DNA of 64,000 nucleotides from Brevibacillus sp. (lineage in GTDB: Bacteria; Bacillota; Bacilli; Brevibacillales; Brevibacillaceae), in contig JACDOF010000003.1 of assembly GCA_017656235.1 (NCBI GenBank), forward strand, positions 124,001 to 188,000, read 5' to 3'. This document shows positions 1 to 64,000 of the stretch, piece by piece. Positions within the stretch are counted from its first letter, which is position 1, and the number at the start of each line of letters is the position of its first letter. Under the pieces are notes generated by a model that was not told the origin of the DNA, did not search any database, and saw only the letters and a program-made list of their open reading frames with translations. The position numbers and the translations under genes are program-made.

Positions 1-38
1 GGAGAGTGGTGGAAAACCGCTCCGGCGCTTTTTTTTCA
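1..38 (+). terminator. Tail of an intrinsic terminator from a gene left of the window
   Basis: GGAG and CTCC arms (about 1-23) form an imperfect hairpin followed by a run of eight T at 29-36. It would end a plus-strand gene lying outside the window. The left side of the hairpin may be cut off. Confidence 0.45.
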
Positions 39-188
39 CAAGGGCTGGTTTGACATCTTTCTTTCCTCAGGCCTGGATTACCCTTCCACGATTTCCTGCA
101 AAAAAACTTGTGCCATGCACAGGAATTCTGCTGATTTTTGTCGAATGATGCTTTATCCGCCAGATGTATCGCACAGAGGACGTGACGT

Positions 189-695
189 ATGAAGTTTGCA
201 AGAAAAATCAAGTTTTATCTGATTCGCCTGTTTCGGCTCAAATCGGGTGTGCGCCAAATCTCGCTCGGGTTTATCGTGGGTTTTTTTCCCTGCTGGTTTC
301 CTACTTTCGGCGTCGGACCTGCTCTTTCCGTATTGTTGACCAAACTGACCGGGGGCAACGTTCCTTCCGCCGTCATTGCCGCCTCGTTTGGTTCATTCAT
401 GTGGCCGATTCTGTTTTTGATGAACTACAAGGCCGGAGAGATCCTCGATGCTCTGCGGAACGTCCTTTACGGGAAGCAGGTTCCGCTTGAACAGATTGCG
501 GCGGCCCAACCCGTCAAACAGGTGACATCACTGGCCGACGTCGGCATGCACTTTGTCGTTGGCTCAGTGTTTAACAGCATTTTCTTCAGTGTGATCGGCT
601 ACTTTGTTATCTACTTCATCTTTCGCCGCTACCGCCAGCCCATACTGGAGAGACTGCGCAAAAAAGGAGAGCGCCGGCAGCCCGCCCAGGGGTAA
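189..695 (+). CDS. DUF2062 family membrane protein
   Basis: 168-residue protein with hydrophobic segments at about 24-50, 60-80 and 121-145 and a basic N-terminus (KFARKIKFYLIRLFRLKSG), typical of DUF2062 inner-membrane proteins. The family has no settled biochemical role. The ATG at 189 is preceded by GAGG at 176-179. A longer ORF starting at 164 in another frame is a shadow. The gene stands alone: a terminator overlaps its stop and a new promoter follows. Family call is by sequence pattern; function is unknown. Confidence 0.75.
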   Translation: MKFARKIKFYLIRLFRLKSGVRQISLGFIVGFFPCWFPTFGVGPALSVLLTKLTGGNVPSAVIAASFGSFMWPILFLMNYKAGEILDALRNVLYGKQVPLEQIAAAQPVKQVTSLADVGMHFVVGSVFNSIFFSVIGYFVIYFIFRRYRQPILERLRKKGERRQPAQG

Positions 696-707
696 CCGGC
701 GCTTTTG
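671..707 (+). terminator. Intrinsic terminator of the DUF2062 gene
   Basis: GCGCCGG (671-677) pairs with CCGGCGC (697-703), followed by TTTT. The stop codon at 693-695 lies in the loop, so the hairpin overlaps the end of the gene. Confidence 0.75.
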
Positions 708-782
708 CCTGACGATCAAGCCGTCAATCCGGTGCCTGTATTCGTTTACCCGCCTTCACATTATAGTAATTATCATATAGGA

Positions 783-810
783 TTGACTACAAAAAATGTT
801 GTGATATAAT
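783..810 (+). promoter_or_regulatory. Sigma-A promoter (extended -10) of the glutaredoxin gene
   Basis: TTGACT at 783-788, 16-bp spacer, TATAAT at 805-810 with an upstream TG (TGATATAAT). This is close to consensus and sits about 85 bp before the glutaredoxin start. Confidence 0.8.
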
Positions 811-895
811 TGCCAGTATCAACTTTATCACCAGTCAGGGCAGCATCACAGCCGCTTTAAACAACCAGTAAAGAGGAAAAAGGAGTACGATTGTC

Positions 896-1144
896 TTGAA
901 AGCCATCGTCTATTCCAGCACAAACTGCGTCTACTGCAAACAGCTGAAACAGTACCTGGAGGAGCAGAATCTCCCCTATGAAGAGCGAAACATCGATGAG
1001 AACCCGGCCTATGGCGAGGAGTTGCAGCGAATGGGCCTCATGTCTGTTCCGGTTACGGTGATCGGCGAAAAGCAGATTCTCGGGTTTAACCCGACGCGGA
1101 TTCAGAAGGTGTTTGCCGAATATCTCAACACAACCAACAGCTAA
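896..1144 (+). CDS. Glutaredoxin-like thiol-disulfide protein
   Basis: 82-residue thioredoxin-fold protein of the NrdH/glutaredoxin kind. The redox motif C11-V-Y-C14 follows the first beta strand, the cis-proline is P52 in SVPV, and a glycine-rich turn (QILGFN) follows. Expected role: cytosolic thiol-disulfide exchange, with ribonucleotide reductase or another thiol enzyme as possible partner. The start is TTG at 896, set by AAGGAG at 880-885; no ATG is available upstream in frame. It has its own promoter (783-810) and is followed after about 107 bp by an uncharacterised gene on the same strand. Confidence 0.85.
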   Translation: MKAIVYSSTNCVYCKQLKQYLEEQNLPYEERNIDENPAYGEELQRMGLMSVPVTVIGEKQILGFNPTRIQKVFAEYLNTTNS

Positions 1145-1251
1145 CGAGCAAATCCTGGCAAGCGATACGTGGCCCGGTGCAGGTGAGCACAGGCGGCCAC
1201 TATTGTTTTGCCCCTGGCAGCTCATGAAGAGGATGGGATCAGGAGGAGGAC

Positions 1252-1779
1252 ATGGTACGAGACGTACGAAACCGCTACAAGGGACTGCCGCCGCGTACGC
1301 CCGAAATGCTCTTTCGCATTGTGGGCAAGTTTTATCGGGGAGCGGTTAGTCATTATGACGTGATCCAGGAGAAAAAGCGGGAGGCGGAACGTGCGCTTGC
1401 GATGATGCGGGAAACAGGCAATCCCGAACCGCTCCGGCAGGCGTTATGGGTATTGTTTTGCGAGTTTCACTTTTACGTCACGTGCTGGCTGCAGATTGAG
1501 CTGGCTCTCTATCGGCTGGCTCGCCATGAAGAGACCAGGGAACTGGCGGACGTACAGCACGCCTTCAGCGAGGAACTGAAACGCCACTTGGAGGTGCGCG
1601 AAGAACTGGACGACACGGAACGTTGTGTCGCTGACCAATTTGTCCATTTTGGCGAGGACATGACCGGAGTGTTGGAGGATCGGTACTGGATTGCCGGGAA
1701 TTACTTTACCGTTGGCAAAAGCAGCCTGGAGGCCCTGCACCGCCTGTATGGAGCGATCATGACGAGGAAGCCGAACTAG
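1252..1779 (+). CDS. Uncharacterised protein, 175 aa
   Basis: Not recognised. ATG at 1252 follows an excellent Shine-Dalgarno (AGGAGGAGG, 1240-1249). The protein is soluble, probably largely helical, rich in Arg, Glu and Leu, with several aromatics (FCEFHFYVTCW near residue 70) and a C-terminal segment DRYWIAGNYFTVGKSS. No signal peptide or membrane segment is evident. It may be co-transcribed with the glutaredoxin gene, since no terminator is obvious between them. Its 3' end overlaps the 3' end of the convergent gene at 1757-2263 by 23 bp. Confidence 0.6.
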   Translation: MVRDVRNRYKGLPPRTPEMLFRIVGKFYRGAVSHYDVIQEKKREAERALAMMRETGNPEPLRQALWVLFCEFHFYVTCWLQIELALYRLARHEETRELADVQHAFSEELKRHLEVREELDDTERCVADQFVHFGEDMTGVLEDRYWIAGNYFTVGKSSLEALHRLYGAIMTRKPN

Positions 1780-2263
1780 CCGAGCGACAGGAGAGGGAAG
1801 AAAGCGGTTCGGTCATCTCGTTCGTGGTCGTTGTTTTTTGGTCTTCCTGCTCAGATTCATCTTTTTTTATGTGCAGCAGTGTTTCTACGATGTGCAGGTG
1901 CATGGCGTTGTAAGACTTATGGGTAAAATGGCGATGAATCAGAAAGATGGCGGCAGCTGTCAGGACAGCAATAGCCGAAACCAGTACCAGCAGGCTGGAC
2001 GTAATCACCGTGGACAGTTTGGCGGAAAAGACAAGAAAGACAAAGGGAACGGTGGAAAAACAAAACGGAATGTACCCCAACTGGGCTTCCGTTTTCTTTA
2101 TGGCCGCAGCGATCAAACGAAGCTCGTCAATCGACAGTTTTTCATAGAAACGCCAGATCTCTTCTATCTCCGCCAGGTCTTCCATCCGCTGGACGGCTGC
2201 CTGCTGTGAATCGTAACGGCGGAGTGCCTCGTACAGTTTGCGAAAGTTACCGTACGGTTTCAT
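1757..2263 (-). CDS. Uncharacterised two-TM membrane protein, 168 aa
   Basis: Start ATG at 2263 is set by GGAGG at 2270-2274; the open frame extends further upstream to 2428 but without any ribosome site. The N-terminal ~70 residues are charged and helical (KPYGNFRKLYEALRRYDSQ), followed by two hydrophobic segments around residues 72-115 (IPFCFSTVPFVFLVF and ITSSLLVLVSAIAVL). The C-terminus is hydrophilic, with a Thr/Ser-rich tail (SSLSCRSASSASSS). It is not a family I recognise. It reads convergently toward, and overlaps by 23 bp, the gene at 1252-1779. Confidence 0.55.
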   Translation of the reverse strand: MKPYGNFRKLYEALRRYDSQQAAVQRMEDLAEIEEIWRFYEKLSIDELRLIAAAIKKTEAQLGYIPFCFSTVPFVFLVFSAKLSTVITSSLLVLVSAIAVLTAAAIFLIHRHFTHKSYNAMHLHIVETLLHIKKDESEQEDQKTTTTNEMTEPLSSLSCRSASSASSS

Positions 2264-2290
2264 TGCAACCTCCTTGAAGCCGTTGTAGAC

Positions 2291-2319
2291 AAAAGACCGC
2301 CCGACACAGGCGGTCTTTT
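2291..2319 (-). terminator. Intrinsic terminator of the repeat-protein gene
   Basis: AAAAGACCGCC (2291-2301) and GGCGGTCTTTT (2309-2319) form a perfect 11-bp stem. Read on the minus strand, the GACCGCC/GGCGGTC core is followed by TTTT. It lies just past the stop of the gene at 2337-3152. Confidence 0.8.
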
Positions 2320-2336
2320 GTGGCTGACATGTACGC

Positions 2337-3152
2337 TTAGTACGAACGATAGGCAGCGTAGGGCTGCTGTGTGTTTTGCTGCGACAGCGCATAGTCGCTG
2401 CGCACTTCCTGTACGTTGGTATTGGCAAAACCAGGCTGGAAGATGGCGTTGGCCGCCGGATTGGCCAGGGAAGGCGCGAACGGTTGCTGGTGCAATTGCG
2501 CAGTGTTCATTTGCTGAACTCCGAATGAGGGCGTGTACTGCGGAGCCGCGTTCGCGTAGCTCTGTCCCGCTGCTGCCGGCGCCGGATAGCCCGCATTGAG
2601 TGCCCGTACTTCCTGTACGTTGGTACCGGCGAATCCCGGATGAAATACGCTGGTGATGCCGCCGGCCATTGCGGAGAGAGGCTGGTAGGTTCCGGCGTTG
2701 CGGGCACGTACTTCCTGAATGTCAGTGCCGGCAAAGCCGGGCTGGAAGATGGAGCCTGCTCCTCCGCTGAAGGTACTCATTTGCGCTCCGCCAAAGGGTT
2801 GAGCCTGGTTCATTGCTTGGTAGGCTTGGGGATACGCCTGCTGATACGATTGGCCGTACGGGCCGGCGATGGCCGGTGCCGGCTGTCCAGCGTTCAGCGC
2901 CCGTACCTCCTGTACGTTGGTACCGGCGAATCCCGGCTGGAACACAGCGTTGATCGATGAACCTGCAGTGCCCTGTGCTGCGTATGTACCAGCGGCTGCA
3001 CTTGGAGCAGGCTGACCGGCGTTCAGCGCTCGCACCTCCTGTACGTTGGTACCGGCGAATCCCGGCTGGAAGATGGCAGACGCCGGACCCGCGAATGCCT
3101 GCATTTGCGGTTGAGCTTGTGGTTGCTGAAGATTCATGGTTGCATAGGTCAT
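2337..3152 (-). CDS. Five-repeat protein, possibly an expanded gamma-type small acid-soluble spore protein
   Basis: 271 residues starting at ATG 3152, set by AGGAGGTGGT at 3161-3170; an in-frame GTG at 3164 lies inside that ribosome site and is rejected. The protein is rich in Ala, Gln, Pro, Gly, Asn and Tyr. Five copies of a 19-residue motif, best form FQPGFAGTNVQEVRALNAG, begin near residues 28, 71, 136, 170 and 238, separated by low-complexity spacers. The motif resembles the SspE (gamma-SASP) repeat, which contains FASETNAQQVRKQN: shared F-A, T-N, Q, V-R and N positions. Gamma-SASPs are stored in the spore core as an amino-acid reserve, normally under 100 residues with two repeats. The acidic residues around the usual GPR protease site are replaced here (EFASE becomes GFAGT). 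The repeats are direct observation; the spore role is inference. Confidence 0.5.
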   Translation of the reverse strand: MTYATMNLQQPQAQPQMQAFAGPASAIFQPGFAGTNVQEVRALNAGQPAPSAAAGTYAAQGTAGSSINAVFQPGFAGTNVQEVRALNAGQPAPAIAGPYGQSYQQAYPQAYQAMNQAQPFGGAQMSTFSGGAGSIFQPGFAGTDIQEVRARNAGTYQPLSAMAGGITSVFHPGFAGTNVQEVRALNAGYPAPAAAGQSYANAAPQYTPSFGVQQMNTAQLHQQPFAPSLANPAANAIFQPGFANTNVQEVRSDYALSQQNTQQPYAAYRSY

Positions 3153-3300
3153 GTTTTTGACCACCTCCTGCCTTCATTTTTTACCATCCGGCTAAAGACC
3201 ATTCGTGCCGAAAAGAAAATAAGTATTTTGAATTGAGCTATATATGGGTTTATCCCGACAAGGTTGAATGATTCCAACTAGGTTGATTGTCCTAGTGAAA

Positions 3301-3370
3301 GGGAACAGTTCCCTGCTGTTAGTGTCATCATACAGTTTGGGGCTAGACAGGACTATCGGACCAAATTTGG
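3301..3370. promoter_or_regulatory. Two short palindromes in the intergenic region before the NlpC/P60 gene
   Basis: The 323-bp gap between the divergent repeat-protein and NlpC/P60 genes holds two perfect palindromes: GGGAACAGTTCCC (3301-3313) and CCAAATTTGG (3361-3370). They could be operators for either gene. I see no convincing promoter hexamers or riboswitch in this gap. Confidence 0.3.
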
Positions 3371-3475
3371 AATTGGAAATTTTTTAAACCTTAAAACCTG
3401 GGATGGGCTGTATTAAGATGGGGGCGTATCCGGTTTTCACCTAGAACACGACATCTTAAGCTAGGAGGACATGGA

Positions 3476-4861
3476 ATGACCAAAGCGAGAAAACAAGACT
3501 GGATCAAAAAATCGTCGATAGCGGTTTTGCTCAGCACATCCCTGCTGATGTTCAGTCATGGTGGACAGGTGGTTGCAGCGTCTGCCACTCCGGCACAGGT
3601 GGTACAGCTTGCCAACGAACTGGTGGGTTCACCGTATCAGGCGAAAAGCAGCGGGCCCGAATCCTTTGACTCTGCCGGATATGTGGCCTATGTATACGAA
3701 AAACTTGGCGTAAACGTGAGTGACAGCATCTCCGGTTTGTATCATTCGGGACAAGCTGTAGACAAACAAGACATTCAACCGGGCGATGTACTGTTCTTTC
3801 ACACCAGCTCGGGGGCTTCCCTCAATTACGTCGGGATCTACACGGGCAACGATACGTTTGTATATGCTTCCCGCAGCCAAGGGAAAGTGATCGCCAAATC
3901 TTACTCCAGTGTGGCCAAAAACCTTGCTGCAGCACGTCGTTATATCAGTTCGCAGCAGTCGGAACAGCCTGCCTCTCAACCGGAGAACTCGCAAGATTCC
4001 TATCCGTCCGAATATTCAGCAAAAGTGGTGAACTTCGCCAAAGCAGCACTGGGCAAGCCGTATCAGTACGGCGCCAATGGACCGGACAGATTTGACTCTG
4101 CCGGATATGTCGCGTATGTGCTGGGGCAGGCAGGCGTCCAGGCTGATGACAGCATTTCCTCTCTGTATCGGATGGGACAAGCTGTTACGCTCGAGCAGGT
4201 ACAGCCGGGCGACGTGCTGTTCTTTAACTCCGGTTCGGGCGCGTCCCTCAACTACACGGGTATCTATGCGGGAAATGATCAGTTCCTCTACGCTTCCCGC
4301 AGCCAGGGGAAAGTCGTGACACAGCAGCTGTCCAAAGCAGCTGACCGGTTTGCCGGCGCCCGCCGCATTACACCCGCTGACACCGTAAAACCGCAACCTC
4401 CCGCAGGCGGAAATCAGGGTGATACAGTTTCCAATCCGAAGCAGCCGCAGGAGCAGGACCAGGCACCCGGAGCAGTGCTGGCAGACAAGATTATCGCAAC
4501 CGGCGAACGATTCCTGGGTACACCGTACAAGTTCGGTGCCGAGTATCCGAATTCCGGATATTTTGACTGCTCCAGCTTCACCCAGTATGTATACGGGCTG
4601 AACGGAATCAAGCTTCCGCGCAATTCCCGCCAGCAGTCCACGGTTGGCAAACAAATCTCCAAAAACGAGCTGCGCAGAGGGGACCTGGTCTTCTTCCGCT
4701 CCTACGGCAGCTCCTCTGACCGGATCACCCACGTGGCAATCTACGCCGGCAACGACCGCCTGCTGCATACCTACGGCAGCCCGGGCGTAACGTACAGCAA
4801 GTTCAGCGGTACTTCCTGGGAAGACCGTGTCGTGATGATGCGCCGCGTTCTTCCGGAGTAA
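3476..4861 (+). CDS. Secreted protein with three NlpC/P60-type domains, two of them catalytically degenerate
   Basis: 461 residues. An N-terminal signal peptide (about 1-35, ending near VVAAS) indicates secretion. Three NlpC/P60-like domains follow at about 40-157, 183-298 and 336-460, joined by Pro/Gln/Ser-rich linkers. NlpC/P60 enzymes are cysteine peptidases that cut peptidoglycan stem peptides. Domain 3 has the expected catalytic Cys365 (YFDCSSF) and His419 (ITHVAIY). Domains 1 and 2 carry FDSAGYVAYV, placing Ser66 and Ser208 at the Cys position, and Asn117 and Asn259 at the His position (SLNYVGIY, SLNYTGIY), so they are probably inactive and may bind cell wall. Start ATG 3476 follows AGGAGG at 3463-3468. 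Confidence 0.85.
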   Translation: MTKARKQDWIKKSSIAVLLSTSLLMFSHGGQVVAASATPAQVVQLANELVGSPYQAKSSGPESFDSAGYVAYVYEKLGVNVSDSISGLYHSGQAVDKQDIQPGDVLFFHTSSGASLNYVGIYTGNDTFVYASRSQGKVIAKSYSSVAKNLAAARRYISSQQSEQPASQPENSQDSYPSEYSAKVVNFAKAALGKPYQYGANGPDRFDSAGYVAYVLGQAGVQADDSISSLYRMGQAVTLEQVQPGDVLFFNSGSGASLNYTGIYAGNDQFLYASRSQGKVVTQQLSKAADRFAGARRITPADTVKPQPPAGGNQGDTVSNPKQPQEQDQAPGAVLADKIIATGERFLGTPYKFGAEYPNSGYFDCSSFTQYVYGLNGIKLPRNSRQQSTVGKQISKNELRRGDLVFFRSYGSSSDRITHVAIYAGNDRLLHTYGSPGVTYSKFSGTSWEDRVVMMRRVLPE

Positions 4862-4933
4862 CAATTCACCGCAGGTGCACGGCGATGCCCACGGGCAAAA
4901 AAACTGGCTCCATCACGTCTTGCTTGTGATCAA

Positions 4934-4975
4934 AAACCGCACGGACCGCTCTTGCAGGTCCTGTGCGGTTTCTTG
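4934..4975. terminator. Bidirectional intrinsic terminator between NlpC/P60 and the ATP-grasp cluster
   Basis: AAACCGCACGGACC and GGTCCTGTGCGGTTT pair with one mismatch around a short loop. T-rich tails exist on both strands (TTTCTT on plus; TTTTTG on minus), so it can end both convergent units. Confidence 0.7.
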
Positions 4976-5108
4976 TTGGGTAAATGCCTGTCCAGATGCT
5001 GCCGGTCGATTGTAACGCTGTTTTTTCCGAAACTGGTGGGCTGCCTGCTGCAGACCGGGTTGATCGTTCACGGAAGCGGGCGGCCGTGCTGCGGCATGGA
5101 CAGTGAAC

Positions 5109-6446
5109 TTATGCCGGTTCCCCCGGGGGCGGCTCTTTTTCCCCCATCAGCCTGGAGACGTACTGACTGTAACGGATCAGGTTGGACAGCGAGCCTTTGC
5201 GAATGCTCGGTTCATCAAACTTTTCCGGCTTGGCATTTGCTTCAAAAAACCAGAGTTTTCCTTCCTTGGTCAACCCCAGATCCATGGACATCTCGGCCAG
5301 ATTTTTTATCTTCTCGTTCAGTGTGGCGGCGATGGACAGAGCTGTCTGCTCCACCTGCTTTCGCACCTCCTCTGCCTGCTCTCCAAAGAGTTGGGACAGA
5401 ACCTTGTCTGTAGACTGAATCGTTCCGCCGCGGGGGACATGTGTGGTGATGCTGTTGGCACCAGCCTGACGTATGCCGACTCCCGTCACCCCCCACTGTC
5501 CGCTGCCGTTTTTTTGCACCAGCACCCGCACGTCAAACGGCCGCCCCCTGTACCGGGCCAGCGGGATTCCCTGCTGCAGGATGTACCGCTTGCCCTTTGT
5601 CTGTTTGCGCAGAAACGTCCACACTTTGCTTATGGATGGAAAGAAGTAGGTCATTGCTTTTTGTTCGTGCACCCGCCGCAGCCGCCAGCGCCGCTTCACC
5701 TTCTCCAACCGCATGATCCCTTCCCCCGCTTTGCCGAGAACCGGTTTGAGATAGACAAAGGGATGGCGGGAGGTAAACGACTTCAACTGAGCCAGCGATT
5801 CCAGCTTCGCCGTTTCCGGCAGGGAGTCGCGCACTTCAGGCGTTTTTTCCAGCATGCGAAAGAGGACGTGCTTGTTGAAGAAACTGGGGTTAAAAAACGT
5901 TACGTTCTCAATGGAAGACAACTGTTTGAGCGTAAGGCTGACGCCGCTCTTCCGCTCCAGTTTGCGCGTCGGAATACGGTTGTAGACGACGTGTGGAAAG
6001 GGGAGCAGGTGTTCTGTCCACGTATCCAGTTTCTCGTCGTACAGGTAACCGCGCACCACCTTTCGCGTCCAATTGATGCTTTCGGGAGTAAGGACGAATA
6101 CCAGACCGCCCAGTCGTTTGCCGGATAGAAAGATGTCCTTGAAGTTTTCCCGGTTGCCGCGGAATCCGCTGCCATCGCTGACGGTCAGGATGCCGATCAA
6201 GGGACCCATCGTCAGCTGCTGATTGCCGTATGACCAGCGTACCCTGATGCGAATGCATCCGCGAATAGAGGGAGATGGGGCAGCGCCGATGCAAATGCGC
6301 TTTTTGACGGAGAACGGTCCCAGCTTGGCGGTGATCCACTTCCGTCTGCGGGTCGTCAGCAGCGGCCGCAGCTGTTCTTTTGGCGCCTGCAGGTACCAGC
6401 GGCCGGAGGGGTGTATGGTCAGCCAACCGGAACATGTTTGTCGCAT
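5109..6446 (-). CDS. YheC/YheD-family ATP-grasp protein (paralogue 1)
   Basis: 445 residues. The start ATG 6446 is placed by AAGGAGG about 8 bases upstream; a frame extending to 6482 lacks a ribosome site. The N-terminal ~90 residues match the YheD-type front domain. The C-terminal part is an ATP-grasp fold: LKPVLGKAGEGIMRL (nucleotide loop), GRPFDVRVLVQK, a RGGT stretch and the metal/ATP-binding FFEANAKPE. ATP-grasp enzymes join a carboxylate to an amine or thiol using ATP. YheC/YheD proteins of Bacillus are associated with endospore formation and have no established substrate. This is the last gene of a run of four paralogues on the minus strand and the most divergent: it has ANAKPE instead of the NSKPG of its neighbours. 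Confidence 0.8.
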   Translation of the reverse strand: MRQTCSGWLTIHPSGRWYLQAPKEQLRPLLTTRRRKWITAKLGPFSVKKRICIGAAPSPSIRGCIRIRVRWSYGNQQLTMGPLIGILTVSDGSGFRGNRENFKDIFLSGKRLGGLVFVLTPESINWTRKVVRGYLYDEKLDTWTEHLLPFPHVVYNRIPTRKLERKSGVSLTLKQLSSIENVTFFNPSFFNKHVLFRMLEKTPEVRDSLPETAKLESLAQLKSFTSRHPFVYLKPVLGKAGEGIMRLEKVKRRWRLRRVHEQKAMTYFFPSISKVWTFLRKQTKGKRYILQQGIPLARYRGRPFDVRVLVQKNGSGQWGVTGVGIRQAGANSITTHVPRGGTIQSTDKVLSQLFGEQAEEVRKQVEQTALSIAATLNEKIKNLAEMSMDLGLTKEGKLWFFEANAKPEKFDEPSIRKGSLSNLIRYSQYVSRLMGEKEPPPGEPA

Positions 6447-6481
6447 GAGGGTTCCTCCTTCCTGCAGAACATGTTTGCACA

Positions 6482-7858
6482 TCAGAAGTTGGCCAGGTAA
6501 CAGCTATAATCGACAATCAGGCCAAGCGACATCTGATCGGCCTGCCGCAGACGGGAATGCTTAAAGATGGATCGGCCCGGTTTGGAATTGGCTTCAAACA
6601 TCCAGACGTGTCCGTGGGTATCGATCCCCAGGTCCAGGCCGAGCTCGCCCAGCGGGATGCCCTGCGTCTCTTCGATCGCATTGGAGATGCGGATGGCTGC
6701 ACTGCGAACCCGCTCCTCAACCAGCTGCCACTGTCGGCCGAACAGGTGCTGCAGGATCTCCTCGCCCGGCATCACCATTCCACCGGTGCGGACATGTGTG
6801 GTCACGCTGCCTGCGCCTGCCACTTTTGCCGCCATGCAGGAAACAACCCAGTTGTTTTGCTGGTTTTTGTGCAGATGGACGCGAAAGTCAAACGGACGTC
6901 CCTGGTACGTGCAAAGCTGGATGCCCTGCTGGATCAGGTAAGAACGTTTGCGCCTGTTGCGAAAAACGTGCTGGTAGAGCGGGAGCAGTTTTTGAAACAT
7001 GCGTCGGACGTGGCCCGTACCGTTGTGATACGTTACCTCGTAGCCTTTGCGCGGCAGATGGCGAACTTTGACGATACCGTAGCCGAGGCTGCCATTGATC
7101 GGCTTTAAGTAGACCATGCGGTATTTGCGCAGCATCGCACGCATTGTTTCCATGGAGGGCGAAAGGTGTGTCTCGGGAATGTGTTCATTTACTTCCGGGA
7201 GCGGAGAGAGCATTTTGTATACTCCCCACTTGTCAAAAAAGCCGCAGTTGAACATGGGCAGATTGAACTCGTGGGCCAGGCGCAGTTTGAACGCCTGAAC
7301 AACGTCTTGTTTCTCAGCAGCGCGGGAGGGGATGCGGTCGTAGATGACGTCTGGCATGGCAGTGGTCAATTTGCGCCACGCGTATTGTCCCTGTTTGGTC
7401 GGCCGGAGGAACCACCCTTTGACCAGATGCTGTTCCCAATCGACGTCCTGCGGGGAGAAGATGAAGTAGAAAACGCCTTTTCCTTCCTGTGCCTGGAGCA
7501 GTTTCTGAAAGAAGCCGGAACGCAATCCGATCGGTTTTCGCATGCTGTTTGTCACTCCGGTGGTCACGATACCGATCGAGGGACCGATACGCAGGGTGTC
7601 GTTTTCTCTCTTGATGTGAATGAGGCCGGCGTGAGGAATGCCCAACTGCTGTTTCAAAGCGCTGGTGACCTTGACAACATTGCTTTCCGGATCCTTTCGG
7701 CTTTGATAAACGGTGGCCGTCACTTCCCGTTTGCCGACCGAAACAATAATCTTTTGGCGAGGACGGAGCTGCAGTTTCTGGCAAAGGTGAAGCGGCAGGA
7801 TGATTCCAATTTCGTTTGGATAGGCGAGGAAGCGCAGCCGCACCCTAATGGTTTCCAT
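6482..7858 (-). CDS. YheD-like ATP-grasp protein (paralogue 2)
   Basis: 458 residues, close to the length of B. subtilis YheD. An N-terminal domain of about 95 residues (VRLRFLAYPNEIGIILPLHL at its start) precedes the ATP-grasp region with YLKPINGSLGYGIVKV, GRPFDFRVHLHK, TTHVRTGG and the C-terminal LGLDLGIDTHGHVWMFEANSKPG. The start ATG at 7858 has GGAGGT 7-8 bases upstream. It lies 13 bp after the gene at 7872-8957 and 35 bp before the next paralogue, so the four are probably one transcript. Substrate unknown; presumed spore-associated by family. Confidence 0.85.
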   Translation of the reverse strand: METIRVRLRFLAYPNEIGIILPLHLCQKLQLRPRQKIIVSVGKREVTATVYQSRKDPESNVVKVTSALKQQLGIPHAGLIHIKRENDTLRIGPSIGIVTTGVTNSMRKPIGLRSGFFQKLLQAQEGKGVFYFIFSPQDVDWEQHLVKGWFLRPTKQGQYAWRKLTTAMPDVIYDRIPSRAAEKQDVVQAFKLRLAHEFNLPMFNCGFFDKWGVYKMLSPLPEVNEHIPETHLSPSMETMRAMLRKYRMVYLKPINGSLGYGIVKVRHLPRKGYEVTYHNGTGHVRRMFQKLLPLYQHVFRNRRKRSYLIQQGIQLCTYQGRPFDFRVHLHKNQQNNWVVSCMAAKVAGAGSVTTHVRTGGMVMPGEEILQHLFGRQWQLVEERVRSAAIRISNAIEETQGIPLGELGLDLGIDTHGHVWMFEANSKPGRSIFKHSRLRQADQMSLGLIVDYSCYLANF

Positions 7859-7871
7859 GCAATTGTACCTC

Positions 7872-8957
7872 CTACACGATCTTCATGAGATAATGTGCGT
7901 ATTGGACCGGTAGTGTGATGGAGCGTAGTCGTGCCGTCCGATCGTTGGTCAGCCGAAACACACTGCGGCCCGGTTTGCTGTTCACTTCAATAATCCAGAC
8001 CTTTCCGTCAAGATCGATTCCGACATCAATTCCCAGTTCGGTCAGCCGTCCATGGTGCTGTTCAAGAAAGGGGGGCAGGTGTCGTACGATCTCGTCAATC
8101 TGTGATTCAATCAAGTCCCGTTTTTCTTCGGTAAAGTAGCGGGAGAGAAAGGTGGACCACGAAACGGCCCGCCCGCCCCCGTGCAGGTTGGAGGTAATAT
8201 TTTCCTTGTTGCCGATGCGAACCGCTTTTCCTGTCGTGACCCACTTGCCGGATCCGTCTTTTTGGACCAGAACGCGCACGTCGTAGGGATCGCCGTCGGG
8301 GGTATAGAGATGTAGGTAGGTCTGCACCAAAAACTTGCGGCCCGCCGTAAACCTTTTGACAAACCGTTTTACGTCATGGAGTGTCGCAACGTGTTTGCAA
8401 AAAGATTGATTCTGAAGATTGCGTCCAACAATGGAGTAACGCTGCCCGTGGGAGCCAATCCGAATCACACCGGTGCCGTGGGTACCGGCAGCAGGCTTGA
8501 GGATAGTGGAGCCGTCCCGCTTGAGCAGGGTGAGAAAGGCCTGCATTGTAAACGGGAGTGTTTCGGGAAGATGGGAAGCCATCTTCGGCGAGTGCCGGAG
8601 TATTTCATAAACCTGCCATTTTCCGTAGAGCCCGCGTCCCATGAAGGTTATCTGCGGGTCGTTTTGCAAACGGTCAATATAGGGCTTATAGTGACGGTAA
8701 GAGGCATTGATGAAGCAGCGGTCATACACTACGGCGGGTAACGGGAACAGTTTCTTGTGCCACCTGCCCTGTCGGTATACATAACCCATCACCCGCCGTC
8801 GGGCGAAGTCCACGTTGCGCGGAGAAAAGACGAAGACACGGATTCCCAACCTGCGTCCGATCTCCGTCAGTTTTTGATAGTAGCCTTTCTCGGCAAAGCG
8901 GGGTTCATCTCCTTTAATCATGGCCATGATGCCCATGGTTTTCCTTCTTATTTCCAT
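7872..8957 (-). CDS. YheC-like ATP-grasp protein (paralogue 3)
   Basis: 361 residues, matching B. subtilis YheC in length: it lacks the N-terminal domain of the YheD type and begins directly with MGIMAMIKGDEPRFAEKGYY. ATP-grasp motifs are complete: ILKPAAGTHGTGVIRI, GDPYDVRVLVQK, SNLHGGG and LGIDVGIDLDGKVWIIEVN with NSKPG after it. I chose ATG 8957, which has AGGTG at a good distance; an in-frame GTG at 8966 overlaps the preceding stop codon (GTGA) and has no clear ribosome site. Translational coupling with the upstream paralogue is likely. Confidence 0.85.
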   Translation of the reverse strand: MEIRRKTMGIMAMIKGDEPRFAEKGYYQKLTEIGRRLGIRVFVFSPRNVDFARRRVMGYVYRQGRWHKKLFPLPAVVYDRCFINASYRHYKPYIDRLQNDPQITFMGRGLYGKWQVYEILRHSPKMASHLPETLPFTMQAFLTLLKRDGSTILKPAAGTHGTGVIRIGSHGQRYSIVGRNLQNQSFCKHVATLHDVKRFVKRFTAGRKFLVQTYLHLYTPDGDPYDVRVLVQKDGSGKWVTTGKAVRIGNKENITSNLHGGGRAVSWSTFLSRYFTEEKRDLIESQIDEIVRHLPPFLEQHHGRLTELGIDVGIDLDGKVWIIEVNSKPGRSVFRLTNDRTARLRSITLPVQYAHYLMKIV

Positions 8958-8962
8958 ATGTG

Positions 8963-10396
8963 TCACCTGCTGCCGAGTTTTTTGGTTTTCAGTTTGCGGA
9001 GTATTCGTTTTGGTTTGGATGTGTAGGGAAACCCGCTGAGATAAGCCGTATATTCCATCAGCTTGCGGACCGAAGGGCGCGGGCGGCGTCGCGGAGGAAC
9101 GATTACGCCCTCGGGCAGTTGCAGCGTATTTTCAGCTTTAGACGGTTTGCTGTTTACTTCCAGAAGCCAGATTCGGCCCTTCGTATCCACGCCCAGATCA
9201 ATCCCGAATTCAGCGTAATGGCCGGGCAGTACTTCATCAAGGATGCTGGCCAGCTTCAGCGCGGCGAGCTTTACCATCTGGGCGGAAGGGCGGGTTCCTT
9301 CCTTCCAGGGGCCGCAGACCAGCAGCGCCCGAACGGCTGACATCATGCTGCCTCCGCGGGCGACATTGGATACGACGCGATTCTGGCCAAGGCGGGCAAC
9401 CAGTGAGGTCACCTCCCACTGCCCCCGCCTGTTCTTTTGCACCAGAGCACGAAAGTCAACAGGTCGCTCGCCGACACCAATCAGCTGCAGGCTCTGCTGC
9501 AACAGGTATGTTTTTTCTCCTTTCAGTTTTTGCATGGCGTGATGCAGGGCAGACAGTTTTTTGTACCGGCGGATGCGCCCGTTCGCATGCTGCAGTTGGT
9601 ATCCGCCGGTCAGCCGGCCGACGCGGACAATGCCGTTGCCCATGCTGCCATTGCTCGGCTTGGCATAAATGACACGGTGCTCTTGCAGCATCTGCCTCAG
9701 TTCCTGTAAACTTTCATAACGGATCGTATGGGGCAGATAGGCGGCCGCCTCCGATTGAGTTGCCAGCACCTGATGCACGTGCCACTTGTTCAGGAAACGT
9801 TCATTAAAGAAGGGGATGCCAAGTTCCTGACAGCGCTGTATCAGGGCTGCTACCTGATTGCTCTGCTCAGCCTCCCGGGACGAGAGGCGGTTGTAGATGC
9901 ATTGGGGCAGCGGCAGTGTACGCCGGAGCCATGTGCCGTCCTTGCAGATCATCCCTTCGATGGTTTGCGAATCCCAGTGTACGTCGTCCGGCGTAAACAC
10001 GCAGACGATGCCCCCGCGAACCTGGCACAAACTGACCAGTTCGCTCAGAAACGAAGTGTACACCCCAAAGGTCGGAGATTCACCGCCGCTTTTGAACTTC
10101 GACAGGAGTACCCCGAAGAAGGGACCGAAGACGAGGCGGTTCTCCTGCGCCACATAGCGCAGGCGAATGGGGATACCGAGCGGCAGCAGCAGCGTACGGG
10201 CCAGTGAAGGGCCGATAGCCGTTTGAACCTGCGCGCGTCCGCTTTTGACGACAGCGTGCCCGACCCGGCTGCCAAACTGGGCGACGAGCGGAGCGGCAGG
10301 TATGTTCAACGAACGGATAAGCGTTCGGGGGAGAGTAAGGTCTGCCTCTGCTTCATTCACTTGTTTTGTGGTGACGATCGTCCGTATGTGCGGCAT
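8963..10396 (-). CDS. YheD-like ATP-grasp protein (paralogue 4, first of the cluster)
   Basis: 477 residues from ATG 10396 (AAGGGGA 7 bases upstream); an in-frame ATG at 10414 lacks a ribosome site. It has an N-terminal domain with DLTLPRTLIRSLNIP and RLVFGPFFGVLL, then the ATP-grasp body with YAKPSNGSMGNGIVRV, ERPVDFRALVQK, SNVARGGSMM, and FGIDLGVDTKGRIWLLEVN followed by SKPS. A basic C-terminal tail (PKRILRKLKTKKLGSR) is an addition relative to its paralogues. As first gene it carries the promoter region, which is shared (90 bp) with the divergent DUF445 gene. Confidence 0.8.
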   Translation of the reverse strand: MPHIRTIVTTKQVNEAEADLTLPRTLIRSLNIPAAPLVAQFGSRVGHAVVKSGRAQVQTAIGPSLARTLLLPLGIPIRLRYVAQENRLVFGPFFGVLLSKFKSGGESPTFGVYTSFLSELVSLCQVRGGIVCVFTPDDVHWDSQTIEGMICKDGTWLRRTLPLPQCIYNRLSSREAEQSNQVAALIQRCQELGIPFFNERFLNKWHVHQVLATQSEAAAYLPHTIRYESLQELRQMLQEHRVIYAKPSNGSMGNGIVRVGRLTGGYQLQHANGRIRRYKKLSALHHAMQKLKGEKTYLLQQSLQLIGVGERPVDFRALVQKNRRGQWEVTSLVARLGQNRVVSNVARGGSMMSAVRALLVCGPWKEGTRPSAQMVKLAALKLASILDEVLPGHYAEFGIDLGVDTKGRIWLLEVNSKPSKAENTLQLPEGVIVPPRRRPRPSVRKLMEYTAYLSGFPYTSKPKRILRKLKTKKLGSR

Positions 10397-10486
10397 GGCT
10401 TTCCCCTTTTCCATTGGCGTTAGGTTAGTCTTATTTTATGAGTAGAGAAATACTTTGGTTCCTTGACTTCAGAGGAGTGGATGTCC

Positions 10487-11638
10487 ATGTACGAGTGGAT
10501 AACAGTAGTGATTACAGTGGTGATCGGCGCGTTGATCGGCGGTCTGACCAACCAGTTGGCCGTCCGCATGTTGTTTCGGCCGTATACGCCTTGGATGTTG
10601 GGCCGCTGGCGCGTGCCGTTTACGCCTGGTCTGATTCCCCGACGGCGGAGTGAATTGGGCCAACAAATGGGCAATCTGGTGGAGAATTACCTGCTGACCG
10701 CTGAAGGATTGCAGCGGGCGATTGCAGCGGGTGGCATACAGGAAGCTTTAACGCGCTGGCTGACCGGTTATGTGGAACAGCTTATGGCGAGCAGACAGAC
10801 GCTGCGGGACGTTCTCGCTGGTGTGGCACCAGGGGTGCTGGGAGAGGACGGTGGTTGGAGCGCACGTGCGCGCCAGCTTGCCGAAAACCGTTGGCACCAA
10901 TGGAGCGGCGAATGGCTGGATCGCGCCAGAGAGATGCGGATACGCCAACTGCTCCCCGCTGAAGTCGAGTCGAAACTGGATGAGGCGTGTCATGTACTGG
11001 CTCAGCAGTTGTTGACCCGATTTGGCGATTATCTTCGCTCGCCAGCAGGCGTAGAACAACTGCAGGTGATGCTGCGCAGCTTTATGGGGGGCGGCATGTT
11101 CGGCGGATTGGTGGGCATGTTTCTCGGCGACGACAAACTGATTGCCAAAGTGCTGCCCCATATTGACGAGATCTTGCAAGATCCGCAGGTGGCTGGGAAA
11201 TTGGCTGATGTGATGCGGCAGGAAGCAGACAAGCTGTTGGACAAACAACTAAGCGAGCTGCTCGATTGGATCGGGGAAGGGCAGTGGCGCGTCTTAGGCA
11301 GCCGGCTGTTCGCCCATTTGGAAAAAGAGAGTGTTCGCCTGCTGGACAAGCCGTTGGCTGATTTTCTCGGCCCGCTCCATGAACTGATGGGGAAAGAGTG
11401 GATTTCCCGGCTGGCAGCGTGGGTGGTCCAGGCGCTTGCAGCCAACGTGGAGCGACTTTTTCACAGGCTGGAAATTGCCCGGATTGTCGCCCGACAGGTG
11501 GAAGGATTTCCGCTTGCGCGAGTAGAAGAAATGGTTATTGGCATATCTGGGAAGGAGTTTCGTATGATTACGTTGCTCGGCTTTTTGTTGGGCGGGATGA
11601 TCGGTCTGGTGCAGGGGCTGCTCCATCTGGTTTTGTAA
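10487..11638 (+). CDS. DUF445 membrane-anchored protein, YheB-like
   Basis: 383 residues. One hydrophobic segment at each end (WITVVITVVIGALIGGLTNQ at the start; ITLLGFLLGGMIGLVQGLLH at the end) encloses a long helical middle, the pattern of DUF445/YheB proteins. The N-terminal signature GGLTNQLAVRMLFRPY is characteristic. Molecular function is not known. The AGAGGAG at 10471-10477 is 9 bases from ATG 10487 but too close to an in-frame ATG at 10481, so I use 10487. In B. subtilis yheA-yheB sit next to yheC-yheD; here they are divergent from the expanded yheC/D-like cluster. Confidence 0.8.
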   Translation: MYEWITVVITVVIGALIGGLTNQLAVRMLFRPYTPWMLGRWRVPFTPGLIPRRRSELGQQMGNLVENYLLTAEGLQRAIAAGGIQEALTRWLTGYVEQLMASRQTLRDVLAGVAPGVLGEDGGWSARARQLAENRWHQWSGEWLDRAREMRIRQLLPAEVESKLDEACHVLAQQLLTRFGDYLRSPAGVEQLQVMLRSFMGGGMFGGLVGMFLGDDKLIAKVLPHIDEILQDPQVAGKLADVMRQEADKLLDKQLSELLDWIGEGQWRVLGSRLFAHLEKESVRLLDKPLADFLGPLHELMGKEWISRLAAWVVQALAANVERLFHRLEIARIVARQVEGFPLARVEEMVIGISGKEFRMITLLGFLLGGMIGLVQGLLHLVL

Positions 11639-11691
11639 CGCTGTTGCCCACTAACGAAGTAGGGCGGATTTTCGCATGGAGGAGGGCGAAG

Positions 11692-12036
11692 ATGAACTAC
11701 GACAAGGCGTACGAACTGGCACGGGCGATCAGGGAAAGTGATGAGTTTCGGGCGTACACGTCCCAGAAAGCAAAAGTGGAGAACAACCCTGATGCCAGGC
11801 GGATGTTGGAAGATTTCCGCAAGCGGCAGGTGGACCTGGAGATGCGCAGGCTGAAAGGAGAAACGATTTCGCAGGAAGAAATGGGGCAGTTGCAGCGTTT
11901 GTACGAAACGATCAGTCTGCACGATGACATACGGCAGCTCTTTGCTTGTGAACAGCGGCTGATCCTGATGATGCAGGATGTGCAAAGGATCATTGCCGAA
12001 CCTTTTGAGGGGCTGTTTGGCTCTCAACAAACGTAA
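11692..12036 (+). CDS. YlbF/YmcA family protein, YheA-like
   Basis: 114 residues from ATG 11692 (GGAGG at 11678-11683). It is an all-helical small protein: NYDKAYELARAIRESDEFR, followed by the family-typical pattern of a short-spaced second helix with VENNPDARRMLEDFRKRQ. YlbF/YmcA proteins act as partners of RNase Y in B. subtilis; YheA is the less studied paralogue. It follows the DUF445 gene by 53 bp with no terminator, so both are likely co-transcribed, and the ytkL-like gene starts 12 bp after it. A longer frame running back to 11398 overlaps the DUF445 gene and is rejected. Confidence 0.75.
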   Translation: MNYDKAYELARAIRESDEFRAYTSQKAKVENNPDARRMLEDFRKRQVDLEMRRLKGETISQEEMGQLQRLYETISLHDDIRQLFACEQRLILMMQDVQRIIAEPFEGLFGSQQT

Positions 12037-12048
12037 AAGGAGGAGATC

Positions 12049-12741
12049 TTGTTGAACATACGTTTCCACGGACACAGTTGTGTCGAAATCACCACAGGAG
12101 ATCACCGACTGCTGATTGATCCGTTCCTGACAGGTAATCCGCTGGCTCAGACAAAACCAGAGGAGGTGAAGGCTGACTACATCCTGCTTACGCACGGCCA
12201 CAATGACCACCTGGGTGACACGGTCGAGATTGCCAAGGCCAATGACGCTACCGTGATCGGAAATTACGAACTGGCTACATATGTAAGCTGGCAGGGGGTA
12301 AAGACACACGCCATGCACATTGGCGGCGCGCACACGTTTCCGTTTGGCCGGGTCAAACTGACTCAGGCATTTCACGGGTCGGCCTACATTCCAGGCGACC
12401 GGCGGGAATTGATTTACCTGGGCATGCCCACCGGTCTGCTGCTCACCATTGGGGAAAAGACGATTTACCACGCCGGCGATACGGGATTGTTCGGCGACAT
12501 GAAGCTGATTGGCGAATTAAACAGCATTGACCTGGCGTTCTTGCCGATCGGCGACAACTTTACGATGGGGCCGGAAGATGCTGTTCTCGCGGCGCAGTTT
12601 CTGAAAGCGAAACAGGTTGTGCCCATCCACTACAACACCTTCCCGCTCTTGAAACAGGATGGTCAGGCCTTTGTGGAGCGTTTGGCCAAGGTGGGCATTG
12701 AGGGACGCGTGCTTGCGCCGGGCGAAGCCATGGTGCTGTAA
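12049..12741 (+). CDS. ytkL: UPF0173 metal-dependent hydrolase
   Basis: 230-residue metallo-beta-lactamase-fold protein. The zinc motif is visible as [10 protein letters not shown] (about residues 49-58), with further ligands in QAFHGSAY, the [12 protein letters not shown] stretch and VPIHYNTFP near the C-terminus. It is cytosolic, and the physiological substrate of this family is unknown. AAAGGAGGAG precedes two consecutive TTG codons (12049 and 12052); either can be the start. It is the last gene of the DUF445-YlbF-ytkL unit. In B. subtilis ytkL also lies near ytoI-ytpI-dnaE, as here. Confidence 0.88.
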
Positions 12742-12772
12742 CGGGCCGCCGGGGCACCAACTTGAAACGAAA

Positions 12773-12822
12773 TTGTAACGGCTCTGTAATATTGCTGTAA
12801 TAAAAACGGGATAAGATATAAA
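12773..12822. promoter_or_regulatory. Three 11-bp-spaced direct repeats (Pho-box-like) before a -10 element
   Basis: TTGTAAC (12773-12779), CTGTAAT (12784-12790) and CTGTAAT (12795-12801) repeat with an exact 11-bp period. On the minus strand they read GTTACA/ATTACA, near the PhoP consensus TT(A/T/C)ACA. TATAAA follows at 12817-12822, 15 bp after the last repeat. An OmpR/PhoB-family regulator is the natural candidate; phoP is encoded 20 kb away in this window. Confidence 0.45.
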
Positions 12823-12857
12823 TACGATGAAAACCCCCTTAATGATATACTTCCTTT

Positions 12858-12889
12858 GTGCAGCATCAGTGGCTGCACTCTTTTTTTTT
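12858..12889 (+). terminator. Strong intrinsic terminator
   Basis: GTGCAGC (12858-12864) pairs perfectly with GCTGCAC (12872-12878) across a 7-base loop, followed by TC and nine T. It is 117 bp past ytkL and only about 30 bp downstream of the expected start of the repeat-controlled promoter at 12773-12822. Confidence 0.8.
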
Positions 12890-12951
12890 GCACGGGCTTC
12901 GGGTATAGTGATCGAAGGAGGGCTCTCTTCCGCTGTCTGTTATGGTTTGAA

Positions 12952-12979
12952 TTGGATACCTGTATCAATTTGTTATACA
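12952..12979 (+). promoter_or_regulatory. Candidate sigma-A promoter for ytoI
   Basis: TTGGAT at 12952-12957, 16-bp spacer, TATACA at 12974-12979 with an upstream TG (extended -10). It lies after the terminator at 12858-12889 and 35 bp before the ytoI start. Confidence 0.5.
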
Positions 12980-13014
12980 TGGGACACCTTTCGAGAGGGG
13001 GAGGGTGATGGAAG

Positions 13015-14328
13015 GTGGCAACCAAGCACGAACGGATTTTGGAATACATTGATCGGCTCCCGGTTGGGACCAAGATTTCGGTACGACAGATTGCCAAAGA
13101 TCTGGAAGTGAGTGAAGGAACAGCCTATCGGGCAATCAAGGAAGCGGAAGTACAGGGATATGTCAGCACGATTGAGCGGGTCGGCACAGTCCGGATCGAG
13201 AAAAAGCAGAAAGAGAACATAGAAAAACTGACCTTTGCCGAGGTCGTCAACATCGTCGATGGACACGTGCTGGGAGGCAAGGCGGGGCTGCACAAGACGC
13301 TGAACAAGTTCGTCATTGGGGCGATGAAGCTGGAAGCGATGATGCGGTATGTGGATGCAGGCAGCCTGCTGATTGTCGGGAACCGCTACCAGGCGCACAA
13401 GCTATCGTTGCAGCATGGAGCGGCCGTGCTGATTACGGGCGGTTTTGACACCAGCGACGAAGTAAAGAAGTTGGCGGACGAACTGGAGCTGCCGATCATT
13501 TCCTCCAGCTACGATACCTTCACCGTCGCTTCGCTGATCAACCGGGCGATTTACGACCAACTGATCAAAAAGGAAATCATCATGGTGGAGGACATTCTCA
13601 AACCGCTGTCCGAAACTCCTGTCCTGCGCACGACCGATACGATTGCCACCTGGCACGAGTTCACCGAACGCTACGGAGAAGCCCGTTATCCGGTCGTGGA
13701 TGAGTTGATGAAAGTGGTTGGGATTGTCACCTCCCGGGATATCATCGGCCATGAAAGGAATGCCCCGATCGAAAAGGTGATGAGCAAGAATCCGATCACC
13801 ACGTCGCCGCGTGTCTCCGTTGCCTCGTGCGCCCACCTGATGGTTTGGGAAGGGATCGAACTTTTGCCCGTTGTCGACAATGGCAAAAAACTGGTCGGCG
13901 TACTAACTCGACAGGATGTATTGAAAGCGCTGCAGTACATGCAGAAGCAGCCGCAAATGGGGGAGACTTTCCCCAATCTGATCATGAGCCGTATTCGCGA
14001 AGAGAAGCAGAGTGACGGCACCCCTGTTTTCTATGGCGAGGTGACGCCGCAGATGACCAACCACCTCGGTACCATCGCCAGCGGCGTGCTCACGACGATT
14101 ATGGTGGAATCCGCCTGCAGCGTACTTCGGCAGCACCGCCGGGGCGATATGGTTCCGGAAAACATCACCGTTTATTTCCTCAAGCCGGTACAAATGGAGA
14201 GCCAGATCCAGGTAAAGCCGCGCGTGCTGGACATCAGCCGCCGTTTTGGAAAAGTGGAAGTATCCGTCTTTCACGACGAACAACTGGTTGGACAGGCGAT
14301 GATCACGGCGCAGATCATTGAGCGATAG
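13015..14328 (+). CDS. ytoI: DRTGG/CBS/hotdog domain regulator YtoI
   Basis: 437 residues. Domain order: N-terminal winged helix-turn-helix (about 5-65, with ISVRQIAKDLEVSEGTAYRA), DRTGG domain (about 70-185), two CBS motifs (about 190-310, ending VGVLTRQDVLKAL) and a C-terminal hotdog/thioesterase-like domain (about 330-437). The combination suggests a ligand-sensing transcription factor, with adenine nucleotides likely bound by the CBS pair; its targets are unknown. The start is GTG 13015, giving MATKHERILEYIDRLPVG, which agrees with the YtoI family N-terminus. A GGAGGG stretch lies about 10 bases upstream. Confidence 0.85.
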   Translation: MATKHERILEYIDRLPVGTKISVRQIAKDLEVSEGTAYRAIKEAEVQGYVSTIERVGTVRIEKKQKENIEKLTFAEVVNIVDGHVLGGKAGLHKTLNKFVIGAMKLEAMMRYVDAGSLLIVGNRYQAHKLSLQHGAAVLITGGFDTSDEVKKLADELELPIISSSYDTFTVASLINRAIYDQLIKKEIIMVEDILKPLSETPVLRTTDTIATWHEFTERYGEARYPVVDELMKVVGIVTSRDIIGHERNAPIEKVMSKNPITTSPRVSVASCAHLMVWEGIELLPVVDNGKKLVGVLTRQDVLKALQYMQKQPQMGETFPNLIMSRIREEKQSDGTPVFYGEVTPQMTNHLGTIASGVLTTIMVESACSVLRQHRRGDMVPENITVYFLKPVQMESQIQVKPRVLDISRRFGKVEVSVFHDEQLVGQAMITAQIIER

Positions 14329-14401
14329 ACGGGGACCATCCGCGGATCGCTTCGCAGCGGGCAGTCGTGCATCTTTAGGGGGAGGCGGCCATTTTCCATG
14401 C

Positions 14402-14871
14402 CTCACTCCGTGGCCAACCACCGGCGGGGCTGAACCGTCCGCTCCGCACCCCCGAAGCGGGCGGGCGCAAAAAGCAGCGCTGCTGCGCCGTTTTGTCAGG
14501 GTTGCGCCCGTATGCCCCCGCTTCGGGATTGCTCCGCTGGGATGGTTGGCCAAGTCGTTCATTTGGAAAATGGCCGCTCTTCTGTCAGAACACGCTTTGT
14601 AAACAATCTGCAGGATATCAATGGCATCTTGTGTCGAACAGGGCACCGTACAGTGCTGAACGAGTTTCAAAACTCTCGCCTGAGACGAGTGCGGGCGATT
14701 TTTCGCCAGCGAACGGTTTGGCCAACCTGCCAGCGAAACAACGAATCCGCAGGGAAATCGCAGCGGCAACAGCGTCACGTCGGCAGCGGGACGTCGTTTT
14801 GACGCTGCCCCTGCGGATCGTCATGAAGCGGTCTTGGACTGCTTCTTCGCTGGTTGGCCACCGAGAGTGAG
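14402..14871 (+). mobile_element. Dispersed TIR element, complete copy A (470 bp)
   Basis: Ends are imperfect inverted repeats: CTCACTCCGTGGCCAACCA (14402-14420) and its complement with two extra bases at 14851-14871. Inside are two large palindromic arms. Arm 1: CCCGAAGCGGG (14451-14461) with CCCGCTTCGGG (14517-14527), containing GGGCGCAA/TTGCGCCC (14463-14470, 14502-14509) and the 12-bp palindrome at 14473-14484. Arm 2: ATCCGCAGGG (14745-14754) with CCCTGCGGAT (14809-14818). The sequence recurs, inverted, at 56124-56552 and in part at 46514-46770. No transposase or credible gene lies inside. It sits between the convergent 3' ends of ytoI and ytpI, together filling most of the 742-bp gap. 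It looks like a non-autonomous MITE; no clear target duplication is visible. Confidence 0.7.
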
Positions 14872-14916
14872 CGCGAAAAACGCCCCACTCGAGTTCACGA
14901 TACGTTGTCTCTCTGG

Positions 14917-14938
14917 GGGAACCAAAGGGTTCCCTTTT
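14917..14938 (+). terminator. Intrinsic terminator, plus strand
   Basis: GGGAACC (14917-14923) and GGTTCCC (14928-14934) with a 4-base loop, followed by TTTT. It probably ends ytoI transcription after the inserted repeat element. Confidence 0.6.
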
Positions 14939-14944
14939 CCGCTG

Positions 14945-14982
14945 AAAAAAAAGGACAACCGCAGGCATCGCAAACGGTTGTC
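14945..14982 (-). terminator. Intrinsic terminator of ytpI
   Basis: On the minus strand GACAACCG and CGGTTGTC form an 8-bp stem (14975-14982 with 14954-14961), followed by eight T (14945-14952 as A on plus). Confidence 0.8.
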
Positions 14983-15070
14983 TGAAGCGTGAGAATGTCA
15001 CACTGTCGATTATATAGTACAAACGGCACCTGCACCACAAAAAACGTTTGGCAGGGGCGGAAAAATCAAC

Positions 15071-15388
15071 CTATCCCTTTTCCGGCTGTTTTTCCGCTTC
15101 CCGCCACTGACGTCGATAGGTGAGGTAGCGGCGCGTACCGAATACCAGATTCACACCTCCTACGAACAGAAAAACGATGCTCACCATTACCCGAATGGTG
15201 GTCAGCGGATCATAGGTAAATTGGTTCACGCCAAAAAGGAGCAGCAGCAAACCGAGGGACATGTTCATCCTGCCCAGGAGCATCCGCGACTGCAGCGGGT
15301 GTATGCCGCTTCGACGCGCATTGACACTGTAGTACACACTGCCGGTCAGCGCGGCAATCAACCCGGTTATGTAAAAAGCGGCCCACAT
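15071..15388 (-). CDS. ytpI: YtpI-like membrane protein
   Basis: 105 residues with three hydrophobic segments (about 2-22, 42-60 and 65-84: FYITGLIAALTGSVYY, LGLLLLLFGVNQF, IRVMVSIVFLFVGGVNLVF) and a basic, charged C-terminus (RRYLTYRRQWREAEKQPEKG). Its place between ytoI and dnaE matches B. subtilis ytpI, whose function is unknown. ATG 15388 has AAAGGA upstream. It is transcribed toward the repeat element and ends at the terminator 14945-14982. Confidence 0.75.
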   Translation of the reverse strand: MWAAFYITGLIAALTGSVYYSVNARRSGIHPLQSRMLLGRMNMSLGLLLLLFGVNQFTYDPLTTIRVMVSIVFLFVGGVNLVFGTRRYLTYRRQWREAEKQPEKG

Positions 15389-15466
15389 GGATCATCGTTC
15401 CTTTCGTTTTCGTCCCTCCCATCCTACAAAATCAACCGCTGCCTGGTCAATCCAACCGATTGTATG

Positions 15467-15496
15467 TTCGTGTTTGGCTGAAACATTCGGTATAAT
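15467..15496 (+). promoter_or_regulatory. Candidate promoter of dnaE
   Basis: A consensus TATAAT at 15491-15496 lies 48 bp before the dnaE start. The best -35 at standard spacing is TTCGTG (15467-15472, 18-bp spacer), which is weak. Confidence 0.5.
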
Positions 15497-15544
15497 GATG
15501 AAGGAAGAAAAGGATGCGTAAGCGACCGAAAGAGGGGGAGTTGC

Positions 15545-18500
15545 GTGGATACTTCCTTTGTCCATCTGCATGTGCATACCGAGTACAGCTTGCTGGATGG
15601 TGCTGCTCGCATCGAGCAGTTGGTAGCAAGAGCAAAAGAACTGGGGATGCCTGCCCTGGCCATTACCGATCACGCCAACCTGTACGGAGCGATTCCGTTT
15701 TACAAGGCATGTCGAAGCGTCGGCATCAAGCCGATCATCGGCATGGAAGCATACCTGGCAGAGGGCAGCCTGACGGAGCGCCCGGCCCGCAACGCTCCGG
15801 CTCCGTTTCACCTGGTTCTGCTGGCAGAGAACATGACCGGCTATCGAAATCTGATCAAACTAAGCTCGATCGCGCATACGAAAGGCTTGCATCTGCTCCC
15901 CCGCCTGAACAAGGAAGTGCTTCAGAGACATGCGGAGGGGTTGATCGCCTTGAGTGCCTGCCGCGAGGGAGAAGTAACCAGGCTGTTGGCAGCGGGGGAA
16001 GTGGACGCCGCCCGACAGGCAGCGCGCTGGTATGAGCGGGTGTTTGGACCGGGCCGCTTTTACCTGGAGCTGCAGGATCACGGCACGGAATGGGAGCGCA
16101 GGCTGAATCAGCGCCTGCTCAGGCTTCACCAGGAGACAGGCATTCCTTTGATTGCGACCAACAACGTCCACTATGTACAGAAAAGCGACGCGAGATGGCA
16201 GGATGTGCTGCTTGCGATTAAAGAAGGAAAGGCGATCAATGAGGAAGACCGCAGCCGCTACGAGACGGATGAGTACTACCTGAAAAGCGGTGCGGAAATG
16301 GCCCGCCTGTTTGCCTATGCACCGGAAGCACTCCACAATACGCTGGCCGTGGCCGAGCGCTGCACCCTTGAACTTCAGTTTGGGCAGCCGATCCTTCCTC
16401 AGTTTGCTGTGCCGGAGGGAACCACTGCCGACGAGTATCTGCGTGCACTGTGTGAACAGGGATGCCGCGAACGGTACGGCGAATTGACCGCTGAAGTCCG
16501 TGAGCGGCTGGAGCACGAATTGTCGATCATTACCCGCACCGGTTTTACCGACTACTTTCTGATTGTGTGGGACTTTATGCGGTACGCCCACGAAAATGGC
16601 ATACCGACGGGACCGGGCCGCGGTTCGGCGGCCGGCAGCCTGGTTGCCTACGCCTTAAAGATTACCAATGTCGATCCACTCAAGCACCACCTGCTGTTTG
16701 AGCGCTTTTTGAATCCCGAGCGGATCAGCATGCCCGATATTGACATCGATTTCTCCGTGGAGAGGCGCGATGAAGTGATTCGCTACGTGGCAGAGAAGTA
16801 CGGGTACGATCGGGTGGCGCAGATCGTCACCTTTGGGACGATGGCGGCCCGCGCGGCTGTGCGAGACGTGGGGAGGGTGCTGGGCCTCTCGCTGGGGCTG
16901 GTCGACCGGGTGGCCCGGATGATTCCGGCCACGCCGGGAATGACCATCGACAAGGCACTGGCGCTCAACCCGGGGCTGTCTGCATTAATGGCTGAAAACA
17001 AGCAGGTGGCCCAACTGATCGAGGTAGCCAAGGGGTTGGAAGGATTGCCTCGCCACACCTCCACTCATGCGGCCGGCGTGGTGATTTCACGGGAACCGCT
17101 GACGGAATACGTGCCCCTGCAGGAGGGGGCAGAGGGACTTGCGCTGACCCAGTACCCGATGGATGTACTGGAGGAAATCGGACTGTTGAAGATGGATTTT
17201 CTGGGGCTGCGCAACCTGACCATTATCCAGGAGACGCTCACCATGCTGAAAAAACGCGGCATCGAGGTCGATCTGGATCGACTTCCTCCTGCGGACGAAA
17301 AGACGTTCCGCATGCTTGGCCGCGGAGAAACCACCGGCATTTTTCAACTGGAGTCTTCCGGCATGCGCAGCGTACTGCGCGAGCTGAAACCGGAGTCGAT
17401 CGACGATATTATCGCCGTACTTGCGCTCTACCGTCCCGGGCCGATGGAGATCATTCCGCAGTACATCCAGGCCAAGCACGGAAAAAAGAAAGTGACCTAC
17501 GCCCATCCTGACCTGGAGCCGATTCTCAAAGAGACGCACGGTTTCATCCTGTACCAGGAGCAGATCATGCAGATATCGTCACGGATGGCTGGATTTACCC
17601 TGGGAGAGGCAGACATCCTGCGCCGCGCCGTGGGCAAGAAGAAGCGGGAGTTGTTGGCCGAACAGCGGGCCAAGTTTGTTGCCGGCAGTGTGCGCCAAGG
17701 GTACGACGAACAGTTGGCGAACCGGATTTACGACTTGATCGTCCGGTTTGCCGATTACGGTTTTAACAAAGCCCATTCGGTTGCCTATGCCGTGATCGCG
17801 TATCAAATGGCGTATTTGAAGGCCAATTATCCGTTGATGTTCATGGCGGCTCTGTTGTCGATGTCGATTGGCAGTCAAACGAGGATAGCCGAGTATGTCG
17901 AAGAGGCCCGCCGCCTTGGTTTGGCCGTCAAGCCGCCGGACATCAACGAGAGTGAAGCGCTGTTTACGGTGCAGGAAAACGCGATTCGTTTTGGTTTGGC
18001 TGCAGTCAAGAACGTTGGTTACGGCGCGATTGAATCAATTGTTCAAGAGCGGAAGCGGCGGCCTTTCCGCGACCTGCACGACTTCTGCTCACGTGTGGAC
18101 AGCCGTCTGGTTAACCGTCGGGTGATCGAATCGCTGATCTCATGCGGTGCGTTGGACAGCCTGCCCGGACATCGTGCGCAGCTGCTGGTGGTGCTGGACG
18201 AAGCGCTGGAAAAGGGGGCGGCCCGGCGGAGCATGCGGGCAGGAGGACAAATCGATCTGTTTTCGTTGGAAGGCACAGACGTCACGGAAGCGGGAGACCG
18301 CCAACCGGGGGAGGGGATTGATCCGTCCCGTTATCCCGAAGTACCGCCGTTTTCGCGAAACCAACAGCTAAAAGAGGAGCGGGAATTGCTGGGGGTCTAT
18401 CTGTCCGGCCACCCCTTGGACGATTATCCCCATCTGACCAACCGGCAGGGCGTGCAGCAGATCTCCCGGCTGCCGGAACTGGCGAAAAACCAGACGGTAA

Positions 18501-19006
18501 AAGTGGTGGGCATGATCGTCGATGTCAAGCGAATCCAGACCAAGAAAGGGGAGCCGATGGCCTTTCTCACCCTGGAGGACCGTACAGCACCCGTAGAAGT
18601 GGTGGTCTTTCCGCAGGTGTTCGCCGCCCATCTCGAATTGTTGGAGAAAGAGCGGCTGGTTGTGCTGGAGGCACGCGTCGATGTACAGGACGATACGGTC
18701 AAACTGCTCGCTTCCCGCTTTTGGGACGTGACCACGCTGCCGCGCCCGTCGACGGAGACGGTTTTGTTTGTCAAAATATCAGCCGAACAGGAACAGGATT
18801 CGACACTGAACGAATTGAAGCGGTTGTTTGTCGAACGAAAGGGAACGATTCCCGTGCTGATCTACTACGAAAGTAAAAAGCAGACGATACGGCTGCCGGA
18901 CGATTGGCGGGTGGAAGTGGACGAGGCGTTCTTGACAAGGGCGCGCGCTATTGTGGGGAGAAATGGTGTGGTGCAAAAAGAATTGCCGATAAACGGAGGA
19001 GGATGA
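15545..19006 (+). CDS. dnaE: DNA polymerase III subunit alpha, DnaE type
   Basis: 1153 residues. Replicative C-family polymerase; in low-GC Gram-positives DnaE extends RNA primers before PolC takes over. Order: PHP domain (about 5-200, with FVHLHVHTEYSLLDG and TDHANLYG), polymerase core with GPGRGSAAGS near 355-364, the catalytic PDIDIDF with Asp400/Asp402, and KMDFLGLRNL with Asp551, then helix-hairpin-helix (about 790-830) and a C-terminal OB fold (about 985-1030). PHP metal ligands look retained. The start is GTG 15545 with AGAGGGGGAG before it. It ends at a terminator that overlaps its stop codon. Confidence 0.97.
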   Translation: MDTSFVHLHVHTEYSLLDGAARIEQLVARAKELGMPALAITDHANLYGAIPFYKACRSVGIKPIIGMEAYLAEGSLTERPARNAPAPFHLVLLAENMTGYRNLIKLSSIAHTKGLHLLPRLNKEVLQRHAEGLIALSACREGEVTRLLAAGEVDAARQAARWYERVFGPGRFYLELQDHGTEWERRLNQRLLRLHQETGIPLIATNNVHYVQKSDARWQDVLLAIKEGKAINEEDRSRYETDEYYLKSGAEMARLFAYAPEALHNTLAVAERCTLELQFGQPILPQFAVPEGTTADEYLRALCEQGCRERYGELTAEVRERLEHELSIITRTGFTDYFLIVWDFMRYAHENGIPTGPGRGSAAGSLVAYALKITNVDPLKHHLLFERFLNPERISMPDIDIDFSVERRDEVIRYVAEKYGYDRVAQIVTFGTMAARAAVRDVGRVLGLSLGLVDRVARMIPATPGMTIDKALALNPGLSALMAENKQVAQLIEVAKGLEGLPRHTSTHAAGVVISREPLTEYVPLQEGAEGLALTQYPMDVLEEIGLLKMDFLGLRNLTIIQETLTMLKKRGIEVDLDRLPPADEKTFRMLGRGETTGIFQLESSGMRSVLRELKPESIDDIIAVLALYRPGPMEIIPQYIQAKHGKKKVTYAHPDLEPILKETHGFILYQEQIMQISSRMAGFTLGEADILRRAVGKKKRELLAEQRAKFVAGSVRQGYDEQLANRIYDLIVRFADYGFNKAHSVAYAVIAYQMAYLKANYPLMFMAALLSMSIGSQTRIAEYVEEARRLGLAVKPPDINESEALFTVQENAIRFGLAAVKNVGYGAIESIVQERKRRPFRDLHDFCSRVDSRLVNRRVIESLISCGALDSLPGHRAQLLVVLDEALEKGAARRSMRAGGQIDLFSLEGTDVTEAGDRQPGEGIDPSRYPEVPPFSRNQQLKEERELLGVYLSGHPLDDYPHLTNRQGVQQISRLPELAKNQTVKVVGMIVDVKRIQTKKGEPMAFLTLEDRTAPVEVVVFPQVFAAHLELLEKERLVVLEARVDVQDDTVKLLASRFWDVTTLPRPSTETVLFVKISAEQEQDSTLNELKRLFVERKGTIPVLIYYESKKQTIRLPDDWRVEVDEAFLTRARAIVGRNGVVQKELPINGGG

Positions 19007-19024
19007 GCGATCTCCTCCTTTTTT
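18995..19024 (+). terminator. Intrinsic terminator of dnaE
   Basis: GGAGGAG (18995-19001) and CTCCTCC (19012-19018) followed by six T. The dnaE stop codon (19004-19006) lies in the loop. Confidence 0.85.
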
Positions 19025-19040
19025 CGCTTGATTCGGCATG

Positions 19041-19068
19041 TTTACAGATGGAAACGATTTGATATAAT
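19041..19068 (+). promoter_or_regulatory. Sigma-A promoter of the malic enzyme operon
   Basis: TTTACA (19041-19046), 16-bp spacer, TATAAT (19063-19068). It starts right after the dnaE terminator and feeds the malic enzyme gene and probably the regulator and acc genes behind it. Confidence 0.75.
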
Positions 19069-19083
19069 GAGTACATGGTGGAT

Positions 19084-19102
19084 TAAGTGGTCAGACCACT
19101 TA
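19084..19102. promoter_or_regulatory. Perfect 19-bp palindrome, likely operator for the FadR-type regulator
   Basis: TAAGTGGTCAGACCACTTA is a 9-1-9 perfect inverted repeat centred on 19093, 15 bp downstream of the -10 box, where a repressor would block transcription. Its core TGGTCAGACCA fits the FadR-subfamily operator pattern TNGTNNNACNA. A FadR-type GntR protein is encoded 1.5 kb downstream in the same cluster. Confidence 0.65.
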
Positions 19103-19176
19103 GAGAAAATGTGTAAAAAATGGAAAATACTGCTTGATAGAAGGAATATCCGACAGGTAAGATTGGAGTGGTGACG

Positions 19177-20421
19177 GTGTCCAAACTGAGAGAAGAAGCG
19201 TTGGAACTTCACAAAAAGCACCAAGGGAAACTGGAAACAGTGACAAAAGTGCCGATCCGCAACGCGCACGACCTGAGCCTGGCCTACTCCCCCGGTGTGG
19301 CGGAACCGTGCAAGGAAATCTATGACGATCCGACCAAAGTGTACGAGTACACCATCAAGGGAAATCTGGTCGCGGTGGTAAGCGACGGGACGGCCGTGCT
19401 CGGACTCGGCAATATCGGACCGGAAGCGGCAATGCCCGTGATGGAAGGGAAGGCAGCTTTGTTTAAGGCGTTCGCAGGCGTTGACGCTTTTCCAATCTGC
19501 CTGAATACGTCTGACCCGGAGAAAATCATCGAGACGGTAAAATTGTTGGAGCCGACCTTCGGCGGCGTGAACCTGGAAGACATCGCGGCGCCGGCCTGCT
19601 TTGAGATTGAAGAGCGGCTGAAGCGGGAGACCAAGATTCCGGTTTTCCACGACGACCAGCACGGGACAGCGATTGTGACGGCAGCCGGACTGATCAACGC
19701 GCTGCGCGTGGTCGACAAGAAACTGGAGGAGATCCGCGTCGTCGTGAACGGTGCCGGTGCGGCAGGAATTGCCATCATCAAACTGCTCTTGAGCATGGGC
19801 GTACGAGATATTATCATGTGTGATACCAAAGGAATCATCTACGAAGGCAGATCATTCGGGATGAACGCGGTCAAGGAACAGGTGGCGAAACTGACCAACC
19901 GGTCCAGACTGAGCGGCGACTTGGCCGATGCGATGAAAGGCGCTGACGTTTTCATCGGCGTATCAGTAGCTGGCGCCGTCACCATGGAGATGGTAGAGTC
20001 GATGAACCGCGATCCGATCATCTTCGCCATGGCCAACCCGGTGCCGGAAATCATGCCCGACGAGGCCAAACAGGCGGGGGCGGCCGTGATTGGAACAGGC
20101 CGATCCGACTTTCCCAACCAGGTCAACAACGTTCTTGCTTTTCCTGGCATCTTCCGCGGCGCGCTGGATACATACGCCACCAACATCAACGAAGAGATGA
20201 AACTGGCGGCCGTATACGCGATCGCCGATCTGATCACGCCGGAAGAGCTGACCGCAGACCGGGTGATTCCGGCTCCCTTTGATCCGCGCGTGGCTCCGCA
20301 CGTGGCAGCCGCCGTGGCCAAGGCAGCGATGGAAACCGGAGTGGCACGGCGCACGGTGGATCCGGAAGAAGTGAAGAAGCGCACCACCCAGCTATCGTAT
20401 ATCCATCATACGCAGGCATAG
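19177..20421 (+). CDS. ytsJ: Malate dehydrogenase (oxaloacetate-decarboxylating), malic enzyme
   Basis: 414 residues, bacterial short malic enzyme that converts malate to pyruvate and CO2 with NAD(P) reduction. Visible motifs: SLAYSPGVAEPC near the N-terminus, the substrate/metal region FHDDQHGTAIVTAAG, the nucleotide fold VVNGAGAAGIAI and FAMANPVPEIMPDEA. I use GTG 19177 because GGAG at 19165-19168 is at the right distance and the resulting SKLREEALELHKKHQGKL matches the family N-terminus; two further GTG codons at 19168 and 19171 overlap the ribosome site. It is transcribed from 19041-19068, through a palindromic operator. Similar placement (dnaE-ytsJ-accDA-pfkA-pyk) is found in B. subtilis. 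Confidence 0.92.
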   Translation: MSKLREEALELHKKHQGKLETVTKVPIRNAHDLSLAYSPGVAEPCKEIYDDPTKVYEYTIKGNLVAVVSDGTAVLGLGNIGPEAAMPVMEGKAALFKAFAGVDAFPICLNTSDPEKIIETVKLLEPTFGGVNLEDIAAPACFEIEERLKRETKIPVFHDDQHGTAIVTAAGLINALRVVDKKLEEIRVVVNGAGAAGIAIIKLLLSMGVRDIIMCDTKGIIYEGRSFGMNAVKEQVAKLTNRSRLSGDLADAMKGADVFIGVSVAGAVTMEMVESMNRDPIIFAMANPVPEIMPDEAKQAGAAVIGTGRSDFPNQVNNVLAFPGIFRGALDTYATNINEEMKLAAVYAIADLITPEELTADRVIPAPFDPRVAPHVAAAVAKAAMETGVARRTVDPEEVKKRTTQLSYIHHTQA

Positions 20422-20620
20422 AGGTACCCAAACATCGTGTGGGTCATCAACAAGTGTACGACATGAGCGCAAGATCCGGTGTACGGCGAGAAGGCAAGGC
20501 ATTCTGCATTCTCGCCATTCGTGTGCACTCGTCAAACTGCCCGGTTCACGGCGCCTTTCGGACCACAGCAGCGGGGAAAACACGGGCCCTCAAGCTCGAT
20601 ACAGGAGGGAATGGACAAAC

Positions 20621-21292
20621 GTGTTCGATTCCTTGGAAAATCGCAAAGTATACGAGGATATTCTGCTGCAAATCCATGAGATTGTGAAACGAAACAATTT
20701 GCGTGTCGGTGACAAGCTCCCCTCCGAGCGGGAGTTGTCTGACCAGTTGGGAGTGGGGCGGTCATCGGTACGCGAAGCCCTGCGGGCCCTGGAACTGCTC
20801 GGGCTGATCGAAACGCGCAGAGGGGAAGGAACCTTCCTCAAGCACTACCGGCACAATCGGCTGATCGACGTACTGGGTTTCTTTATTCTGCGCGACTACA
20901 AGACCAAAAAAGATCTGGTGGAAATGCGCAAGCTGCTTGAACTGGACGCGGTGCGGTTAGCCTGCCGTCGAGCGACCGAAAAGCATTTTGAAGAGATGGA
21001 GCGTATCCTTGCCGCCGCCTGGGAGCGGGTGGAGCGAGGCGAAATCCCGACGGAGGAAGATTACCTGTTCCACCGCGTCATCTGTCGCTCCAGCCGCAAT
21101 TCGATTCTGCACCGGATCTGGGCCCCGCTCGTCGAGTACAGTGACACGGTGCGAAGCACCTCCTTGGCCAGAGAGGGGCGTGCCAAAGCAGCTTTGATCG
21201 AACACGAGCAGATCATGCTGGCCATTCGCAGCGGCGATGAACAGACAGCCGCCAGGCGCATGCAGGAGCACCTGGAGAACAGCAAGCTGTAA
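20621..21292 (+). CDS. GntR-family transcriptional regulator, FadR subfamily
   Basis: 223 residues. The N-terminal winged helix-turn-helix (about 8-75) includes the GntR signature LRVGDKLPSERELSDQLGVGRSSVREALRAL; the helical C-terminal FCD domain (about 80-215) contains the Asp/His positions typical of metal- or ligand-binding FadR proteins (ELDAVRLACRR, FHRVICRSS, EHEQIMLAI). It probably senses an organic acid or acyl compound. The start is GTG 20621 after GGAGGG. It lies between the malic enzyme and accD-accA, and the palindrome at 19084-19102 is a plausible target, giving local control of carbon flow from malate/pyruvate to malonyl-CoA. The ligand is unknown. The 199-bp gap before it shows no convincing terminator. 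Confidence 0.85.
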   Translation: MFDSLENRKVYEDILLQIHEIVKRNNLRVGDKLPSERELSDQLGVGRSSVREALRALELLGLIETRRGEGTFLKHYRHNRLIDVLGFFILRDYKTKKDLVEMRKLLELDAVRLACRRATEKHFEEMERILAAAWERVERGEIPTEEDYLFHRVICRSSRNSILHRIWAPLVEYSDTVRSTSLAREGRAKAALIEHEQIMLAIRSGDEQTAARRMQEHLENSKL

Positions 21293-21369
21293 GTTTGCGG
21301 CGACGAGAATCGCTGTGATATGATGATGCAGGTTGCACATGTTTGTCTGAGGTATAAGGAGGAAGCCTT

Positions 21370-21552
21370 ATGTGGACTGTCATCTACATCGCTCCCAGTG
21401 CGAAAATCGCCGAACGCATTCAGCAACGTTTGACAAGTGAAGGGTTTTTGGTCAAGGTGCGTGAGGCGGGAGTGTCCAGGCAGTACGAGATTCTCGTACC
21501 GGAGAGTGAGGTTCACGAAGTCCAAGAGGTGCTCGGCACGATCCTTCACTAA
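21370..21552 (+). CDS. Small DUF2007-like protein, 60 aa
   Basis: 60 residues with ferredoxin-like alternation of strands and helices: MWTVIYIAPSAKIAERIQQ, then EGFLVKVREAG and YEILVPESEVHEVQEVL. Proteins of this kind between a FadR-type regulator and accD are common in related Firmicutes and are annotated as DUF2007 or hypothetical. The Shine-Dalgarno (AAGGAGG) is excellent. The gene is 21 bp upstream of accD, so it is probably co-expressed with carboxyltransferase. Function unknown. Confidence 0.65.
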   Translation: MWTVIYIAPSAKIAERIQQRLTSEGFLVKVREAGVSRQYEILVPESEVHEVQEVLGTILH

Positions 21553-21573
21553 CCCACATTGTGAGGTGTTACT

Positions 21574-22458
21574 GTGCTAAAAGATCTTTTTGGCAAGAAG
21601 CGAAAGTTCGCCACTGTTCCCAGTCAGCAGCTGGGAAAGCTTGCTGTCGAACCGAAGGAGAAAGAAGTCCCGGAAGGGCTGATGCATAAATGCCCCCTGT
21701 GCGGCACGATCCATTACTCCAAAGATCTGGAGAAAAATCTGCGGGTCTGCAAAGGGTGCCAACACCACTTTCCGATGTCGGCCCAGGAGCGGGTCCAATC
21801 CATTCTGGATGATGGCGTGTTTGTGGAGGAGTTTGACCGCGAGATGACCTCGGCAAACCCGCTGGGCTTCCCAGGTTATGAGGAAAAGCTGGAGAAGGAT
21901 CGGGACGCTACCAGCCTGAACGAGGCCGTGGTCACCGGAGAGGGGCGAATAAAGGGAACGCCGGTGATTCTGGGCGTGATGGACCAGCGCTTCCGCATGG
22001 GCAGCATGGGGTCTGTGGTTGGTGAAAAGATTACCCGCGCCATCGAACGGGCGATCGAACGAAAGTACCCGTTTATCCTGTTTTCGGCGTCAGGCGGAGC
22101 GCGTATGCAGGAAGGCGTACTCAGCCTGATGCAGATGGCCAAAACAAGCGCTGCGCTGGCTGTGCTGGCTCGGGAGCGGCTGCTCTTCATCTCGGTGCTG
22201 ACCAATCCGACGACGGGCGGCGTGTCTGCCAGCTTCGCCTCGCTTGGAGATATCAACATTGCCGAACCGGGAGCACTGATCGGGTTTGCCGGCCGTCGGA
22301 TCATCGAACAGACGATTCGCCAGGAGCTGCCAAAGGACTTCCAGACGTCTGAATTCCTGCTCAAGCATGGGCAGCTCGACATGGTGGTTCACCGCAAAGA
22401 GCTGCGCGATACCTTGGGCAAGCTGCTGGAGATGCATACTGTCCGGGAGGGAGTGTAA
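21574..22458 (+). CDS. accD: Acetyl-CoA carboxylase carboxyltransferase subunit beta
   Basis: 294 residues. With AccA it transfers the carboxyl group from carboxybiotin to acetyl-CoA, giving malonyl-CoA for fatty acid synthesis. An N-terminal four-cysteine zinc ribbon is present: Cys40, Cys43, Cys59 and Cys62. The crotonase-fold core has [12 protein letters not shown] and [11 protein letters not shown]. The start is GTG 21574, giving [12 protein letters not shown], with GAGGTG upstream. The stop is one base from the accA start, indicating translational coupling. Confidence 0.97.
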
Positions 22459-22459
22459 G

Positions 22460-23416
22460 ATGGCCGGAGAACTGCCGTTTGAAAAGCCGCTCGTGGAATT
22501 GCAAGAAAAGATTAAAGAATTGCGGAGGTTTACGGAGGAAAAGGGCATTGACTTTTCCGATGAAGTGGTTCGCCTGGAGAAGAAGGCCAAGGATCTGGCG
22601 GAACAGATTTACGGAAATCTTACGCCGTGGCAGCGCGTGCAGATTGCCCGCCACGCGGAACGGCCAACTACGCTCGACTACATCCGGATGATCTTTACCG
22701 ATTTCGTCGAACTGCACGGTGACCGCCTGTACGGCGACGATCCGGCCATCGTCGGCGGGATCGCCAAGCTGGATGGTCGCCCGGTAACCGTAATCGGCCA
22801 CCAAAAAGGAAAAGATACAAAAGAGAACATTACCCGCAACTTCGGCATGCCTCACCCCGAGGGATACCGCAAGGCGCTGCGTCTGATGCAGCAGGCCGAC
22901 AAGTTTGGCCGTCCGATTATCTGTTTCATCAACACGTCCGGCGCTTATCCGGGCAAGGCGGCGGAAGAGCGCGGCCAAAGTGAGGCGATCGCGCGCAACC
23001 TGCGGGAAATGGCCGGGTTCCGTGTCCCGATCATCTGTGTCGTCACTGGTGAGGGAGGCAGCGGCGGTGCACTGGCGATAGGTGTAGGCAATCATATCTA
23101 CATGCTGGAAAACGCGGTCTATTCCGTTATTTCGCCGGAAGGGGCAGCCGCCCTGCTGTGGAAAGACGCCAGCCTGGCCATGCGGGCAGCGGAGACGATG
23201 AAGATTACCGCTCCTGACCTGCTGGAACTGGGTGTGATTGATAAAGTCATTGCCGAGCCGTTTGGCGGGGCCCATCGCGATCCGGTGTTACAGGCGCAGT
23301 TGGTCAAGGAAGCGCTGACGGAAGGGTTGGAACAGCTTCTGCAAATGACTCCGGAGCAACTGGTACAGGATCGTTACAACAAGTTTAAACAGATCGGTCA
23401 GTACGCTTCTCTGTAG
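22460..23416 (+). CDS. accA: Acetyl-CoA carboxylase carboxyltransferase subunit alpha
   Basis: 318 residues from ATG 22460; the open frame continues upstream inside accD but the ribosome site GGGAGGGAG at the accD end decides the start. Typical AccA features: N-terminal helical region ([15 protein letters not shown]), [15 protein letters not shown], the [11 protein letters not shown] motif and the glycine-rich [15 protein letters not shown] of the crotonase fold. Partner of AccD; the biotin parts (accB, accC) are not in the window. A terminator overlaps the stop. Confidence 0.97.
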
Positions 23417-23437
23417 AGAGAAGCGTTTCTTTTTTTC
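23403..23437 (+). terminator. Intrinsic terminator of the acc unit
   Basis: ACGCTTCTCT (23403-23412) and AGAGAAGCGT (23417-23426) with a GTAG loop holding part of the accA stop codon, followed by TTCTTTTTTT. Confidence 0.9.
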
Positions 23438-23577
23438 GCTTCCGCCAACCGCCAGAATCTGCTACAATCGTAGTCGTGTCAGAGAACTCGGCGGAGTAAC
23501 GCGAATCTTTGGAAAAGTATAGCACATTTCAGAAGGTGCGCAAAAAGAGTATAACAGATAGTTCAGTAATGGTATAA

Positions 23578-24621
<1,044 letters not shown>

Positions 24622-24735
24622 CACTGGGGAAAGTACCTGCCAAACAAGAAAGAAAGCGCCAACCGCGCCGAGTGACGGCGGAAAAGGTGTATTTGACAAA
24701 CAAGGCATGGGGGAAAACGCGAGGGAGGTATCACT

Positions 24736-26490
24736 GTGTTGAGAAAGGCAAAAATCGTATGTACGATCGGCCCTGCGTCCGAATCCGTAGAGACGCTGAA
24801 ACGACTTTTGACCGCGGGAATGAATGTCGCAAGGTTAAACTTTTCCCACGGATCCCATGAGGAGCACGCCGCGCGGATTCGCAACATCCGTCAGGCCGGA
24901 CGGGAACTGGGTGTGCAGGTAGCGATCCTGCTTGATACCAAGGGACCGGAAATACGCACAGGGGTGCTTGCTGCCGAGCAGGTGGAACTGGTCGAAGGAA
25001 ACACGATCACATTGACCACGGAAGAGGTGCCCGGTACGGCGGAGCGGGTTTCGATTACATACAAAGACCTGTACCGGGATGTGGAGGTAGGCAGCACCAT
25101 CCTGATAGACGACGGACTGATCGGCTTACGCGTGGAAAAGATTGAGGGAAGCGAGATCATTTGCCGGATCAAAAACGGCGGCATCCTCAAAAGCAAAAAA
25201 GGCGTCAACGTCCCGGGAGTGAAAATAAACCTGCCGGGCATCACCGAGAAAGATTCGGAGGACATTTTGTTCGGTATCCGCGAAGGAGTCGATTTCATTG
25301 CTGCGTCGTTTGTCCGCAAAGCGGCAGACATTCTGGAAATCAGGGAAATCCTGGAGCAGCATCAGGCGAAGATCGACATTATCGCCAAGATTGAAAACCA
25401 GGAAGGCGTCGACAATGTGGACGAGATCCTGACCGTTGCCGATGGCCTGATGGTGGCGCGCGGGGACCTCGGCGTAGAAATCCCTGCGGAAGAAGTGCCC
25501 CTTTTGCAGAAAAAACTGATTCAAAAGTGCAATGAGTTGGGAAAACCGGTGATTACCGCCACCCAAATGCTTGACTCCATGCAGCGCAATCCACGGCCTA
25601 CGCGGGCCGAGGCAAGCGACGTGGCCAATGCCATCCTGGATGGTACGGACGCCATCATGCTGTCCGGTGAAACAGCCGCCGGAAAGTATCCCGTGGAGTC
25701 GGTGGAGACGATGAACCGCATCGCACTGCGTGCCGAACAGGCCCTGAACTACCGGGAGATCTTGTACACGCAGTCCAGCCGCAGACAAGTGACCATTACG
25801 GATGCAATCAGCCAGGCGGTGGCCAATGCTGCCCTTGATCTGGAGGCGGCGGCGATTGTCACCGCGACAGAGAGCGGCCATACGGCGCGGATGGTTTCCA
25901 AGTACCGCCCCAAGGCCCCCATCGTGGCTGTGACGCCGCACGAAGGAGTCATGCGGCGCCTCTCGCTGGTCAATGGCGTTTATCCGGTGCTTGGCAAAAC
26001 GGCCTCTACCACGGATGAGATGCTGGAGATTTCCGTCCGTGAAGCGGTACAGGCGGGGTACGTCCGCCATGGCGACCTGGTGGTCATTACGGCTGGAGTG
26101 CCGGTGCGGGAGAGCGGGACGACCAATCTGCTCAAGATCCACGTCATCGGAGATGTGATCGCCAAAGGACAGGGGATCGGCCGCAAAGTGGTGACCGGCA
26201 GGGTGGTTATCGCCCGCTCGGCCGACGAAGCACTGCAAAAGATGGAAGATGGGGCCATTCTGGTCACCTACGGTACAGACTCGGACATGATTGCCGCCTT
26301 TGAACGGGCGGGAGCGGTCATTACCGTGGAGGGCGGCTTGACTTCCCATGCCGCCATAGTCGGACTAAACCTGAACGTGCCGGTGATTGTCGGTGTCGAA
26401 CGGGCCACAGAAGTCTTGGCCGACGGACAGCTGGTTACGGTCGACCCGGAACGGGGCCATATCTACACCGGATTTGCCCGTGTGCTGTAG
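24736..26490 (+). CDS. pyk: Pyruvate kinase with C-terminal PEP-utiliser domain
   Basis: 584 residues, the long Bacillus form. It makes ATP and pyruvate from PEP. The N-terminal barrel shows [46 protein letters not shown] and [11 protein letters not shown]; the C-terminal extra domain (about 480-584) has [21 protein letters not shown] with the T-S-H-A motif of PEP-utilising domains. GTG 24736 and TTG 24739 are adjacent possible starts behind GGGAGG. It is probably co-transcribed with pfkA and ends at a terminator at 26499-26519. Confidence 0.97.
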
Positions 26491-26498
26491 ACGGGAAA

Positions 26499-26519
26499 GG
26501 GACGGGGGTCACCCGTCCC
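26499..26519 (+). terminator. Intrinsic terminator of pfkA-pyk
   Basis: GGGACGGG (26499-26506) and CCCGTCCC (26512-26519), a perfect 8-bp stem with a 5-base loop. The T-run is weak (TTCTGTACTTTT). Confidence 0.65.
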
Positions 26520-26575
26520 TTCTGTACTTTTGTGTTACAATAGGAGTAAGAGAAAAGCTAAAGGAGAGGGTCGTT

Positions 26576-27046
26576 GTGGACACGACTAGCTGGCGAACCA
26601 TTCAGTTTCGCGTGCGGTACGGGGAGACCGATCAGATGGGAGTGGTCTACCACGCCAACTACCTCAACTGGTTTGAATGGGGACGAACCGAGCTGATTCG
26701 GGAGGCAGGTTTTTCGTACCGGCAGGTTGAAGAGAGAGGGGTACTGCTCCCGGTGACTGATGCTTCCCTTACCTACAAGCGCCCGGCCCGTTATGATGAC
26801 GTGGTGGAAGTTCGCACCTGGATTGACCAGTTTTCAACGGTGAGGCTGGTGTTTGCGTATGAAATCCACCGACCGGAAGACGGGACGCTTTTGGTAACCG
26901 GGCAGACCAGCCACGTGTTTACCGACCCCAATCTGAGACCTGTCCGCCTGGACCGGCAGCTGCCGGAATTGTACGAGCGGCTTCGCGCCGAATACGAGCG
27001 CGGCGGCAAGCGGCTCCGCGCTGCTCATCTTGAAGATAGGGCGTGA
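26576..27046 (+). CDS. Acyl-CoA thioesterase of the YbgC/4-hydroxybenzoyl-CoA type
   Basis: 156 residues, single hotdog fold. The YbgC signature RVRYGETDQMGVVYHANYLNWFE is present with the catalytic Asp in ETDQMG; the rest (GRTELIREAGFSY, TGQTSHVFTD) fits. Likely hydrolyses short acyl-CoA or acyl-ACP thioesters in the cytosol; the natural substrate is not known. The start is GTG 26576 behind AAAGGAGAGG. A frame extending to 26387 overlaps pyk and is rejected. TACAAT at 26536-26541 may be its -10 box. fxsA follows after 6 bp. Confidence 0.88.
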   Translation: MDTTSWRTIQFRVRYGETDQMGVVYHANYLNWFEWGRTELIREAGFSYRQVEERGVLLPVTDASLTYKRPARYDDVVEVRTWIDQFSTVRLVFAYEIHRPEDGTLLVTGQTSHVFTDPNLRPVRLDRQLPELYERLRAEYERGGKRLRAAHLEDRA

Positions 27047-27052
27047 TCGTTC

Positions 27053-27448
27053 ATGTTTCGCATTCTTTTCCTGTTGTTTGTCATCGTCCCTGTCATCGAA
27101 TTGTGGGGATTGATTGCGGTAGGGCGTGTCATTGGGGCCGCCTGGACCGTTTTGCTGGTGCTGGCGACAGGCGTCGCCGGTGCCTGGTTGGCCAAACAGC
27201 AAGGGCTGCAGGTATTGCGGCTGACGCAGCTGCAGCTGTCCCGGGGGCAGATGCCGACCGATGCGCTGCTTGACGGGTTTATGATCCTGATAGGCGGTCT
27301 CTTGCTTTTGACCCCTGGATTTTTTACGGATACAGTCGGTTTTTTGCTGCTTGTGCCGTACACGCGGATGATGGTGCGCCACGTACTGAAGCAGTGGCTG
27401 TGGCATCTGATCCGAACGGGGAAAGTGCGCATCCTGTTCAGGCGTTAG
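27053..27448 (+). CDS. fxsA: FxsA family membrane protein
   Basis: 131 residues with four hydrophobic stretches (about 1-20, 24-45, 72-92, 94-106) typical of FxsA: IVPVIELWGLIAVGRVIG, TVLLVLATGVAGAWLAKQQG, and GGLLLLTPGFFTDTVGFLLLVP. In E. coli FxsA affects phage exclusion; its normal role is unclear. It lies 6 bp after the thioesterase gene with a weak ribosome site, so translation is probably coupled. The corresponding B. subtilis gene is ytzA. Confidence 0.85.
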   Translation: MFRILFLLFVIVPVIELWGLIAVGRVIGAAWTVLLVLATGVAGAWLAKQQGLQVLRLTQLQLSRGQMPTDALLDGFMILIGGLLLLTPGFFTDTVGFLLLVPYTRMMVRHVLKQWLWHLIRTGKVRILFRR

Positions 27449-27480
27449 AAAAGCCCTCCTGTCCGATAGAACAGGGGGGC
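27446..27480 (-). terminator. Intrinsic terminator of ytvI
   Basis: GCCCTCCTGT (27453-27462) and ACAGGGGGGC (27471-27480). On the minus strand the stem is followed by TTTTC, so it serves the ytvI-like gene; on plus there is no T-run, but it may also help end fxsA. Confidence 0.65.
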
Positions 27481-27511
27481 CGGGCGGATCGGCTGCAGCG
27501 CTTTCCCGTGG

Positions 27512-28651
27512 TCAATCCCGCTGGACCGGCTTTCCGACGATGTACCTTGTGATGTCATGGAAGACATGGGCTTTGATCAAAGCGTTGATCACCACCAGAC
27601 TGACGGGACCGATGATCAGCCCCAGGAACCCGAACAGATTGAGACCGATAAACAGCGCGACCAGCGTTAGCAGCGGATCGAGTCCCACATTGTCTGCCAC
27701 CACTTTCGGCTCGATGATCTGGCGGAAGATGACCACAATCCCGTAGAGAATCGACAGTCCGATAACCAGCCCGTACTCACCGTTGAAAAAAGCGTAGACG
27801 ATCCAGGGTACAAAGACCGTCCCGGTCCCCAGGTACGGCAGCAGATCGACCAGTCCGGTCAGCAGCCCGATGGTCACCGCGTACTCCACCCGCAGAATGA
27901 GCAGACCGATGATGACGATCGCTGCCGTGATGGAAATCAGGGTGACCTGCGCCTTGATGAAGCCCGTCAGTGCACTGCGCAGATCACGCGCCACCTGATC
28001 GAGGCGCGAGTTGACTCTCCTGGGCAGCAGGCGGCGAAAGCGGGCCTCCCACAGATAGTAATCCTTGCTCAAAAAGAAGGCGGCCAGCAGGGAGATCACC
28101 AGGATCGTGGCCATGTCGGGCAGTGAGAGCACCCAGTTTTTGACCAGCGTAAGCAAGTTGAAGACCAATTCCTTGCCGGTGCTGGACAGGGTGTTTAAGG
28201 CATTGGTCACGTTGTCCTGAATCGCAGTTTGATAGCTCTCGTCAAGCTGGGCGTAGAAGAAGGCGAACCGCTCGTACAAGCCGATCAGTACATCCTGGGC
28301 AATCACCTTCTTCAGATGGTTGTTTAATTCGTTGATCAGGACAGGCAGTCGGTTGATCAGTTCGCCAATCTCCACTGCCACTGCCGCGATCAAAAGAGTA
28401 GCCAGGCCGACAAGCAGAGTCAGTACCACCAACAGCGCGATGGTCACGGACAGCCAGCGGGGGATTCGCCCCTTTTCAGTCAACCAGGTGACAGGACGGT
28501 TGATCAGGAGGGCGATGACTAAGGCGATCAGAAATGGGAAAAGTAAGGGTACCAGGAATTGGACTGCAAAATACACGGCGATAACCAACAGCGCAACCCA
28601 AAGAAAGCGAATGACTTGAAACAAGCGAGTCACCCAGTTGTCAGGTGTCAG
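27512..28651 (-). CDS. ytvI: AI-2E family transporter / YtvI-like sporulation membrane protein
   Basis: About 379 residues, seven to eight hydrophobic segments, with the family features FLWVALLVIAVYFAVQFL, SLLAAFFLSKDYY, GLVDLLPYLGTG and FIGLNLFGFLGLIIGPV. AI-2E/YdiK-type exporters are poorly defined; YtvI is an integral membrane protein of the sporulation regulon in B. subtilis. The start is unusual: the Shine-Dalgarno GGAGGG (28658-28663 on plus as CCCTCC) is 6 bases from a CTG at 28651 (LTPDNWVTRLF); the nearest in-frame ATG, 28681, has no ribosome site and lies upstream of it. Convergent with fxsA. Confidence 0.8.
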   Translation of the reverse strand: MTPDNWVTRLFQVIRFLWVALLVIAVYFAVQFLVPLLFPFLIALVIALLINRPVTWLTEKGRIPRWLSVTIALLVVLTLLVGLATLLIAAVAVEIGELINRLPVLINELNNHLKKVIAQDVLIGLYERFAFFYAQLDESYQTAIQDNVTNALNTLSSTGKELVFNLLTLVKNWVLSLPDMATILVISLLAAFFLSKDYYLWEARFRRLLPRRVNSRLDQVARDLRSALTGFIKAQVTLISITAAIVIIGLLILRVEYAVTIGLLTGLVDLLPYLGTGTVFVPWIVYAFFNGEYGLVIGLSILYGIVVIFRQIIEPKVVADNVGLDPLLTLVALFIGLNLFGFLGLIIGPVSLVVINALIKAHVFHDITRYIVGKPVQRD

Positions 28652-28810
28652 AACGATCCCTCCTTGTGTGCGGGCAACCATTTGCGGGCAAACCACCATA
28701 TGTATAAAAAACCAAATAACGTTTCTTGTAACTATTATGACGTATCCTTAACAAGAGAGGCAAGATGGGGGCATGTCGGGCACAGCAGTTTACACTTTAT
28801 ACATTTTTCA

Positions 28811-28839
28811 TTCACAAATGGTTGGTTTTCTTTTATAAT
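28811..28839 (+). promoter_or_regulatory. Sigma-A promoter of citZ
   Basis: TTCACA (28811-28816), 17-bp spacer, TATAAT (28834-28839). The expected start near 28846 gives an untranslated leader of about 280 nt. Confidence 0.75.
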
Positions 28840-28845
28840 TGTTGT

Positions 28846-29125
28846 CGGATTATGTTTGGAATCTTTCTTTTCTCCAGAGGTGTTTTTCGGTCTCATCCAT
28901 CTCGTGCGGCCGCCTGGAACAGGCGGCTGTGGCTTGCTGGCGGGAAAAGCTTCCTTGCTTCTCAGAGCGGAGCCACTCTAGCAGGCGGGTTGAGGGGGGG
29001 GACCTGCCAGATGATGCAGATTCGACAAATGCCTCAGGTTGAGAGATCAACGGGAATGGAAATGAAAAGGAAGATGACGTACAACTTCATAGAGAGACAA
29101 TCTTGTCGGAAAAGGAGAGAGTTCT
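28846..29125 (+). other. Long structured 5' leader of citZ
   Basis: The 474-bp gap between the ytvI start and citZ contains the promoter and then about 280 nt of leader. It holds a perfect 8-bp hairpin, GCCGCCTG (28909-28916) with CAGGCGGC (28920-28927), and a G-rich stretch (28993-29001) inside GCAGG...CCTGC. No known riboswitch motif or terminator is visible. ORFs here are not supported by ribosome sites. Confidence 0.4.
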
Positions 29126-30238
29126 ATGACAGCAACCAAAGGCTTGGAAGGTGTCGTGGCCGCCCAGTCGTCCATTTGTTCCATTGTCGACGGCGTACTT
29201 TGTTACGGCGGGATCAATATCGACGAATTGGCTGAAAACGCTACCTTTGAAGAAGTCGTTTATCTGTTGTGGCATGGAGTGCTACCGAAGAGAGACCAGC
29301 TTTCCGCCCTGCAAAAGCAACTGGGTGAATCTGCGGCAGTGCCGCAAGAGGTGATCGACAGCATCCGCACCTATCCGCGCGATGTGCATCCGATGGCAGC
29401 CCTGCGCACAGCCGTCTCTTCGTTAGCCCTCTACGACAAAGAAGCGCACGATATGTCGCCGGAAGCCAACTACCGCAAGTCTGTCCGGCTGGTGGCCCAA
29501 ACCCCTGTACTGGTGGCCGCGTTTGCCCGCATTCGCAAAGGACTGGAACCAGTTGCCCCCAACCCTTCGTACGGCATCGCCCGCAATTTCCTGTACATGC
29601 TGACAGGTGAGGAGCCGACCGAGACAGCCGTCAAGGCGTTCGACACGGCATTGATCCTGCACGCCGACCACGAATTCAACGCCTCCACGTTTGCCGCTCG
29701 CGTCACGGTGGCTACGCTGACAGACATCTACTCCGGCATCGTATCGGCAATCGGCACGCTGAAAGGGCCGCTGCACGGCGGTGCAAACGAGCAGGTGGCG
29801 GCAATGCTTGACGAGATTGGGTCCATCGACAACGTCGAGTCCTACATCAAACGGGCTTTGGACAACAAGCAAAAGATCATGGGCTTCGGCCATCGCGTCT
29901 ACAAGAACGGCGATCCTCGCGCCAAGTGGCTCCGCCAGATGTCGGAACAGCTGACAAAACAGGTGGGCCGCGAAGATCTGTACCGCATGTCGGTAAAAAT
30001 TGAAGAATTGGTTACGCGGGAAAAAGGTCTGAAGCCGAACGTGGACTTCTATTCCGCTTCCGTCTATGTCTCGCTCGGTCTGGAGCGGGATCTGTTCACG
30101 CCGATTTTTGCGATCAGCCGCATGTCCGGATGGACAGCCCACATCATGGAGCAGTATGAAAACAACCGCCTGATCCGTCCGCGTGCCGAATACATCGGTC
30201 CGGTTAACCAACACTACGTACCGATCGACCAGAGATAA
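29126..30238 (+). CDS. citZ: Citrate synthase
   Basis: 370 residues, short Gram-positive type. It condenses acetyl-CoA and oxaloacetate to citrate. Catalytic residues are visible: His217 (GPLHGGANE), His256 (GFGHRVYK) and Asp307 (NVDFYS); DHEFNAST at 181-188 is also conserved. ATG 29126 follows AAAGGAGAG. First gene of citZ-icd-mdh, the same order as in B. subtilis. A strong hairpin (30271-30305) separates it from icd and could lower downstream expression. Confidence 0.97.
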   Translation: MTATKGLEGVVAAQSSICSIVDGVLCYGGINIDELAENATFEEVVYLLWHGVLPKRDQLSALQKQLGESAAVPQEVIDSIRTYPRDVHPMAALRTAVSSLALYDKEAHDMSPEANYRKSVRLVAQTPVLVAAFARIRKGLEPVAPNPSYGIARNFLYMLTGEEPTETAVKAFDTALILHADHEFNASTFAARVTVATLTDIYSGIVSAIGTLKGPLHGGANEQVAAMLDEIGSIDNVESYIKRALDNKQKIMGFGHRVYKNGDPRAKWLRQMSEQLTKQVGREDLYRMSVKIEELVTREKGLKPNVDFYSASVYVSLGLERDLFTPIFAISRMSGWTAHIMEQYENNRLIRPRAEYIGPVNQHYVPIDQR

Positions 30239-30270
30239 AAAAAGAGGTCCTGTCATGGTGTTTGCTCGCA

Positions 30271-30305
30271 GGAGAACTATCTCCGAAGAGGGGAGGTAGT
30301 TCTCC
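30271..30305 (+). terminator. Strong hairpin between citZ and icd
   Basis: GGAGAACTA (30271-30279) pairs with TAGTTCTCC (30297-30305); additional pairs extend inward. The following TCTCTG is a poor T-run, so it is likely a partial terminator or an RNA-processing/stabilising hairpin. Confidence 0.5.
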
Positions 30306-30359
30306 TCTCTGTGGAACAAAGGTTTCAACACTTTTACATACCACTTGGGAGGGAATCTG

Positions 30360-31643
30360 ATGTTCAAACATCTGTCGCAGCCTGCTTCAGGCGAAAAAAT
30401 CAAGGTAGACAACGGAAAACTGCTGGTACCCGATCATCCGATCATCCCGTTTATTGAAGGAGACGGAACCGGTCCCGACATTTGGAATGCAGCCGTACGC
30501 GTTTTGGACGCTGCGGTTGAAAAAGCCTACAAGGGAACGAAAAAAATCGCCTGGTTTGAGGTTTATGCCGGTGAAAAGGCGTATAACAAGTTTGGCGAGT
30601 GGCTGCCGGAAGATACGCTGACCGCTGTGCGCGAATACCTGATTGCGATCAAGGGTCCGCTGACCACACCGGTTGGCGGCGGTATCCGCTCCATCAACGT
30701 CGCGCTTCGTCAGGAGCTCGACCTGTATGCGTGCGTTCGCCCGGTTCGCTACTTTGAAGGCGTACCGTCCCCGGTAAAGCAGCCGGAGCTGACCGACATG
30801 GTTATCTTCCGTGAAAATACCGAAGATATTTACGCAGGCGTGGAGTGGGCTGAAGGCACTCCGGAAGTGAAAAAAGTGATCGAATTCCTGCAAAAGGAAA
30901 TGGGAGTCAAAAAGATCCGCTTCCCGGAAACGTCCGGTATCGGCATCAAACCGGTTTCCAAAGAGGGAACGGAGCGCCTCGTTCGCGCCGCGATCAATTA
31001 TGCCCTGGCCAACAACCGCAAGTCTGTGACGCTGGTTCACAAAGGAAACATCATGAAGTTTACGGAAGGTGCGTTTAAGAACTGGGGCTATGCCGTGGCT
31101 GAAGCCGAGTTTGGCGACAAGGTGTTCACCTGGGCCCAATACGACCGGATCAAAGCGGAAGGCGGCGACGCCGACAAGGCTCAGAAGGAAGCGGAAGCGG
31201 CCGGCAAGCTGATCGTCAAAGACGTGATTGCCGATGCCTTCCTGCAGCAAATCCTGACCCGTCCTGCAGAATACGACGTGGTGGCCACACTGAACCTGAA
31301 CGGCGATTACATCTCCGACGCGCTGGCTGCCCAAGTAGGCGGAATCGGGATCGCGCCAGGCGCCAACATCAACTACCTGACTGGTCATGCCATCTTTGAA
31401 GCGACACACGGGACTGCTCCAAAGTACGCCGGTCTGGACAAGGTAAACCCGTCTTCGGTGATCCTCTCCGGCGAGATGCTGCTGCGTCACTTGGGCTGGA
31501 ACGAAGCGGCCGACCTGATCATCTCGGCGATGGAAAAGACGATTTCGGCCAAAACCGTTACCTATGACTTCGCTCGCCTGATGGAAGGAGCAACAGAGCT
31601 GAAGTGCTCGGAGTTCGGCGACGCTTTGATTAAAAATATGTAA
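30360..31643 (+). CDS. icd: Isocitrate dehydrogenase, NADP-dependent
   Basis: 427 residues. It oxidises isocitrate to 2-oxoglutarate. Motifs: [11 protein letters not shown], the substrate loop [20 protein letters not shown] with the serine equivalent to the phosphorylated Ser of E. coli Icd, [14 protein letters not shown], and the NADP region [22 protein letters not shown] 30360 follows GGGAGGG; an in-frame TTG at 30345 overlaps that site. Middle gene of citZ-icd-mdh. Confidence 0.97.
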
Positions 31644-31666
31644 TCGAAGGATAGGAGGAGCAGAGC

Positions 31667-32605
31667 ATGGCTTTTCAACGAAAAAAAATCGCCGTCATCG
31701 GCAGCGGCTTCACCGGAGCGACAACGGCTTTCATCCTGGCACAAAAAGAACTGGGTGACATCGTCCTGGTCGATATTCCGCAATTGGAGAATCCGACCAA
31801 GGGGAAGGCGCTCGACATGCTGGAGTCGTCCCCCGTGCTCGGATTTGATGCCCAGATCACCGGTACGGCTGATTACGCTGAGATCAAGGATTCGGACCTG
31901 GTGATCGTCACCGCCGGCATCGCCCGCAAACCGGGCATGTCCCGCGACGACCTGGTCAACACCAACGCCGGCATCATGCGTTCGGTAGCCGAACAAGTGA
32001 AGAAGTACGCGCCCAACTCGATCGTCATCGTGCTCTCCAACCCGGTTGATGCCATGACCTATACGTTCTTCAAAACGTCCGGGTTCCCGAAAGAGCGCGT
32101 CATTGGTCAGTCTGGCGTACTGGATACGGCCCGCTTCCGTACTTTCGTAGCGCAGGAATTGAATGTATCGGTGGAAGACGTGACCGGCTTCGTATTGGGT
32201 GGACACGGCGACGATATGGTGCCGCTGGTCCGTTACTCCTACGCCGGTGGCATCCCGCTGGAAAAACTGATTCCCAAGGATCGCCTTGATGCGATTGTCG
32301 AGCGTACCCGCAAAGGGGGCGGCGAGATCGTCAGCCTGCTTGGCAACGGTTCGGCATACTACGCACCGGCTGCATCGCTGGTTCAGATGGCGGAAGCCAT
32401 TCTCAAGGACAAAAAACGCATCCTGCCGGCCATTGCCTATCTGGAAGGGGAATACGGTTACAGCGATCTCTACCTGGGCGTGCCCACCCTGCTTGGCGGC
32501 AAAGGGCTGGAGAAAGTGATCGAGCTCGAACTCACTGCCGAGGAGAAAGCGGCGTTGGATAAGTCGGCGGAATCGGTCCGCAACGTGATGAAAGTCATCT
32601 CCTAA
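31667..32605 (+). CDS. mdh: Malate dehydrogenase
   Basis: 312 residues, LDH-like MDH class. It interconverts malate and oxaloacetate with NAD. The dinucleotide motif is [12 protein letters not shown] (11-22); Arg87 and Arg93 ([10 protein letters not shown]) bind substrate and specify malate; catalytic Asp153 (VLDTARFR) and His180 (GGHGDDMVP) are present. ATG 31667 follows AGGAGGAG. Last gene of the TCA cluster, with a strong terminator behind it; phoP follows, as in B. subtilis. Confidence 0.97.
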
Positions 32606-32633
32606 AATAAAGCGGCTGCAAGCCGGATCAGAC

Positions 32634-32677
32634 AAGCATCCCGTCTCACAATGAAAGTGAAGCGGGATGCTTTTTTT
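32634..32677 (+). terminator. Intrinsic terminator of citZ-icd-mdh
   Basis: AAGCATCCCG (32634-32643) pairs with CGGGATGCTT (32663-32672), with inner TCAC/GTGA pairing, followed by seven T. Confidence 0.9.
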
Positions 32678-32837
32678 GGGGACCGGAAGGAGGGCAGCTC
32701 TTTTTCGGCATGAAATGATTCCCAGCACCGCACGGTACGGCACGTGTCGCAAAAAACACTTGCTTCGCTAGTAGGCTTCTGGCAGACTGAAAAGTGATTG
32801 ATGCTTTTCTTAAAGAGCGAACAGGGGGATATTCGCA

Positions 32838-33530
32838 GTGACAAAAATCTTGGTTGTCGATGACGAACCGTCGATCGTCAAACTATTGCAGTTTAATCTG
32901 GAGAAATCCGGATTTGAGGTCATTACGGCATCTGACGGCAAACAGGCACTGGACATGGCTTATCAGGAAAAACCTGATTTCATCGTCCTGGACCTGATGC
33001 TGCCGAAGATGGACGGGATGGACGTATGCAAAGCGCTGCGCCAGGACCGAATCAACACCCCGATCCTCATGTTGACCGCGAAAGACGATGAATTGGACAA
33101 GATTCTCGGCTTGGAACTGGGAGCGGATGACTACTTGACCAAGCCGTTCAGCCCGCGGGAGGTTGTCGCCCGGGTGAAAGCGATCCTGCGCCGTACGCAG
33201 GCAGCCGTGCGCAGCGAGCAGGAAGATGACGTGGTCCTGCAGTTTGGCAATATCCGCCTCTACCCCGACAAATACGAGGTATACCGTGGTGAAGCCAAAG
33301 TAGAGCTGACACCCAAGGAGTTTGAACTGCTCCACTACCTGGCCAGCCATCAGGGACGGGTGCTGACCCGCGATCAACTGCTCAACGCAGTCTGGAATTA
33401 CGATTTTGTGGGTGACTCGCGGATTGTTGACGTGCATATCAGCCATTTGCGGGAAAAATTAGAAGAGGACACCAAAAACCCGCGTTATATCAAAACCGTT
33501 CGCGGCCTGGGGTACAAGCTGGAAAGCTGA
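32838..33530 (+). CDS. phoP: Response regulator PhoP, OmpR family
   Basis: 230 residues. Receiver domain 1-118 with phosphoacceptor Asp52 (VLDLMLP), acidic pocket Asp8-Asp9 (VVDDEP) and Lys102 (LTKPFSP); OmpR-type winged helix at about 130-228 (VELTPKEFELLHYLA, RIVDVHISHLREKLE). In Bacillales PhoP controls the phosphate-starvation regulon through repeated TT(A/T/C)ACA boxes; such a box lies upstream of phoU (35361). The start is GTG 32838 after AGGGGG. The 232-bp upstream gap holds the mdh terminator but no clear Pho box or promoter. phoR follows after 20 bp. Confidence 0.95.
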   Translation: MTKILVVDDEPSIVKLLQFNLEKSGFEVITASDGKQALDMAYQEKPDFIVLDLMLPKMDGMDVCKALRQDRINTPILMLTAKDDELDKILGLELGADDYLTKPFSPREVVARVKAILRRTQAAVRSEQEDDVVLQFGNIRLYPDKYEVYRGEAKVELTPKEFELLHYLASHQGRVLTRDQLLNAVWNYDFVGDSRIVDVHISHLREKLEEDTKNPRYIKTVRGLGYKLES

Positions 33531-33550
33531 CGGGACGGGGAGGGAGCTGC

Positions 33551-35332
33551 GTGACCCGCTTTCGCTTGAAACTAACCCTGACCATTTTGGGTCTGATTTC
33601 TGTCATTCTTATTCTAATGGGTATATTTTTCGCCAAGGTACTGGAGCGTTCCTACATCCAAACGCTGACTGACCTTTTGCGGAAAGAAGCATTGTTGATT
33701 TCGGAAGCGGTACATGCTCCCGAAATTTTTTATAACCCGGACGCCCTCCTTAAGCGTGTCGAGTTTTTTTCCGAATCGGTGGAAGCGCGGGTAACCATTA
33801 TCGACCAGGCCGGCAGCGTACTGATTGACACCAATACCGATCCCGACCAGATGGAAAACCACGCCGATCGTCCCGAGTTCAGACGGGCGCTGGAAGGGAA
33901 GACGGAGGTGTCGCGCCGCTACAGCGAAACACTGGAGTACGACATGATGTACGTGGCGGTGCCGGTCCACCATGACGGAAAAGTAATCGGGGCGGTTCGC
34001 TCCGCGATGTCGATGGAAGGGATTGCGCGGGCCATCCACCAGATGTGGTACAGTCTCGGTACGGGACTGTTGATTACCCTTGTCGTTGGCTCCCTGGTCA
34101 GTGCCCGCATCTCCCACGGCATTACCCGGCCGATTGAGGAGATCACACGGGTGGCCCGCAACATCACGCAGCGGCAGTACGAAAGCCGGGTCAAACTGAA
34201 AGCGCGTGACGAAATCGGCCAGTTGGCCGGAGCGATCAACTTCATGGCCTCCAGTCTCGAGCAGCAAATGTACGAGATTTCGGAGAACCAGCAGCGGCTG
34301 ACAGGAGTTTTGACCAACATGACCAGTGGAGTCATGTTCGTCACCGAGAATCGGCGCATTATGCTGGTCAATCCGGCGATCGAGAACATGTTGGGGACGC
34401 GGCAGCGGGATTTGGTCGGCCGACTGCACATTGAGGCCGGGCGCAACTTCGGGCTCAGCCAGTTTATCGACAGGTGCATCGACAGCGGGGAGCGGGTTCG
34501 GGAAGAAGTGCACATTTATTATCCCCAAGAGCGCATACTGGACGTAAACATCGCCCCGTACATCAACAGCAAGGGAGAACACCGCGGCGTCGTCGTGGTC
34601 CTGCACGACATCACCGAAATCAGGCGGCTGGAGAAAATGCGCAGCGAGTTCGTGGCCAATGTCTCCCACGAACTGCGGACGCCCATTACTTCCATCAAGG
34701 GATTTACGGAAACCTTGTTGGATGGAGCGATGTACGACGAGGAGACGGCCCGTCACTTCCTGCAGATTATTTCCGATGAAAGTGACCGTCTGTACCGCCT
34801 GATTACGGACATCCTGGACCTGTCCAAGATTGAGCAAAAGAAAATATCGCTGAAGGTAACCGATGTGCATGTACGGGAAATCATTGAGGAGATCGCTTCC
34901 CTGTTACAGGAGCAGCTGCAGCGCAAACAATTGGTCCTGACCCTTCCTGAGGAAACGGAGGATGTCGTGATCCAGAGCGATAAGGATGCAATCCGGCAGA
35001 TCATCCTCAACCTTGTGGCCAACGCCATCGCCTATACACCGGAAGGAGGCCGGATTGAGCTGACCCTCGACAATCGCGGTTCATCCATTGACCTCAAGGT
35101 GAGCGACACGGGAATCGGCATTCCGGAAAAAGAGATCAGCCGTATCTTTGAACGCTTCTATCGCGTTGACAAAGCCCGTTCCCGCGATTCCGGCGGAACC
35201 GGTCTGGGACTTGCCATCGTCAAGCACCTGGTGGAAAACCTGCGGGGACGCATTTCTGTGGAGAGCAAGGAGGGGGTCGGTTCCGTCTTTACCGTCACCT
35301 TGCCCAGTCGGCTTGAGAGATCAGACTCGTAG
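33551..35332 (+). CDS. phoR: Sensor histidine kinase PhoR
   Basis: 593 residues. Order: TM1 (about 8-30), extracytoplasmic domain (about 31-165, PhoR/PAS-like), TM2 (about 170-190), HAMP (about 192-245), PAS (about 250-360), dimerisation/phosphoacceptor domain with His373 (NVSHELRTP) and HATPase domain (NLVANAIAYTPEGG, VSDTGIGIPEKE, GGTGLGLAIV). It phosphorylates PhoP when phosphate is limiting. GTG 33551 has GGGAG upstream. The next gene is phoU, not pst genes, so the phosphate transporter is elsewhere. Confidence 0.95.
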   Translation: MTRFRLKLTLTILGLISVILILMGIFFAKVLERSYIQTLTDLLRKEALLISEAVHAPEIFYNPDALLKRVEFFSESVEARVTIIDQAGSVLIDTNTDPDQMENHADRPEFRRALEGKTEVSRRYSETLEYDMMYVAVPVHHDGKVIGAVRSAMSMEGIARAIHQMWYSLGTGLLITLVVGSLVSARISHGITRPIEEITRVARNITQRQYESRVKLKARDEIGQLAGAINFMASSLEQQMYEISENQQRLTGVLTNMTSGVMFVTENRRIMLVNPAIENMLGTRQRDLVGRLHIEAGRNFGLSQFIDRCIDSGERVREEVHIYYPQERILDVNIAPYINSKGEHRGVVVVLHDITEIRRLEKMRSEFVANVSHELRTPITSIKGFTETLLDGAMYDEETARHFLQIISDESDRLYRLITDILDLSKIEQKKISLKVTDVHVREIIEEIASLLQEQLQRKQLVLTLPEETEDVVIQSDKDAIRQIILNLVANAIAYTPEGGRIELTLDNRGSSIDLKVSDTGIGIPEKEISRIFERFYRVDKARSRDSGGTGLGLAIVKHLVENLRGRISVESKEGVGSVFTVTLPSRLERSDS

Positions 35333-35360
35333 ATGGCGGAGGGGTTTATTCGTTTCCTGC

Positions 35361-35414
35361 TTTACAGAATCCTAACATTTGCTTTATATCCGCTATATAA
35401 CCAACTTGTATAAT
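35361..35414 (+). promoter_or_regulatory. Four-repeat PhoP box and -10 element of phoU
   Basis: Four hexamers spaced exactly 11 bp: TTTACA (35361), CTAACA (35372), TTTATA (35383) and TATATA (35394), each separated by 5 bp. TATAAT follows at 35409-35414, 9 bp after the last repeat, and there is no good -35. This is the layout of PhoP-activated promoters in B. subtilis. Confidence 0.7.
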
Positions 35415-35466
35415 GTGGATTCCAGGTGAAGAAGGTGTTTTTCTTAAAACGAAGGAGTTGAACCGA

Positions 35467-36123
35467 ATGACGAGACATGTGTTTGAAGAACAGCTCGATC
35501 TGCTGCACCGCAACCTGATGGCCATGGGCACGCTGGTTGAAGAAGCGATTCATAAAGCAATCAAGAGCCTGATAGAGAAAGACAGCAAACTGGCGGAGCA
35601 GGTCATCGTCGGCGACAGCAAAATAAACGAGTTGGAACAGGAGATCGAGGCGGGCTGCTTTCAATTGATCGCGCTGCAGCAGCCGGTGGGCAGCGATCTG
35701 CGCCGTCTGGGAACGATGTTGAAGCTGGTGACGGATCTGGAACGGATGGGAGACCATGCCGTTTCCATCTCCAAGACGACTCGCCGCCTGATGAGCGAGT
35801 CCTTTCCCAAACAGGTTGCCCGCATTCCGGAAATGGCCGATCACGTCAAGGCGATGGTGCGGGACAGCCTGAACGCGTACATTGCCAAAGACAAGCAGCT
35901 TGCCGAGGAGGTGGCTGCTCGTGACGACGTTGTCGACAAGTTCTATGCGAGCATGTTCCATGAGCTCATTAACGAGATGAGCAGCCAGAACCAGACCATT
36001 TCACAAGGGATGCAGCTTTTGCTGGTCGCCCAGTATCTGGAGCGAATCGCCGATCACGTGACCAATATTTGTGAATGGGTTATTTACATGACAACAGGAA
36101 AGATGGCCGACTTGAACAAATAG
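35467..36123 (+). CDS. phoU: Phosphate signalling complex protein PhoU
   Basis: 218 residues made of two similar three-helix bundles (about 1-110 and 115-218). Each holds the metal-binding type motif: VTDLERMGDHAVSISK and LERIADHVTNICEW. PhoU links the Pst transporter to PhoR and restrains the Pho response when phosphate is plentiful. ATG 35467 follows AAGGAG; frames starting at 35413 are upstream of this site. It has its own promoter with a PhoP box, so it should rise under phosphate limitation. Confidence 0.95.
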   Translation: MTRHVFEEQLDLLHRNLMAMGTLVEEAIHKAIKSLIEKDSKLAEQVIVGDSKINELEQEIEAGCFQLIALQQPVGSDLRRLGTMLKLVTDLERMGDHAVSISKTTRRLMSESFPKQVARIPEMADHVKAMVRDSLNAYIAKDKQLAEEVAARDDVVDKFYASMFHELINEMSSQNQTISQGMQLLLVAQYLERIADHVTNICEWVIYMTTGKMADLNK

Positions 36124-36135
36124 GCACAACTTCCT

Positions 36136-36168
36136 GAGCAGGGCACTCCCGGAGTGCTCTTTTTATTT
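36136..36168 (+). terminator. Intrinsic terminator of phoU
   Basis: GAGCA..GCACTC and GAGTGCTC form a stem around CCCGG, followed by TTTTTATTTT. Confidence 0.8.
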
Positions 36169-36293
36169 TGCAGGTAAAATCATCATGGAAGTGAATGCAC
36201 GTACTGTTCCGATCAAAATCGGAGGATAGGAAAGGATGCGTCAGGTATCGGGAGAATGTGGCTGCATTTTCCAGTTGCTCCCACTATCCTCTC

Positions 36294-36363
36294 GATATCC
36301 GTTGAGAATGCCGGATAACTAAGGATATCTGGATTGGGTTAATCTGAAAAAGTACGGTAAAAT
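36294..36363 (+). promoter_or_regulatory. Promoter of the opu operon with upstream inverted repeat
   Basis: TTGGGT (36334-36339), 18-bp spacer, TAAAAT (36358-36363) precede the ATPase gene by about 80 bp. Just upstream, GATATCC (36294-36300) and GGATATC (36323-36329) form a perfect inverted repeat 22 bp apart, a candidate operator. The rest of the 322-bp gap holds the phoU terminator and a small CCGAT/ATCGG hairpin (36208-36221). Confidence 0.5.
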
Positions 36364-36445
36364 TATTTTCAAAGTATTGCGAATTATGCCCAATACGTAC
36401 AGGTACCGACCGGGTGGAGCGGACGGAACGAAGAGAGGTGTCATC

Positions 36446-37570
36446 ATGATCCGTTTTGAGCAGGTAACCAAAACCTATGCCGACGGGACCGTGGCTCTCA
36501 AGGGGATCGACCTCACGATTCACGAGGGGGAGTTGGTCACCTTGATTGGCCCGAGCGGCTGCGGGAAAACGACGACAATGAAAATGATCAACAGACTTGT
36601 CGAACCGACGTCGGGAAAGATTTGCGTCAACGGAGAGGATATTTCCAGGGTTGATCCGGTAATGCTTCGCCGCAACATTGGATATGTGATTCAGCAGATA
36701 GGTCTTTTCCCCCATATGACCATCAAAGACAACGTTTCCATTGTGCCGCGCCTGAAAAAGATGGACAAGGCGAAATATGAAAAACGGGTGGACGAACTGC
36801 TCGATTTGGTCGGCTTGGACCCTGATCAATACCGAAACCGCTACCCATATGAGTTAAGTGGCGGCCAGCAGCAAAGAATCGGCGTTATCCGGGCACTGGC
36901 TGCTGAGCCGCCAATTATTCTGATGGACGAACCGTTCAGTGCACTGGACCCGATCAGTCGTGAACAACTGCAGGATGAATTGATCCGGCTGCAGGATGAA
37001 GTGAAAAAAACGATTGTGTTTGTCTCGCACGACATGGATGAGGCATTGAAGATTGCGGATCGAATTGTGTTGATGAAGGCAGGCGAAATCGTCCAGATTG
37101 ATACCCCTGACCGGATGCTGCGTTACCCGAAAAACGATTTTGTCAGGGCCTTTATCGGCGAAGATCGACTGAGCAACGCGGAGGTGTTGACGGTCGAAGA
37201 CGTGATGGTTAGCAACCCGGTAACCGTCTACCAATCGCGTGGTCTGGCCACCGCTGCCAAGTTGATGAAGCAGCGCCGTGTGAACACGCTGCTGGTAGTC
37301 GACAAAAACCACGTTCTGCAAGGAATCGTAACCAAAGACGTGCTGGAAGTGCACTTCAAACAGGAAGAACTGTCGCTGCGAGAGATCATGCTCACCGACA
37401 TCTCCGTTGTTCAGGCCGGGACGAGTGTGGTGGAGGCAGTGCAAACGATGAAGCGGCACGGGCTGAGCTCTTTGCCGGTTGTCGATGCAGACGGGAGGCT
37501 GGCTGGTCTGGTCACGAACTCCAGCCTGATTGATGCCTTGCTAAAAAAATGTAAAGGGGGGGCGTCATGA
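36446..37570 (+). CDS. opuCA: Quaternary-amine/osmoprotectant ABC transporter ATPase
   Basis: 374 residues. ABC domain (about 1-240): Walker A GPSGCGKTT, signature LSGGQQQR, Walker B ILMDEP, plus H-loop VSHDMDEAL. Two CBS motifs follow (about 250-370: VMVSNPVTVYQSRGL, GIVTKDVL; MLTDISVVQAG, GLVTNSSLI), the mark of OpuCA/OpuBA-type ATPases, where CBS domains gate activity by ionic strength or nucleotide (c-di-AMP in some relatives). ATG 36446 follows GAGAGGTG. Its stop overlaps the permease start (ATGA). Substrate class (glycine betaine, carnitine or choline) cannot be told from this gene alone. Confidence 0.9.
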   Translation: MIRFEQVTKTYADGTVALKGIDLTIHEGELVTLIGPSGCGKTTTMKMINRLVEPTSGKICVNGEDISRVDPVMLRRNIGYVIQQIGLFPHMTIKDNVSIVPRLKKMDKAKYEKRVDELLDLVGLDPDQYRNRYPYELSGGQQQRIGVIRALAAEPPIILMDEPFSALDPISREQLQDELIRLQDEVKKTIVFVSHDMDEALKIADRIVLMKAGEIVQIDTPDRMLRYPKNDFVRAFIGEDRLSNAEVLTVEDVMVSNPVTVYQSRGLATAAKLMKQRRVNTLLVVDKNHVLQGIVTKDVLEVHFKQEELSLREIMLTDISVVQAGTSVVEAVQTMKRHGLSSLPVVDADGRLAGLVTNSSLIDALLKKCKGGAS

Positions 37571-38208
37571 CGAGTTTAATGGAAGTGATGCTCAATCGGC
37601 AGGAAGATATCATGCGGGCGATGGGGGAGCATCTGCAGCTTTCTCTCGTTGCCTTGTTTATTGCGATCGTGATATCGGTTCCGCTGGGCATTCTGCTTAC
37701 GCGTTACCGGAAGGCGGCCGGGGTGGTCATCGGCATAGCGGGGTTGTTTCAAACCATTCCCAGTCTGGCGCTGCTCGGTTTCATGATTCCTCTTCTGGGA
37801 ATTGGCTTTGTGCCTTCAATCGTCGCCTTGACGGTATATGCCTTGCTGCCTATCCTTCGCAACACCTACACCGGCATTAGCAATGTGGATCAATCGGTAA
37901 AGGAAGCGGGAATGGGGATGGGGATGACCAATATGCAGGTCCTGTTCAAGGTGGAACTTCCGCTTGCTTTGAGTGTGATCATGGCCGGAATTCGCACATC
38001 CACTGTGATGATCATCGGGGTGGCTACACTTGCTTCCCTGATTGGCGCCGGTGGTCTGGGCGATCTGATCTTTCGGGGAATTTCGATGGTAAACGCGGAA
38101 TTGATCCTCGCAGGGGCGATTCCGGCCGCCTTGTTGGCACTCATCTTTGACTTTCTGTTGGAGCGGCTGGAGAAGGTTGTGTCCCCCAAAGGAACAAAGC
38201 GAGCGTAA
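37567..38208 (+). CDS. opuCB: Osmoprotectant ABC transporter permease
   Basis: 213 residues, five to six membrane segments, with the BPD-transporter permease motif region VKEAGMGMGMTNMQVLFKVELPLALSVI that contacts the ATPase. ATG 37567 overlaps the ATPase stop by 4 bp. In OpuC and OpuB systems this permease pairs with a second one (OpuCD/OpuBD); no second permease is present here, so it may act as a homodimer. Confidence 0.88.
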   Translation: MTSLMEVMLNRQEDIMRAMGEHLQLSLVALFIAIVISVPLGILLTRYRKAAGVVIGIAGLFQTIPSLALLGFMIPLLGIGFVPSIVALTVYALLPILRNTYTGISNVDQSVKEAGMGMGMTNMQVLFKVELPLALSVIMAGIRTSTVMIIGVATLASLIGAGGLGDLIFRGISMVNAELILAGAIPAALLALIFDFLLERLEKVVSPKGTKRA

Positions 38209-38223
38209 GGAGTGATAACCATT

Positions 38224-39138
38224 ATGGCAAGTTGGAGAAAGATGATTGCTTCGGTTCTGGTATTGATGTTATGTGTGTCGATCACAGCCTGCGGCACACA
38301 GGGTGAGACGGCAGGGGGCGCAACAGGGACCGTGACGGTTTCCGGAAAAAATTTTACTGAGCAGGACATTCTGGCTCACATGGTGTCATCACTGATTGAA
38401 GCCCAGACCGATCTGCAAGTGGTCCGCAAGCCGTTTTTGGGCGGCTCCCAAGTGGTTCACAACGCCCTGGTGAGCGGTGATGTCGACATCAGCGTCGAGT
38501 ATACCGGTACCGGATGGATCGCCGTGCTGGAGCAGGAGAACATCGGTGATCCACAGGAGACCTATGAAAAAGTGAAGGCGGCTTACGAAGAGAAGTTTGG
38601 CATTACCTGGATGAAGCCGCTCGGGTTCAACAATACTTATACGTTGGCGATGAGACGGGCTCATGCGGAAGAGTTGGGAATTGAGACCTTCTCCGATCTG
38701 GTTGAAAAGGCACCGGAGCTGGTGCTGGGGGCAACACAGGAATTTTTGGAGAGACCGGACGGATACAAAGGACTGCAGGAGGTGTACAACCTGCGGTTCA
38801 AGGAAACAAAGGGCCTGGATCCCGGTTTGACCTACGGCGCCGTCAAAGAAGAAAAGACCGATGTCAATGACGCCTTTTCCACGGACGGACGAATCGAAGC
38901 ATTTGATTTGAAGGTGTTGGAAGATGACAAGAAATTCTTCCCGCCCTACTATGCCGCGCCAATTATTCGTATGGATACGCTGCAGGCACATCCAGAGCTG
39001 GAAGGCGTGCTGAACATGCTGGCGGGCAAACTTGACGAGAAAACCATGTCGAAACTGAACGCTCAAGTAGATTTGGAAGGGAAAAAAGCGCGGGATGTTG
39101 CCGAGGCTTGGCTGAAAGAACAAGGTCTGATTAAGTAA
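38224..39138 (+). CDS. opuCC: Osmoprotectant-binding lipoprotein
   Basis: 304 residues. Lipoprotein signal peptide with lipobox SITAC around residue 21, then an OpuAC/OpuCC-type binding domain: VSGKNFTEQDILAHMVSSLIE, SVEYTGTGW, FNNTYTLAMR and GLTYGAVKEEKTDVNDAFSTDGRIEAFDLKVL. It captures a trimethylammonium compound outside the membrane and passes it to the permease. ATG 38224 is placed by AAGGAG at 38207-38212; an in-frame GTG at 38212 overlaps it. It is the last gene of the transporter set. Confidence 0.9.
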   Translation: MASWRKMIASVLVLMLCVSITACGTQGETAGGATGTVTVSGKNFTEQDILAHMVSSLIEAQTDLQVVRKPFLGGSQVVHNALVSGDVDISVEYTGTGWIAVLEQENIGDPQETYEKVKAAYEEKFGITWMKPLGFNNTYTLAMRRAHAEELGIETFSDLVEKAPELVLGATQEFLERPDGYKGLQEVYNLRFKETKGLDPGLTYGAVKEEKTDVNDAFSTDGRIEAFDLKVLEDDKKFFPPYYAAPIIRMDTLQAHPELEGVLNMLAGKLDEKTMSKLNAQVDLEGKKARDVAEAWLKEQGLIK

Positions 39139-39157
39139 ACAAAGATGAAGAAACAGA

Positions 39158-39175
39158 GGGAGCGGACAGGCTCCC
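39158..39175. terminator. Hairpin after the opu operon
   Basis: GGGAGC (39158-39163) and GCTCCC (39170-39175) with a 6-base loop, lying between convergent units. No clear T-run on plus; moderately T-rich on minus. Weak terminator candidate. Confidence 0.35.
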
Positions 39176-39197
39176 CTGCTGGGCTGTCACACGATGT

Positions 39198-39332
39198 TTA
39201 AGCGGAGGGTGCGCGAAACAGCCAGTAGACAATCCGGCCAACGATATAGCCGAGCAGGACAACCCAGCCGATCTTCCCCCAGACGTTGAGCGAGTTCCAG
39301 TATTCACGCAGGTTTTTCCGCTGATGTTTCAT
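39198..39332 (-). CDS. Small single-pass membrane protein, 44 aa
   Basis: An ORF of 45 codons starting at ATG 39332 with an excellent ribosome site (AAAGGAGGAG, 7 bases upstream), inside the last 29 bp of the DMT exporter gene and ending TAA at 39198. The peptide begins MKHQRKNLREYWNSLNVW and continues with one hydrophobic segment (KIGWVVLLGYIVGRIVYWLF) and a short tail RAPSA. The overlap and the strong site suggest translation coupled with the exporter. No known family is recognised; it may be a small subunit or regulator of the exporter, or act independently. Confidence 0.6.
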   Translation of the reverse strand: MKHQRKNLREYWNSLNVWGKIGWVVLLGYIVGRIVYWLFRAPSA

Positions 39333-40227
39333 CGGCCTGCTCCTCCTTTGCCAGCGTTTTGAAGCGCATGAACAGATAGATGCCCAGCAGGATGATTCCT
39401 CCGCCGATGTACTGCGGAAGGGTAACGACTTCGCCCAGAATCAGGTGGGCCAGAATTGCGGTGCCGATCGGTTCACCAAGGATGCTCATGGACACCGTTG
39501 ACGTGGGAATCCACTTGATGACCCAGTTGAAGATGGTATGGCCAAACAGGGTGGGGATGAGCGCCAACAGCAGGAACCAGCCCCAGTCAGCAGCGGGGTA
39601 TCCCGTGAGGTCATAGCCAAAAGCCAGATCGTAGGCGAGCAGACAAATCCCGCTGACGCTGTAAACCACCAGCGTATAGGCAGTCAGGGACAAGGCTTTG
39701 CGCACGTACTGGCCAATCAGCCAGTAGGCCGTGACGGTCGCGGCGCCAAGCAAAGCCAGGATATCGCCAAACAGGGCTGATCCGCCCAGTTGAAAGTCGC
39801 CCCAGCCGATGACAAAGCTCCCCCCGACAGCCAAAACTCCTCCCAGGATGGCTGCCGGATGAAGCCGCTCGCCAAACAAAAAAAAGCCGCCAATAAAGGC
39901 AAACAACGGCTGCAGGGTAACCAGCACCGTTGAACTTGCCACCGAGGTAAAACGAAGCGACTCAAACCACAACAGGAAGTGGCCGGCCAGGAAAGCCCCG
40001 GACAAGAGGCTCAGCAGCCAGACTTTCCGGCTGATGCCTGCGATCTCTTTGCCCACCCCTTTGGCAAAGAACAGCATTGGCAGCGTCAGCAGCACCGAAA
40101 AGAGCAGGCGGTAGGTGGCAATGACCGGTGCGGGAGCGGAAGCCAGTTTGACAAATATGGCTGAAAACGAAATCGAAACGACGCCGATCAACAGTGCGAG
40201 ATAAGGCGGAAATACGGGTTTATCCAT
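39304..40227 (-). CDS. DMT-superfamily (EamA) exporter
   Basis: 307 residues with ten hydrophobic segments in two EamA halves (about 10-140 and 150-285); typical stretches are SFSAIFVKLASAPAPVIATYR, TVLVTLQPLFAFIGGFFLFGERL and GEPIGTAILAHLILGE. These proteins export metabolites or amino acids; the substrate is not predictable. The start is ATG 40227 with AAGGGG before it; the frame goes on to a TTG at 40242 inside the ribosome site. Divergent from polA. The 44-residue gene at 39198-39332 overlaps its end. Confidence 0.85.
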   Translation of the reverse strand: MDKPVFPPYLALLIGVVSISFSAIFVKLASAPAPVIATYRLLFSVLLTLPMLFFAKGVGKEIAGISRKVWLLSLLSGAFLAGHFLLWFESLRFTSVASSTVLVTLQPLFAFIGGFFLFGERLHPAAILGGVLAVGGSFVIGWGDFQLGGSALFGDILALLGAATVTAYWLIGQYVRKALSLTAYTLVVYSVSGICLLAYDLAFGYDLTGYPAADWGWFLLLALIPTLFGHTIFNWVIKWIPTSTVSMSILGEPIGTAILAHLILGEVVTLPQYIGGGIILLGIYLFMRFKTLAKEEQADETSAEKPA

Positions 40228-40341
40228 GGGAACCCCTTCCAAGCAAGTGTAAAGGTCTCATCAGCTATTGTACCTGTAATCCCGATACGGGACAATTGAT
40301 CTCCTTTTGGCGGGAGGCAGTGATCCTGCCTTCCCCCGCTT

Positions 40342-40371
40342 TTGCCAGCCTCGTCGCCCCTATGGTATGAT
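40342..40371 (+). promoter_or_regulatory. Candidate promoter of polA
   Basis: TTGCCA (40342-40347), 18-bp spacer, TATGAT (40366-40371) with an upstream TG. A hairpin GGAGGCAG/CTGCCTTC lies just before it (40312-40333). Confidence 0.55.
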
Positions 40372-40403
40372 GAAAGTTAGCGAAATCAGGAGAGGGGCCA
40401 GTA

Positions 40404-43073
40404 GTGATGAGCCATTTCGTGATGATAGACGGAAACAGTGTGGCGAATCGGGCGTTTTACGCCCTGCCGCTGTTGTCCACCACGGGCGGACTGCACACCA
40501 ACGCGGTGTTGGGCTTTACGACCATGCTGTTGAAAGTGCTGGAAGAGATGAAACCGACACACCTGCTGGTGGCGTTAGATGCGGGCAAGGTCGTGTTCCG
40601 GCACAGCGAATACAAGGAGTACAAGGGCGGGCGAGCCAAGACGCCGCCGGAGTTGTCCGAGCAGTTTCCGCTGATTCGGGAGCTGCTTGACGCATTTTCG
40701 ATCAAGCGGTTTGAACTGGAAGGTTACGAAGCGGATGACATTATCGGCACCCTGACCCGCCGGTGTGATGAAGCCGGAATCGCCACGACCGTCATTACAG
40801 GCGACAAAGACATGCTGCAGCTTGTTTCGGAACACGTCCGCGTGGCGCTGACCCGCAAAGGCGTAAGCGAACTGGAGTATTACACGGTCAAGGAGATCGA
40901 ACAGAAGTACGGACTTGCTCCGCGACAGATCATCGACCTGAAGGGATTGATGGGAGACAGTTCCGACAACATCCCGGGCGTGCCAGGCGTCGGCGAGAAA
41001 ACGGCGCTGAAGCTGCTGCACCAGTACGGAACGGTGGAAGAGGTGCTGGCCAACATCGATCACATATCAGGCAAAAAGCTGCAGGAAAACCTGCGCAACA
41101 ACGTGGAACAGGCCAAACTGAGCAAGTCGCTGGCTGCGATCATGCGCGACGCGCCGGTTCCGATTGACGTGGATGAAGCCGCCTATGCCGGCTTTGCAGC
41201 CGAAAAGGTGGTTGAGTGCTTCAAGCGGCTGGAGTTCAAGTCGCTGATTTCCAAAGTGAAGGCGGTTGGCGACGTGCCGCCGACGGCAGAGGAATCATCC
41301 GGCGAAAGCAAAGCGGACGAGCCGTTTTTGTTCGAGACTGTGGCGGTGGACAAGCTGGATGCGTATACAAACATGCTTTGTTCACCGATGAGCCTGTACG
41401 TGGAACTGGACGGAGACAGCTATCATCACGCGCCGCTGCTCGGCTTTGCCCTCGCCAGCGAGGAGCGGGTGCTGTACGTGCCGGTGGAGGCAGCCAGGCA
41501 GTGGGAAGCGTTTCGCCGCTGGCTTGCGGACGAGCAGCAGATCAAGTGGGTGTTTGACGGCAAGCGGGACACCATTGCCCTTGACTGGCACGGCTTTAGG
41601 CTGGCGGGAATCGGCTTTGATCTCTACCTCGCTTCATACCTGTTGAATGCTTCTGAAAGCAACCCCAGTCTGAGTGATACGGCTGCGCAGTACGCTAGGG
41701 TCGCCCTCCCCTCGGACGAGGATGTATACGGCAAAGGAGCCAAGCGGGCCATCCCTGACGAGAAGACGTTGAGCCAACATGTTGCCCGCAAAGCGGCAGC
41801 GATTTGGCAAAGTGTTCCTCCGGTCAAGGAAGCGTTGAAGGAAAACCGGCTGGAAGAACTGCACAGAGAGATGGAAGCGCCGCTCAGCCTGGTGCTGGCC
41901 CGCATGGAGATGCTGGGCGTAAAAGTTGACCGCGAGCGGTTGAAAGAGATGGGAGAAGAGCTGGATCGCAAACTGGAGGAGCTGACCGCGCAGATTTACG
42001 AACTGGCCGGCGAGACGTTCAACATCAATTCGCCGAAACAGCTGGGCGAGATCCTCTATGACAAACTGGGCCTGCCTGTCTACAAGAAAACCAAGACGGG
42101 TCCGTCCACCAGCGCAGACGTGCTGGAAAAACTGGCTCCCCATCATCCGATCGTGGAGACGATCCTGCACTTTCGCCAGTTGGGTAAACTGCGCTCTACC
42201 TATATTGAGGGGCTGCTCAAGGAGATTCATCCGAAGAGCGGCAAGGTACACACTCGCTTCAATCAGGCGACGACAGCGACCGGCCGCCTGAGCAGTACCG
42301 AGCCCAACCTGCAGAACATCCCGATCCGTTTGGAAGAGGGGCGCAAAATCCGTCAGGCGTTTGTGCCGTCCGAAGCAGGGTGGTACATGATGGCGGCCGA
42401 CTACTCGCAGATCGAGCTGCGCGTGTTGGCCCACATTTCGCAGGACAAAAACCTGATCGACGCCTTCCGCCAGGGGATGGACATCCACACGCGTACGGCG
42501 ATGGATGTGTTTGGCGTGGCGGAAGACGAGGTGACATCGCTGATGCGGCGGCAGGCCAAGGCGGTTAACTTCGGTATCGTCTACGGGATCAGCGATTACG
42601 GCCTGTCGCAAAACCTGAACATCCCCCGCAAGGAAGCGGGAGAGTTTATCGAGCGCTACTTCTCCGTGTATTCCGGCGTCAAGCGCTATATGGAGGAAAT
42701 CGTGAAACGGGCGAAAGAGGATGGCTACGTCACCACACTGCTGAACCGCCGCCGCTATTTGCCCGACATCAGGAGCAGCAACTACAACGTGCGCTCATTT
42801 GCCGAACGGACGGCGATGAACACGCCGATTCAGGGAACGGCTGCCGACATTATCAAACTGGCAATGATCCGCATGCAGGAGCGGATCGAAGAGGAGCGGC
42901 TGGCCAGCCGCATGCTGCTGCAAGTGCACGACGAACTGGTGTTTGAGGTGCCGGAGGAAGAGGTGGAGATCATGCAAAAGCTGGTCCCTCAGGTGATGGA
43001 AAACGCATTGGAGCTTGATGTGCCATTAAAAGTGGATGTCCACTATGGACGCACGTGGTACGACGCCAAATAG
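40404..43073 (+). CDS. polA: DNA polymerase I
   Basis: 889 residues. N-terminal 5'-3' exonuclease (about 1-290, with ALDAGKVVFRH, YEADDIIGTL, TGDKDMLQL and DLKGLMGDSSDNIPGVPGVGEKTA), a degenerate 3'-5' exonuclease domain (about 310-480: the usual acidic DxE is replaced by VELDGDSYHH, so proofreading is probably lost, as in other Bacillales) and polymerase domain (about 500-889) with motif A Asp666 (ADYSQIELR), motif B (RRQAKAVNFGIVYG) and motif C Asp843 (QVHDELVFE). It fills gaps and removes primers. GTG 40404 or ATG 40407 can be the start behind AGGAGAGG. mutM follows after 12 bp. Confidence 0.97.
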   Translation: MMSHFVMIDGNSVANRAFYALPLLSTTGGLHTNAVLGFTTMLLKVLEEMKPTHLLVALDAGKVVFRHSEYKEYKGGRAKTPPELSEQFPLIRELLDAFSIKRFELEGYEADDIIGTLTRRCDEAGIATTVITGDKDMLQLVSEHVRVALTRKGVSELEYYTVKEIEQKYGLAPRQIIDLKGLMGDSSDNIPGVPGVGEKTALKLLHQYGTVEEVLANIDHISGKKLQENLRNNVEQAKLSKSLAAIMRDAPVPIDVDEAAYAGFAAEKVVECFKRLEFKSLISKVKAVGDVPPTAEESSGESKADEPFLFETVAVDKLDAYTNMLCSPMSLYVELDGDSYHHAPLLGFALASEERVLYVPVEAARQWEAFRRWLADEQQIKWVFDGKRDTIALDWHGFRLAGIGFDLYLASYLLNASESNPSLSDTAAQYARVALPSDEDVYGKGAKRAIPDEKTLSQHVARKAAAIWQSVPPVKEALKENRLEELHREMEAPLSLVLARMEMLGVKVDRERLKEMGEELDRKLEELTAQIYELAGETFNINSPKQLGEILYDKLGLPVYKKTKTGPSTSADVLEKLAPHHPIVETILHFRQLGKLRSTYIEGLLKEIHPKSGKVHTRFNQATTATGRLSSTEPNLQNIPIRLEEGRKIRQAFVPSEAGWYMMAADYSQIELRVLAHISQDKNLIDAFRQGMDIHTRTAMDVFGVAEDEVTSLMRRQAKAVNFGIVYGISDYGLSQNLNIPRKEAGEFIERYFSVYSGVKRYMEEIVKRAKEDGYVTTLLNRRRYLPDIRSSNYNVRSFAERTAMNTPIQGTAADIIKLAMIRMQERIEEERLASRMLLQVHDELVFEVPEEEVEIMQKLVPQVMENALELDVPLKVDVHYGRTWYDAK

Positions 43074-43085
43074 GGAGGATAGGAA

Positions 43086-43910
43086 ATGCCGGAACTGCCG
43101 GAGGTAGAGACAGTCGTCCGCACGCTGCGGAGACTGGTTGCAGGAAAGACGATCGAGCGGGTCAGCGTCTTTTTGCCGCGGATCATCCGCCGCCCCGACG
43201 ATGTTGAAGAATTCAAGGCGCTGCTTGCCGGACAAACCATTCGCGGGCTGGAGCGCCGCGCCAAGTTTATCAAGTTTATTCTCGACCGCGATGTGCTCCT
43301 CTCCCATCTAAGGATGGAAGGACGGTACGGGCTGTATCGACAGGAGGAGCCTGTGGAGAAGCACACGCATGTGATTATTCACTTTACGGACGGGACGGAG
43401 CTGAGGTACCGCGACGTCCGTCAGTTCGGCACGATGGACGTGTTTCCGCTCGGCGAGGAAGCGTCGATGGAGCCGCTGGCCAAACTGGGAGTGGAGCCGC
43501 TCAGCGAGAGCTTTACGCTGCGCCGTTTCCGCAGCATGTTAAAAGGTCGGAAAAGTAAGCTGAAGCCGCTTTTGCTGAACCAGGAATTTTTGGCGGGACT
43601 GGGGAATATTTATGTGGACGAATCCCTTTTCCGGGCCCGTCTGAATCCGGAGCGAATCGCGGCTGACCTGAAGCCGAAGGAAGTGGCCAGGCTGCATGAG
43701 AGCATCGTTGCGACACTGTCGGAAGCCGTGAGGCAAGGAGGCAGTTCGATCAAATCGTACGTCAACGGGCAGGGGGAGATGGGCATGTTCCAGCAGTCTC
43801 TTCACGTCTACGGGCGAAAAGGGGAGCCTTGTCCTGTATGTTCCACTCCGATTGTCCGATATGTGGTTGGCGGCCGGGGGACTCATATCTGCCCAAAATG
43901 CCAGAAGTAA
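43086..43910 (+). CDS. mutM: Formamidopyrimidine-DNA glycosylase
   Basis: 274 residues. It removes 8-oxoguanine and formamidopyrimidines from DNA and nicks the strand. The catalytic N-terminus PELPEVETV (Pro2, Glu3) is intact; the helix-two-turn-helix region has NQEFLAGLGNIYVDESLFRA; the C-terminal zinc finger is CPVC...CPKC (about 251-273). ATG 43086 follows GGGAGG. Second gene of polA-mutM-coaE, a usual repair/replication cluster in Bacillales. Confidence 0.97.
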   Translation: MPELPEVETVVRTLRRLVAGKTIERVSVFLPRIIRRPDDVEEFKALLAGQTIRGLERRAKFIKFILDRDVLLSHLRMEGRYGLYRQEEPVEKHTHVIIHFTDGTELRYRDVRQFGTMDVFPLGEEASMEPLAKLGVEPLSESFTLRRFRSMLKGRKSKLKPLLLNQEFLAGLGNIYVDESLFRARLNPERIAADLKPKEVARLHESIVATLSEAVRQGGSSIKSYVNGQGEMGMFQQSLHVYGRKGEPCPVCSTPIVRYVVGGRGTHICPKCQK

Positions 43911-43922
43911 AGGAGGGTGCGC

Positions 43923-44525
43923 ATGATCCTTGGACTGACAGGAGGCATCGCCAGCGGAAAAAGCACAGTGTCGGCCCTGCTGCGTGAGCGCGGGATAACA
44001 GTCGTCGATGCCGACCTGATCGCGCGGCAGGTAGTCCAACCCGGCATGCCGGCGTATCATGCCATTGTCCGCCATTTCGGGACCGGCATTCTCACGAGCG
44101 ATGGGAGCCTTGATCGCAAGAAGCTGGGGGAGATCATCTTTTCCGATGAGGCGGAGCGGCAAGCGCTCAATGCCATTGTGCATCCAGAGGTGCGCAAAGT
44201 GATGAGGCAGGAGGCGGAAGCAGCGGAACGGTCCGGGGAAAAGATCGTGTTCATGGATATTCCGCTGCTGTTTGAAAACAAGCTGCAGTACATGGTGGAT
44301 AAAATCGTGGTGGTGTACGTGCCGGCCGAAGTACAGTTGAGACGGCTGATGGAGCGGGACGAGCTGGACGAAGAACAGGCGGCGAAGAGACTGCGCGCCC
44401 AACTGCCGATTGAGTGGAAAAAACAGCAGGCTGACTACGTGATCGACAACCAAGGAACCCGTGAAGAGACGGAAAGACAGGTAGACCAGTTGCTCCTGGT
44501 CTTGCAGACGGAGTTGGCTCCATGA
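43923..44525 (+). CDS. coaE: Dephospho-CoA kinase
   Basis: 200 residues. Last step of CoA synthesis: phosphorylates dephospho-CoA at the 3'-OH. P-loop GGIASGKST (about 7-15), DADLIARQVV, and the lid region LMERDELDEEQAAKRLRAQ. I use ATG 43923 because AGGAGGG (43911-43917) is 5 bases away; an in-frame GTG at 43917 is part of that site. The stop overlaps the next gene's start (ATGA at 44522). Confidence 0.95.
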   Translation: MILGLTGGIASGKSTVSALLRERGITVVDADLIARQVVQPGMPAYHAIVRHFGTGILTSDGSLDRKKLGEIIFSDEAERQALNAIVHPEVRKVMRQEAEAAERSGEKIVFMDIPLLFENKLQYMVDKIVVVYVPAEVQLRRLMERDELDEEQAAKRLRAQLPIEWKKQQADYVIDNQGTREETERQVDQLLLVLQTELAP

Positions 44526-45085
44526 AGCGACAAAAGATGGCGATCGCCCTGCTTGTCGTGCTGATGGGGGTATTCCTGCTCATTAACACACCGCTGATCT
44601 GGAAGTGGATGTATCCGATCAAGTACAAGGATGAGATCAAACAGGCGGCTGAGCGCTTCCAGGTAGACCCGATTCTGATTACGGCCATTATCCGCACCGA
44701 GAGCGCCTTTCACACCGACCGCGTTTCACCCAAGGGAGCAACCGGCTTGATGCAGTTGATGCCGGAAACGGCAGATTGGGTAATTGAACAGGCGGGCTTT
44801 CAGCCCATGGCCCGCGAATACCTTGACGAACCGCGGGTCAACATCGACATCGGCGCGTGGTATCTTCGTTACTTGTTGAACATGTTTCAAGAGAACGATG
44901 TGTTGGCCGTCGCTGCCTACAACGCTGGTCCCGGCAAAGTGAGCAAATGGCTGGAACAGCGCGTCTGGGACGGCTCGCCGGACACCATCAAGAATATTCC
45001 CTACGGCGAAACGCGCCATTACGTGCAGCGCGTGCTGTATTACAAGGACCGCTACCAGCGGATCTACGCCGATGAGTTTGGATAG
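44522..45085 (+). CDS. Membrane-anchored lytic transglycosylase (SLT type)
   Basis: 187 residues. N-terminal membrane anchor (about 6-25, MAIALLVVLMGVFLLINTPL), then an SLT goose-lysozyme-like domain (about 38-175). The catalytic Glu is in IIRTESAFH (Glu61 by count), followed by SPKGATGLMQLMPETADW and the AAYNAGPGKVSKW motif. It should cleave glycan strands in the wall. ATG 44522 overlaps the coaE stop by 4 bp, so translation is coupled. Two terminators follow in tandem. Confidence 0.92.
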   Translation: MKRQKMAIALLVVLMGVFLLINTPLIWKWMYPIKYKDEIKQAAERFQVDPILITAIIRTESAFHTDRVSPKGATGLMQLMPETADWVIEQAGFQPMAREYLDEPRVNIDIGAWYLRYLLNMFQENDVLAVAAYNAGPGKVSKWLEQRVWDGSPDTIKNIPYGETRHYVQRVLYYKDRYQRIYADEFG

Positions 45086-45129
45086 AACAAAAGCGGGAGT
45101 ACATGACGGGAACCCGAAAAGCTGCAAAG

Positions 45130-45169
45130 CACCGTTCCGCGCCTCTTGGCGCTGGAGACGGTGTTTTTT
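45130..45169 (+). terminator. Intrinsic terminator of polA-coaE-SLT unit
   Basis: CACCGT...GCGCC and GGCGC...ACGGTG form a long stem around TCTT, followed by six T (45164-45169). Confidence 0.9.
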
Positions 45170-45185
45170 GTTGGAAAACCAGACA

Positions 45186-45223
45186 GCGCATTCCTCGCCT
45201 TGCGCCGGGGGATGCGCTTTTTT
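45186..45223 (+). terminator. Second, tandem intrinsic terminator
   Basis: GCGCAT (45186-45191) and ATGCGC (45212-45217) with extra CC/GG pairing, followed by six T. With the preceding one it insulates gapB; between them and the gapB promoter (45170-45330) I see nothing else. Confidence 0.8.
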
Positions 45224-45333
45224 GATCTCCATCCGGAGCAGGGCTGTTCATACCGCGGCGACGAACTCTTGTCACGGGTGCGGCCAAATTATGATAACAA
45301 GAAGTCCAAATATTTATTTTTTAGTAAAACACA

Positions 45334-45361
45334 TTGATAATTGTGTCATACTTATTATAAT
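45334..45361 (+). promoter_or_regulatory. gapB promoter with a CcpN-type operator in the spacer
   Basis: TTGATA (45334-45339), 16-bp spacer, TATAAT (45356-45361). The spacer contains TGTGTCATACT (45342-45352), a full match to the CcpN operator consensus TRTGHYATAYW of B. subtilis gapB and pckA. Binding there would repress gapB during glycolysis. Confidence 0.7.
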
Positions 45362-45406
45362 AAAAGAGAATAACAGTGTATCTCATTTACCGAGAGGGGA
45401 GTCAAT

Positions 45407-46450
45407 ATGTCGATAAAAATCGGTATCAACGGCTTTGGACGAATTGGCCGCATGGTGTTCCGCCGTGCGATCCAAGACCCTGAGATGGAAGTCGTGGCGA
45501 TCAACGCGAGTTATCCCCCTGAAACCTTGGCTCATCTGATTAAGTTTGACACGATCCACGGACGGATTGACAATAAAATCGAAGTAGACGGGAACCGAAT
45601 CATAGTCGATGGTAAACCTACCGTCGTCTTGTCCAATAGAGATCCGCTTCAGCTTCCCTGGGGTCAGCTAGGTGTGGAGATTGTCGTGGAAGCGACCGGC
45701 AAGTTTAAAGACCGTGAAGGAGCGGGCAAGCACCTGACAAGCGGTGCCAAGAAGGTGGTCATCACGGCCCCTGCCAAAGAGGAAGACGTGACCATCGTCA
45801 TGGGCGTCAACGAGCAGGTGTATGATCACGCTCAACACCACATCATTTCCAATGCATCTTGTACGACCAACTGCCTGGCGCCGGTGGCCAAAGTCCTGCA
45901 CGAAGCATTTGGGATTGATTACGGGCTGATGACGACGGTCCACTCCTATACCAATGACCAGTTGAATCTGGACAATCCGCACAAAGATTTGCGGCGTGCC
46001 CGAGCCTGCGGTCAGTCGATCATTCCCACATCGACCGGTGCAGCGCGTGCAGTCGGCAAAGTGCTGCCGGCGCTCAACGGACGGCTCAATGGTTTTGCGC
46101 TGCGCGTACCGACACCAAACGTCTCGGTTGTTGATTTGGTCGTCAACGTGCAGCGGGACGTGACGGTTGAGGAGGTAAACCGCGTTCTGCGTGAAGCGAG
46201 CACCGGGGCGATGAAAGGGTACATCGAGTACAGCGAAGATCCTCTTGTTTCCAGCGACTACATCGGAAACGACCACTCGGCGATTGTGGACGGCTTGTCG
46301 ACGTTGGTAATGGCCGACAGACAGGTAAAAGTGATCGCCTGGTATGACAATGAATGGGGCTATTCCTGCCGGGTTGTCGATTTGGTGCGCCATGTTTCGG
46401 AACTGCACAACAGTGCCAAAGAAGAGGCGGCTGCCGGTTTGCTGAACTAG
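45407..46450 (+). CDS. gapB: Glyceraldehyde-3-phosphate dehydrogenase, gluconeogenic type
   Basis: 347 residues. NAD(P) fold with NGFGRIGRMVFR, catalytic Cys in SNASCTTNCLAP (about Cys154), His in TTVHSYTNDQ and the substrate motif SIIPTSTGAARA. The N-terminal sequence and ASYPPETLAHLIKFDTIHG are of the GapB kind, which in B. subtilis prefers NADP and works in gluconeogenesis. ATG 45407 follows GAGGGGAG. Single gene with its own CcpN-type promoter and strong terminator. Gene position near nrdR-dnaB-dnaI also matches B. subtilis gapB. Confidence 0.92.
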   Translation: MSIKIGINGFGRIGRMVFRRAIQDPEMEVVAINASYPPETLAHLIKFDTIHGRIDNKIEVDGNRIIVDGKPTVVLSNRDPLQLPWGQLGVEIVVEATGKFKDREGAGKHLTSGAKKVVITAPAKEEDVTIVMGVNEQVYDHAQHHIISNASCTTNCLAPVAKVLHEAFGIDYGLMTTVHSYTNDQLNLDNPHKDLRRARACGQSIIPTSTGAARAVGKVLPALNGRLNGFALRVPTPNVSVVDLVVNVQRDVTVEEVNRVLREASTGAMKGYIEYSEDPLVSSDYIGNDHSAIVDGLSTLVMADRQVKVIAWYDNEWGYSCRVVDLVRHVSELHNSAKEEAAAGLLN

Positions 46451-46468
46451 CATGGTGGAATAAATGCG

Positions 46469-46512
46469 GCTGTCCCCCGGGTTGCATCGACCCGGGGGAC
46501 AGCTCTTTTTTT
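46469..46512 (+). terminator. Intrinsic terminator of gapB
   Basis: GCTGTCCCCCGGGT (46469-46482) and ACCCGGGGGACAGC (46490-46503), a perfect 14-bp stem with a 7-base loop, then TCTTTTTTT. Confidence 0.95.
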
Positions 46513-46513
46513 C

Positions 46514-46770
46514 GGTGACCAACCAAACCAACAGAGTCGGAGCGGAAAAAGAGAACCTGTTTTCCTCGCTGAACTGTCCGCTTCGCCATCCCGAAGCGGG
46601 CGGGCGCAAAAAGCAGCGTTGCTGCGCCGTTTGTCAGGGTTGCGCCCGTATGCCCCCGCTTCGGGCTTGCTCCGCTGGAATGGTTGGCCAAGTCGTTCAT
46701 TTGGAAAATGGCCGCTCTCCTGCTGCCCCCGCGGATCGTTTCGCAGCGGGCAGTGGTGCATCTTTTTGGG
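46514..46770 (+). repeat. Partial mosaic copy B of the dispersed TIR element
   Basis: From TGAACTGTCCG (46569) to GGCCGCTC (about 46717) this is nearly identical to the left half of copy A, including arm 1: CCCGAAGCGGG (46590-46600) with CCCGCTTCGGG (46655-46665). The right half is missing. Instead a hairpin module follows (46723-46770, GCGGATCGTTTCGCAGCGGG) that in copy A lies outside the left end, at 14341-14377. The left border is diverged; GACCAACCA at 46517-46525 may be a remnant terminal repeat. It sits between the convergent 3' ends of gapB and the HD-GYP gene and fills most of that 368-bp gap. Confidence 0.65.
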
Positions 46771-46818
46771 CCAGGCAACAGCGCGAGCAGGACATTTGGC
46801 CCCTTCGGAACACTTTGG

Positions 46819-47931
46819 TCAAACCTGTTTGATCGTAAAAAGCTCCTCATCTTCAAAACCGACGATAAACAGTTTTAACTCTTCGCGCAGATCAATCTCA
46901 TACGGACTCATGACATCATTGCCGCGGCCATCCTTCAGGATACGGACGACCGGGCGCTGGCAGTATTCAGGGTCCACCTTGCAGACAACGCCGCTTTCCC
47001 CCGTATTCAGCACGATGCTGCTGCCCAAGGGAAACACCGCAATATGCCGTCTGAAGGCATTGATCAGTTTGTGCTCAAACAGATGTCCTCCTGCGCCCAG
47101 CAGGTACTCCAGGGCGTCATGCGGCATGTAGCGCCTGCGCCAGGGGCGAGGAGAGGTCAAAGAATCGTACACGTCGCAAATGGCGACGATTTGGGCATAC
47201 TCGTGAATCTGCTTGCCCTTCAAACCTTGTGGATAGCCGCTTCCGTCCAGCCGTTCGTGATGCTGCAGGGCGACATGGGCGGACAGAAGCGAAATGTCAT
47301 GTTGTTTCCGCATCAGATCAAACCCGAAGATCGTGTGCTGCTTGGCAATCTCGTACTCCTCTTCGGTCCACCGCGTGTTCTTCTCCAGCAGTTCCTTGGG
47401 AAGCTGCAGCTTGCCAATATCGTGCAGGAGAGCACCGATCCCAAGCTCTGTCAGCTGGTTGCGGTTGTACCCGATGGACATGCCAACGGCCGTCGACAGC
47501 ACTGCTACGTTAACGGCATGGTGGTACATGGCACCAGCCTGGGTGGTGATGTTCATCAGATGGAACACGATTTCACGGTTCCCGAGAAGATCTTCCAGAA
47601 TGTTGTGAAACACCCGTTGGAAGTGAAGGCCCATCTCCTTAACCGAGATGCGGCGGGCCAGCTTGTTGGAATTGGTAATCTGTCGCGCCGTTTCGGCGAT
47701 GACGGCCAGTGCCTGCTGCCGCGTCTCCGGACGGATCACGTCGTGAACCTCTATATCCGCCGTGCGCGGATCGTCTATGTAGATGGAATCAATCCCGGAG
47801 CGGCGCAATCCTTCGATTAATCGATCGGTCAAAACCATGCCGGAACCAAGCAGCACCTTGCCGTCGTCGGTAAACACCGTTTTGCCCAGGGTCATACCGG
47901 GACGTACCTGACCGATTGAGAGTAAACGCAT
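46819..47931 (-). CDS. HD-GYP domain phosphodiesterase
   Basis: 370 residues. An N-terminal region (about 1-130, with LSIGQVRPGMTLGKTVFTDDG) precedes the HD-GYP domain: HHAVNVAVLS, LLHDIGKLQLP, HHERLDGSGYPQGLKG and AQIVAICDVYDSLTSPRPWR. The metal ligands and the GYP motif are intact, so c-di-GMP hydrolysis is plausible. No membrane segment or receiver domain is present. ATG 47931 follows AAGGGG; the frame up to 47967 lacks a ribosome site. Divergent from nrdR. Its 3' end abuts repeat copy B. Confidence 0.88.
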   Translation of the reverse strand: MRLLSIGQVRPGMTLGKTVFTDDGKVLLGSGMVLTDRLIEGLRRSGIDSIYIDDPRTADIEVHDVIRPETRQQALAVIAETARQITNSNKLARRISVKEMGLHFQRVFHNILEDLLGNREIVFHLMNITTQAGAMYHHAVNVAVLSTAVGMSIGYNRNQLTELGIGALLHDIGKLQLPKELLEKNTRWTEEEYEIAKQHTIFGFDLMRKQHDISLLSAHVALQHHERLDGSGYPQGLKGKQIHEYAQIVAICDVYDSLTSPRPWRRRYMPHDALEYLLGAGGHLFEHKLINAFRRHIAVFPLGSSIVLNTGESGVVCKVDPEYCQRPVVRILKDGRGNDVMSPYEIDLREELKLFIVGFEDEELFTIKQV

Positions 47932-48085
47932 ACAATGTTCCCCTTGTCCGTCTATTTTTGTTCCCATTGTAACACAGGTTGTCCAGCTTGTGAAAACGGG
48001 GTTTTTGATTTAAACTTGACGGCTCTTGAAAGTTGCGAGACACTGAGGGAAAAGTACTGCCCGAAGACAGGGAGATGATAAATAG

Positions 48086-48589
48086 ATGCGTTGCCCGTTT
48101 TGTGAACACAACGGGACGAGAGTGCTTGATTCGCGCCCGTTTAACAACTATAAATCGATTCGCCGCCGCCGCGAGTGCGAGCAGTGCAACAGGCGCTTTA
48201 CCACCTTTGAAGTGGTTGAAGAACCTCCGCTGTTGATCATCAAGAAGGAGGGGACCCGTGAAGAATTTAGCCGCGACAAAATATTGCGGGGGTTGATCAG
48301 GGCCTGCGAAAAACGGCCTGTCCCGCTTGAGGTTCTGGAAAATGTTGTAAATGAAATTGAAAAAGAACTGCGCAGCCGCGGTCAGTCGGAGATACCCAGC
48401 AAAGATGTGGGAGAAATGGTAATGGAGCGGTTATACTCCGTGGATGAGGTGGCGTACGTTCGCTTCGCATCGGTCTACCGTCAGTTTAAAGACATCAACG
48501 TCTTCATGCGGGAATTGGAGGAACTGCTGGCCCATGCCCGCAGCGTGCCCGATAAGACACCGCCAAGAGGAGGCAGGGAAGCAGAATGA
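48086..48589 (+). CDS. nrdR: Transcriptional repressor NrdR
   Basis: 167 residues. N-terminal zinc ribbon with Cys3, Cys6, Cys31 and Cys34 (CPFC...CEQC), then an ATP-cone (about 48-138: [24 protein letters not shown]). It senses dATP/ATP and represses ribonucleotide reductase genes. ATG 48086 follows AGGGAGATG. A -35-like TTGACG (48016-48021) lies upstream but no good -10. Its stop overlaps the next start (ATGA). In B. subtilis nrdR is directly followed by dnaB; here a binding-protein gene is inserted. Confidence 0.95.
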
Positions 48590-50250
48590 TTGTCCATCAG
48601 ATGTCCGGAAAGGCACTGCGCATCATGATGGCCACGCTTTGTCTTGTCGCTGGATGTACCGATGGACAGCCTGCTTCACCTGAGCCGGTCGAGCATTCTT
48701 CCCAACCCGATACACACCCGGGCGAACCAACGCCTGGCGGCCAATTGGTGATGGCAGCGGTTGGAAGTCTGCCTTCCTTTGATCCATTTGGCACAGCAAA
48801 ACAGGAGCCGCTGTTGAATCCGTACGAATCGTTGGCCTACGGCGGGCTTTTGGCCTATGATGAGAGCGGAATGCCACAAGCAAACCTGGCCTCCGAATTC
48901 CGCATCGAGCGAACCGACGGAAAGCCAGTGGTGACGGTGACGCTGCCGCCGCAGGCGGCATGGGCGGACGGCAGACCGCTCACGACAGAGGACGTCCGCT
49001 TTACGCTGGAAACCTACAGCCGTCCGGATTATTACGGCATTTGGCGGGAGCCGACGCACCTGATTGAGGGGGTTTCGCGCTTCCGCCACGGCAAAGCAGA
49101 GCGGATTTCCGGCATTGCCGTCGATCCCGATCAGCGCACTGTGCGCATCAGCCTGGAGCGGGACGACATCACGTTTCTTCATCTGCTGACGGCACCGCTT
49201 TTACCGAAACACCAGTTGGACGGCAAAACACCGGACGAGATTGCCGCCCTGTCGCGAGAAGGCCAGATTCTCGGCACAGGGATGTTTCAGCCGCAGCAAA
49301 TGGACGATGAAGCATGGACATTTGCTGCCAATGGCTCCTACCTCGGAAAGAAGCCGCTGTTGGAATCGGTGAAAGTAATCGCGCTGCCGCAGGAAAAGGT
49401 GGAGGAGGAAGTGGTAGCCGGCCGCGTACACATCAGTCCGGTCTCTCCGGAAGTGGCCCATCTGCTGCGAGAGAGCGGCAGTGACGTGAAGATAATATCG
49501 GCGGCAGCCCACGGCTACCACTTCGTCGGCTACAACCTGGCCAGCGACAAGCTGAAAGACGCGGATGTTCGCCGGGCGCTGTCCCAGGCTGTTCCCGTTG
49601 AACAGCTCGCCCGCGACCTGTTTTACGGCTTCGCCCAACCGGCCAAAAGTCCGCTCGCGCCCGGAACGTTTGCCTATGTGCCAGGCCGGTTTCCCAGCTT
49701 TGACCGGGATGCGGCAGAGACTGTTCTTAAGGAGAAGGGATACAGCAGGGAGAATCCGCTTTCGCTCACTCTGGTCTACCCAAGCGGCAATCAGGTGCGG
49801 GAGCGGATGGTGGAAGCGGTGCGGGCCGCTTGGGAAAAGCTACCGGTTCGCATCGAAGCCAAACCGTTGAAATACGAGGAGTTTGCCGCCTATCTGTTCG
49901 GCGGACAACCTGTCGACCTCTATCTGTACGCCTGGAAGTATCCGACCGATCCCGCCGGTTTGATCAAGGTGTGGCACAGCCGGGAACGAGTAGGAGAGCT
50001 TGGGCTGAACGCCTCCCGATATGCCAATTCACACGCTGACCAACTGCTGGAAAGGGGGCAGCTGATGCTGTCCGACGCAGAGCGGAAAAAGCTTTTTGTC
50101 GAATGGCAGCAGCACTTTGCCGCCGATCTGCCGATACTCCCACTGGTGGAAGTGAAAAATCCGTATATCATTTCAACACGCCTGCAGGGTGCAGCCGATC
50201 AGCTGGGCCGGGAGCCATTCCGTGAGCTGGGCAGTTGGTGGCTGAAGTAG
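48586..50250 (+). CDS. Peptide/oligopeptide ABC transporter binding lipoprotein (SBP_bac_5)
   Basis: 554 residues. Lipoprotein signal with lipobox LVAGC at about residue 24, a Pro/Ser/His-rich linker (about 26-50), then a family-5 solute-binding domain: [15 protein letters not shown], the hallmark region [38 protein letters not shown], and [18 protein letters not shown]. It should bind peptides or similar ligands outside the cell. No permease or ATPase genes are adjacent, so it is an orphan. ATG 48586 overlaps the nrdR stop; ATG 48601 is an alternative. A terminator overlaps its end. Confidence 0.88.
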
Positions 50251-50280
50251 GGAGGGCAGGACCCTTCCTGTTTCTTTTTT
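50250..50280 (+). terminator. Intrinsic terminator after the binding-protein gene
   Basis: GGGAGGG (50250-50256) and CCCTTCC (50262-50268) with one G-T pair, followed by TGTTTCTTTTTT. Confidence 0.7.
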
Positions 50281-50319
50281 CTTCCGCACCTGCCTCTCTA
50301 CTATCAGGGTGGTACCGGA

Positions 50320-50328
50320 TGGTATAAT
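50320..50328 (+). promoter_or_regulatory. Extended -10 promoter of dnaB
   Basis: TGGTATAAT at 50320-50328 is an extended -10 (TGnTATAAT), 38 bp before the dnaB start. There is no good -35. Confidence 0.55.
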
Positions 50329-50365
50329 AGAGAGCATAGATTCGCGAACAGGGAAGGAATATACT

Positions 50366-51835
50366 ATGCGCTTGGTATGGAACGAACTTTCGCCGAAAGA
50401 CCGCTACCTGGTCCGTTGGGTCAGGCCCGTCAGCCTGACCGAAATGGGCTACGTGACGCATCTTTATCTGCCGCTGATCGGTGTGGAGGCTTATGCCCTT
50501 TACCAACTGTTGGTACATGAGGTGGATGAGCGCAGCGGAGCCGTCGGAGAAGGCACTCATCGCAGCATGATGTTAATGACTTCGTTGTCGTTGGATCGGC
50601 TGCTGGCAGCACGGGAGCGGCTTGAGGCGATGGGGCTGTTGGAAGTGCGGCGGCGGGAGAATCGCGAGCGCGACTATTTTTACGAGTACCTGATCAAGCC
50701 GCCGCTCTCCCCGTACCAGTTCTTCCGGGAAGAAGTCTGGTCGGTGATGCTGTTGAACAAGGTGGAGCAGCCTCGCTTTGAGCAGCTTCGCCGCACGTAC
50801 GCTGACCGCCGGTTTGCTGATTTGGAGGAAACCTATCCCTATGAGGAAAATCTGACCAAACCGTTTTACGAAGTGTATCACTCTCTCTCGCCCAGTGAAT
50901 TGGAGGTGCGACAAGGTTCGGAAACGGCGCAATTTTTCCACCGGATGGAGGAGGAATATCCGGCAGTTCCCCAACAGGGTGACTATCAGGCGGAGCCCAG
51001 TCCCTTGCTGGATCTCTCGTTCGTCCGGCTCAATCTTCCCTCGCACGTTTCGGCGTCTGACATCCTGACCGCTGAGAATGTCGCGTTCTTTTACCAGCTG
51101 CTGCACTTTTACCAAATCAGCAGTTGGCTGCTGGGGCAGGAACTTCGCGACTGGAGCCTGTTTACCACGGATGGCCGGCTCGATCGCGAGGCGCTGCGCC
51201 GGCGTCTGCGCGAGAAATACGTAGATGGCCGCCTTACTCGTGAAGAGCGAGCTGCCGCTGCGGCCGGAGTGGCCCCCGGAGAACTGCCGGAGCCAGGCAG
51301 TACTGCTTTTCAACAGGTTTGCCGCCGGCTCTCCCCGCTGACCCTGCTGGAAGCTGCCGTGGGCGGACGCGTCAGCAAGGCGTATTTGGAACGGGCGGAA
51401 TCGCTGCTCTTTAGCGATGGGCTTCCGACGGAAGTGGTAAATGCCCTGCTCCTGCATGCCTTGCGTGAGACGCAGATGGAACTGCCCCGTTCGTACCTGG
51501 AGACGGTTCGTGACAGTTGGAAGGCGAAGCAGATCAGTACCGTCGATGAAGCGGTGCGCGTCATTCTGGAGCGGACCGAGGCCAGACAGCAGGCCCAGGC
51601 AAAAGCAAAGAGCAAGAAGGAGCAGCCGTCCGGCTTCCTCCGTGGGGGTCGGCCGCTTTTGACAGACAAACTGCCGGCATCTGTACAGCGCCAGCTCGAG
51701 CGGGAGCGACAGCAGGCAGAGCGGCAGGACGTACAGCAATCCGCAGAGGAAAAGAAGCGAAAGGTGATGGACGATCCGGAGCTGCGGGCGCTGCTTGAGT
51801 CATTCCCCAAGCCGCAGAGAGGAGGCGAACGGTAG
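50366..51835 (+). CDS. dnaB: Replication initiation and membrane attachment protein DnaB
   Basis: 489 residues. Firmicute DnaB (not the helicase) helps load the replicative helicase with DnaD and DnaI and ties the origin to the membrane. N-terminal winged-helix region (about 1-120: LTEMGYVTHLYLPLIGVEAYALYQLLVHEV), central helices, and DnaD-like C-terminal region (about 300-420), ending with a charged tail rich in Lys, Arg and Gln. ATG 50366 follows GGGAAGGA. The dnaI start touches its stop codon. Confidence 0.92.
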   Translation: MRLVWNELSPKDRYLVRWVRPVSLTEMGYVTHLYLPLIGVEAYALYQLLVHEVDERSGAVGEGTHRSMMLMTSLSLDRLLAARERLEAMGLLEVRRRENRERDYFYEYLIKPPLSPYQFFREEVWSVMLLNKVEQPRFEQLRRTYADRRFADLEETYPYEENLTKPFYEVYHSLSPSELEVRQGSETAQFFHRMEEEYPAVPQQGDYQAEPSPLLDLSFVRLNLPSHVSASDILTAENVAFFYQLLHFYQISSWLLGQELRDWSLFTTDGRLDREALRRRLREKYVDGRLTREERAAAAAGVAPGELPEPGSTAFQQVCRRLSPLTLLEAAVGGRVSKAYLERAESLLFSDGLPTEVVNALLLHALRETQMELPRSYLETVRDSWKAKQISTVDEAVRVILERTEARQQAQAKAKSKKEQPSGFLRGGRPLLTDKLPASVQRQLERERQQAERQDVQQSAEEKKRKVMDDPELRALLESFPKPQRGGER

Positions 51836-52780
51836 ATGGAGGCCATCGGCCGTTTTTTGGAAGAGATCAACAAGCGAAGACCGCGCAACCTGCTCTCCCC
51901 CGAAGAGCAGTTGGACAAAATGATCCGCTCCTCCGGGTACCTGCAGCGATTTCAACAGGAACATCCGGAACTGTCGCGCGACGATTACCTGCGTTCCCTG
52001 CCGACGGTGTACCAGGCGGTCAAGGAGCATTACCGGTGCGACAACTGTCCCGGTCTGGACCAGTGTCCCAACATGGTGAGAGGCCATTACACCACGCTTG
52101 ACGTACAAGCCGGCCAGGTGGTGAGTGCGCTTGCACCCTGCGCCAAGCAGATGGCGGATGAGGCCGTTCAGCGCAGAAGGCGTCTGATGCGCAGCTACTA
52201 CGTGTCGGAAGAGACCATGTCCGCCACGTTTGACTCGATGGAAACAGACAAGCACAACCGGGCGGCGGTCATGGCGGCAATCCGCTTCAGCCGCGAATAT
52301 ACGCCAGGAGAGAAGATGAAAGGACTTTACCTGCACGGCCCGTTCGGTGTGGGCAAGAGCTACATCATGGGGGCGATTGCCCGGAAGCTGGCCGAACGAG
52401 ACATCGCTTCGCTAATCGTCTACGTGCCGGAGTTCGTGCGGGAGATGAAGGAATCCCTGGCTGACCAGTCGTACGGCAGCAAGCTGGATCTGTTAAAAAC
52501 GGTGCCGGTGCTGATTTTGGACGACCTGGGTGCCGAGAACCTGACGCCGTGGGTGCGTGACGAAATCCTTGGTGTTCTGCTTCACTACCGGGTCAACAAT
52601 CGGCTGCCGACGCTGTACACCTCCAACTATTCGCCGGAAGAGCTGGAAGAGCACCTGGCGATCAGCAACGGAAACCGCGTGGAGATAACCAAAGCACGCC
52701 GCATTCTGGAGCGAATCCTTCACTATGTGGACGTGTTGATTATCGAGGGGGACAACCGGCGCAAAGGGGCGCAGGGGTGA
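51836..52780 (+). CDS. dnaI: Primosomal protein DnaI (helicase loader)
   Basis: 314 residues. N-terminal zinc-binding domain with CDNCPGLDQC around residues 68-77 and a further Cys in SALAPCAKQ, then an AAA+ ATPase: Walker A GPFGVGKSY (168-176), Walker B VLILDDLG with Asp229, and TSNYSPEELEEHL as sensor region. It loads the replicative helicase onto DNA. ATG 51836 directly follows the dnaB stop, with GGAGG inside the dnaB end. Confidence 0.95.
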   Translation: MEAIGRFLEEINKRRPRNLLSPEEQLDKMIRSSGYLQRFQQEHPELSRDDYLRSLPTVYQAVKEHYRCDNCPGLDQCPNMVRGHYTTLDVQAGQVVSALAPCAKQMADEAVQRRRRLMRSYYVSEETMSATFDSMETDKHNRAAVMAAIRFSREYTPGEKMKGLYLHGPFGVGKSYIMGAIARKLAERDIASLIVYVPEFVREMKESLADQSYGSKLDLLKTVPVLILDDLGAENLTPWVRDEILGVLLHYRVNNRLPTLYTSNYSPEELEEHLAISNGNRVEITKARRILERILHYVDVLIIEGDNRRKGAQG

Positions 52781-52826
52781 CGAACCACTGCCTGCCTCCT
52801 TCCGACGGGCAACCCCTTTTCGTTTT
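52773..52826 (+). terminator. Weak intrinsic terminator of dnaB-dnaI
   Basis: AGGGGT (52773-52778) and ACCCCT (52812-52817) enclose a large imperfect loop, followed by TTTTCGTTTT. It overlaps the dnaI stop. Confidence 0.45.
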
Positions 52827-52856
52827 GCCGGGAACAAATTGCAGGGGGGAAAGCTG

Positions 52857-53468
52857 TCACCTGGCAAACAGCAGCACCAACTGGTCCAGCTTCCACTTGC
52901 TGTATGCCAGAACTTCGCGGGCCTTGTGGTAGAGGATGTTCAATGTCGAGGTGGGAGCAGCTACCGGATGGGCGTCAATATTCAGCGTCTCTGCGATTTC
53001 CAGTGCCCTCGCCAGGTGGTAGCCGTGGCTGACAATGCAGGCGGTCTGAAGCTGATGCTGTACCATCAGCGGCAGGCTGTTGCGCAGGTTCTCGTAGGTG
53101 GAAGTGGATTGGTCTTCTACCAGGATATTCTCTTCCGGCACTCCTTTTTCGATCAGGTACTGCCTGCTCACTTCGGCTTCGGAAACTTGTGTTCCTTCTC
53201 CGATGCCGCCCGTGACCAGGAGGTATGGCGTGTACCCCTGTTCAAACAGCCAGTAGGCCTTGTCCAGCCGCTCCCGCAGGCCGGGACTGGGTCGATCTCC
53301 CCAAACAGCGGCTCCCAGCACAATCGCCACATCTGCCTTGTGAGCTTCCGCATGTTTTTCGACCTGTTCAATCTGGTAGAGAACGTATCCGCACCATGCA
53401 ATCAATACGAGCGGCAGTGTCAGCCAGAGGTATGATTTGAACGAGTGCAGCAGTTGGAGTGCGGACAT
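52857..53468 (-). CDS. YdcF/SanA-family (DUF218) membrane protein
   Basis: 203 residues. One N-terminal membrane segment (about 14-32, YLWLTLPLVLIAWCGYVLY) and a DUF218 domain outside: VAIVLGAAVWGDRPSPGLRERLD, YLLVTGGIGEGTQVSEAE, LVEDQSTSTYENL and CIVSHGYHLARAL. This family is linked with cell-envelope integrity (SanA) but its reaction is unclear. The start ATG 53468 lies 50 bp past acuC on the same strand, so it may be read from the acu transcript. The small TCACG/CGTGA hairpin between them is not a strong terminator. Confidence 0.85.
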   Translation of the reverse strand: MSALQLLHSFKSYLWLTLPLVLIAWCGYVLYQIEQVEKHAEAHKADVAIVLGAAVWGDRPSPGLRERLDKAYWLFEQGYTPYLLVTGGIGEGTQVSEAEVSRQYLIEKGVPEENILVEDQSTSTYENLRNSLPLMVQHQLQTACIVSHGYHLARALEIAETLNIDAHPVAAPTSTLNILYHKAREVLAYSKWKLDQLVLLFAR

Positions 53469-53518
53469 GCTGGTGATTCCCTCCTTTCTCTTTCACGTTT
53501 TCGTGACTCGGGACTGGC

Positions 53519-54673
53519 TTATCCCTGTGGTGCATAAGCCAGTGCCCGTTCCAGCGTGATCCGGTTCTTCTCCGTTATTTCAGCCCGCCGCGGAATCGGC
53601 GGCAGCGGGGTAAGATCATCGAATAAGTACTGAGGCAAGGGCAGCGGACTTTTCGGCTGCCAGCGTTCGAGCCATGTATGCGGCAGGGGGGTGTCCTCAA
53701 GCTGCTGATCGGTCATTTCGCTCCAGACAAGCGTCCAGGCGCGCGGAACGACTCGCCAGATGTCGTAACCGCCGCCACCGACAGCGATCCAGCGACCGTC
53801 ACACAGTTCATGTGCCAACTGGTGAGCCAGCCGGGGAATCTCCTGGTAAATCCGCATGGAACAGGAGAGGTGGGTCAGCGGGTCGTAGGCATGAGCATCG
53901 CACCCGTTTTGGGTGACGATCACGTCCGGGCGGAAGCCCTTGGCCACCTTCGGGATTAGCTCGCGGTACACTTCCAAATACGACTGATCTTCTGTAAACG
54001 CATCCAAAGGAATGTTGACGGAATAGCCGTAACCCTGTCCTTCGCCCCGTTCGGTCACGTTGCCGGTGCCGGGGAACAAATATTTGCCCGTCTCATGAAG
54101 CGAAATCGTCATCACATAAGGATCGTCGTAAAACGCCCACTGCACCCCGTCCCCGTGATGGGCGTCCGTATCGATGTAAAGCACGCGGGCATCGTAGTAT
54201 TTGCGCAGATAAGCGATGGCAATCGAACAGTCGTTGTAAATGCAGAACCCGGAAGCACGCCCGCGAAAAGCATGATGCAGGCCCCCCGCCGGGTTGAAGG
54301 CATGGTCGGCTTCTCCGTTCATCACCAGGTTGACCGCCGTCAGGGTACCGCCGACAATCAGTGATGCCGCTTCGTGCATCCGTGGAAAACAGGGGACATC
54401 TTCTGTCCCCAGTCCGAAACTGGCCGCCTGGGGAAGTTCCACGTCACTATGCCCCTGGGCCTTTACGGTTTCAATGTAGCGGCGGTCGTGTATCAGCGCC
54501 AGTTCATCCTCCTTGGCCGGCCGCGGAGCGACAACGTCTTCTGCGGCCAGCAGGCCGAATTCGTTCATTAAATCGTACATGAGCAGCAGCCGCTGTTGAT
54601 TGAACGGATGCTCATCATGAAAGTAGTAGCTGGTGTAATCGGGTGAATAGATCAGGCGAGAGCGGCGGCTCAC
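53519..54673 (-). CDS. acuC: Acetoin utilisation protein AcuC (class I/II histone-deacetylase fold)
   Basis: 384 residues. Zinc-dependent deacetylase: active-site signature VLYIDTDAHHGDGVQWAF with the Asp/His metal ligands, LHHAFRGRASGFCIYND, and the second zinc Asp in QNGCDAHAYDPL. In B. subtilis AcuC works with AcuA to control acetyl-CoA synthetase by lysine deacetylation. The start is GTG 54673 with GAAGGAGGGAG before it; it overlaps the acuB stop (GTGA). Confidence 0.95.
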   Translation of the reverse strand: MSRRSRLIYSPDYTSYYFHDEHPFNQQRLLLMYDLMNEFGLLAAEDVVAPRPAKEDELALIHDRRYIETVKAQGHSDVELPQAASFGLGTEDVPCFPRMHEAASLIVGGTLTAVNLVMNGEADHAFNPAGGLHHAFRGRASGFCIYNDCSIAIAYLRKYYDARVLYIDTDAHHGDGVQWAFYDDPYVMTISLHETGKYLFPGTGNVTERGEGQGYGYSVNIPLDAFTEDQSYLEVYRELIPKVAKGFRPDVIVTQNGCDAHAYDPLTHLSCSMRIYQEIPRLAHQLAHELCDGRWIAVGGGGYDIWRVVPRAWTLVWSEMTDQQLEDTPLPHTWLERWQPKSPLPLPQYLFDDLTPLPPIPRRAEITEKNRITLERALAYAPQG

Positions 54674-55317
54674 GAACGACTCCCTCCTTCCCCCAAGGGT
54701 CCGGTCACCGTAAAGCCAGCGGCACGCAGACTTCCCTCAATGCGGCGGGGATCGATCGTCTGCACGCGGAAAATCAGCTTTTTTTTGCCTGGATTGGTAC
54801 TGGGCCAGGCGATGACGCTGGACACGTTTACCTGTTCTGCGCGAAAGACCTGGCTTACTTCTGCCAGCATGCCTATGCGATCATCCACTTCCACTTCGAT
54901 GTGGGAACTGGGTTTGTGTACACCGAACAGTTCCACCAGGCGGTTCAGGATGTCCGATTCCGTTACAATCCCGACCAGGCGTCCCTCCTCCACAACAGGC
55001 AGGGAGCCCACTTTATGGTCGTAGATCATCTTGGCTGCGTCTTCAATAAAGTCGAGGGGGTGGGCAGTAACGACATCAGGATGCATGATCTCTTTAACTT
55101 TTTTTTTCAGAACTTCATTGTCGTCGTCGTGCCGGATGAGGGTGGAGGGAAGAGCGTCACGCAGATCGCGATCAGAGACGATTCCGACCAGCTTTCCCTC
55201 GTCCAGCACGGGCAGGTGGCGAATGCGATTTCCGCGCAGCAGCATGAGCGCTTCGCCGATCGTGGTGGTTGTATTTACGGTGACCACCCGTTTTCGCATA
55301 ATCTCTTCGATCCGCAC
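54670..55317 (-). CDS. acuB: AcuB: CBS-pair plus ACT domain protein
   Basis: 215 residues. Two CBS motifs (about 1-58 and 72-130: MRKRVVTVNTTTTIGEAL, DEGKLVGIVSDRDL; MHPDVVTAHPLDFIEDAA, EEGRLVGIVTESDIL) and a C-terminal ACT domain (about 138-208). It probably binds adenine nucleotides and modulates AcuA/AcuC; its exact role is not settled. Middle gene of acuA-acuB-acuC; overlaps acuC by 4 bp. Confidence 0.93.
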   Translation of the reverse strand: MRIEEIMRKRVVTVNTTTTIGEALMLLRGNRIRHLPVLDEGKLVGIVSDRDLRDALPSTLIRHDDDNEVLKKKVKEIMHPDVVTAHPLDFIEDAAKMIYDHKVGSLPVVEEGRLVGIVTESDILNRLVELFGVHKPSSHIEVEVDDRIGMLAEVSQVFRAEQVNVSSVIAWPSTNPGKKKLIFRVQTIDPRRIEGSLRAAGFTVTGPLGEGGSRS

Positions 55318-55332
55318 GATACGGCCTCCCTT

Positions 55333-55965
55333 CTAATACAGAAACCGGTTCTGAAAACGCATGGCGTCGAAGGCGGCTATACTCTCCGGTTTCACCCGCC
55401 GTCCAATGCGGGCCATCAGGCAGTTGGCCGGATGGGAGCAGATTTCCGGGTCATCGGTGGCCATCCAGCTTAAACCGGCGCTGCCCATCACTTTCTCCAT
55501 CACTTTCCGATATTGCCACACGTCCAGTCCGGTCCCTTTCAAATCCCAATGCCAGTAGTATTCGGTGCTGATTACGATATAATCTTCCATCGCATCGTCC
55601 ATAAAAGCGACCCGGAGCATCGCTTTGCCCACGCCGCCGGAACGCACTTTGGGGCTGACTTCGATTGCTCCCAATTCCAGCAAATCGTCCAACCGGGCCT
55701 GCGACCAGCGCTCCAGCGGGTCAGGATGCAAAAACGTTACATAGCCAAGCACGAGATCATCTTCACGGGCGACGATGATTCGCCCCTCCGGCAGCCCGGC
55801 GATTTCCACCAGGGCGCGATGCTGCTCTTCCGGAATGCGAAAGGCTTTTAGTCCTTCGTCGAAGCGCATGGCGGCGAGGTTCTCCGGTTCGACGGGTCCT
55901 TCGATGAGCAGGCGGCGGTCCGCTACGGTCATCTCCTCGCTGTGATACTGTTTGGTGTGAATCAT
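55333..55965 (-). CDS. acuA: Acetyltransferase AcuA (GNAT)
   Basis: 210 residues, the B. subtilis AcuA length, starting at ATG 55965 with GGAGGTG about 10 bases upstream (an in-frame GTG at 55983 is part of that region). GNAT features: VAREDDLVLGYVTFLHPDP, ELGAIEVSPKVRSGGVGKAML (acetyl-CoA loop). In B. subtilis it acetylates and switches off acetyl-CoA synthetase AcsA. acsA is not next to it here; the following space holds repeat copy C and a penicillin-binding protein. Confidence 0.93.
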   Translation of the reverse strand: MIHTKQYHSEEMTVADRRLLIEGPVEPENLAAMRFDEGLKAFRIPEEQHRALVEIAGLPEGRIIVAREDDLVLGYVTFLHPDPLERWSQARLDDLLELGAIEVSPKVRSGGVGKAMLRVAFMDDAMEDYIVISTEYYWHWDLKGTGLDVWQYRKVMEKVMGSAGLSWMATDDPEICSHPANCLMARIGRRVKPESIAAFDAMRFQNRFLY

Positions 55966-56006
55966 GCCGCGACTCACCTCCACTCTTGCGCAAAATGGTT
56001 ATTCCC

Positions 56007-56037
56007 ATTATAGCGTACCAAACGCGCTCGTGCGCAA
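56007..56037 (-). promoter_or_regulatory. Candidate promoter of acuA-acuB-acuC
   Basis: On the minus strand TTGCGC (56037-56032), 19-bp spacer, TATAAT (56012-56007), about 42 bp upstream of the acuA start. The -10 is consensus, the -35 is poor. No clear cre site was seen. Confidence 0.5.
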
Positions 56038-56123
56038 TGTCGCGGAAGATTCACAAAGCAGTGCCGTGATCTTTGGGTCTCTGCGAAAAAATTTTTCTTG
56101 ATTTTGGGTGACTTCTTTTCCAT

Positions 56124-56552
56124 CTCACTATCGGTGGCCAACCAGCGAAGAAGCAGTCCAAGGCCGCTTTACGGCGATCCGCAGGGGCAGCGTCAAAACG
56201 ATGTGCCGCTGCCGACGTGATGCTGTTGCTGCTTCGATTCCCCTGCGGATACGTCGTTTTGCTGGCAGGTTGGCCAAACCATTCGCTGGCGAAAGGAACG
56301 CCCGCACTCGTCTCATACGAGAGTTTTGATGCAGCACCGGATCCCCTGATTGCCCGAAGTGCCGTCAGCATCCTGCAGATTGTATACATTGAATACAAAG
56401 CGAGTTCTGACAGGAGAGCGGCCATTTTCCGCGCTAACGACTTTGCCAACCATCCAAACGGCGCCGTCCCGAAGCGGGGGCATGCGGGCCCTCCCGCTTC
56501 GGGATGGCGAAGCGGACAGTCCAGCCCCATTGGTGGTTGGCAACGGAGTGAG
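56124..56552 (-). mobile_element. Dispersed TIR element, complete copy C (429 bp, inverted relative to copy A)
   Basis: The reverse complement aligns with copy A end to end. Termini: CTCACTATCGG...CCAACCA (56124-56144) and TGGTTGGCAACGGAGTGAG (56534-56552). Arm 2 is ATCCGCAGGG (56177-56186) with CCCTGCGGAT (56241-56250), the same 74-bp span as in A. Arm 1 is CCCGAAGCGGG (56468-56478) with CCCGCTTCGGG (56493-56503), but its loop is only 14 nt against 55 nt in A; this 41-nt difference accounts exactly for the length difference of the two copies. It lies between the acuA promoter and the 3' end of the penicillin-binding protein gene and fills most of that 741-bp gap. Confidence 0.7.
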
Positions 56553-56609
56553 GAAGGGATAATGGCCGACTCTCCCTATCCAGACACCCTTTCTCTGAGA
56601 CTGAACGGA

Positions 56610-56645
56610 TGAGAAGAAAGTGACCGTTCCGATTCGGAACGGTCA
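56610..56645 (-). terminator. Intrinsic terminator of the class A PBP gene
   Basis: TGACCGTTCCG (56621-56631) and CGGAACGGTCA (56635-56645), a perfect 11-bp stem with a 3-base loop. On the minus strand TTTCTTCTC follows. Confidence 0.75.
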
Positions 56646-56706
56646 GGAAGGCTTTCTGTCTCGAAGTCGATTGCGTTTTGGGCCACAGATATGGGGCGCG
56701 ACAAGG

Positions 56707-59700
56707 TTACGACGGTTTTTTGCCCTGGACCTTTTGCGACGGCTGTGACTCGCCGTAGCTGTTGACGGCGGTCACGTAGTACCACCCGAATCGATCGGGG
56801 TTGGTGTTTACGTACGATGTGGATACAACCGTGTCGATCAGACTGAACGTTCCGTCGCGACTGGTACTGTAGTAGACGTTGTACGCGATGATTTGTCCGT
56901 TGTTTTGACCGGCTCCCCAGGACAGTTTTACCTCGTTCGCCGTGCTTGTCACCGTGACGTTGGAGGGAGGGGGAGGCAGCTCACCCTGCTGATCCGAAGG
57001 CGGGAGCTGATGGCCGTCGGGCTCGGTCGATGGCCATCCGGGTGTACCTGAATCGGACGAACCCGGGTCACTCTGGTCAGGGAGCGGCAATCCCGGTATG
57101 TCACCGCCCGGAAGCGGATGATCCGGTACCCATCCATCTCCGCCGGTTACGCCGTATGAAGAAGGGGCCGATTCCTGTCCGGCAATGTCCACCGCAGTGA
57201 CGTAATAAGCATGCTGGCCGGATGTTCCCTTTTCATCGGTAAACGTCGTAACCTTGGGATCTTTCACCGTCCCGATATGGGTAAAGATGCCGTCCACATC
57301 GGCACGGTAGACGCGATAGCCGAGCAGGTCAGGCTCCTGGGTCGATTTCCAGTTGAGAATCACCTTTCCGTCTGCCTTCGAGACAGTCAGGTCAAGCGGT
57401 GTATCCGGCGGACCGTTTTGCTCGATTCGCGGATCTTCTTCCTCCGGCAGGCGCTGCTCCCAGTCAAGCGGGCGCGTGGCCGCTTTCGGATTATGCTTTT
57501 TGATCTGTTCTTCGGTCACGTTGATCGGTTCCGGACTGCGGAAGAAGATCCCCTCGGTCACAAAGTCGTCCGGTGTGCCTTCTTTGGCCAGATAACGTTT
57601 TCCGTCGAATTCAACGATGCGTGCCTTTTGGTGCAGATCGTCCGCCTTGTTCGGGATGAACTGGCGGTTAAACAAGTCCGTGATCAGATGGCCAGCTTCT
57701 TTTGACAGTTCCGTGGGCAGAAGTCCCGACTTGCTGTCGACGGTAAAGCTGACGATGCCATCCGGCTTTTCAAAGCGGGCATCGGCCTGTATCGCACTTG
57801 GTTCCAATGCCAGTACGTCCTTCATCACCTTGCCCCAGATCTCCATTGGCCGGGAACTGCTGGACCTGGGCAGCGGGTGCGGGACATCGTACCCGATCCA
57901 GACGCCGAGTGTGACCTCCGGCGTGTACCCGACAAACCAAAGATCGTTATCCGCATTGGTTGTTCCCGTCTTTCCGGCGACGTCCACACTGCGGGGGATA
58001 TAGCGGCGGACGGCAGTGCCGGTACCCGCGTTGACGACGGTGCGCATCATGTCCGTCATCAGGTAGGCGGTTTGTTCGCTGAAGACGGGCTGTGGTTTGG
58101 TTTCGTGCCGGTAGACGATGTTGCCCTTGCTGTCCTCGATGCGCTCGATCATGTAAGCGTCGATAAACGAACCGCGATTGGCGAATGTGGCGTAGGCATT
58201 GGTTATCTCCTCTACGGTCAGGCCGTAGGTAAGGCCGCCGATCACGCCGGTTGCCGCGTGATAATCGCTCTCCACCAGAGTGGTTATCCCCATCTTTTTG
58301 ACGAAGTCAAGCGCAGTGGGAATCGACACCTTGAGATACGTCTTGATTGCCGGGACGTTCCACGACATCCGCAGCGCTTCGCGAGCACTGATCATCCCGC
58401 GGTACTTGTAGTCCCAGTTTGCGGGAAGGTGGCTGCCCTTGGTGCCGTCGGCCAACAGCAGCGGCGAATCGTCTATCGGCGTGCCGGGCTGCAGCAGTCC
58501 CAGTTCAAACGCAGGTGCGTATGCAGCCAGCGGTTTCATTGCCGATCCCGGCTGGCGGGGAACGGTGGCGTGATTGGTCTGTTCGACGCGGAAGTCGCGG
58601 CCGCCGATCATTCCCAGGATGGCACCGGTGTCGTTGTCGATCATCATCGCTCCGACCTCTTCCAGTGCATCCTTGATCTCTTTTTTGCTGCCATTGCCCA
58701 GATTAACGGTGTACGTGGCGTTTTTGCCGAAGTTGTCGGGATCGCTGGCGATCGATTCCATGATCTGGTTTATCCGCTTGTCGATTGTGGTATAAATATG
58801 GTACCCGTTGCGCAGGATCTCGCGCCGCTTGTCTTCCAGCAGCTGTCTGTATTCGTTTGGGCCGATGCTGTCCTTGTCCCGCCCGGACTCTTTCAACTCC
58901 GCATCGAGCAGGGCCTGTGCGGCTCGCTCCTCCAGCTCCATCATCAGATGCGGGTGCTGGGAATAGGCACGGGCTGACGGTTTCGCCAGGAGTGCGCGCA
59001 AATCGGTATTGTACGCCTGGTCGTATTGCTCCTGAGTGATGAACTTGTTCTCCAGCATCCGGTCAAGCACCATTTTCTGCCGCTCTTTGCCGCGGCGGTA
59101 GCCGTCCTCTTCGAAGGGGATATACGCGGCTGGACTTTGCAGCATGCCGGCCAGATACGACGCTTCGGCCAGCGTCAAGTCACCCACGTCTTTGTTGAAG
59201 ATACCCTTGGCTGCCGCCTGTACCCCGTAGACGTTGGACCCGTTGGCGCTTTTGCCAAAATACATCTCATTGAGGTAGGCCTCCAGGATTTGGTCCTTGG
59301 AAAACATACGCTCCAGTCTCAGCGCGTTGAAAATCTCTTTTACCTTCCGTTCGTGGCTCACTTCCCGTGAGAGCACCGTGATTTTGATTAACTGCTGGGT
59401 CAGCGTGCTCCCTCCGGTTACGACCGGCTGGTTGGTGAAATCCTGGTACGCGCCGCGAAGCGTCGACTGCAGCACGATTCCGTGATGGTCGTAAAAGTGC
59501 TTGTCCTCTGTGGCGATGATTGCGTTAATCAAATGGTGGGAAACTTCGGACAGCTTCACCAGACGGCGATCCTCTTCCGCGCGAAGCTGCCCGATCAGGC
59601 TGCCATCGCTGTAGTAGGCAAAGCCGGTCAGGTGATTGCTGAAGATTTTTTCCTCGTATTCTTCACGGCTGCGGATGGGCTCGTCCTTCACGAGTGACGC

Positions 59701-59853
59701 GACATAGCCGGTCAGTACACCGCCCGCCAAAACCATCCCCATGGCGCCGAGCAATAGCAAAAGCTGCAGTGCGAAAATGGCCGGATGTTTTCGTTTACCA
59801 TTGCGGCGCTTGGGCTTGGCCGGTTTGCCGGCAGCCGGTTGGTTCTTGTCCAT
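56707..59853 (-). CDS. Class A penicillin-binding protein (PBP1A type) with two fibronectin III domains
   Basis: 1048 residues. Cytoplasmic basic N-terminus, one membrane segment (about 27-52), glycosyltransferase-51 domain (about 75-245, with ATEDKHFYDHHGI, GGSTLTQQLIK and LEAYLNEMYFG), then a transpeptidase domain (about 390-680) with the serine motif GSAMKP, SWN and KTGTT. Two fibronectin III-like domains (about 825-905 and 965-1040: TPLDLTVSKADGKVILNWK; PPPSNVTVTSTANEVKLSW) are joined by a Pro/Gly/Asp/Ser-rich linker. It polymerises and cross-links peptidoglycan. ATG 59853 starts the protein. It is followed by a perfect hairpin terminator and copy C of the repeat. Confidence 0.95.
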   Translation of the reverse strand: MDKNQPAAGKPAKPKRRNGKRKHPAIFALQLLLLLGAMGMVLAGGVLTGYVASLVKDEPIRSREEYEEKIFSNHLTGFAYYSDGSLIGQLRAEEDRRLVKLSEVSHHLINAIIATEDKHFYDHHGIVLQSTLRGAYQDFTNQPVVTGGSTLTQQLIKITVLSREVSHERKVKEIFNALRLERMFSKDQILEAYLNEMYFGKSANGSNVYGVQAAAKGIFNKDVGDLTLAEASYLAGMLQSPAAYIPFEEDGYRRGKERQKMVLDRMLENKFITQEQYDQAYNTDLRALLAKPSARAYSQHPHLMMELEERAAQALLDAELKESGRDKDSIGPNEYRQLLEDKRREILRNGYHIYTTIDKRINQIMESIASDPDNFGKNATYTVNLGNGSKKEIKDALEEVGAMMIDNDTGAILGMIGGRDFRVEQTNHATVPRQPGSAMKPLAAYAPAFELGLLQPGTPIDDSPLLLADGTKGSHLPANWDYKYRGMISAREALRMSWNVPAIKTYLKVSIPTALDFVKKMGITTLVESDYHAATGVIGGLTYGLTVEEITNAYATFANRGSFIDAYMIERIEDSKGNIVYRHETKPQPVFSEQTAYLMTDMMRTVVNAGTGTAVRRYIPRSVDVAGKTGTTNADNDLWFVGYTPEVTLGVWIGYDVPHPLPRSSSSRPMEIWGKVMKDVLALEPSAIQADARFEKPDGIVSFTVDSKSGLLPTELSKEAGHLITDLFNRQFIPNKADDLHQKARIVEFDGKRYLAKEGTPDDFVTEGIFFRSPEPINVTEEQIKKHNPKAATRPLDWEQRLPEEEDPRIEQNGPPDTPLDLTVSKADGKVILNWKSTQEPDLLGYRVYRADVDGIFTHIGTVKDPKVTTFTDEKGTSGQHAYYVTAVDIAGQESAPSSYGVTGGDGWVPDHPLPGGDIPGLPLPDQSDPGSSDSGTPGWPSTEPDGHQLPPSDQQGELPPPPSNVTVTSTANEVKLSWGAGQNNGQIIAYNVYYSTSRDGTFSLIDTVVSTSYVNTNPDRFGWYYVTAVNSYGESQPSQKVQGKKPS

Positions 59854-59939
59854 TATGTACGTCCCCCCTAATTACGTTCCTAATTATATCACATCACCGG
59901 AAGCGCGAATACAACGTTGTCGGACGATGGCAGGACTCG

Positions 59940-59969
59940 TTGACAGGAAACGGATGAGTGTGATTAAAT
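59940..59969 (+). promoter_or_regulatory. Promoter of the tyrS T-box leader
   Basis: Consensus TTGACA (59940-59945), 18-bp spacer, TTAAAT (59964-59969). The expected RNA start is near 59976. Confidence 0.65.
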
Positions 59970-59975
59970 GAGGAC

Positions 59976-60285
59976 GATGTGCGTTGCCATTTGTCATAAA
60001 AAAAGTGCGAAGAAAGGCGACAGTAGTTGCAGACAAGGCGTCGTACCAGGTTGGCCGGGACGAAAAGAGGGGCTGTTCCCGACACCCTGACAGAGAGCTG
60101 GTGGCAGGTGCAAACCAGTGTCGCGGTCTGTGGCGAATTACACGCCCGGAGCATGTCGACGGCAGTCGACCGGTCGATCAGGCCGTTATCGCAAGGAGCG
60201 GGAAGCTGGCCTGCGGCAGCTTCCAAGTAGGGTGGTACCGCGAGACACAATCTCGTCCCTAACCGGGACGGGTTTTTTTATTTTA
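59976..60285 (+). ncRNA. T-box riboswitch leader, tyrosine-specific
   Basis: The diagnostic antiterminator motif AGGGTGGTACCGCG is at 60229-60242. Upstream are the AGAGAG region (60089-60094) and distal-loop type sequence GGTGGCAGGTGCAAACCAG, then the specifier context GAATTACACG with the Tyr codon TAC at 60139-60141. The terminator CGTCCC/GGGACG (60254-60259, 60265-60270) with seven T ends it. Uncharged tRNA-Tyr pairing with the leader should allow tyrS expression. Confidence 0.93.
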
Positions 60286-60320
60286 TCCCAAAACGACAAA
60301 CAAGGAGTGTTAGGCGAACG

Positions 60321-61616
60321 ATGAGCCAAACGGAAACGGGTAAAATCGATGCGACAGAGCAGCGGGTACGTTACGACCTGAGCAGGGAACAACAGCAGGA
60401 GGTAGAGCGGCAGTTGGCCGTTATCCGCCGCGGTGTGGCGGAAATCGTGCCGGAAGAGGAACTGCGCCATAAACTGGAGCGGTTTGTCGCCACCGGTAAA
60501 CCGCTGAAAGTCAAGCTGGGCCTTGATCCTTCCGCCCCCGACATTCACGTCGGCCATACGGTCGTGCTGCAAAAACTGCGCCAGTTTCAGGAACTGGGCC
60601 ACACGGTACAGCTTCTGATCGGAGATTTTACCGGGCGGATCGGTGATCCTACCGGCAAATCGGAGACGCGCAAGCAGCTTACGGAAGAGCAGGTAAAGGA
60701 AAATGCCAAAAGTTACATGGAACAGTTCGGCAAGGTACTGGATACATCAAAAGTGGAACTCTATTACAACTCCAAATGGCTGGCGCCGATGACGTTCGCG
60801 GACGTTGTGCAGTTGGCGGCGATGACCACCGTCGCCCGGATGCTGGAGCGGGACGACTTTGAAAAGCGGTACAACAGCGGACTGCCCATTTCGATTCACG
60901 AGTTTTTCTACCCGCTGATGCAGGGTTACGATTCCGTGGCGCTGGGCTGCGACATCGAACTGGGTGGAACGGATCAGAAGTTTAACTTGTTGATGGGCCG
61001 CCACCTGCAGAAAGAGTATGGCCAGGAGCCGCAGGTAATCATCACGATGCCGCTTCTGGAAGGGTTGGACGGTGTGCAGAAGATGTCCAAGAGTTTGGGC
61101 AACTACATCGGTGTCAATGAACCGCCCAACGAGATTTACGGGAAGACCATGTCGGTTCCCGATGAGCTGATGCTCAAGTACTACGAGCTGACGACCGATG
61201 TTCCGCTTGAGGAGCTGGAGCGGTTGAAAGACGGGTTGGCTGATGGTTCGATCCATCCGCGTGACGCCAAGATGAAACTGGCCAAAACGCTGGTGCGTCT
61301 CTACCACGGCGAGCAGGCGGCAGAGGAAGCGGAGCAGCACTTCAAGACGGTTTTCCAGCAGCGGGCTTTGCCGACGGACATTCCGGAAGTGGCCCTGAGG
61401 GCTTCTGACTATGAGCAGGGCGAGGTCGGCATTGTCGCTCTGCTGTTTGACGCAAAACTGGTGGAGAGCAAAGGAGAGGCCCGCCGGATGATTCAACAGG
61501 GGGCTGTGAAAGTAAATGAAGAAAAAATAACAGACATCAATCTTGTGCTCCCGCTCGAAGAGGGTATGATCGTGCAGGTGGGCAAGCGCAAGTTTGCCAA
61601 AGTTAAGCTGCTCTGA
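60321..61616 (+). CDS. tyrS: Tyrosyl-tRNA synthetase (TyrZ-like type)
   Basis: 431 residues. Class I synthetase: HIGH-type motif [12 protein letters not shown] (HVGH 76-79) and KMSKS at 254-258 ([13 protein letters not shown]); C-terminal S4 RNA-binding domain (about 365-431, [18 protein letters not shown]). The PDIHVGH and KMSKSLGN signature is that of the second bacterial TyrRS class (B. subtilis TyrZ) rather than the KFGKT class. ATG 60321 lies behind AAGGAG, somewhat distant (13 bases). Controlled by the T-box leader. rpsD is convergent, separated by a bidirectional terminator. Confidence 0.95.
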
Positions 61617-61624
61617 GCACGCAA

Positions 61625-61650
61625 AAAAGGACCTCGGATGAGGTCCTTTT
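61625..61650. terminator. Bidirectional terminator between tyrS and rpsD
   Basis: AAAAGGACCTC (61625-61635) and GAGGTCCTTTT (61640-61650), a perfect 11-bp stem with a 4-base loop; T-runs result on both strands. Confidence 0.92.
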
Positions 61651-61661
61651 CCATTTGCCAA

Positions 61662-62258
61662 TTAACGGCTGTAGAACTCGACGATCAGTTTCTCGTTGAT
61701 TTCTGCCGGCATTTCTTCACGCTCTGGCAGGCGGGTAAACGTTCCTTCCATTGCGTTGTCGTTGAATGAAATGTAGTTCGGCAGGAAGGTGCGCGCCTCC
61801 AGCGAGTCTTTGATAATCGCCAGATTGCGGGATTTCTCGCGCACACTGATCACATCGCCCGGTTGTACGCGATAGGAAGGGATGTTTACTTTCTTGCCGT
61901 TTACCAGGAAGTGACCGTGGGTAACCAGTTGACGGGCTGCCGGACGAGTCGGGGCGAAGCCCATGCGGTACACCACGTTGTCCAGACGGGACTCCAGCAA
62001 TTTCATGAAGTTCTCGCCGTGTACACCAGGCATTTTGGCCGCCTGTTGGAACGTGCGGCGGAACTGCTTTTCGCTGACGCCAAACATGTGACGCAGTTTT
62101 TGCTTTTCTTGAAGCTGAATCCCGTACTCGCTCAGTTTGCGCCGAGCGTGGCCGTGCTGACCAGGCGGGTAGTTGCGCTTAAGGTCTTTACCGGTTCCGT
62201 CCAGGGAAATGCCCAGACGACGTGCAAGTTTGTAACGTGGTCCAGTGTAACGTGACAT
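61662..62258 (-). CDS. rpsD: 30S ribosomal protein S4
   Basis: 198 residues from ATG 62258, placed by AAAGGAG; the frame continues to 62288 without a ribosome site. Signature regions: [36 protein letters not shown] and the S4 domain [39 protein letters not shown] (read in parts). It is a primary 16S rRNA-binding protein. In B. subtilis rpsD is a single autoregulated gene next to tyrS; the long leader upstream fits this. Confidence 0.97.
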
Positions 62259-62460
62259 GCTTTCAGTCTCCTTTAATGTGGGATTCACAGGTGTTTACTT
62301 CCAAGAGGCTAGTTTCATCTTTACCTACACGAACTTCGAACGGTAGCGTTTTCGCATCGTGCTCCTCATGGGATTTATCCAGCCGCCGCCCATAAGGGAT
62401 GAAACTAAGAGGGTGTCCTCCTGTTTTTACCTGCAATCAATGCTACCCTGCTGAACATAC
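62259..62460 (-). ncRNA. Structured rpsD leader, probable S4 autoregulatory element
   Basis: The 200-nt leader contains a 10-bp long-range pairing: GATGAAACTA (62398-62407 on plus) with TAGTTTCATC (62310-62319 on plus), with GC-rich hairpin sequence between (GGGCGGCGGCTGG on minus). Grundy and Henkin showed S4 represses rpsD through its leader in B. subtilis; this is the matching place. Assignment rests on position and pairing, not on a consensus match. Confidence 0.55.
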
Positions 62461-62467
62461 ATCCAAT

Positions 62468-62495
62468 ATTATATGCTCGAGATCGGGAAAGTCAA
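62468..62495 (-). promoter_or_regulatory. Sigma-A promoter of rpsD
   Basis: On the minus strand TTGACT (62495-62490), 16-bp spacer, TATAAT (62473-62468). Strong match; start expected near 62461. Confidence 0.85.
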
Positions 62496-62517
62496 GACCC
62501 TCCCTGTACCTCCACAA

Positions 62518-64000
62518 TTAATATTCATACATGTAAGAGGGCGCCCTGCCCAGATTCAGTTCATTGCGCTTTTCCAGGAAACGGGAAAAAGCTACAGCAG
62601 CGTCAGCCCGGCTGACCACTCGTGCAGGTGTGAACTTTCCGTCCGGCGCAGTCATGATCCCTAGTGTGGTGACAATGGCGATGGTGCCCCGCTGATCTGC
62701 GTCAATATCTGTCACATTGCTTGCAAACATGTCCTCGTAGTCGGCAAGCTTGTGCAGTCCAAGTGCACGAACCAGCATGTCGGCCAGTTCGGCGCGCGTG
62801 ATCGTCTCCTCCGGTTTTAGCATGTCCGCGTCCTTGCTCAAGAGTCCAGCCTGCACGGCCGCTTCGACGTAGGCGAAGTACGGAGAGCTGGCAGCCACAT
62901 CGTCAAAGGTGGCTTTCGTAAGCGCGTAGCGTTCCGGGTAGAAGTGCCCCTGGTTCAAGGTGATCATCAGCATCTTGATCATTTCACCGCGGGTAATCGG
63001 CCGCTCCGGCATCAGTTTGCCGTCGATCAGCGAAATGGCGTCGTACTGATACATCAAGCTAAGCTGTTTTTCAGCCGGGTGCCCCTCCAGGTCAGCCGGT
63101 TTAATACGATGCAGCGAGATTGGTTTTCCTGTCGCCTGGCTGATCCACTCTCCTGTTTCGGCATGCAGGACGTAGGGCGTATCAAACGGCGTGCTGGACG
63201 TGCGGTAAACCAGCTTGGCCACTGGATCGCCGGCAGGCTCTCCGCGTCCCATCTTGATCATCTCTTCACGATTGGGAGGGAGCACGTACACCAGTTCCAG
63301 TACGGATTCGTCCCACCAGGCTTCGACAGCTTCCTCGGCACTGCGATAAGCAGGCGGCTCGTCCGGATAGCTTTCGCCGCCCTGATCGACATAGTACTCC
63401 TCAATCTCTCCCGCAATCGTATTGAACGTGACGGAAGCCGTTCCGGTTGCCGTCTGGATACCGTCGATAAACCGGTTAAAATGGACGCTGACACGCGGAC
63501 TGTTATCGACTTTGGAATAGTCGCGAACTTGGGTCAAGTACAGCCCCGAGGCGATAGCCGGCGAGAATTTTTTCAAAGCGGCGATCGCTTTTTCTGTCAG
63601 CTGCTCCTTCGTCCATTCACCCTTTTTCTCGTTCTCCGTTTTCGCTCCCAGCGGACGCAAATCACTCCGGTAATAATGGAGCACGTCACCGGTTTGGGCG
63701 TCAAGGGTTACAGAAACGTACTGCTTTTCGTCTTGTCCCTTTGTTTCGTAATGCAATCTCCAGGTGCCTTGTCCGCTGCGGAACTCGTTTTCATGGTAGT
63801 TGACGGAATTCAGCACATAGTCGGACAATCCGAACAGCTTGCTGGCCAATGCTGCCGCCGCTTCCTGACTCAACATAGTCCCGCTGTTGTGCGGCGTCAG
63901 AGGGTGTTGGGTGACAGGAGTGGGCTCTTGCTCTTCTTCAATCGGATCCCGCCAGTTTGTAAGCGGTTGGCCCGATTGGGCATCGACCACGAAATCAAAC
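62518..64000 (-). CDS. SLH-domain protein with YcdB/PepSY-type repeats (5' end outside window)
   Basis: At least 493 codons; the frame stays open through the window edge (FDF before VVDAQSGQPL), so the N-terminus with any signal peptide is missing. The visible part has PepSY/YcdB-like beta-rich domains (about 1-320 of the visible part: LDAQTGDVLHYYRSD, SVTFNTIAGEIEEYYVD, YVLHAETGEWI) and three C-terminal S-layer homology units (about 340-480: ITRGEMIKMLMITL, ITRAELADMLVRAL, VSRADAAVAFSRFL). SLH units anchor proteins to pyruvylated wall polymer. Likely a surface protein. The 29 bases between it and the rpsD promoter contain no clear terminator. Confidence 0.85.
   Translation of the reverse strand, partial: FDFVVDAQSGQPLTNWRDPIEEEQEPTPVTQHPLTPHNSGTMLSQEAAAALASKLFGLSDYVLNSVNYHENEFRSGQGTWRLHYETKGQDEKQYVSVTLDAQTGDVLHYYRSDLRPLGAKTENEKKGEWTKEQLTEKAIAALKKFSPAIASGLYLTQVRDYSKVDNSPRVSVHFNRFIDGIQTATGTASVTFNTIAGEIEEYYVDQGGESYPDEPPAYRSAEEAVEAWWDESVLELVYVLPPNREEMIKMGRGEPAGDPVAKLVYRTSSTPFDTPYVLHAETGEWISQATGKPISLHRIKPADLEGHPAEKQLSLMYQYDAISLIDGKLMPERPITRGEMIKMLMITLNQGHFYPERYALTKATFDDVAASSPYFAYVEAAVQAGLLSKDADMLKPEETITRAELADMLVRALGLHKLADYEDMFASNVTDIDADQRGTIAIVTTLGIMTAPDGKFTPARVVSRADAAVAFSRFLEKRNELNLGRAPSYMYEY

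Follow-up and report, generated by a model that had tools for sequence, protein, structure and literature searches.

Palindromic MITE modules of Brevibacillus share their ends with an IS1182-family insertion sequence and often lie between duplicated stem-loops

The repeat at positions 14402-14871 of the analysed DNA (the window, a 64,000-nucleotide stretch of a Brevibacillus sp. contig) is, with a probability that we put at about 85%, a two-module composite of MITEs that are moved in trans by an IS1182-family DDE transposase recognizing CAGNNTGNAGACAAAG, with a stem-loop as target and the whole hairpin duplicated. This reading draws on sequence comparison, namely on the element ends, the identity of these ends between the MITEs and an insertion sequence (IS), the duplication of entire hairpins on the flanks, and a natural pair of empty and occupied sites for a related IS. 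That the IS1182 transposase is the mover of these particular MITEs is probable.

Copy number and true ends of the repeat family

Used as a BLAST query against its own genome, an assembly of 31 contigs and 3.6 Mb, the segment 14402-14871 gave 56 matches, far beyond the three copies seen in the window, which bears out the high genome copy number proposed in an earlier note on this DNA. A covariance model of the M1 core (see below) gave 55 matches in the same genome and the type-A module 41. The family is also abundant in two congeners (genomes G001 and G002), with 43 matches in one and 42 in the other. Short ORFs occur in several frames across the region, with no indication of a gene among them, and a search of phages and plasmids with the element returned zero matches.

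The earlier note had placed the ends of the element at GGCCAACCA repeats. In an alignment of 16 copies with their flanks, homology extends approximately 50 to 60 bp beyond both GGCCAACC 'ends', out to a terminal inverted repeat with the consensus CAGNNTGNAGACAAAG; the GGCCAACCA sites are thus without fixed ends, an outcome that the note itself had named as speaking against its element. The family ends can also be written CAG..AGACAAAG (CAG..TG.AGACAAA in the form shared by the clade). A search pattern derived from CAGNNTGNAGACAAAG, with up to three mismatches allowed, had 89 hits in the genome; the reversed pattern, used as a control, had 10. As had been noticed from the window, the core motif recurs inside the element: GGCCAACC and GGTTGGCC are present at both outer and inner positions of the unit. 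That each unit has four GGCCAACC sites follows from its make-up: these sites are conserved inner arms, and two distinct palindromic modules contribute them.

Modular structure

In the 470-bp unit, two palindromic modules of approximately 260 bp are fused, first M1 and then M2, with a spacer of about 40 bp (14611-14650, plus strand, in the alignment of window copy A) that is missing or variable in some aligned copies. Inspected singly, the end sites delimit several module types of about 250 to 265 bp, each near-palindromic with an end repeat at each end. A third type, A (L054, L056, L058 and L078), has ends like CAGCCTGCAGACAAAG and CAGATCGCAGACAAAC. M1-like elements stand alone in two other species of the genus, with approximately 13 near-full copies in G001 and approximately 30 in G002 (73 to 76% identity to M1 over 200 to 240 bp). 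Because type A occurs alone, single modules exist and M1 is free-standing in the congeners, the view of the 470-bp unit as one element was rejected. The inner ends of the composite are degenerate, and the outer ends are presumably those with which it moves. Modules (250 to 265 bp) and composites (about 535 to 570 bp) are all below 600 bp, within the size range of MITEs.

At one locus of the same genome (G000 C6:54732-55129; L061/L062), pieces of M1, M2 and type A are nested in one another. Elsewhere in this genome (G000 C10:89481-90409 and C11:46240-46898), copies of the repeat stand in tandem with identical match scores, which suggests that a segment was duplicated or that the assembly was affected by the repeats.

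A probable partner insertion sequence in a sister species

Followed into the sister species G001, the end pattern led to transposase-coding elements of 1,545 to 1,546 bp and of 1,537 bp, with ends such as CAGCCTGTAGACAAAG and CAGATTGCAGACAAAC. Their transposases are 69% identical to each other and belong to the IS1182 family according to the NCBIfam equivalog NF033551 (486 and 479 bits; cut-off 270). MITE types A, M1 and M2, as well as the G001 MITE, match the ends of these IS over 14 to 16 bp, and beyond the ends the MITE interiors have nothing in common with them. The window repeats are probably MITEs of an IS1182-family IS.

PF05598 has 22 matches in G001 and two in G002; the draft genome that contains the window has no PF05598 match and no tblastn match to the IS transposase. 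The transposase with matching ends for which the earlier note had suggested a search exists in the sister species but was not found in the draft genome itself, and current mobility in that genome is doubtful because it offers no matching transposase.

A locus of this genome with a weak PF13751 match (L081; G000 C12:14960-18136) was rejected as partner, as it has no matching ends and a broken transposase; the transposase fragment adjoins a fragment of a group II intron reverse transcriptase gene. At its left end (L138:315-362), the partner IS itself forms a hairpin that includes a T run, AGCCTGTAGAC...GTCTGCAGGCTTTTTT; the right end (L138:1800-1860) folds too, and this IS may carry its own terminators.

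A whole stem-loop is duplicated at the target

Directly outside the ends, the same stem-loop is found on the left and on the right, and it is a different one at each locus: AAAAAGGGAAGCCGGGTCGGCTTCCCTTTTT on both flanks of an IS copy (L140), AGGCACGAGTATCTCGTGCCT at a MITE (L184) and AGTATGTTCGGTTACGAACATTCT at a type-A copy (L208). In 32 of the 50 IS and MITE copies with both ends defined, the flanking duplication consists of one entire stem-loop of 19 to 31 bp. The scoring was ungapped, and a control in which left and right flanks of different copies were paired reached the threshold in 1 of 2,450 pairs. Among the MITEs alone, the target duplications that the earlier note had proposed to look for are present in 26 of 40 copies with both ends defined (19/26 in G002, 2/2 in G001 and 5/12 in the window's own genome); one of the six composites with defined ends in this last genome passes the ungapped test. 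By eye, approximately 10 of the 18 copies that fail it still have the same hairpin, changed by indels or in its loop.

Self-complementarity spans the duplicated segment from end to end: complementarity of the outer six pairs is 0.77 in register and drops to at most 0.34 when the frame is shifted by at least one base. The duplicated hairpins have a median fold z of -5.6, and a run of at least four T or A is present at the base of 20 of the 32 (3/32 control windows), which is what rho-independent terminators should show.

The stagger of DDE transposases is normally short and fixed; the duplicated length here matches the target hairpin to the base pair (19 to 33 bp). If the stagger were long and only loosely fixed in length (about 20 to 33 bp), at sites chosen otherwise, for example downstream gene ends, the hairpin would be incidental; both the resemblance of the targets to terminators and a certain end preference (the duplication starts with A in 27/32 cases and ends with T in 21/32) would agree with this. 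However, both ends of the duplication fall exactly on the stem base, and moving the frame by a single base makes the pairing collapse. Such an origin is therefore very improbable, and the stagger tracks the hairpin and not a fixed distance. Since these ends are accurate to the base pair and the targets have no shared sequence, the target appears to be recognized by its structure rather than by its sequence.

As to the kind of element, the MITE reading of the earlier note was right, and is backed by the many copies, the inverted repeats at the ends, the duplicated targets and a sister-species IS with matching ends; its delimitation was wrong, and the composite nature and the hairpin targets had been overlooked.

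At two loci (L207 and L210), and partly at a third (L199), one flanking hairpin looks inverted relative to its partner, and at another (L136) the loops of the flanking hairpins differ (GTTTT versus AGTTGT). These differences look like inversion of the hairpin or loop turnover after insertion.

The same rule in related insertion sequences of Bacillota

Searching GTDB representative genomes with the two G001 transposases yielded 70 relatives, and ends could be located in 35. A duplicated whole stem-loop flanks 25 of these 35 copies; its pairing is 0.94 in register and does not exceed 0.36 out of register, and none of the 1,190 control pairs gave such a duplication. Among the hosts are Bacillus, Ureibacillus, Peribacillus, Priestia, Vagococcus, Gemmiger and Lachnospiraceae. 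In several of the remaining copies, the complete hairpin against one end is distinct from that against the other, a pattern that recombination between copies would produce. On plasmids, five of six IS copies have a duplicated hairpin, among them an annotated ISEfa7 relative with a hairpin duplication of 20 bp.

When the flanks of the IS copy in the Listeria plasmid pLIS32 are joined via one 21-bp hairpin, the resulting sequence is identical to other Listeria plasmids at 400 of 400 bases. The comparison is one of an empty site with one hairpin and an occupied site with two, for a related IS and not for these MITEs. An Enterococcus case of an empty site agrees at 99% over 400 bp.

Against a small contrast set, duplication of the whole hairpin seems to be a feature of the clade with CAG..TG.AGACAAA ends and not of the whole IS1182 family: a direct repeat is absent from an IS1182-family copy next to fabI in S. 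epidermidis, the context in which IS1272 was described, while ISCfr1 has a repeat of 4 to 6 bp and a Sinorhizobium copy one of about 5 bp. For this transposase clade and its MITEs, it is fairly likely that across Bacillota the target is picked by DNA secondary structure, the stem-loop sets the stagger, the duplication is as long as the hairpin, and the host terminator is kept on both sides.

In the Bacillus pumilus plasmid pBP-T2 (L326), an IS1182-family copy with 45% identity to the partner transposase is flanked by the inverted arms GAATCTACTAAT and ATTAGTAGAT, as if the insertion lay inside a hairpin.

The covariance model R1 has matches in 33 of 39 genomes of the host family. Outside the genus, two of the seven matches inspected (L318 and L321) clearly show a CAG..TGTAGACAA end, in both cases directly against a terminator-like hairpin. 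A wide family membership was not accepted from these matches, as the other inspected ones are different palindromic elements (L317, L319, L320, L322 and L323); these resemble the family in build, have other ends (such as AAGAAGCATGTTCCC) and are probably separate MITE families.

Interior folding

The modules fold strongly, in agreement with the palindromic interior described from the window; the RNA fold z of the two window modules is about -5 to -6 (-5.25 for M1 and -5.72 for M2 in copy A). In 28 congeneric copies, pairing between the arms is kept through two-sided changes (81 cells versus 25 in shuffles), and the covariation score of the alignment is 0.190, against at most 0.047 when slid; because the copies are related, these counts overstate the number of independent events. 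The need for palindromic DNA, an RNA role and arm-to-arm conversion are possible causes of the kept pairing that these counts do not separate.

Such very stable folds, the paired changes that preserve pairing in the 28 copies and the intergenic positions would also suit structured intergenic repeats (REP/BIME-, ERIC- or SPRITE-like) with an RNA role, for example in termination or mRNA stability, the flanking hairpins being parts of the repeats themselves. This is improbable: the flanking hairpin is locus-specific and fits only its own partner, elements that encode a transposase follow the same hairpin rule, the empty site is entirely without the element, and kinship of the copies inflates the covariation counts.

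Proposed mechanism

In the preferred reading, that of MITEs with an IS1182-type mover, an IS1182-family DDE transposase would act in trans on the MITEs via their CAGNNTGNAGACAAAG ends, and its target would be a DNA stem-loop, usually a rho-independent terminator. The 3' ends of the element would attack the two 5' feet of the stem-loop, with strand transfer probably taking place while the stem-loop is extruded as a cruciform, and gap filling would then copy the loop and both stem arms on each side. The predicted outcome is an element between two complete hairpins, with the terminator of the host gene retained.

Sparing of the terminator may explain the accumulation of these elements: a complete terminator-like hairpin left on each side would allow a high copy number without damage to host transcription. 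The long and variable direct repeats of IS1182 would gain a simple rule for the clade with these ends, and annotators would obtain correct ends for the repeat family of this genus. As a natural record, the duplications may also reveal hairpins or cruciforms that form in vivo, and they may offer a direct route to testing the recognition of folded DNA by a transposase.

Comparison with known systems

The G001 IS has the same transposase family as ISCbo5, ISEfa7 and ISCfr1 (IS1182 family). The insertion sites of ISCbo5 are described as hairpins at gene ends, probably terminators (PMC3098183), and IS1182 direct repeats range from 2 to 60 bp according to ISfinder, as quoted in PMC7335449. In these particular descriptions of ISCbo5 and in ISfinder, the direct repeat is not identified with the complete hairpin, whereas here the two are equal. 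IS1272/TnSha1, also of the IS1182 family, uses stem-loop targets, often terminators, that lack a sequence consensus (PMC4923244, PMC5678879), and its insertion is accompanied by deletion of the target stem-loop (PMC4923244). Thus, IS1272 removes the stem-loop and makes no target duplication, whereas the present elements duplicate it; instead of a stem-loop lost at insertion, the empty site has one hairpin and the occupied site two. Duplication of the whole stem-loop was drawn by Wan et al. (2017) as a hypothetical pathway b, the replacement pathway being favoured for IS1272 (PMC5678879).

Pneumococcal BOX, RUP and SPRITE, Correia, ERIC and other bacterial MITEs (reviewed in PMC10969869) are likewise short, intergenic, foldable, high-copy and sometimes nested or mosaic. 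The present MITEs differ from BOX, RUP, SPRITE, Correia and ERIC in their ends and interior. RUP and Correia elements duplicate a TA target, whereas the duplication here is a hairpin of 19 to 31 bp.

Group IIC introns insert beside rho-independent terminators, and a reverse transcriptase gene is present at the rejected locus L081 described above; in principle, the elements could be carried into terminators by an enzyme other than the IS1182 transposase, for example the reverse transcriptase of a group IIC intron or an enzyme from another IS. The elements, however, have inverted-repeat ends that are the same as those of the IS1182-family IS and are accompanied by a target duplication, and neither the window nor seven copies gave an Rfam match at gathering score, group II intron structures included, so that involvement of such an enzyme is extremely unlikely.

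No description of an IS1182 MITE, or of a direct repeat equal to a hairpin, was found in the literature searched, which is weak evidence because subscription papers were mostly outside that search. The elements form a new MITE family within a known IS family. Their mode of insertion is a known mechanism in a well-supported variant, not a new class. The target rule is clear and general; it had been proposed earlier and, as far as could be found, apparently not shown before.

The three copies in the window

None of the three window copies has kept an intact target duplication. The homology of copies A and C claimed in the earlier note is confirmed by genome BLAST: copy C covers positions 1-65 and 105-470 of the query, with an internal deletion.

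Copy A combines parts of type A, M1 and M2 in a mosaic. The left end of its M1 is lost and replaced by a type-A fragment on the minus strand (14344-14376), which, read directly, agrees at 31 of 33 bases with the reverse complement of AAAGATGCACAACTGCCCGCTGCGAAACGATCC in type-A copies. The remaining near-palindromic M1 (14377-14610, plus strand), delimited by alignments and folding, contains a covariance-model match at 14408-14556 and ends on the right in the inner end CTTTGTAAACAATCTG (14595-14610). After the spacer follows M2 (14651-14915, plus strand; alignment and folding), with the outer end repeat ATACGTTGTCTCTCTG at 14900-14915. Against the right end of the copy lies a stem-loop, GGGAACCAAAGGGTTCCC followed by TTTT (14917-14938, plus strand), which by the rule from intact copies is likely to be the target hairpin of copy A; its left partner is missing.

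Copy B (46513-46817, plus strand) is a decayed mosaic, recognized by BLAST, the covariance model and sequence inspection, and consists of M1 (46513-46694) and a type-A fragment on the minus strand (46725-46817). A terminator-like hairpin with a T run (46469-46512, plus strand) lies to its left.

Copy C (56124-56603, minus strand) is an M1+M2 composite according to BLAST, alignment and sequence inspection; its outer M1 end is at 56588-56603, and the outer end of M2 is lost. A perfect hairpin, TGACCGTTCCGATTCGGAACGGTCA (56621-56645, plus strand), stands 17 bp outside the M1 end without abutting it, and is possibly the target hairpin of this copy.

Follow-up and report, generated by a model that had tools for sequence, protein, structure and literature searches.

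A conserved 19-bp palindrome as the very probable operator of a FadR-subfamily regulator of malic enzyme and acetyl-CoA carboxylase genes in Bacilli

The perfect 19-bp palindrome TAAGTGGTCAGACCACTTA at positions 19084-19102 of the 64-kb stretch of DNA analysed here (the window) is very probably the operator bound by a GntR/FCD protein whose gene lies in the operon behind it. This protein would act as a ligand-released autorepressor of its own gene and of the genes for malic enzyme (mae), a conserved 60-aa frame (orf60) and the acetyl-CoA carboxylase carboxyltransferase subunits (accD, accA). Binding, repression and ligand are deduced from the DNA and from its conservation in relatives. A dimer of the regulator would bind the site at approximately +10 to +28 and stop RNA polymerase leaving the promoter. 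Such a block near the transcription start would repress malic enzyme, orf60, accD and accA and, by autoregulation, the regulator itself. The DNA would be released by a ligand bound in the FCD domain; for this lineage, a small carboxylate on a divalent metal is the likeliest candidate. Release would then raise malic enzyme, which yields pyruvate and NADPH, together with the carboxyltransferase making malonyl-CoA.

A sigma-A type promoter is present on the + strand at 19041-19068 (TTTACA-16-TATAAT, 11 of the 12 consensus positions, with a TG before the -10 element), behind an intrinsic terminator of the upstream gene dnaE (18995-19028, + strand). The layout from promoter to palindrome is kept in relatives. 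The promoter predicts a transcription start at about 19075, which places the palindrome some 10-28 bases 3′ of the start, and the position originally claimed for the palindrome, between the promoter and the malic enzyme gene, proved correct. All genes of the unit are on the + strand. The first is mae (19177-20421, GTG start), whose open reading frame opens at 19168 and with which relatives align from 19177. It is followed by gntR for the regulator of 223 aa (20621-21292), orf60 (21370-21552), accD for the beta subunit (21574-22458) and accA for the alpha subunit of the carboxyltransferase (22460-23416). Domain and family searches agreed with the earlier gene calls of malic enzyme, GntR regulator with FCD domain, AccD and AccA. 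No Pfam family matched orf60, which is kept in many relatives, also in those without gntR. An intrinsic terminator with a 10-pair stem and a T-run (23403-23436, + strand), overlapping the end of accA, is probably the end of the transcription unit. Between 19018 and 23403 no + strand terminator was found, nor was any + strand promoter-like match in 21200-23500. Judged from these elements, mae-gntR-orf60-accD-accA would most simply be one apparent operon with co-transcribed genes. Weak + strand promoter-like matches (9/12) occur at 19134, 19789 and 20612. One such match overlaps the start of gntR, so that some separate expression of this gene is possible.

The palindrome is an inverted repeat about one central A, with the core TGGTCAGACCA at 19088-19098, and as an operator it has no strand of its own. 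TGGTCNGACCA occurs once in the window as against a mean of 0.09 in 100 shuffles; nine of the 100 shuffled windows contain one copy. A search of the corresponding 3.6-Mb genome, which the original prediction had proposed as a check, found the 17-mer AAGTGGTCAGACCACTT to be unique. With up to three mismatches to AAGTGGTCAGACCACTT, the same genome holds three other single-strand places and one near-palindrome (C6:977-993, locus L013), which lies within an open reading frame and is considered a chance match rather than a second site. The E. coli LldR box is AAnTGGTCnGACCAnTT (PMC10272880; this and the other papers are cited from excerpts), and positions 19085-19101 fit it at 14 of 14 defined positions. 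When the window was scanned with this box, the next best place reached 12 and all others at most 11. A candidate second operator inside gntR (20732-20748, 12 of the 14 LldR box positions) is not conserved and is probably due to chance, since in 60 relatives gntR matches the box at 8-11 of 14 positions at best. A near-match at 37240-37250 falls within a reading frame, and a search for RNA families over 14500-28700 gave no match at gathering score. The original prediction had pointed to a match of the core with the loose FadR-subfamily pattern TNGTNNNACNA. As this pattern occurs at 493 places in the genome, a match to it alone means nothing, and we rejected it as evidence. The operator reading is carried by the complete LldR/FadR-type box together with its phylogenetic distribution.

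Conservation was followed with the regulator, not the site, as the first bait. From 149 related genomes that were searched, 60 clusters were read, and 20 more were added, 14 chosen for missing the exact site and six for variety, giving 80 different genomes. The first 60 passed over some comparable matches, and nine of those homologs were fetched later. Allowing up to two changes in the ten arm positions, a site was present no more than 420 bp from mae (64) or gntR (13) in 77 of the 80 genomes. In two of the remaining three, the contig breaks off at the regulator, and the site precedes mae on a different contig. In the third (L219, 2340-3190), promoter and operator are kept, mae is decayed and gntR-accDA follow; here the site is 771 bp upstream. 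Eighty named loci were also read, and every one of the 68 named clusters among them has the site. TGGTCNGACCA is absent from the 12 named loci with GntR homologs outside such clusters and likewise from all nine loci of the homologs fetched later, which also lie outside. The named loci (L134-L213) repeat some of the 80 genomes, so that repeats are included in the 145 sites and 155 proteins used below. Over the 145 sites, positions 3, 4 and 5 from the centre are invariant, and 138 sites have TGGTCNGACCA exactly. A promoter with at least 9/12 consensus positions was found for 133 of them, and the site lies 3′ of the -10 element in 132 of these 133. The median distance of the site centre past the -10 element is 22 bp (5th-95th percentile 17-30; 133 sites), compared with 25 in the window. 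Seventeen of the 145 sites stand directly before gntR, and in clusters without malic enzyme the site heads gntR-accDA. This distribution suggests that gntR and accDA are the constant targets, malic enzyme being often, not always, in the unit. Control of the operon by regulator and operator, as originally proposed, is borne out insofar as the site goes with regulator and operon across the class, but malic enzyme is not a constant target.

To cover the class, 398 genomes were scanned for the exact 13-mer GTGGTCWGACCAC and, by profile, for the regulator. A profile E value of 1e-50 or better defined a clear ortholog, a cut-off that was set by eye and is too strict. Clear orthologs were found in 149 genomes and the 13-mer in 145, in 140 of them as a single copy; the reversed control pattern occurred in 20 of the 398. 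GTGGTCWGACCAC is present in 132 of the 149 genomes with a clear ortholog versus 13 of the 249 without one. This leaves 17 genomes with ortholog and no exact site, 13 with site and no ortholog and 236 with neither, counts which are not independent events as the genomes are related. In each of the 17 ortholog genomes without the exact 13-mer, a close variant heads the operon (three, plus 14 of 14 fetched). Six of the 13 site-only genomes have the site directly before a gene for a GntR protein of 140-150 aa and accD, and one (G363; locus L247, 2812-4760) has kept operator, mae and accDA, but a GntR gene was not found in the stretch from mae to accD. Two have the 13-mer upstream of genes for FadR_C-domain proteins (L105 and L106, around 1501), in one it lies within dnaE and in another within an unrelated reading frame; G198 and G238 were left unassigned. 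The six genomes with operator, short GntR protein of 140-150 aa and accD belong to one family (L238-L243), and the short form tested (L241) gave no FCD match.

Below the ortholog cut-off, we read the accD locus of 26 hand-picked genomes with 1.5 kb on either side, a range that left some mae promoters uncovered. In 25 of them no GntR gene was found near accD, and the accD locus has no core; mae, orf60 or both are often near accD in the loci without GntR. The one exception is G054 (family f17), where accD is preceded by a divergent GntR and TAATTGGTCTGACCACTTA follows a TATAAT. A divergent GntR before accD is found in all 20 genomes read from this family (two genera, G054 included). In each of them the core TGGTCTGACCA, with T instead of G at position 6, lies 29-54 bp before GntR, and the variant operator is TTGGTCTGACCA in 20 of 20 genomes checked. 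The f17 regulators are shortened, give approximately 1e-33 to 1e-43 in the profile search and are divergent orthologs. As the cut-off of 1e-50 had filed them under neither site nor ortholog, the association between site and regulator is wider than the fourfold count. The box in the f17 loci L283 and L287-L305 is TAATTGGTCTGACCA, with PdhR/LldR-like arms in place of GTGGTC.

The regulator of the window consists of an N-terminal GntR winged helix (PF00392, 3.6e-18) and a C-terminal FCD domain (PF07729, 1.6e-26). Its predicted structure has a mean pLDDT of 87.5 with helices through 81-220. PDB fold matches of the model to FCD proteins have TM-scores of approximately 0.4-0.6, the best of them including 6az6, 7u5q, NanR, DhdR, PmiR and CGL2915 (approx. 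0.5-0.6). The palindrome consensus of the FadR subfamily is TKGT-N3-ACMA (PMC4494728), and the site fits it with TGGT-CAG-ACCA. By domain, fold and box the protein is a member of the FadR (FCD) subfamily of GntR regulators. It is not FadR proper, the acyl-CoA sensor: FadR_C (PF07840) is absent among its Pfam matches at E 0.001, and the protein carries the Asp and three His in the FCD core that mark metal-dependent FCD sensors (D147, H151, H195, H217), metal-ligand residues that E. coli FadR lacks. The designation as a FadR-type GntR regulator therefore holds for the subfamily and not for FadR itself. The protein also scores under the curated NCBIfam cut-offs of FadR, LldR, PdhR and NanR.

Three E. 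coli regulators come close to the system without being identical to it. The NCBIfam LldR model covers residues 7-219 of the window protein, but the score is 103 bits against a curated cut-off of 311, and LldR, a lactate-responsive member of the FadR subfamily, regulates lactate use in another operon. The FadR box aaCTGGTCnGACC(T/A)Gtt (PMC9329746) shares the core TGGTCnGACC with the window site, and the main DNA-contact residues of FadR (PMC4494728) are kept in the window regulator. In contrast to FadR, however, 117 of the 145 sites have G/C rather than C/G at position 6 from the centre, the window protein has metal residues that FadR does not (PMC7674646), and it scores 47.6 against a cut-off of 189 and is without FadR_C. 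The box of the pyruvate-responsive PdhR, AATTGGTnnnACCAATT (PMC7660256), has the same symmetry and spacing, and the f17 orthologs have just such arms. PdhR differs in its targets and at position 6, which is T/A in its box as against G/C in the window, and the window protein scores 77 against the PdhR cut-off of 330. The metal site of three His with Asp/Asn is common to FCD sensors of the CitO, DgoR, TM0439 and CGL2915 type, the ligand being citrate for CitO (PMC4746285) and galactonate for DgoR (PMC7674646). The same 13-mer is contained in GTGTGGTCAGACCACAC, the predicted operator of MSMEG_0596 from Mycobacterium smegmatis (PMC2018728), which is a prediction in another phylum, compared here by its operator sequence. 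A search of a plasmid collection gave one 3% match that is not relevant.

The similarity of the boxes raises the question of which protein reads the operator. LldR, PdhR and FadR boxes share the core, and the genome encodes 10 further matches to the regulator protein, so that cross-recognition is possible. Another FCD regulator of the cell, sensing lactate, pyruvate or fatty acids, might read the site with gntR as a mere target. We regard this as very unlikely, as the site co-occurs with the ortholog of the operon's own regulator, stands before gntR in clusters lacking mae, and does not occur in the clusters without GntR that were read (1.5 kb on each side of accD). Moreover, 140 of the 145 genomes with the site have a single copy. 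The direction of control is a separate matter. Activators do not normally act downstream of the -10 element, and the 132 of 133 sites found 3′ of it make it most improbable that the regulator activates the operon. Some FCD proteins are activators, e.g. CitO (PMC4746285).

The palindrome is also transcribed as part of the leader, its distance from the promoter hardly varies, and its RNA could fold into a hairpin. A stem-loop near the 5′ end of the mRNA might stabilize the transcript or bind a protein, for instance the carboxyltransferase. The pattern of conservation speaks for DNA recognition instead. As positions 3, 4 and 5 are invariant in the 145 sites, no compensatory change supports an RNA stem there, and position 6 is non-Watson-Crick in 26 of the 145 (G-G in 16, G-A in six, others). 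Moreover, the sequence equals a published protein-DNA box and accompanies a DNA-binding protein, and in other genomes the same 13-mer is found upstream of the two genes for FadR_C proteins. A role as an RNA element is accordingly highly improbable, and repression by the operon's own GntR/FCD protein remains the reading that we favour.

Across the 155 aligned regulator proteins (repeats included), the two halves of the preferred repressor differ in conservation. The mean majority fraction is 0.87 for residues 28-73 (winged helix) versus 0.43 for residues 98-220 (FCD). The residues that never vary among the 155 include S35, E36, R37, R47, R51, E52, G68 and G70. We take R37, R47 and G68 to be the counterparts of FadR R35, R45 and G66, assuming an offset of two. 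The latter are among the listed DNA-contact residues of FadR (PMC4494728). We also looked for DNA-reading residues that change with the base at position 6; the 28 deviating sites revealed no clear residue change.

In the sensor half, D147, H151, H195 and H217 of the window protein align with the D/H/H/H metal site of 2di3 (CGL2915), whose three-His metal site has been described (PMC4746285). This alignment predicts a metal-held small carboxylate as the likely ligand in the lineage of the window; malate, pyruvate and citrate as candidates are guesses. Of the 155 proteins, 67 carry the full D-H-H-H set, 14 have part of it and 74 lack all three His. With so many relatives lacking the metal pocket, a ligand held by metal cannot be the releasing signal in all of them. 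Among the 88 proteins without the full set, 50 combine Phe at 151 with Tyr at 195, and only 10 have the complete F-Y-Y. FadR has Phe149, Tyr193 and Tyr215 at the matching places and no metal ligands (PMC7674646). The FCD match itself, 1.6e-26 in the window, weakens in other clades to 2e-10, 1e-4 and 0.02, and elsewhere, as in the 147-aa form, there is no match below 0.1. The predicted structure of the 147-aa form is of low confidence (pLDDT 68.9). Separating the metal set from the rest needs four changes on a quick AccD tree, in which 47 of 145 inner branches are weak. The alignments suggest that DNA half and operator are kept while the sensor half changes or shrinks in relatives. It is conceivable, though we would stop short of calling it probable, that in Bacilli a near-frozen operator and DNA-reading head control accDA through a replaceable sensor, the input signal having changed several times with the output unchanged. 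The sensor would then be a metal/carboxylate pocket in the lineage of the window, a metal-free pocket in many Bacillaceae and almost nothing in the proteins of 140-150 aa. The metal-free pocket, often with Phe/Tyr at the metal positions, possibly senses acyl-CoA or malonyl-CoA.

No GntR regulator of mae-accDA was found in the literature searched, with RegPrecise outside the search. The main text of PMC4494728 does not contain the words malic, accD or carboxylase; its supplementary regulon lists (18 FadR-subfamily proteins of Bacilli) were outside the search. The excerpts of PMC4259882 and PMC4742526 hold nothing on a mae-gntR-accDA regulon. As far as we found in this literature, the regulon is without prior description. 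The operator is of an ordinary type; what is unusual is that the sensor has turned over while the operator stayed nearly frozen. With its nearly invariant operator and variable sensor domain, the system makes it possible to test directly how a transcription factor can change its input signal at a fixed target. For many families of Bacilli, our analysis provides a very probable transcriptional regulator of accDA, often together with malic enzyme, and predicts its exact operator. If the operator reading is true, the regulator couples malic enzyme to the initial step of fatty-acid synthesis. The short site could also be used to report on the malonyl-CoA pathway.

Some loci carry a further operator copy directly before accD, 3′ of gntR, which suggests that accDA can be a target in its own right. 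Such a copy was observed in 19 of the 68 named clusters, at approximately 4184-4213 in each (L152, L155, L158-L161, L172, L175, L177, L180, L183, L187, L191, L195, L199, L201, L203, L211 and L213), and in two of the 80 clusters of the genome set (L087 and L093). Most of these loci are of the Neobacillus/Mesobacillus type.
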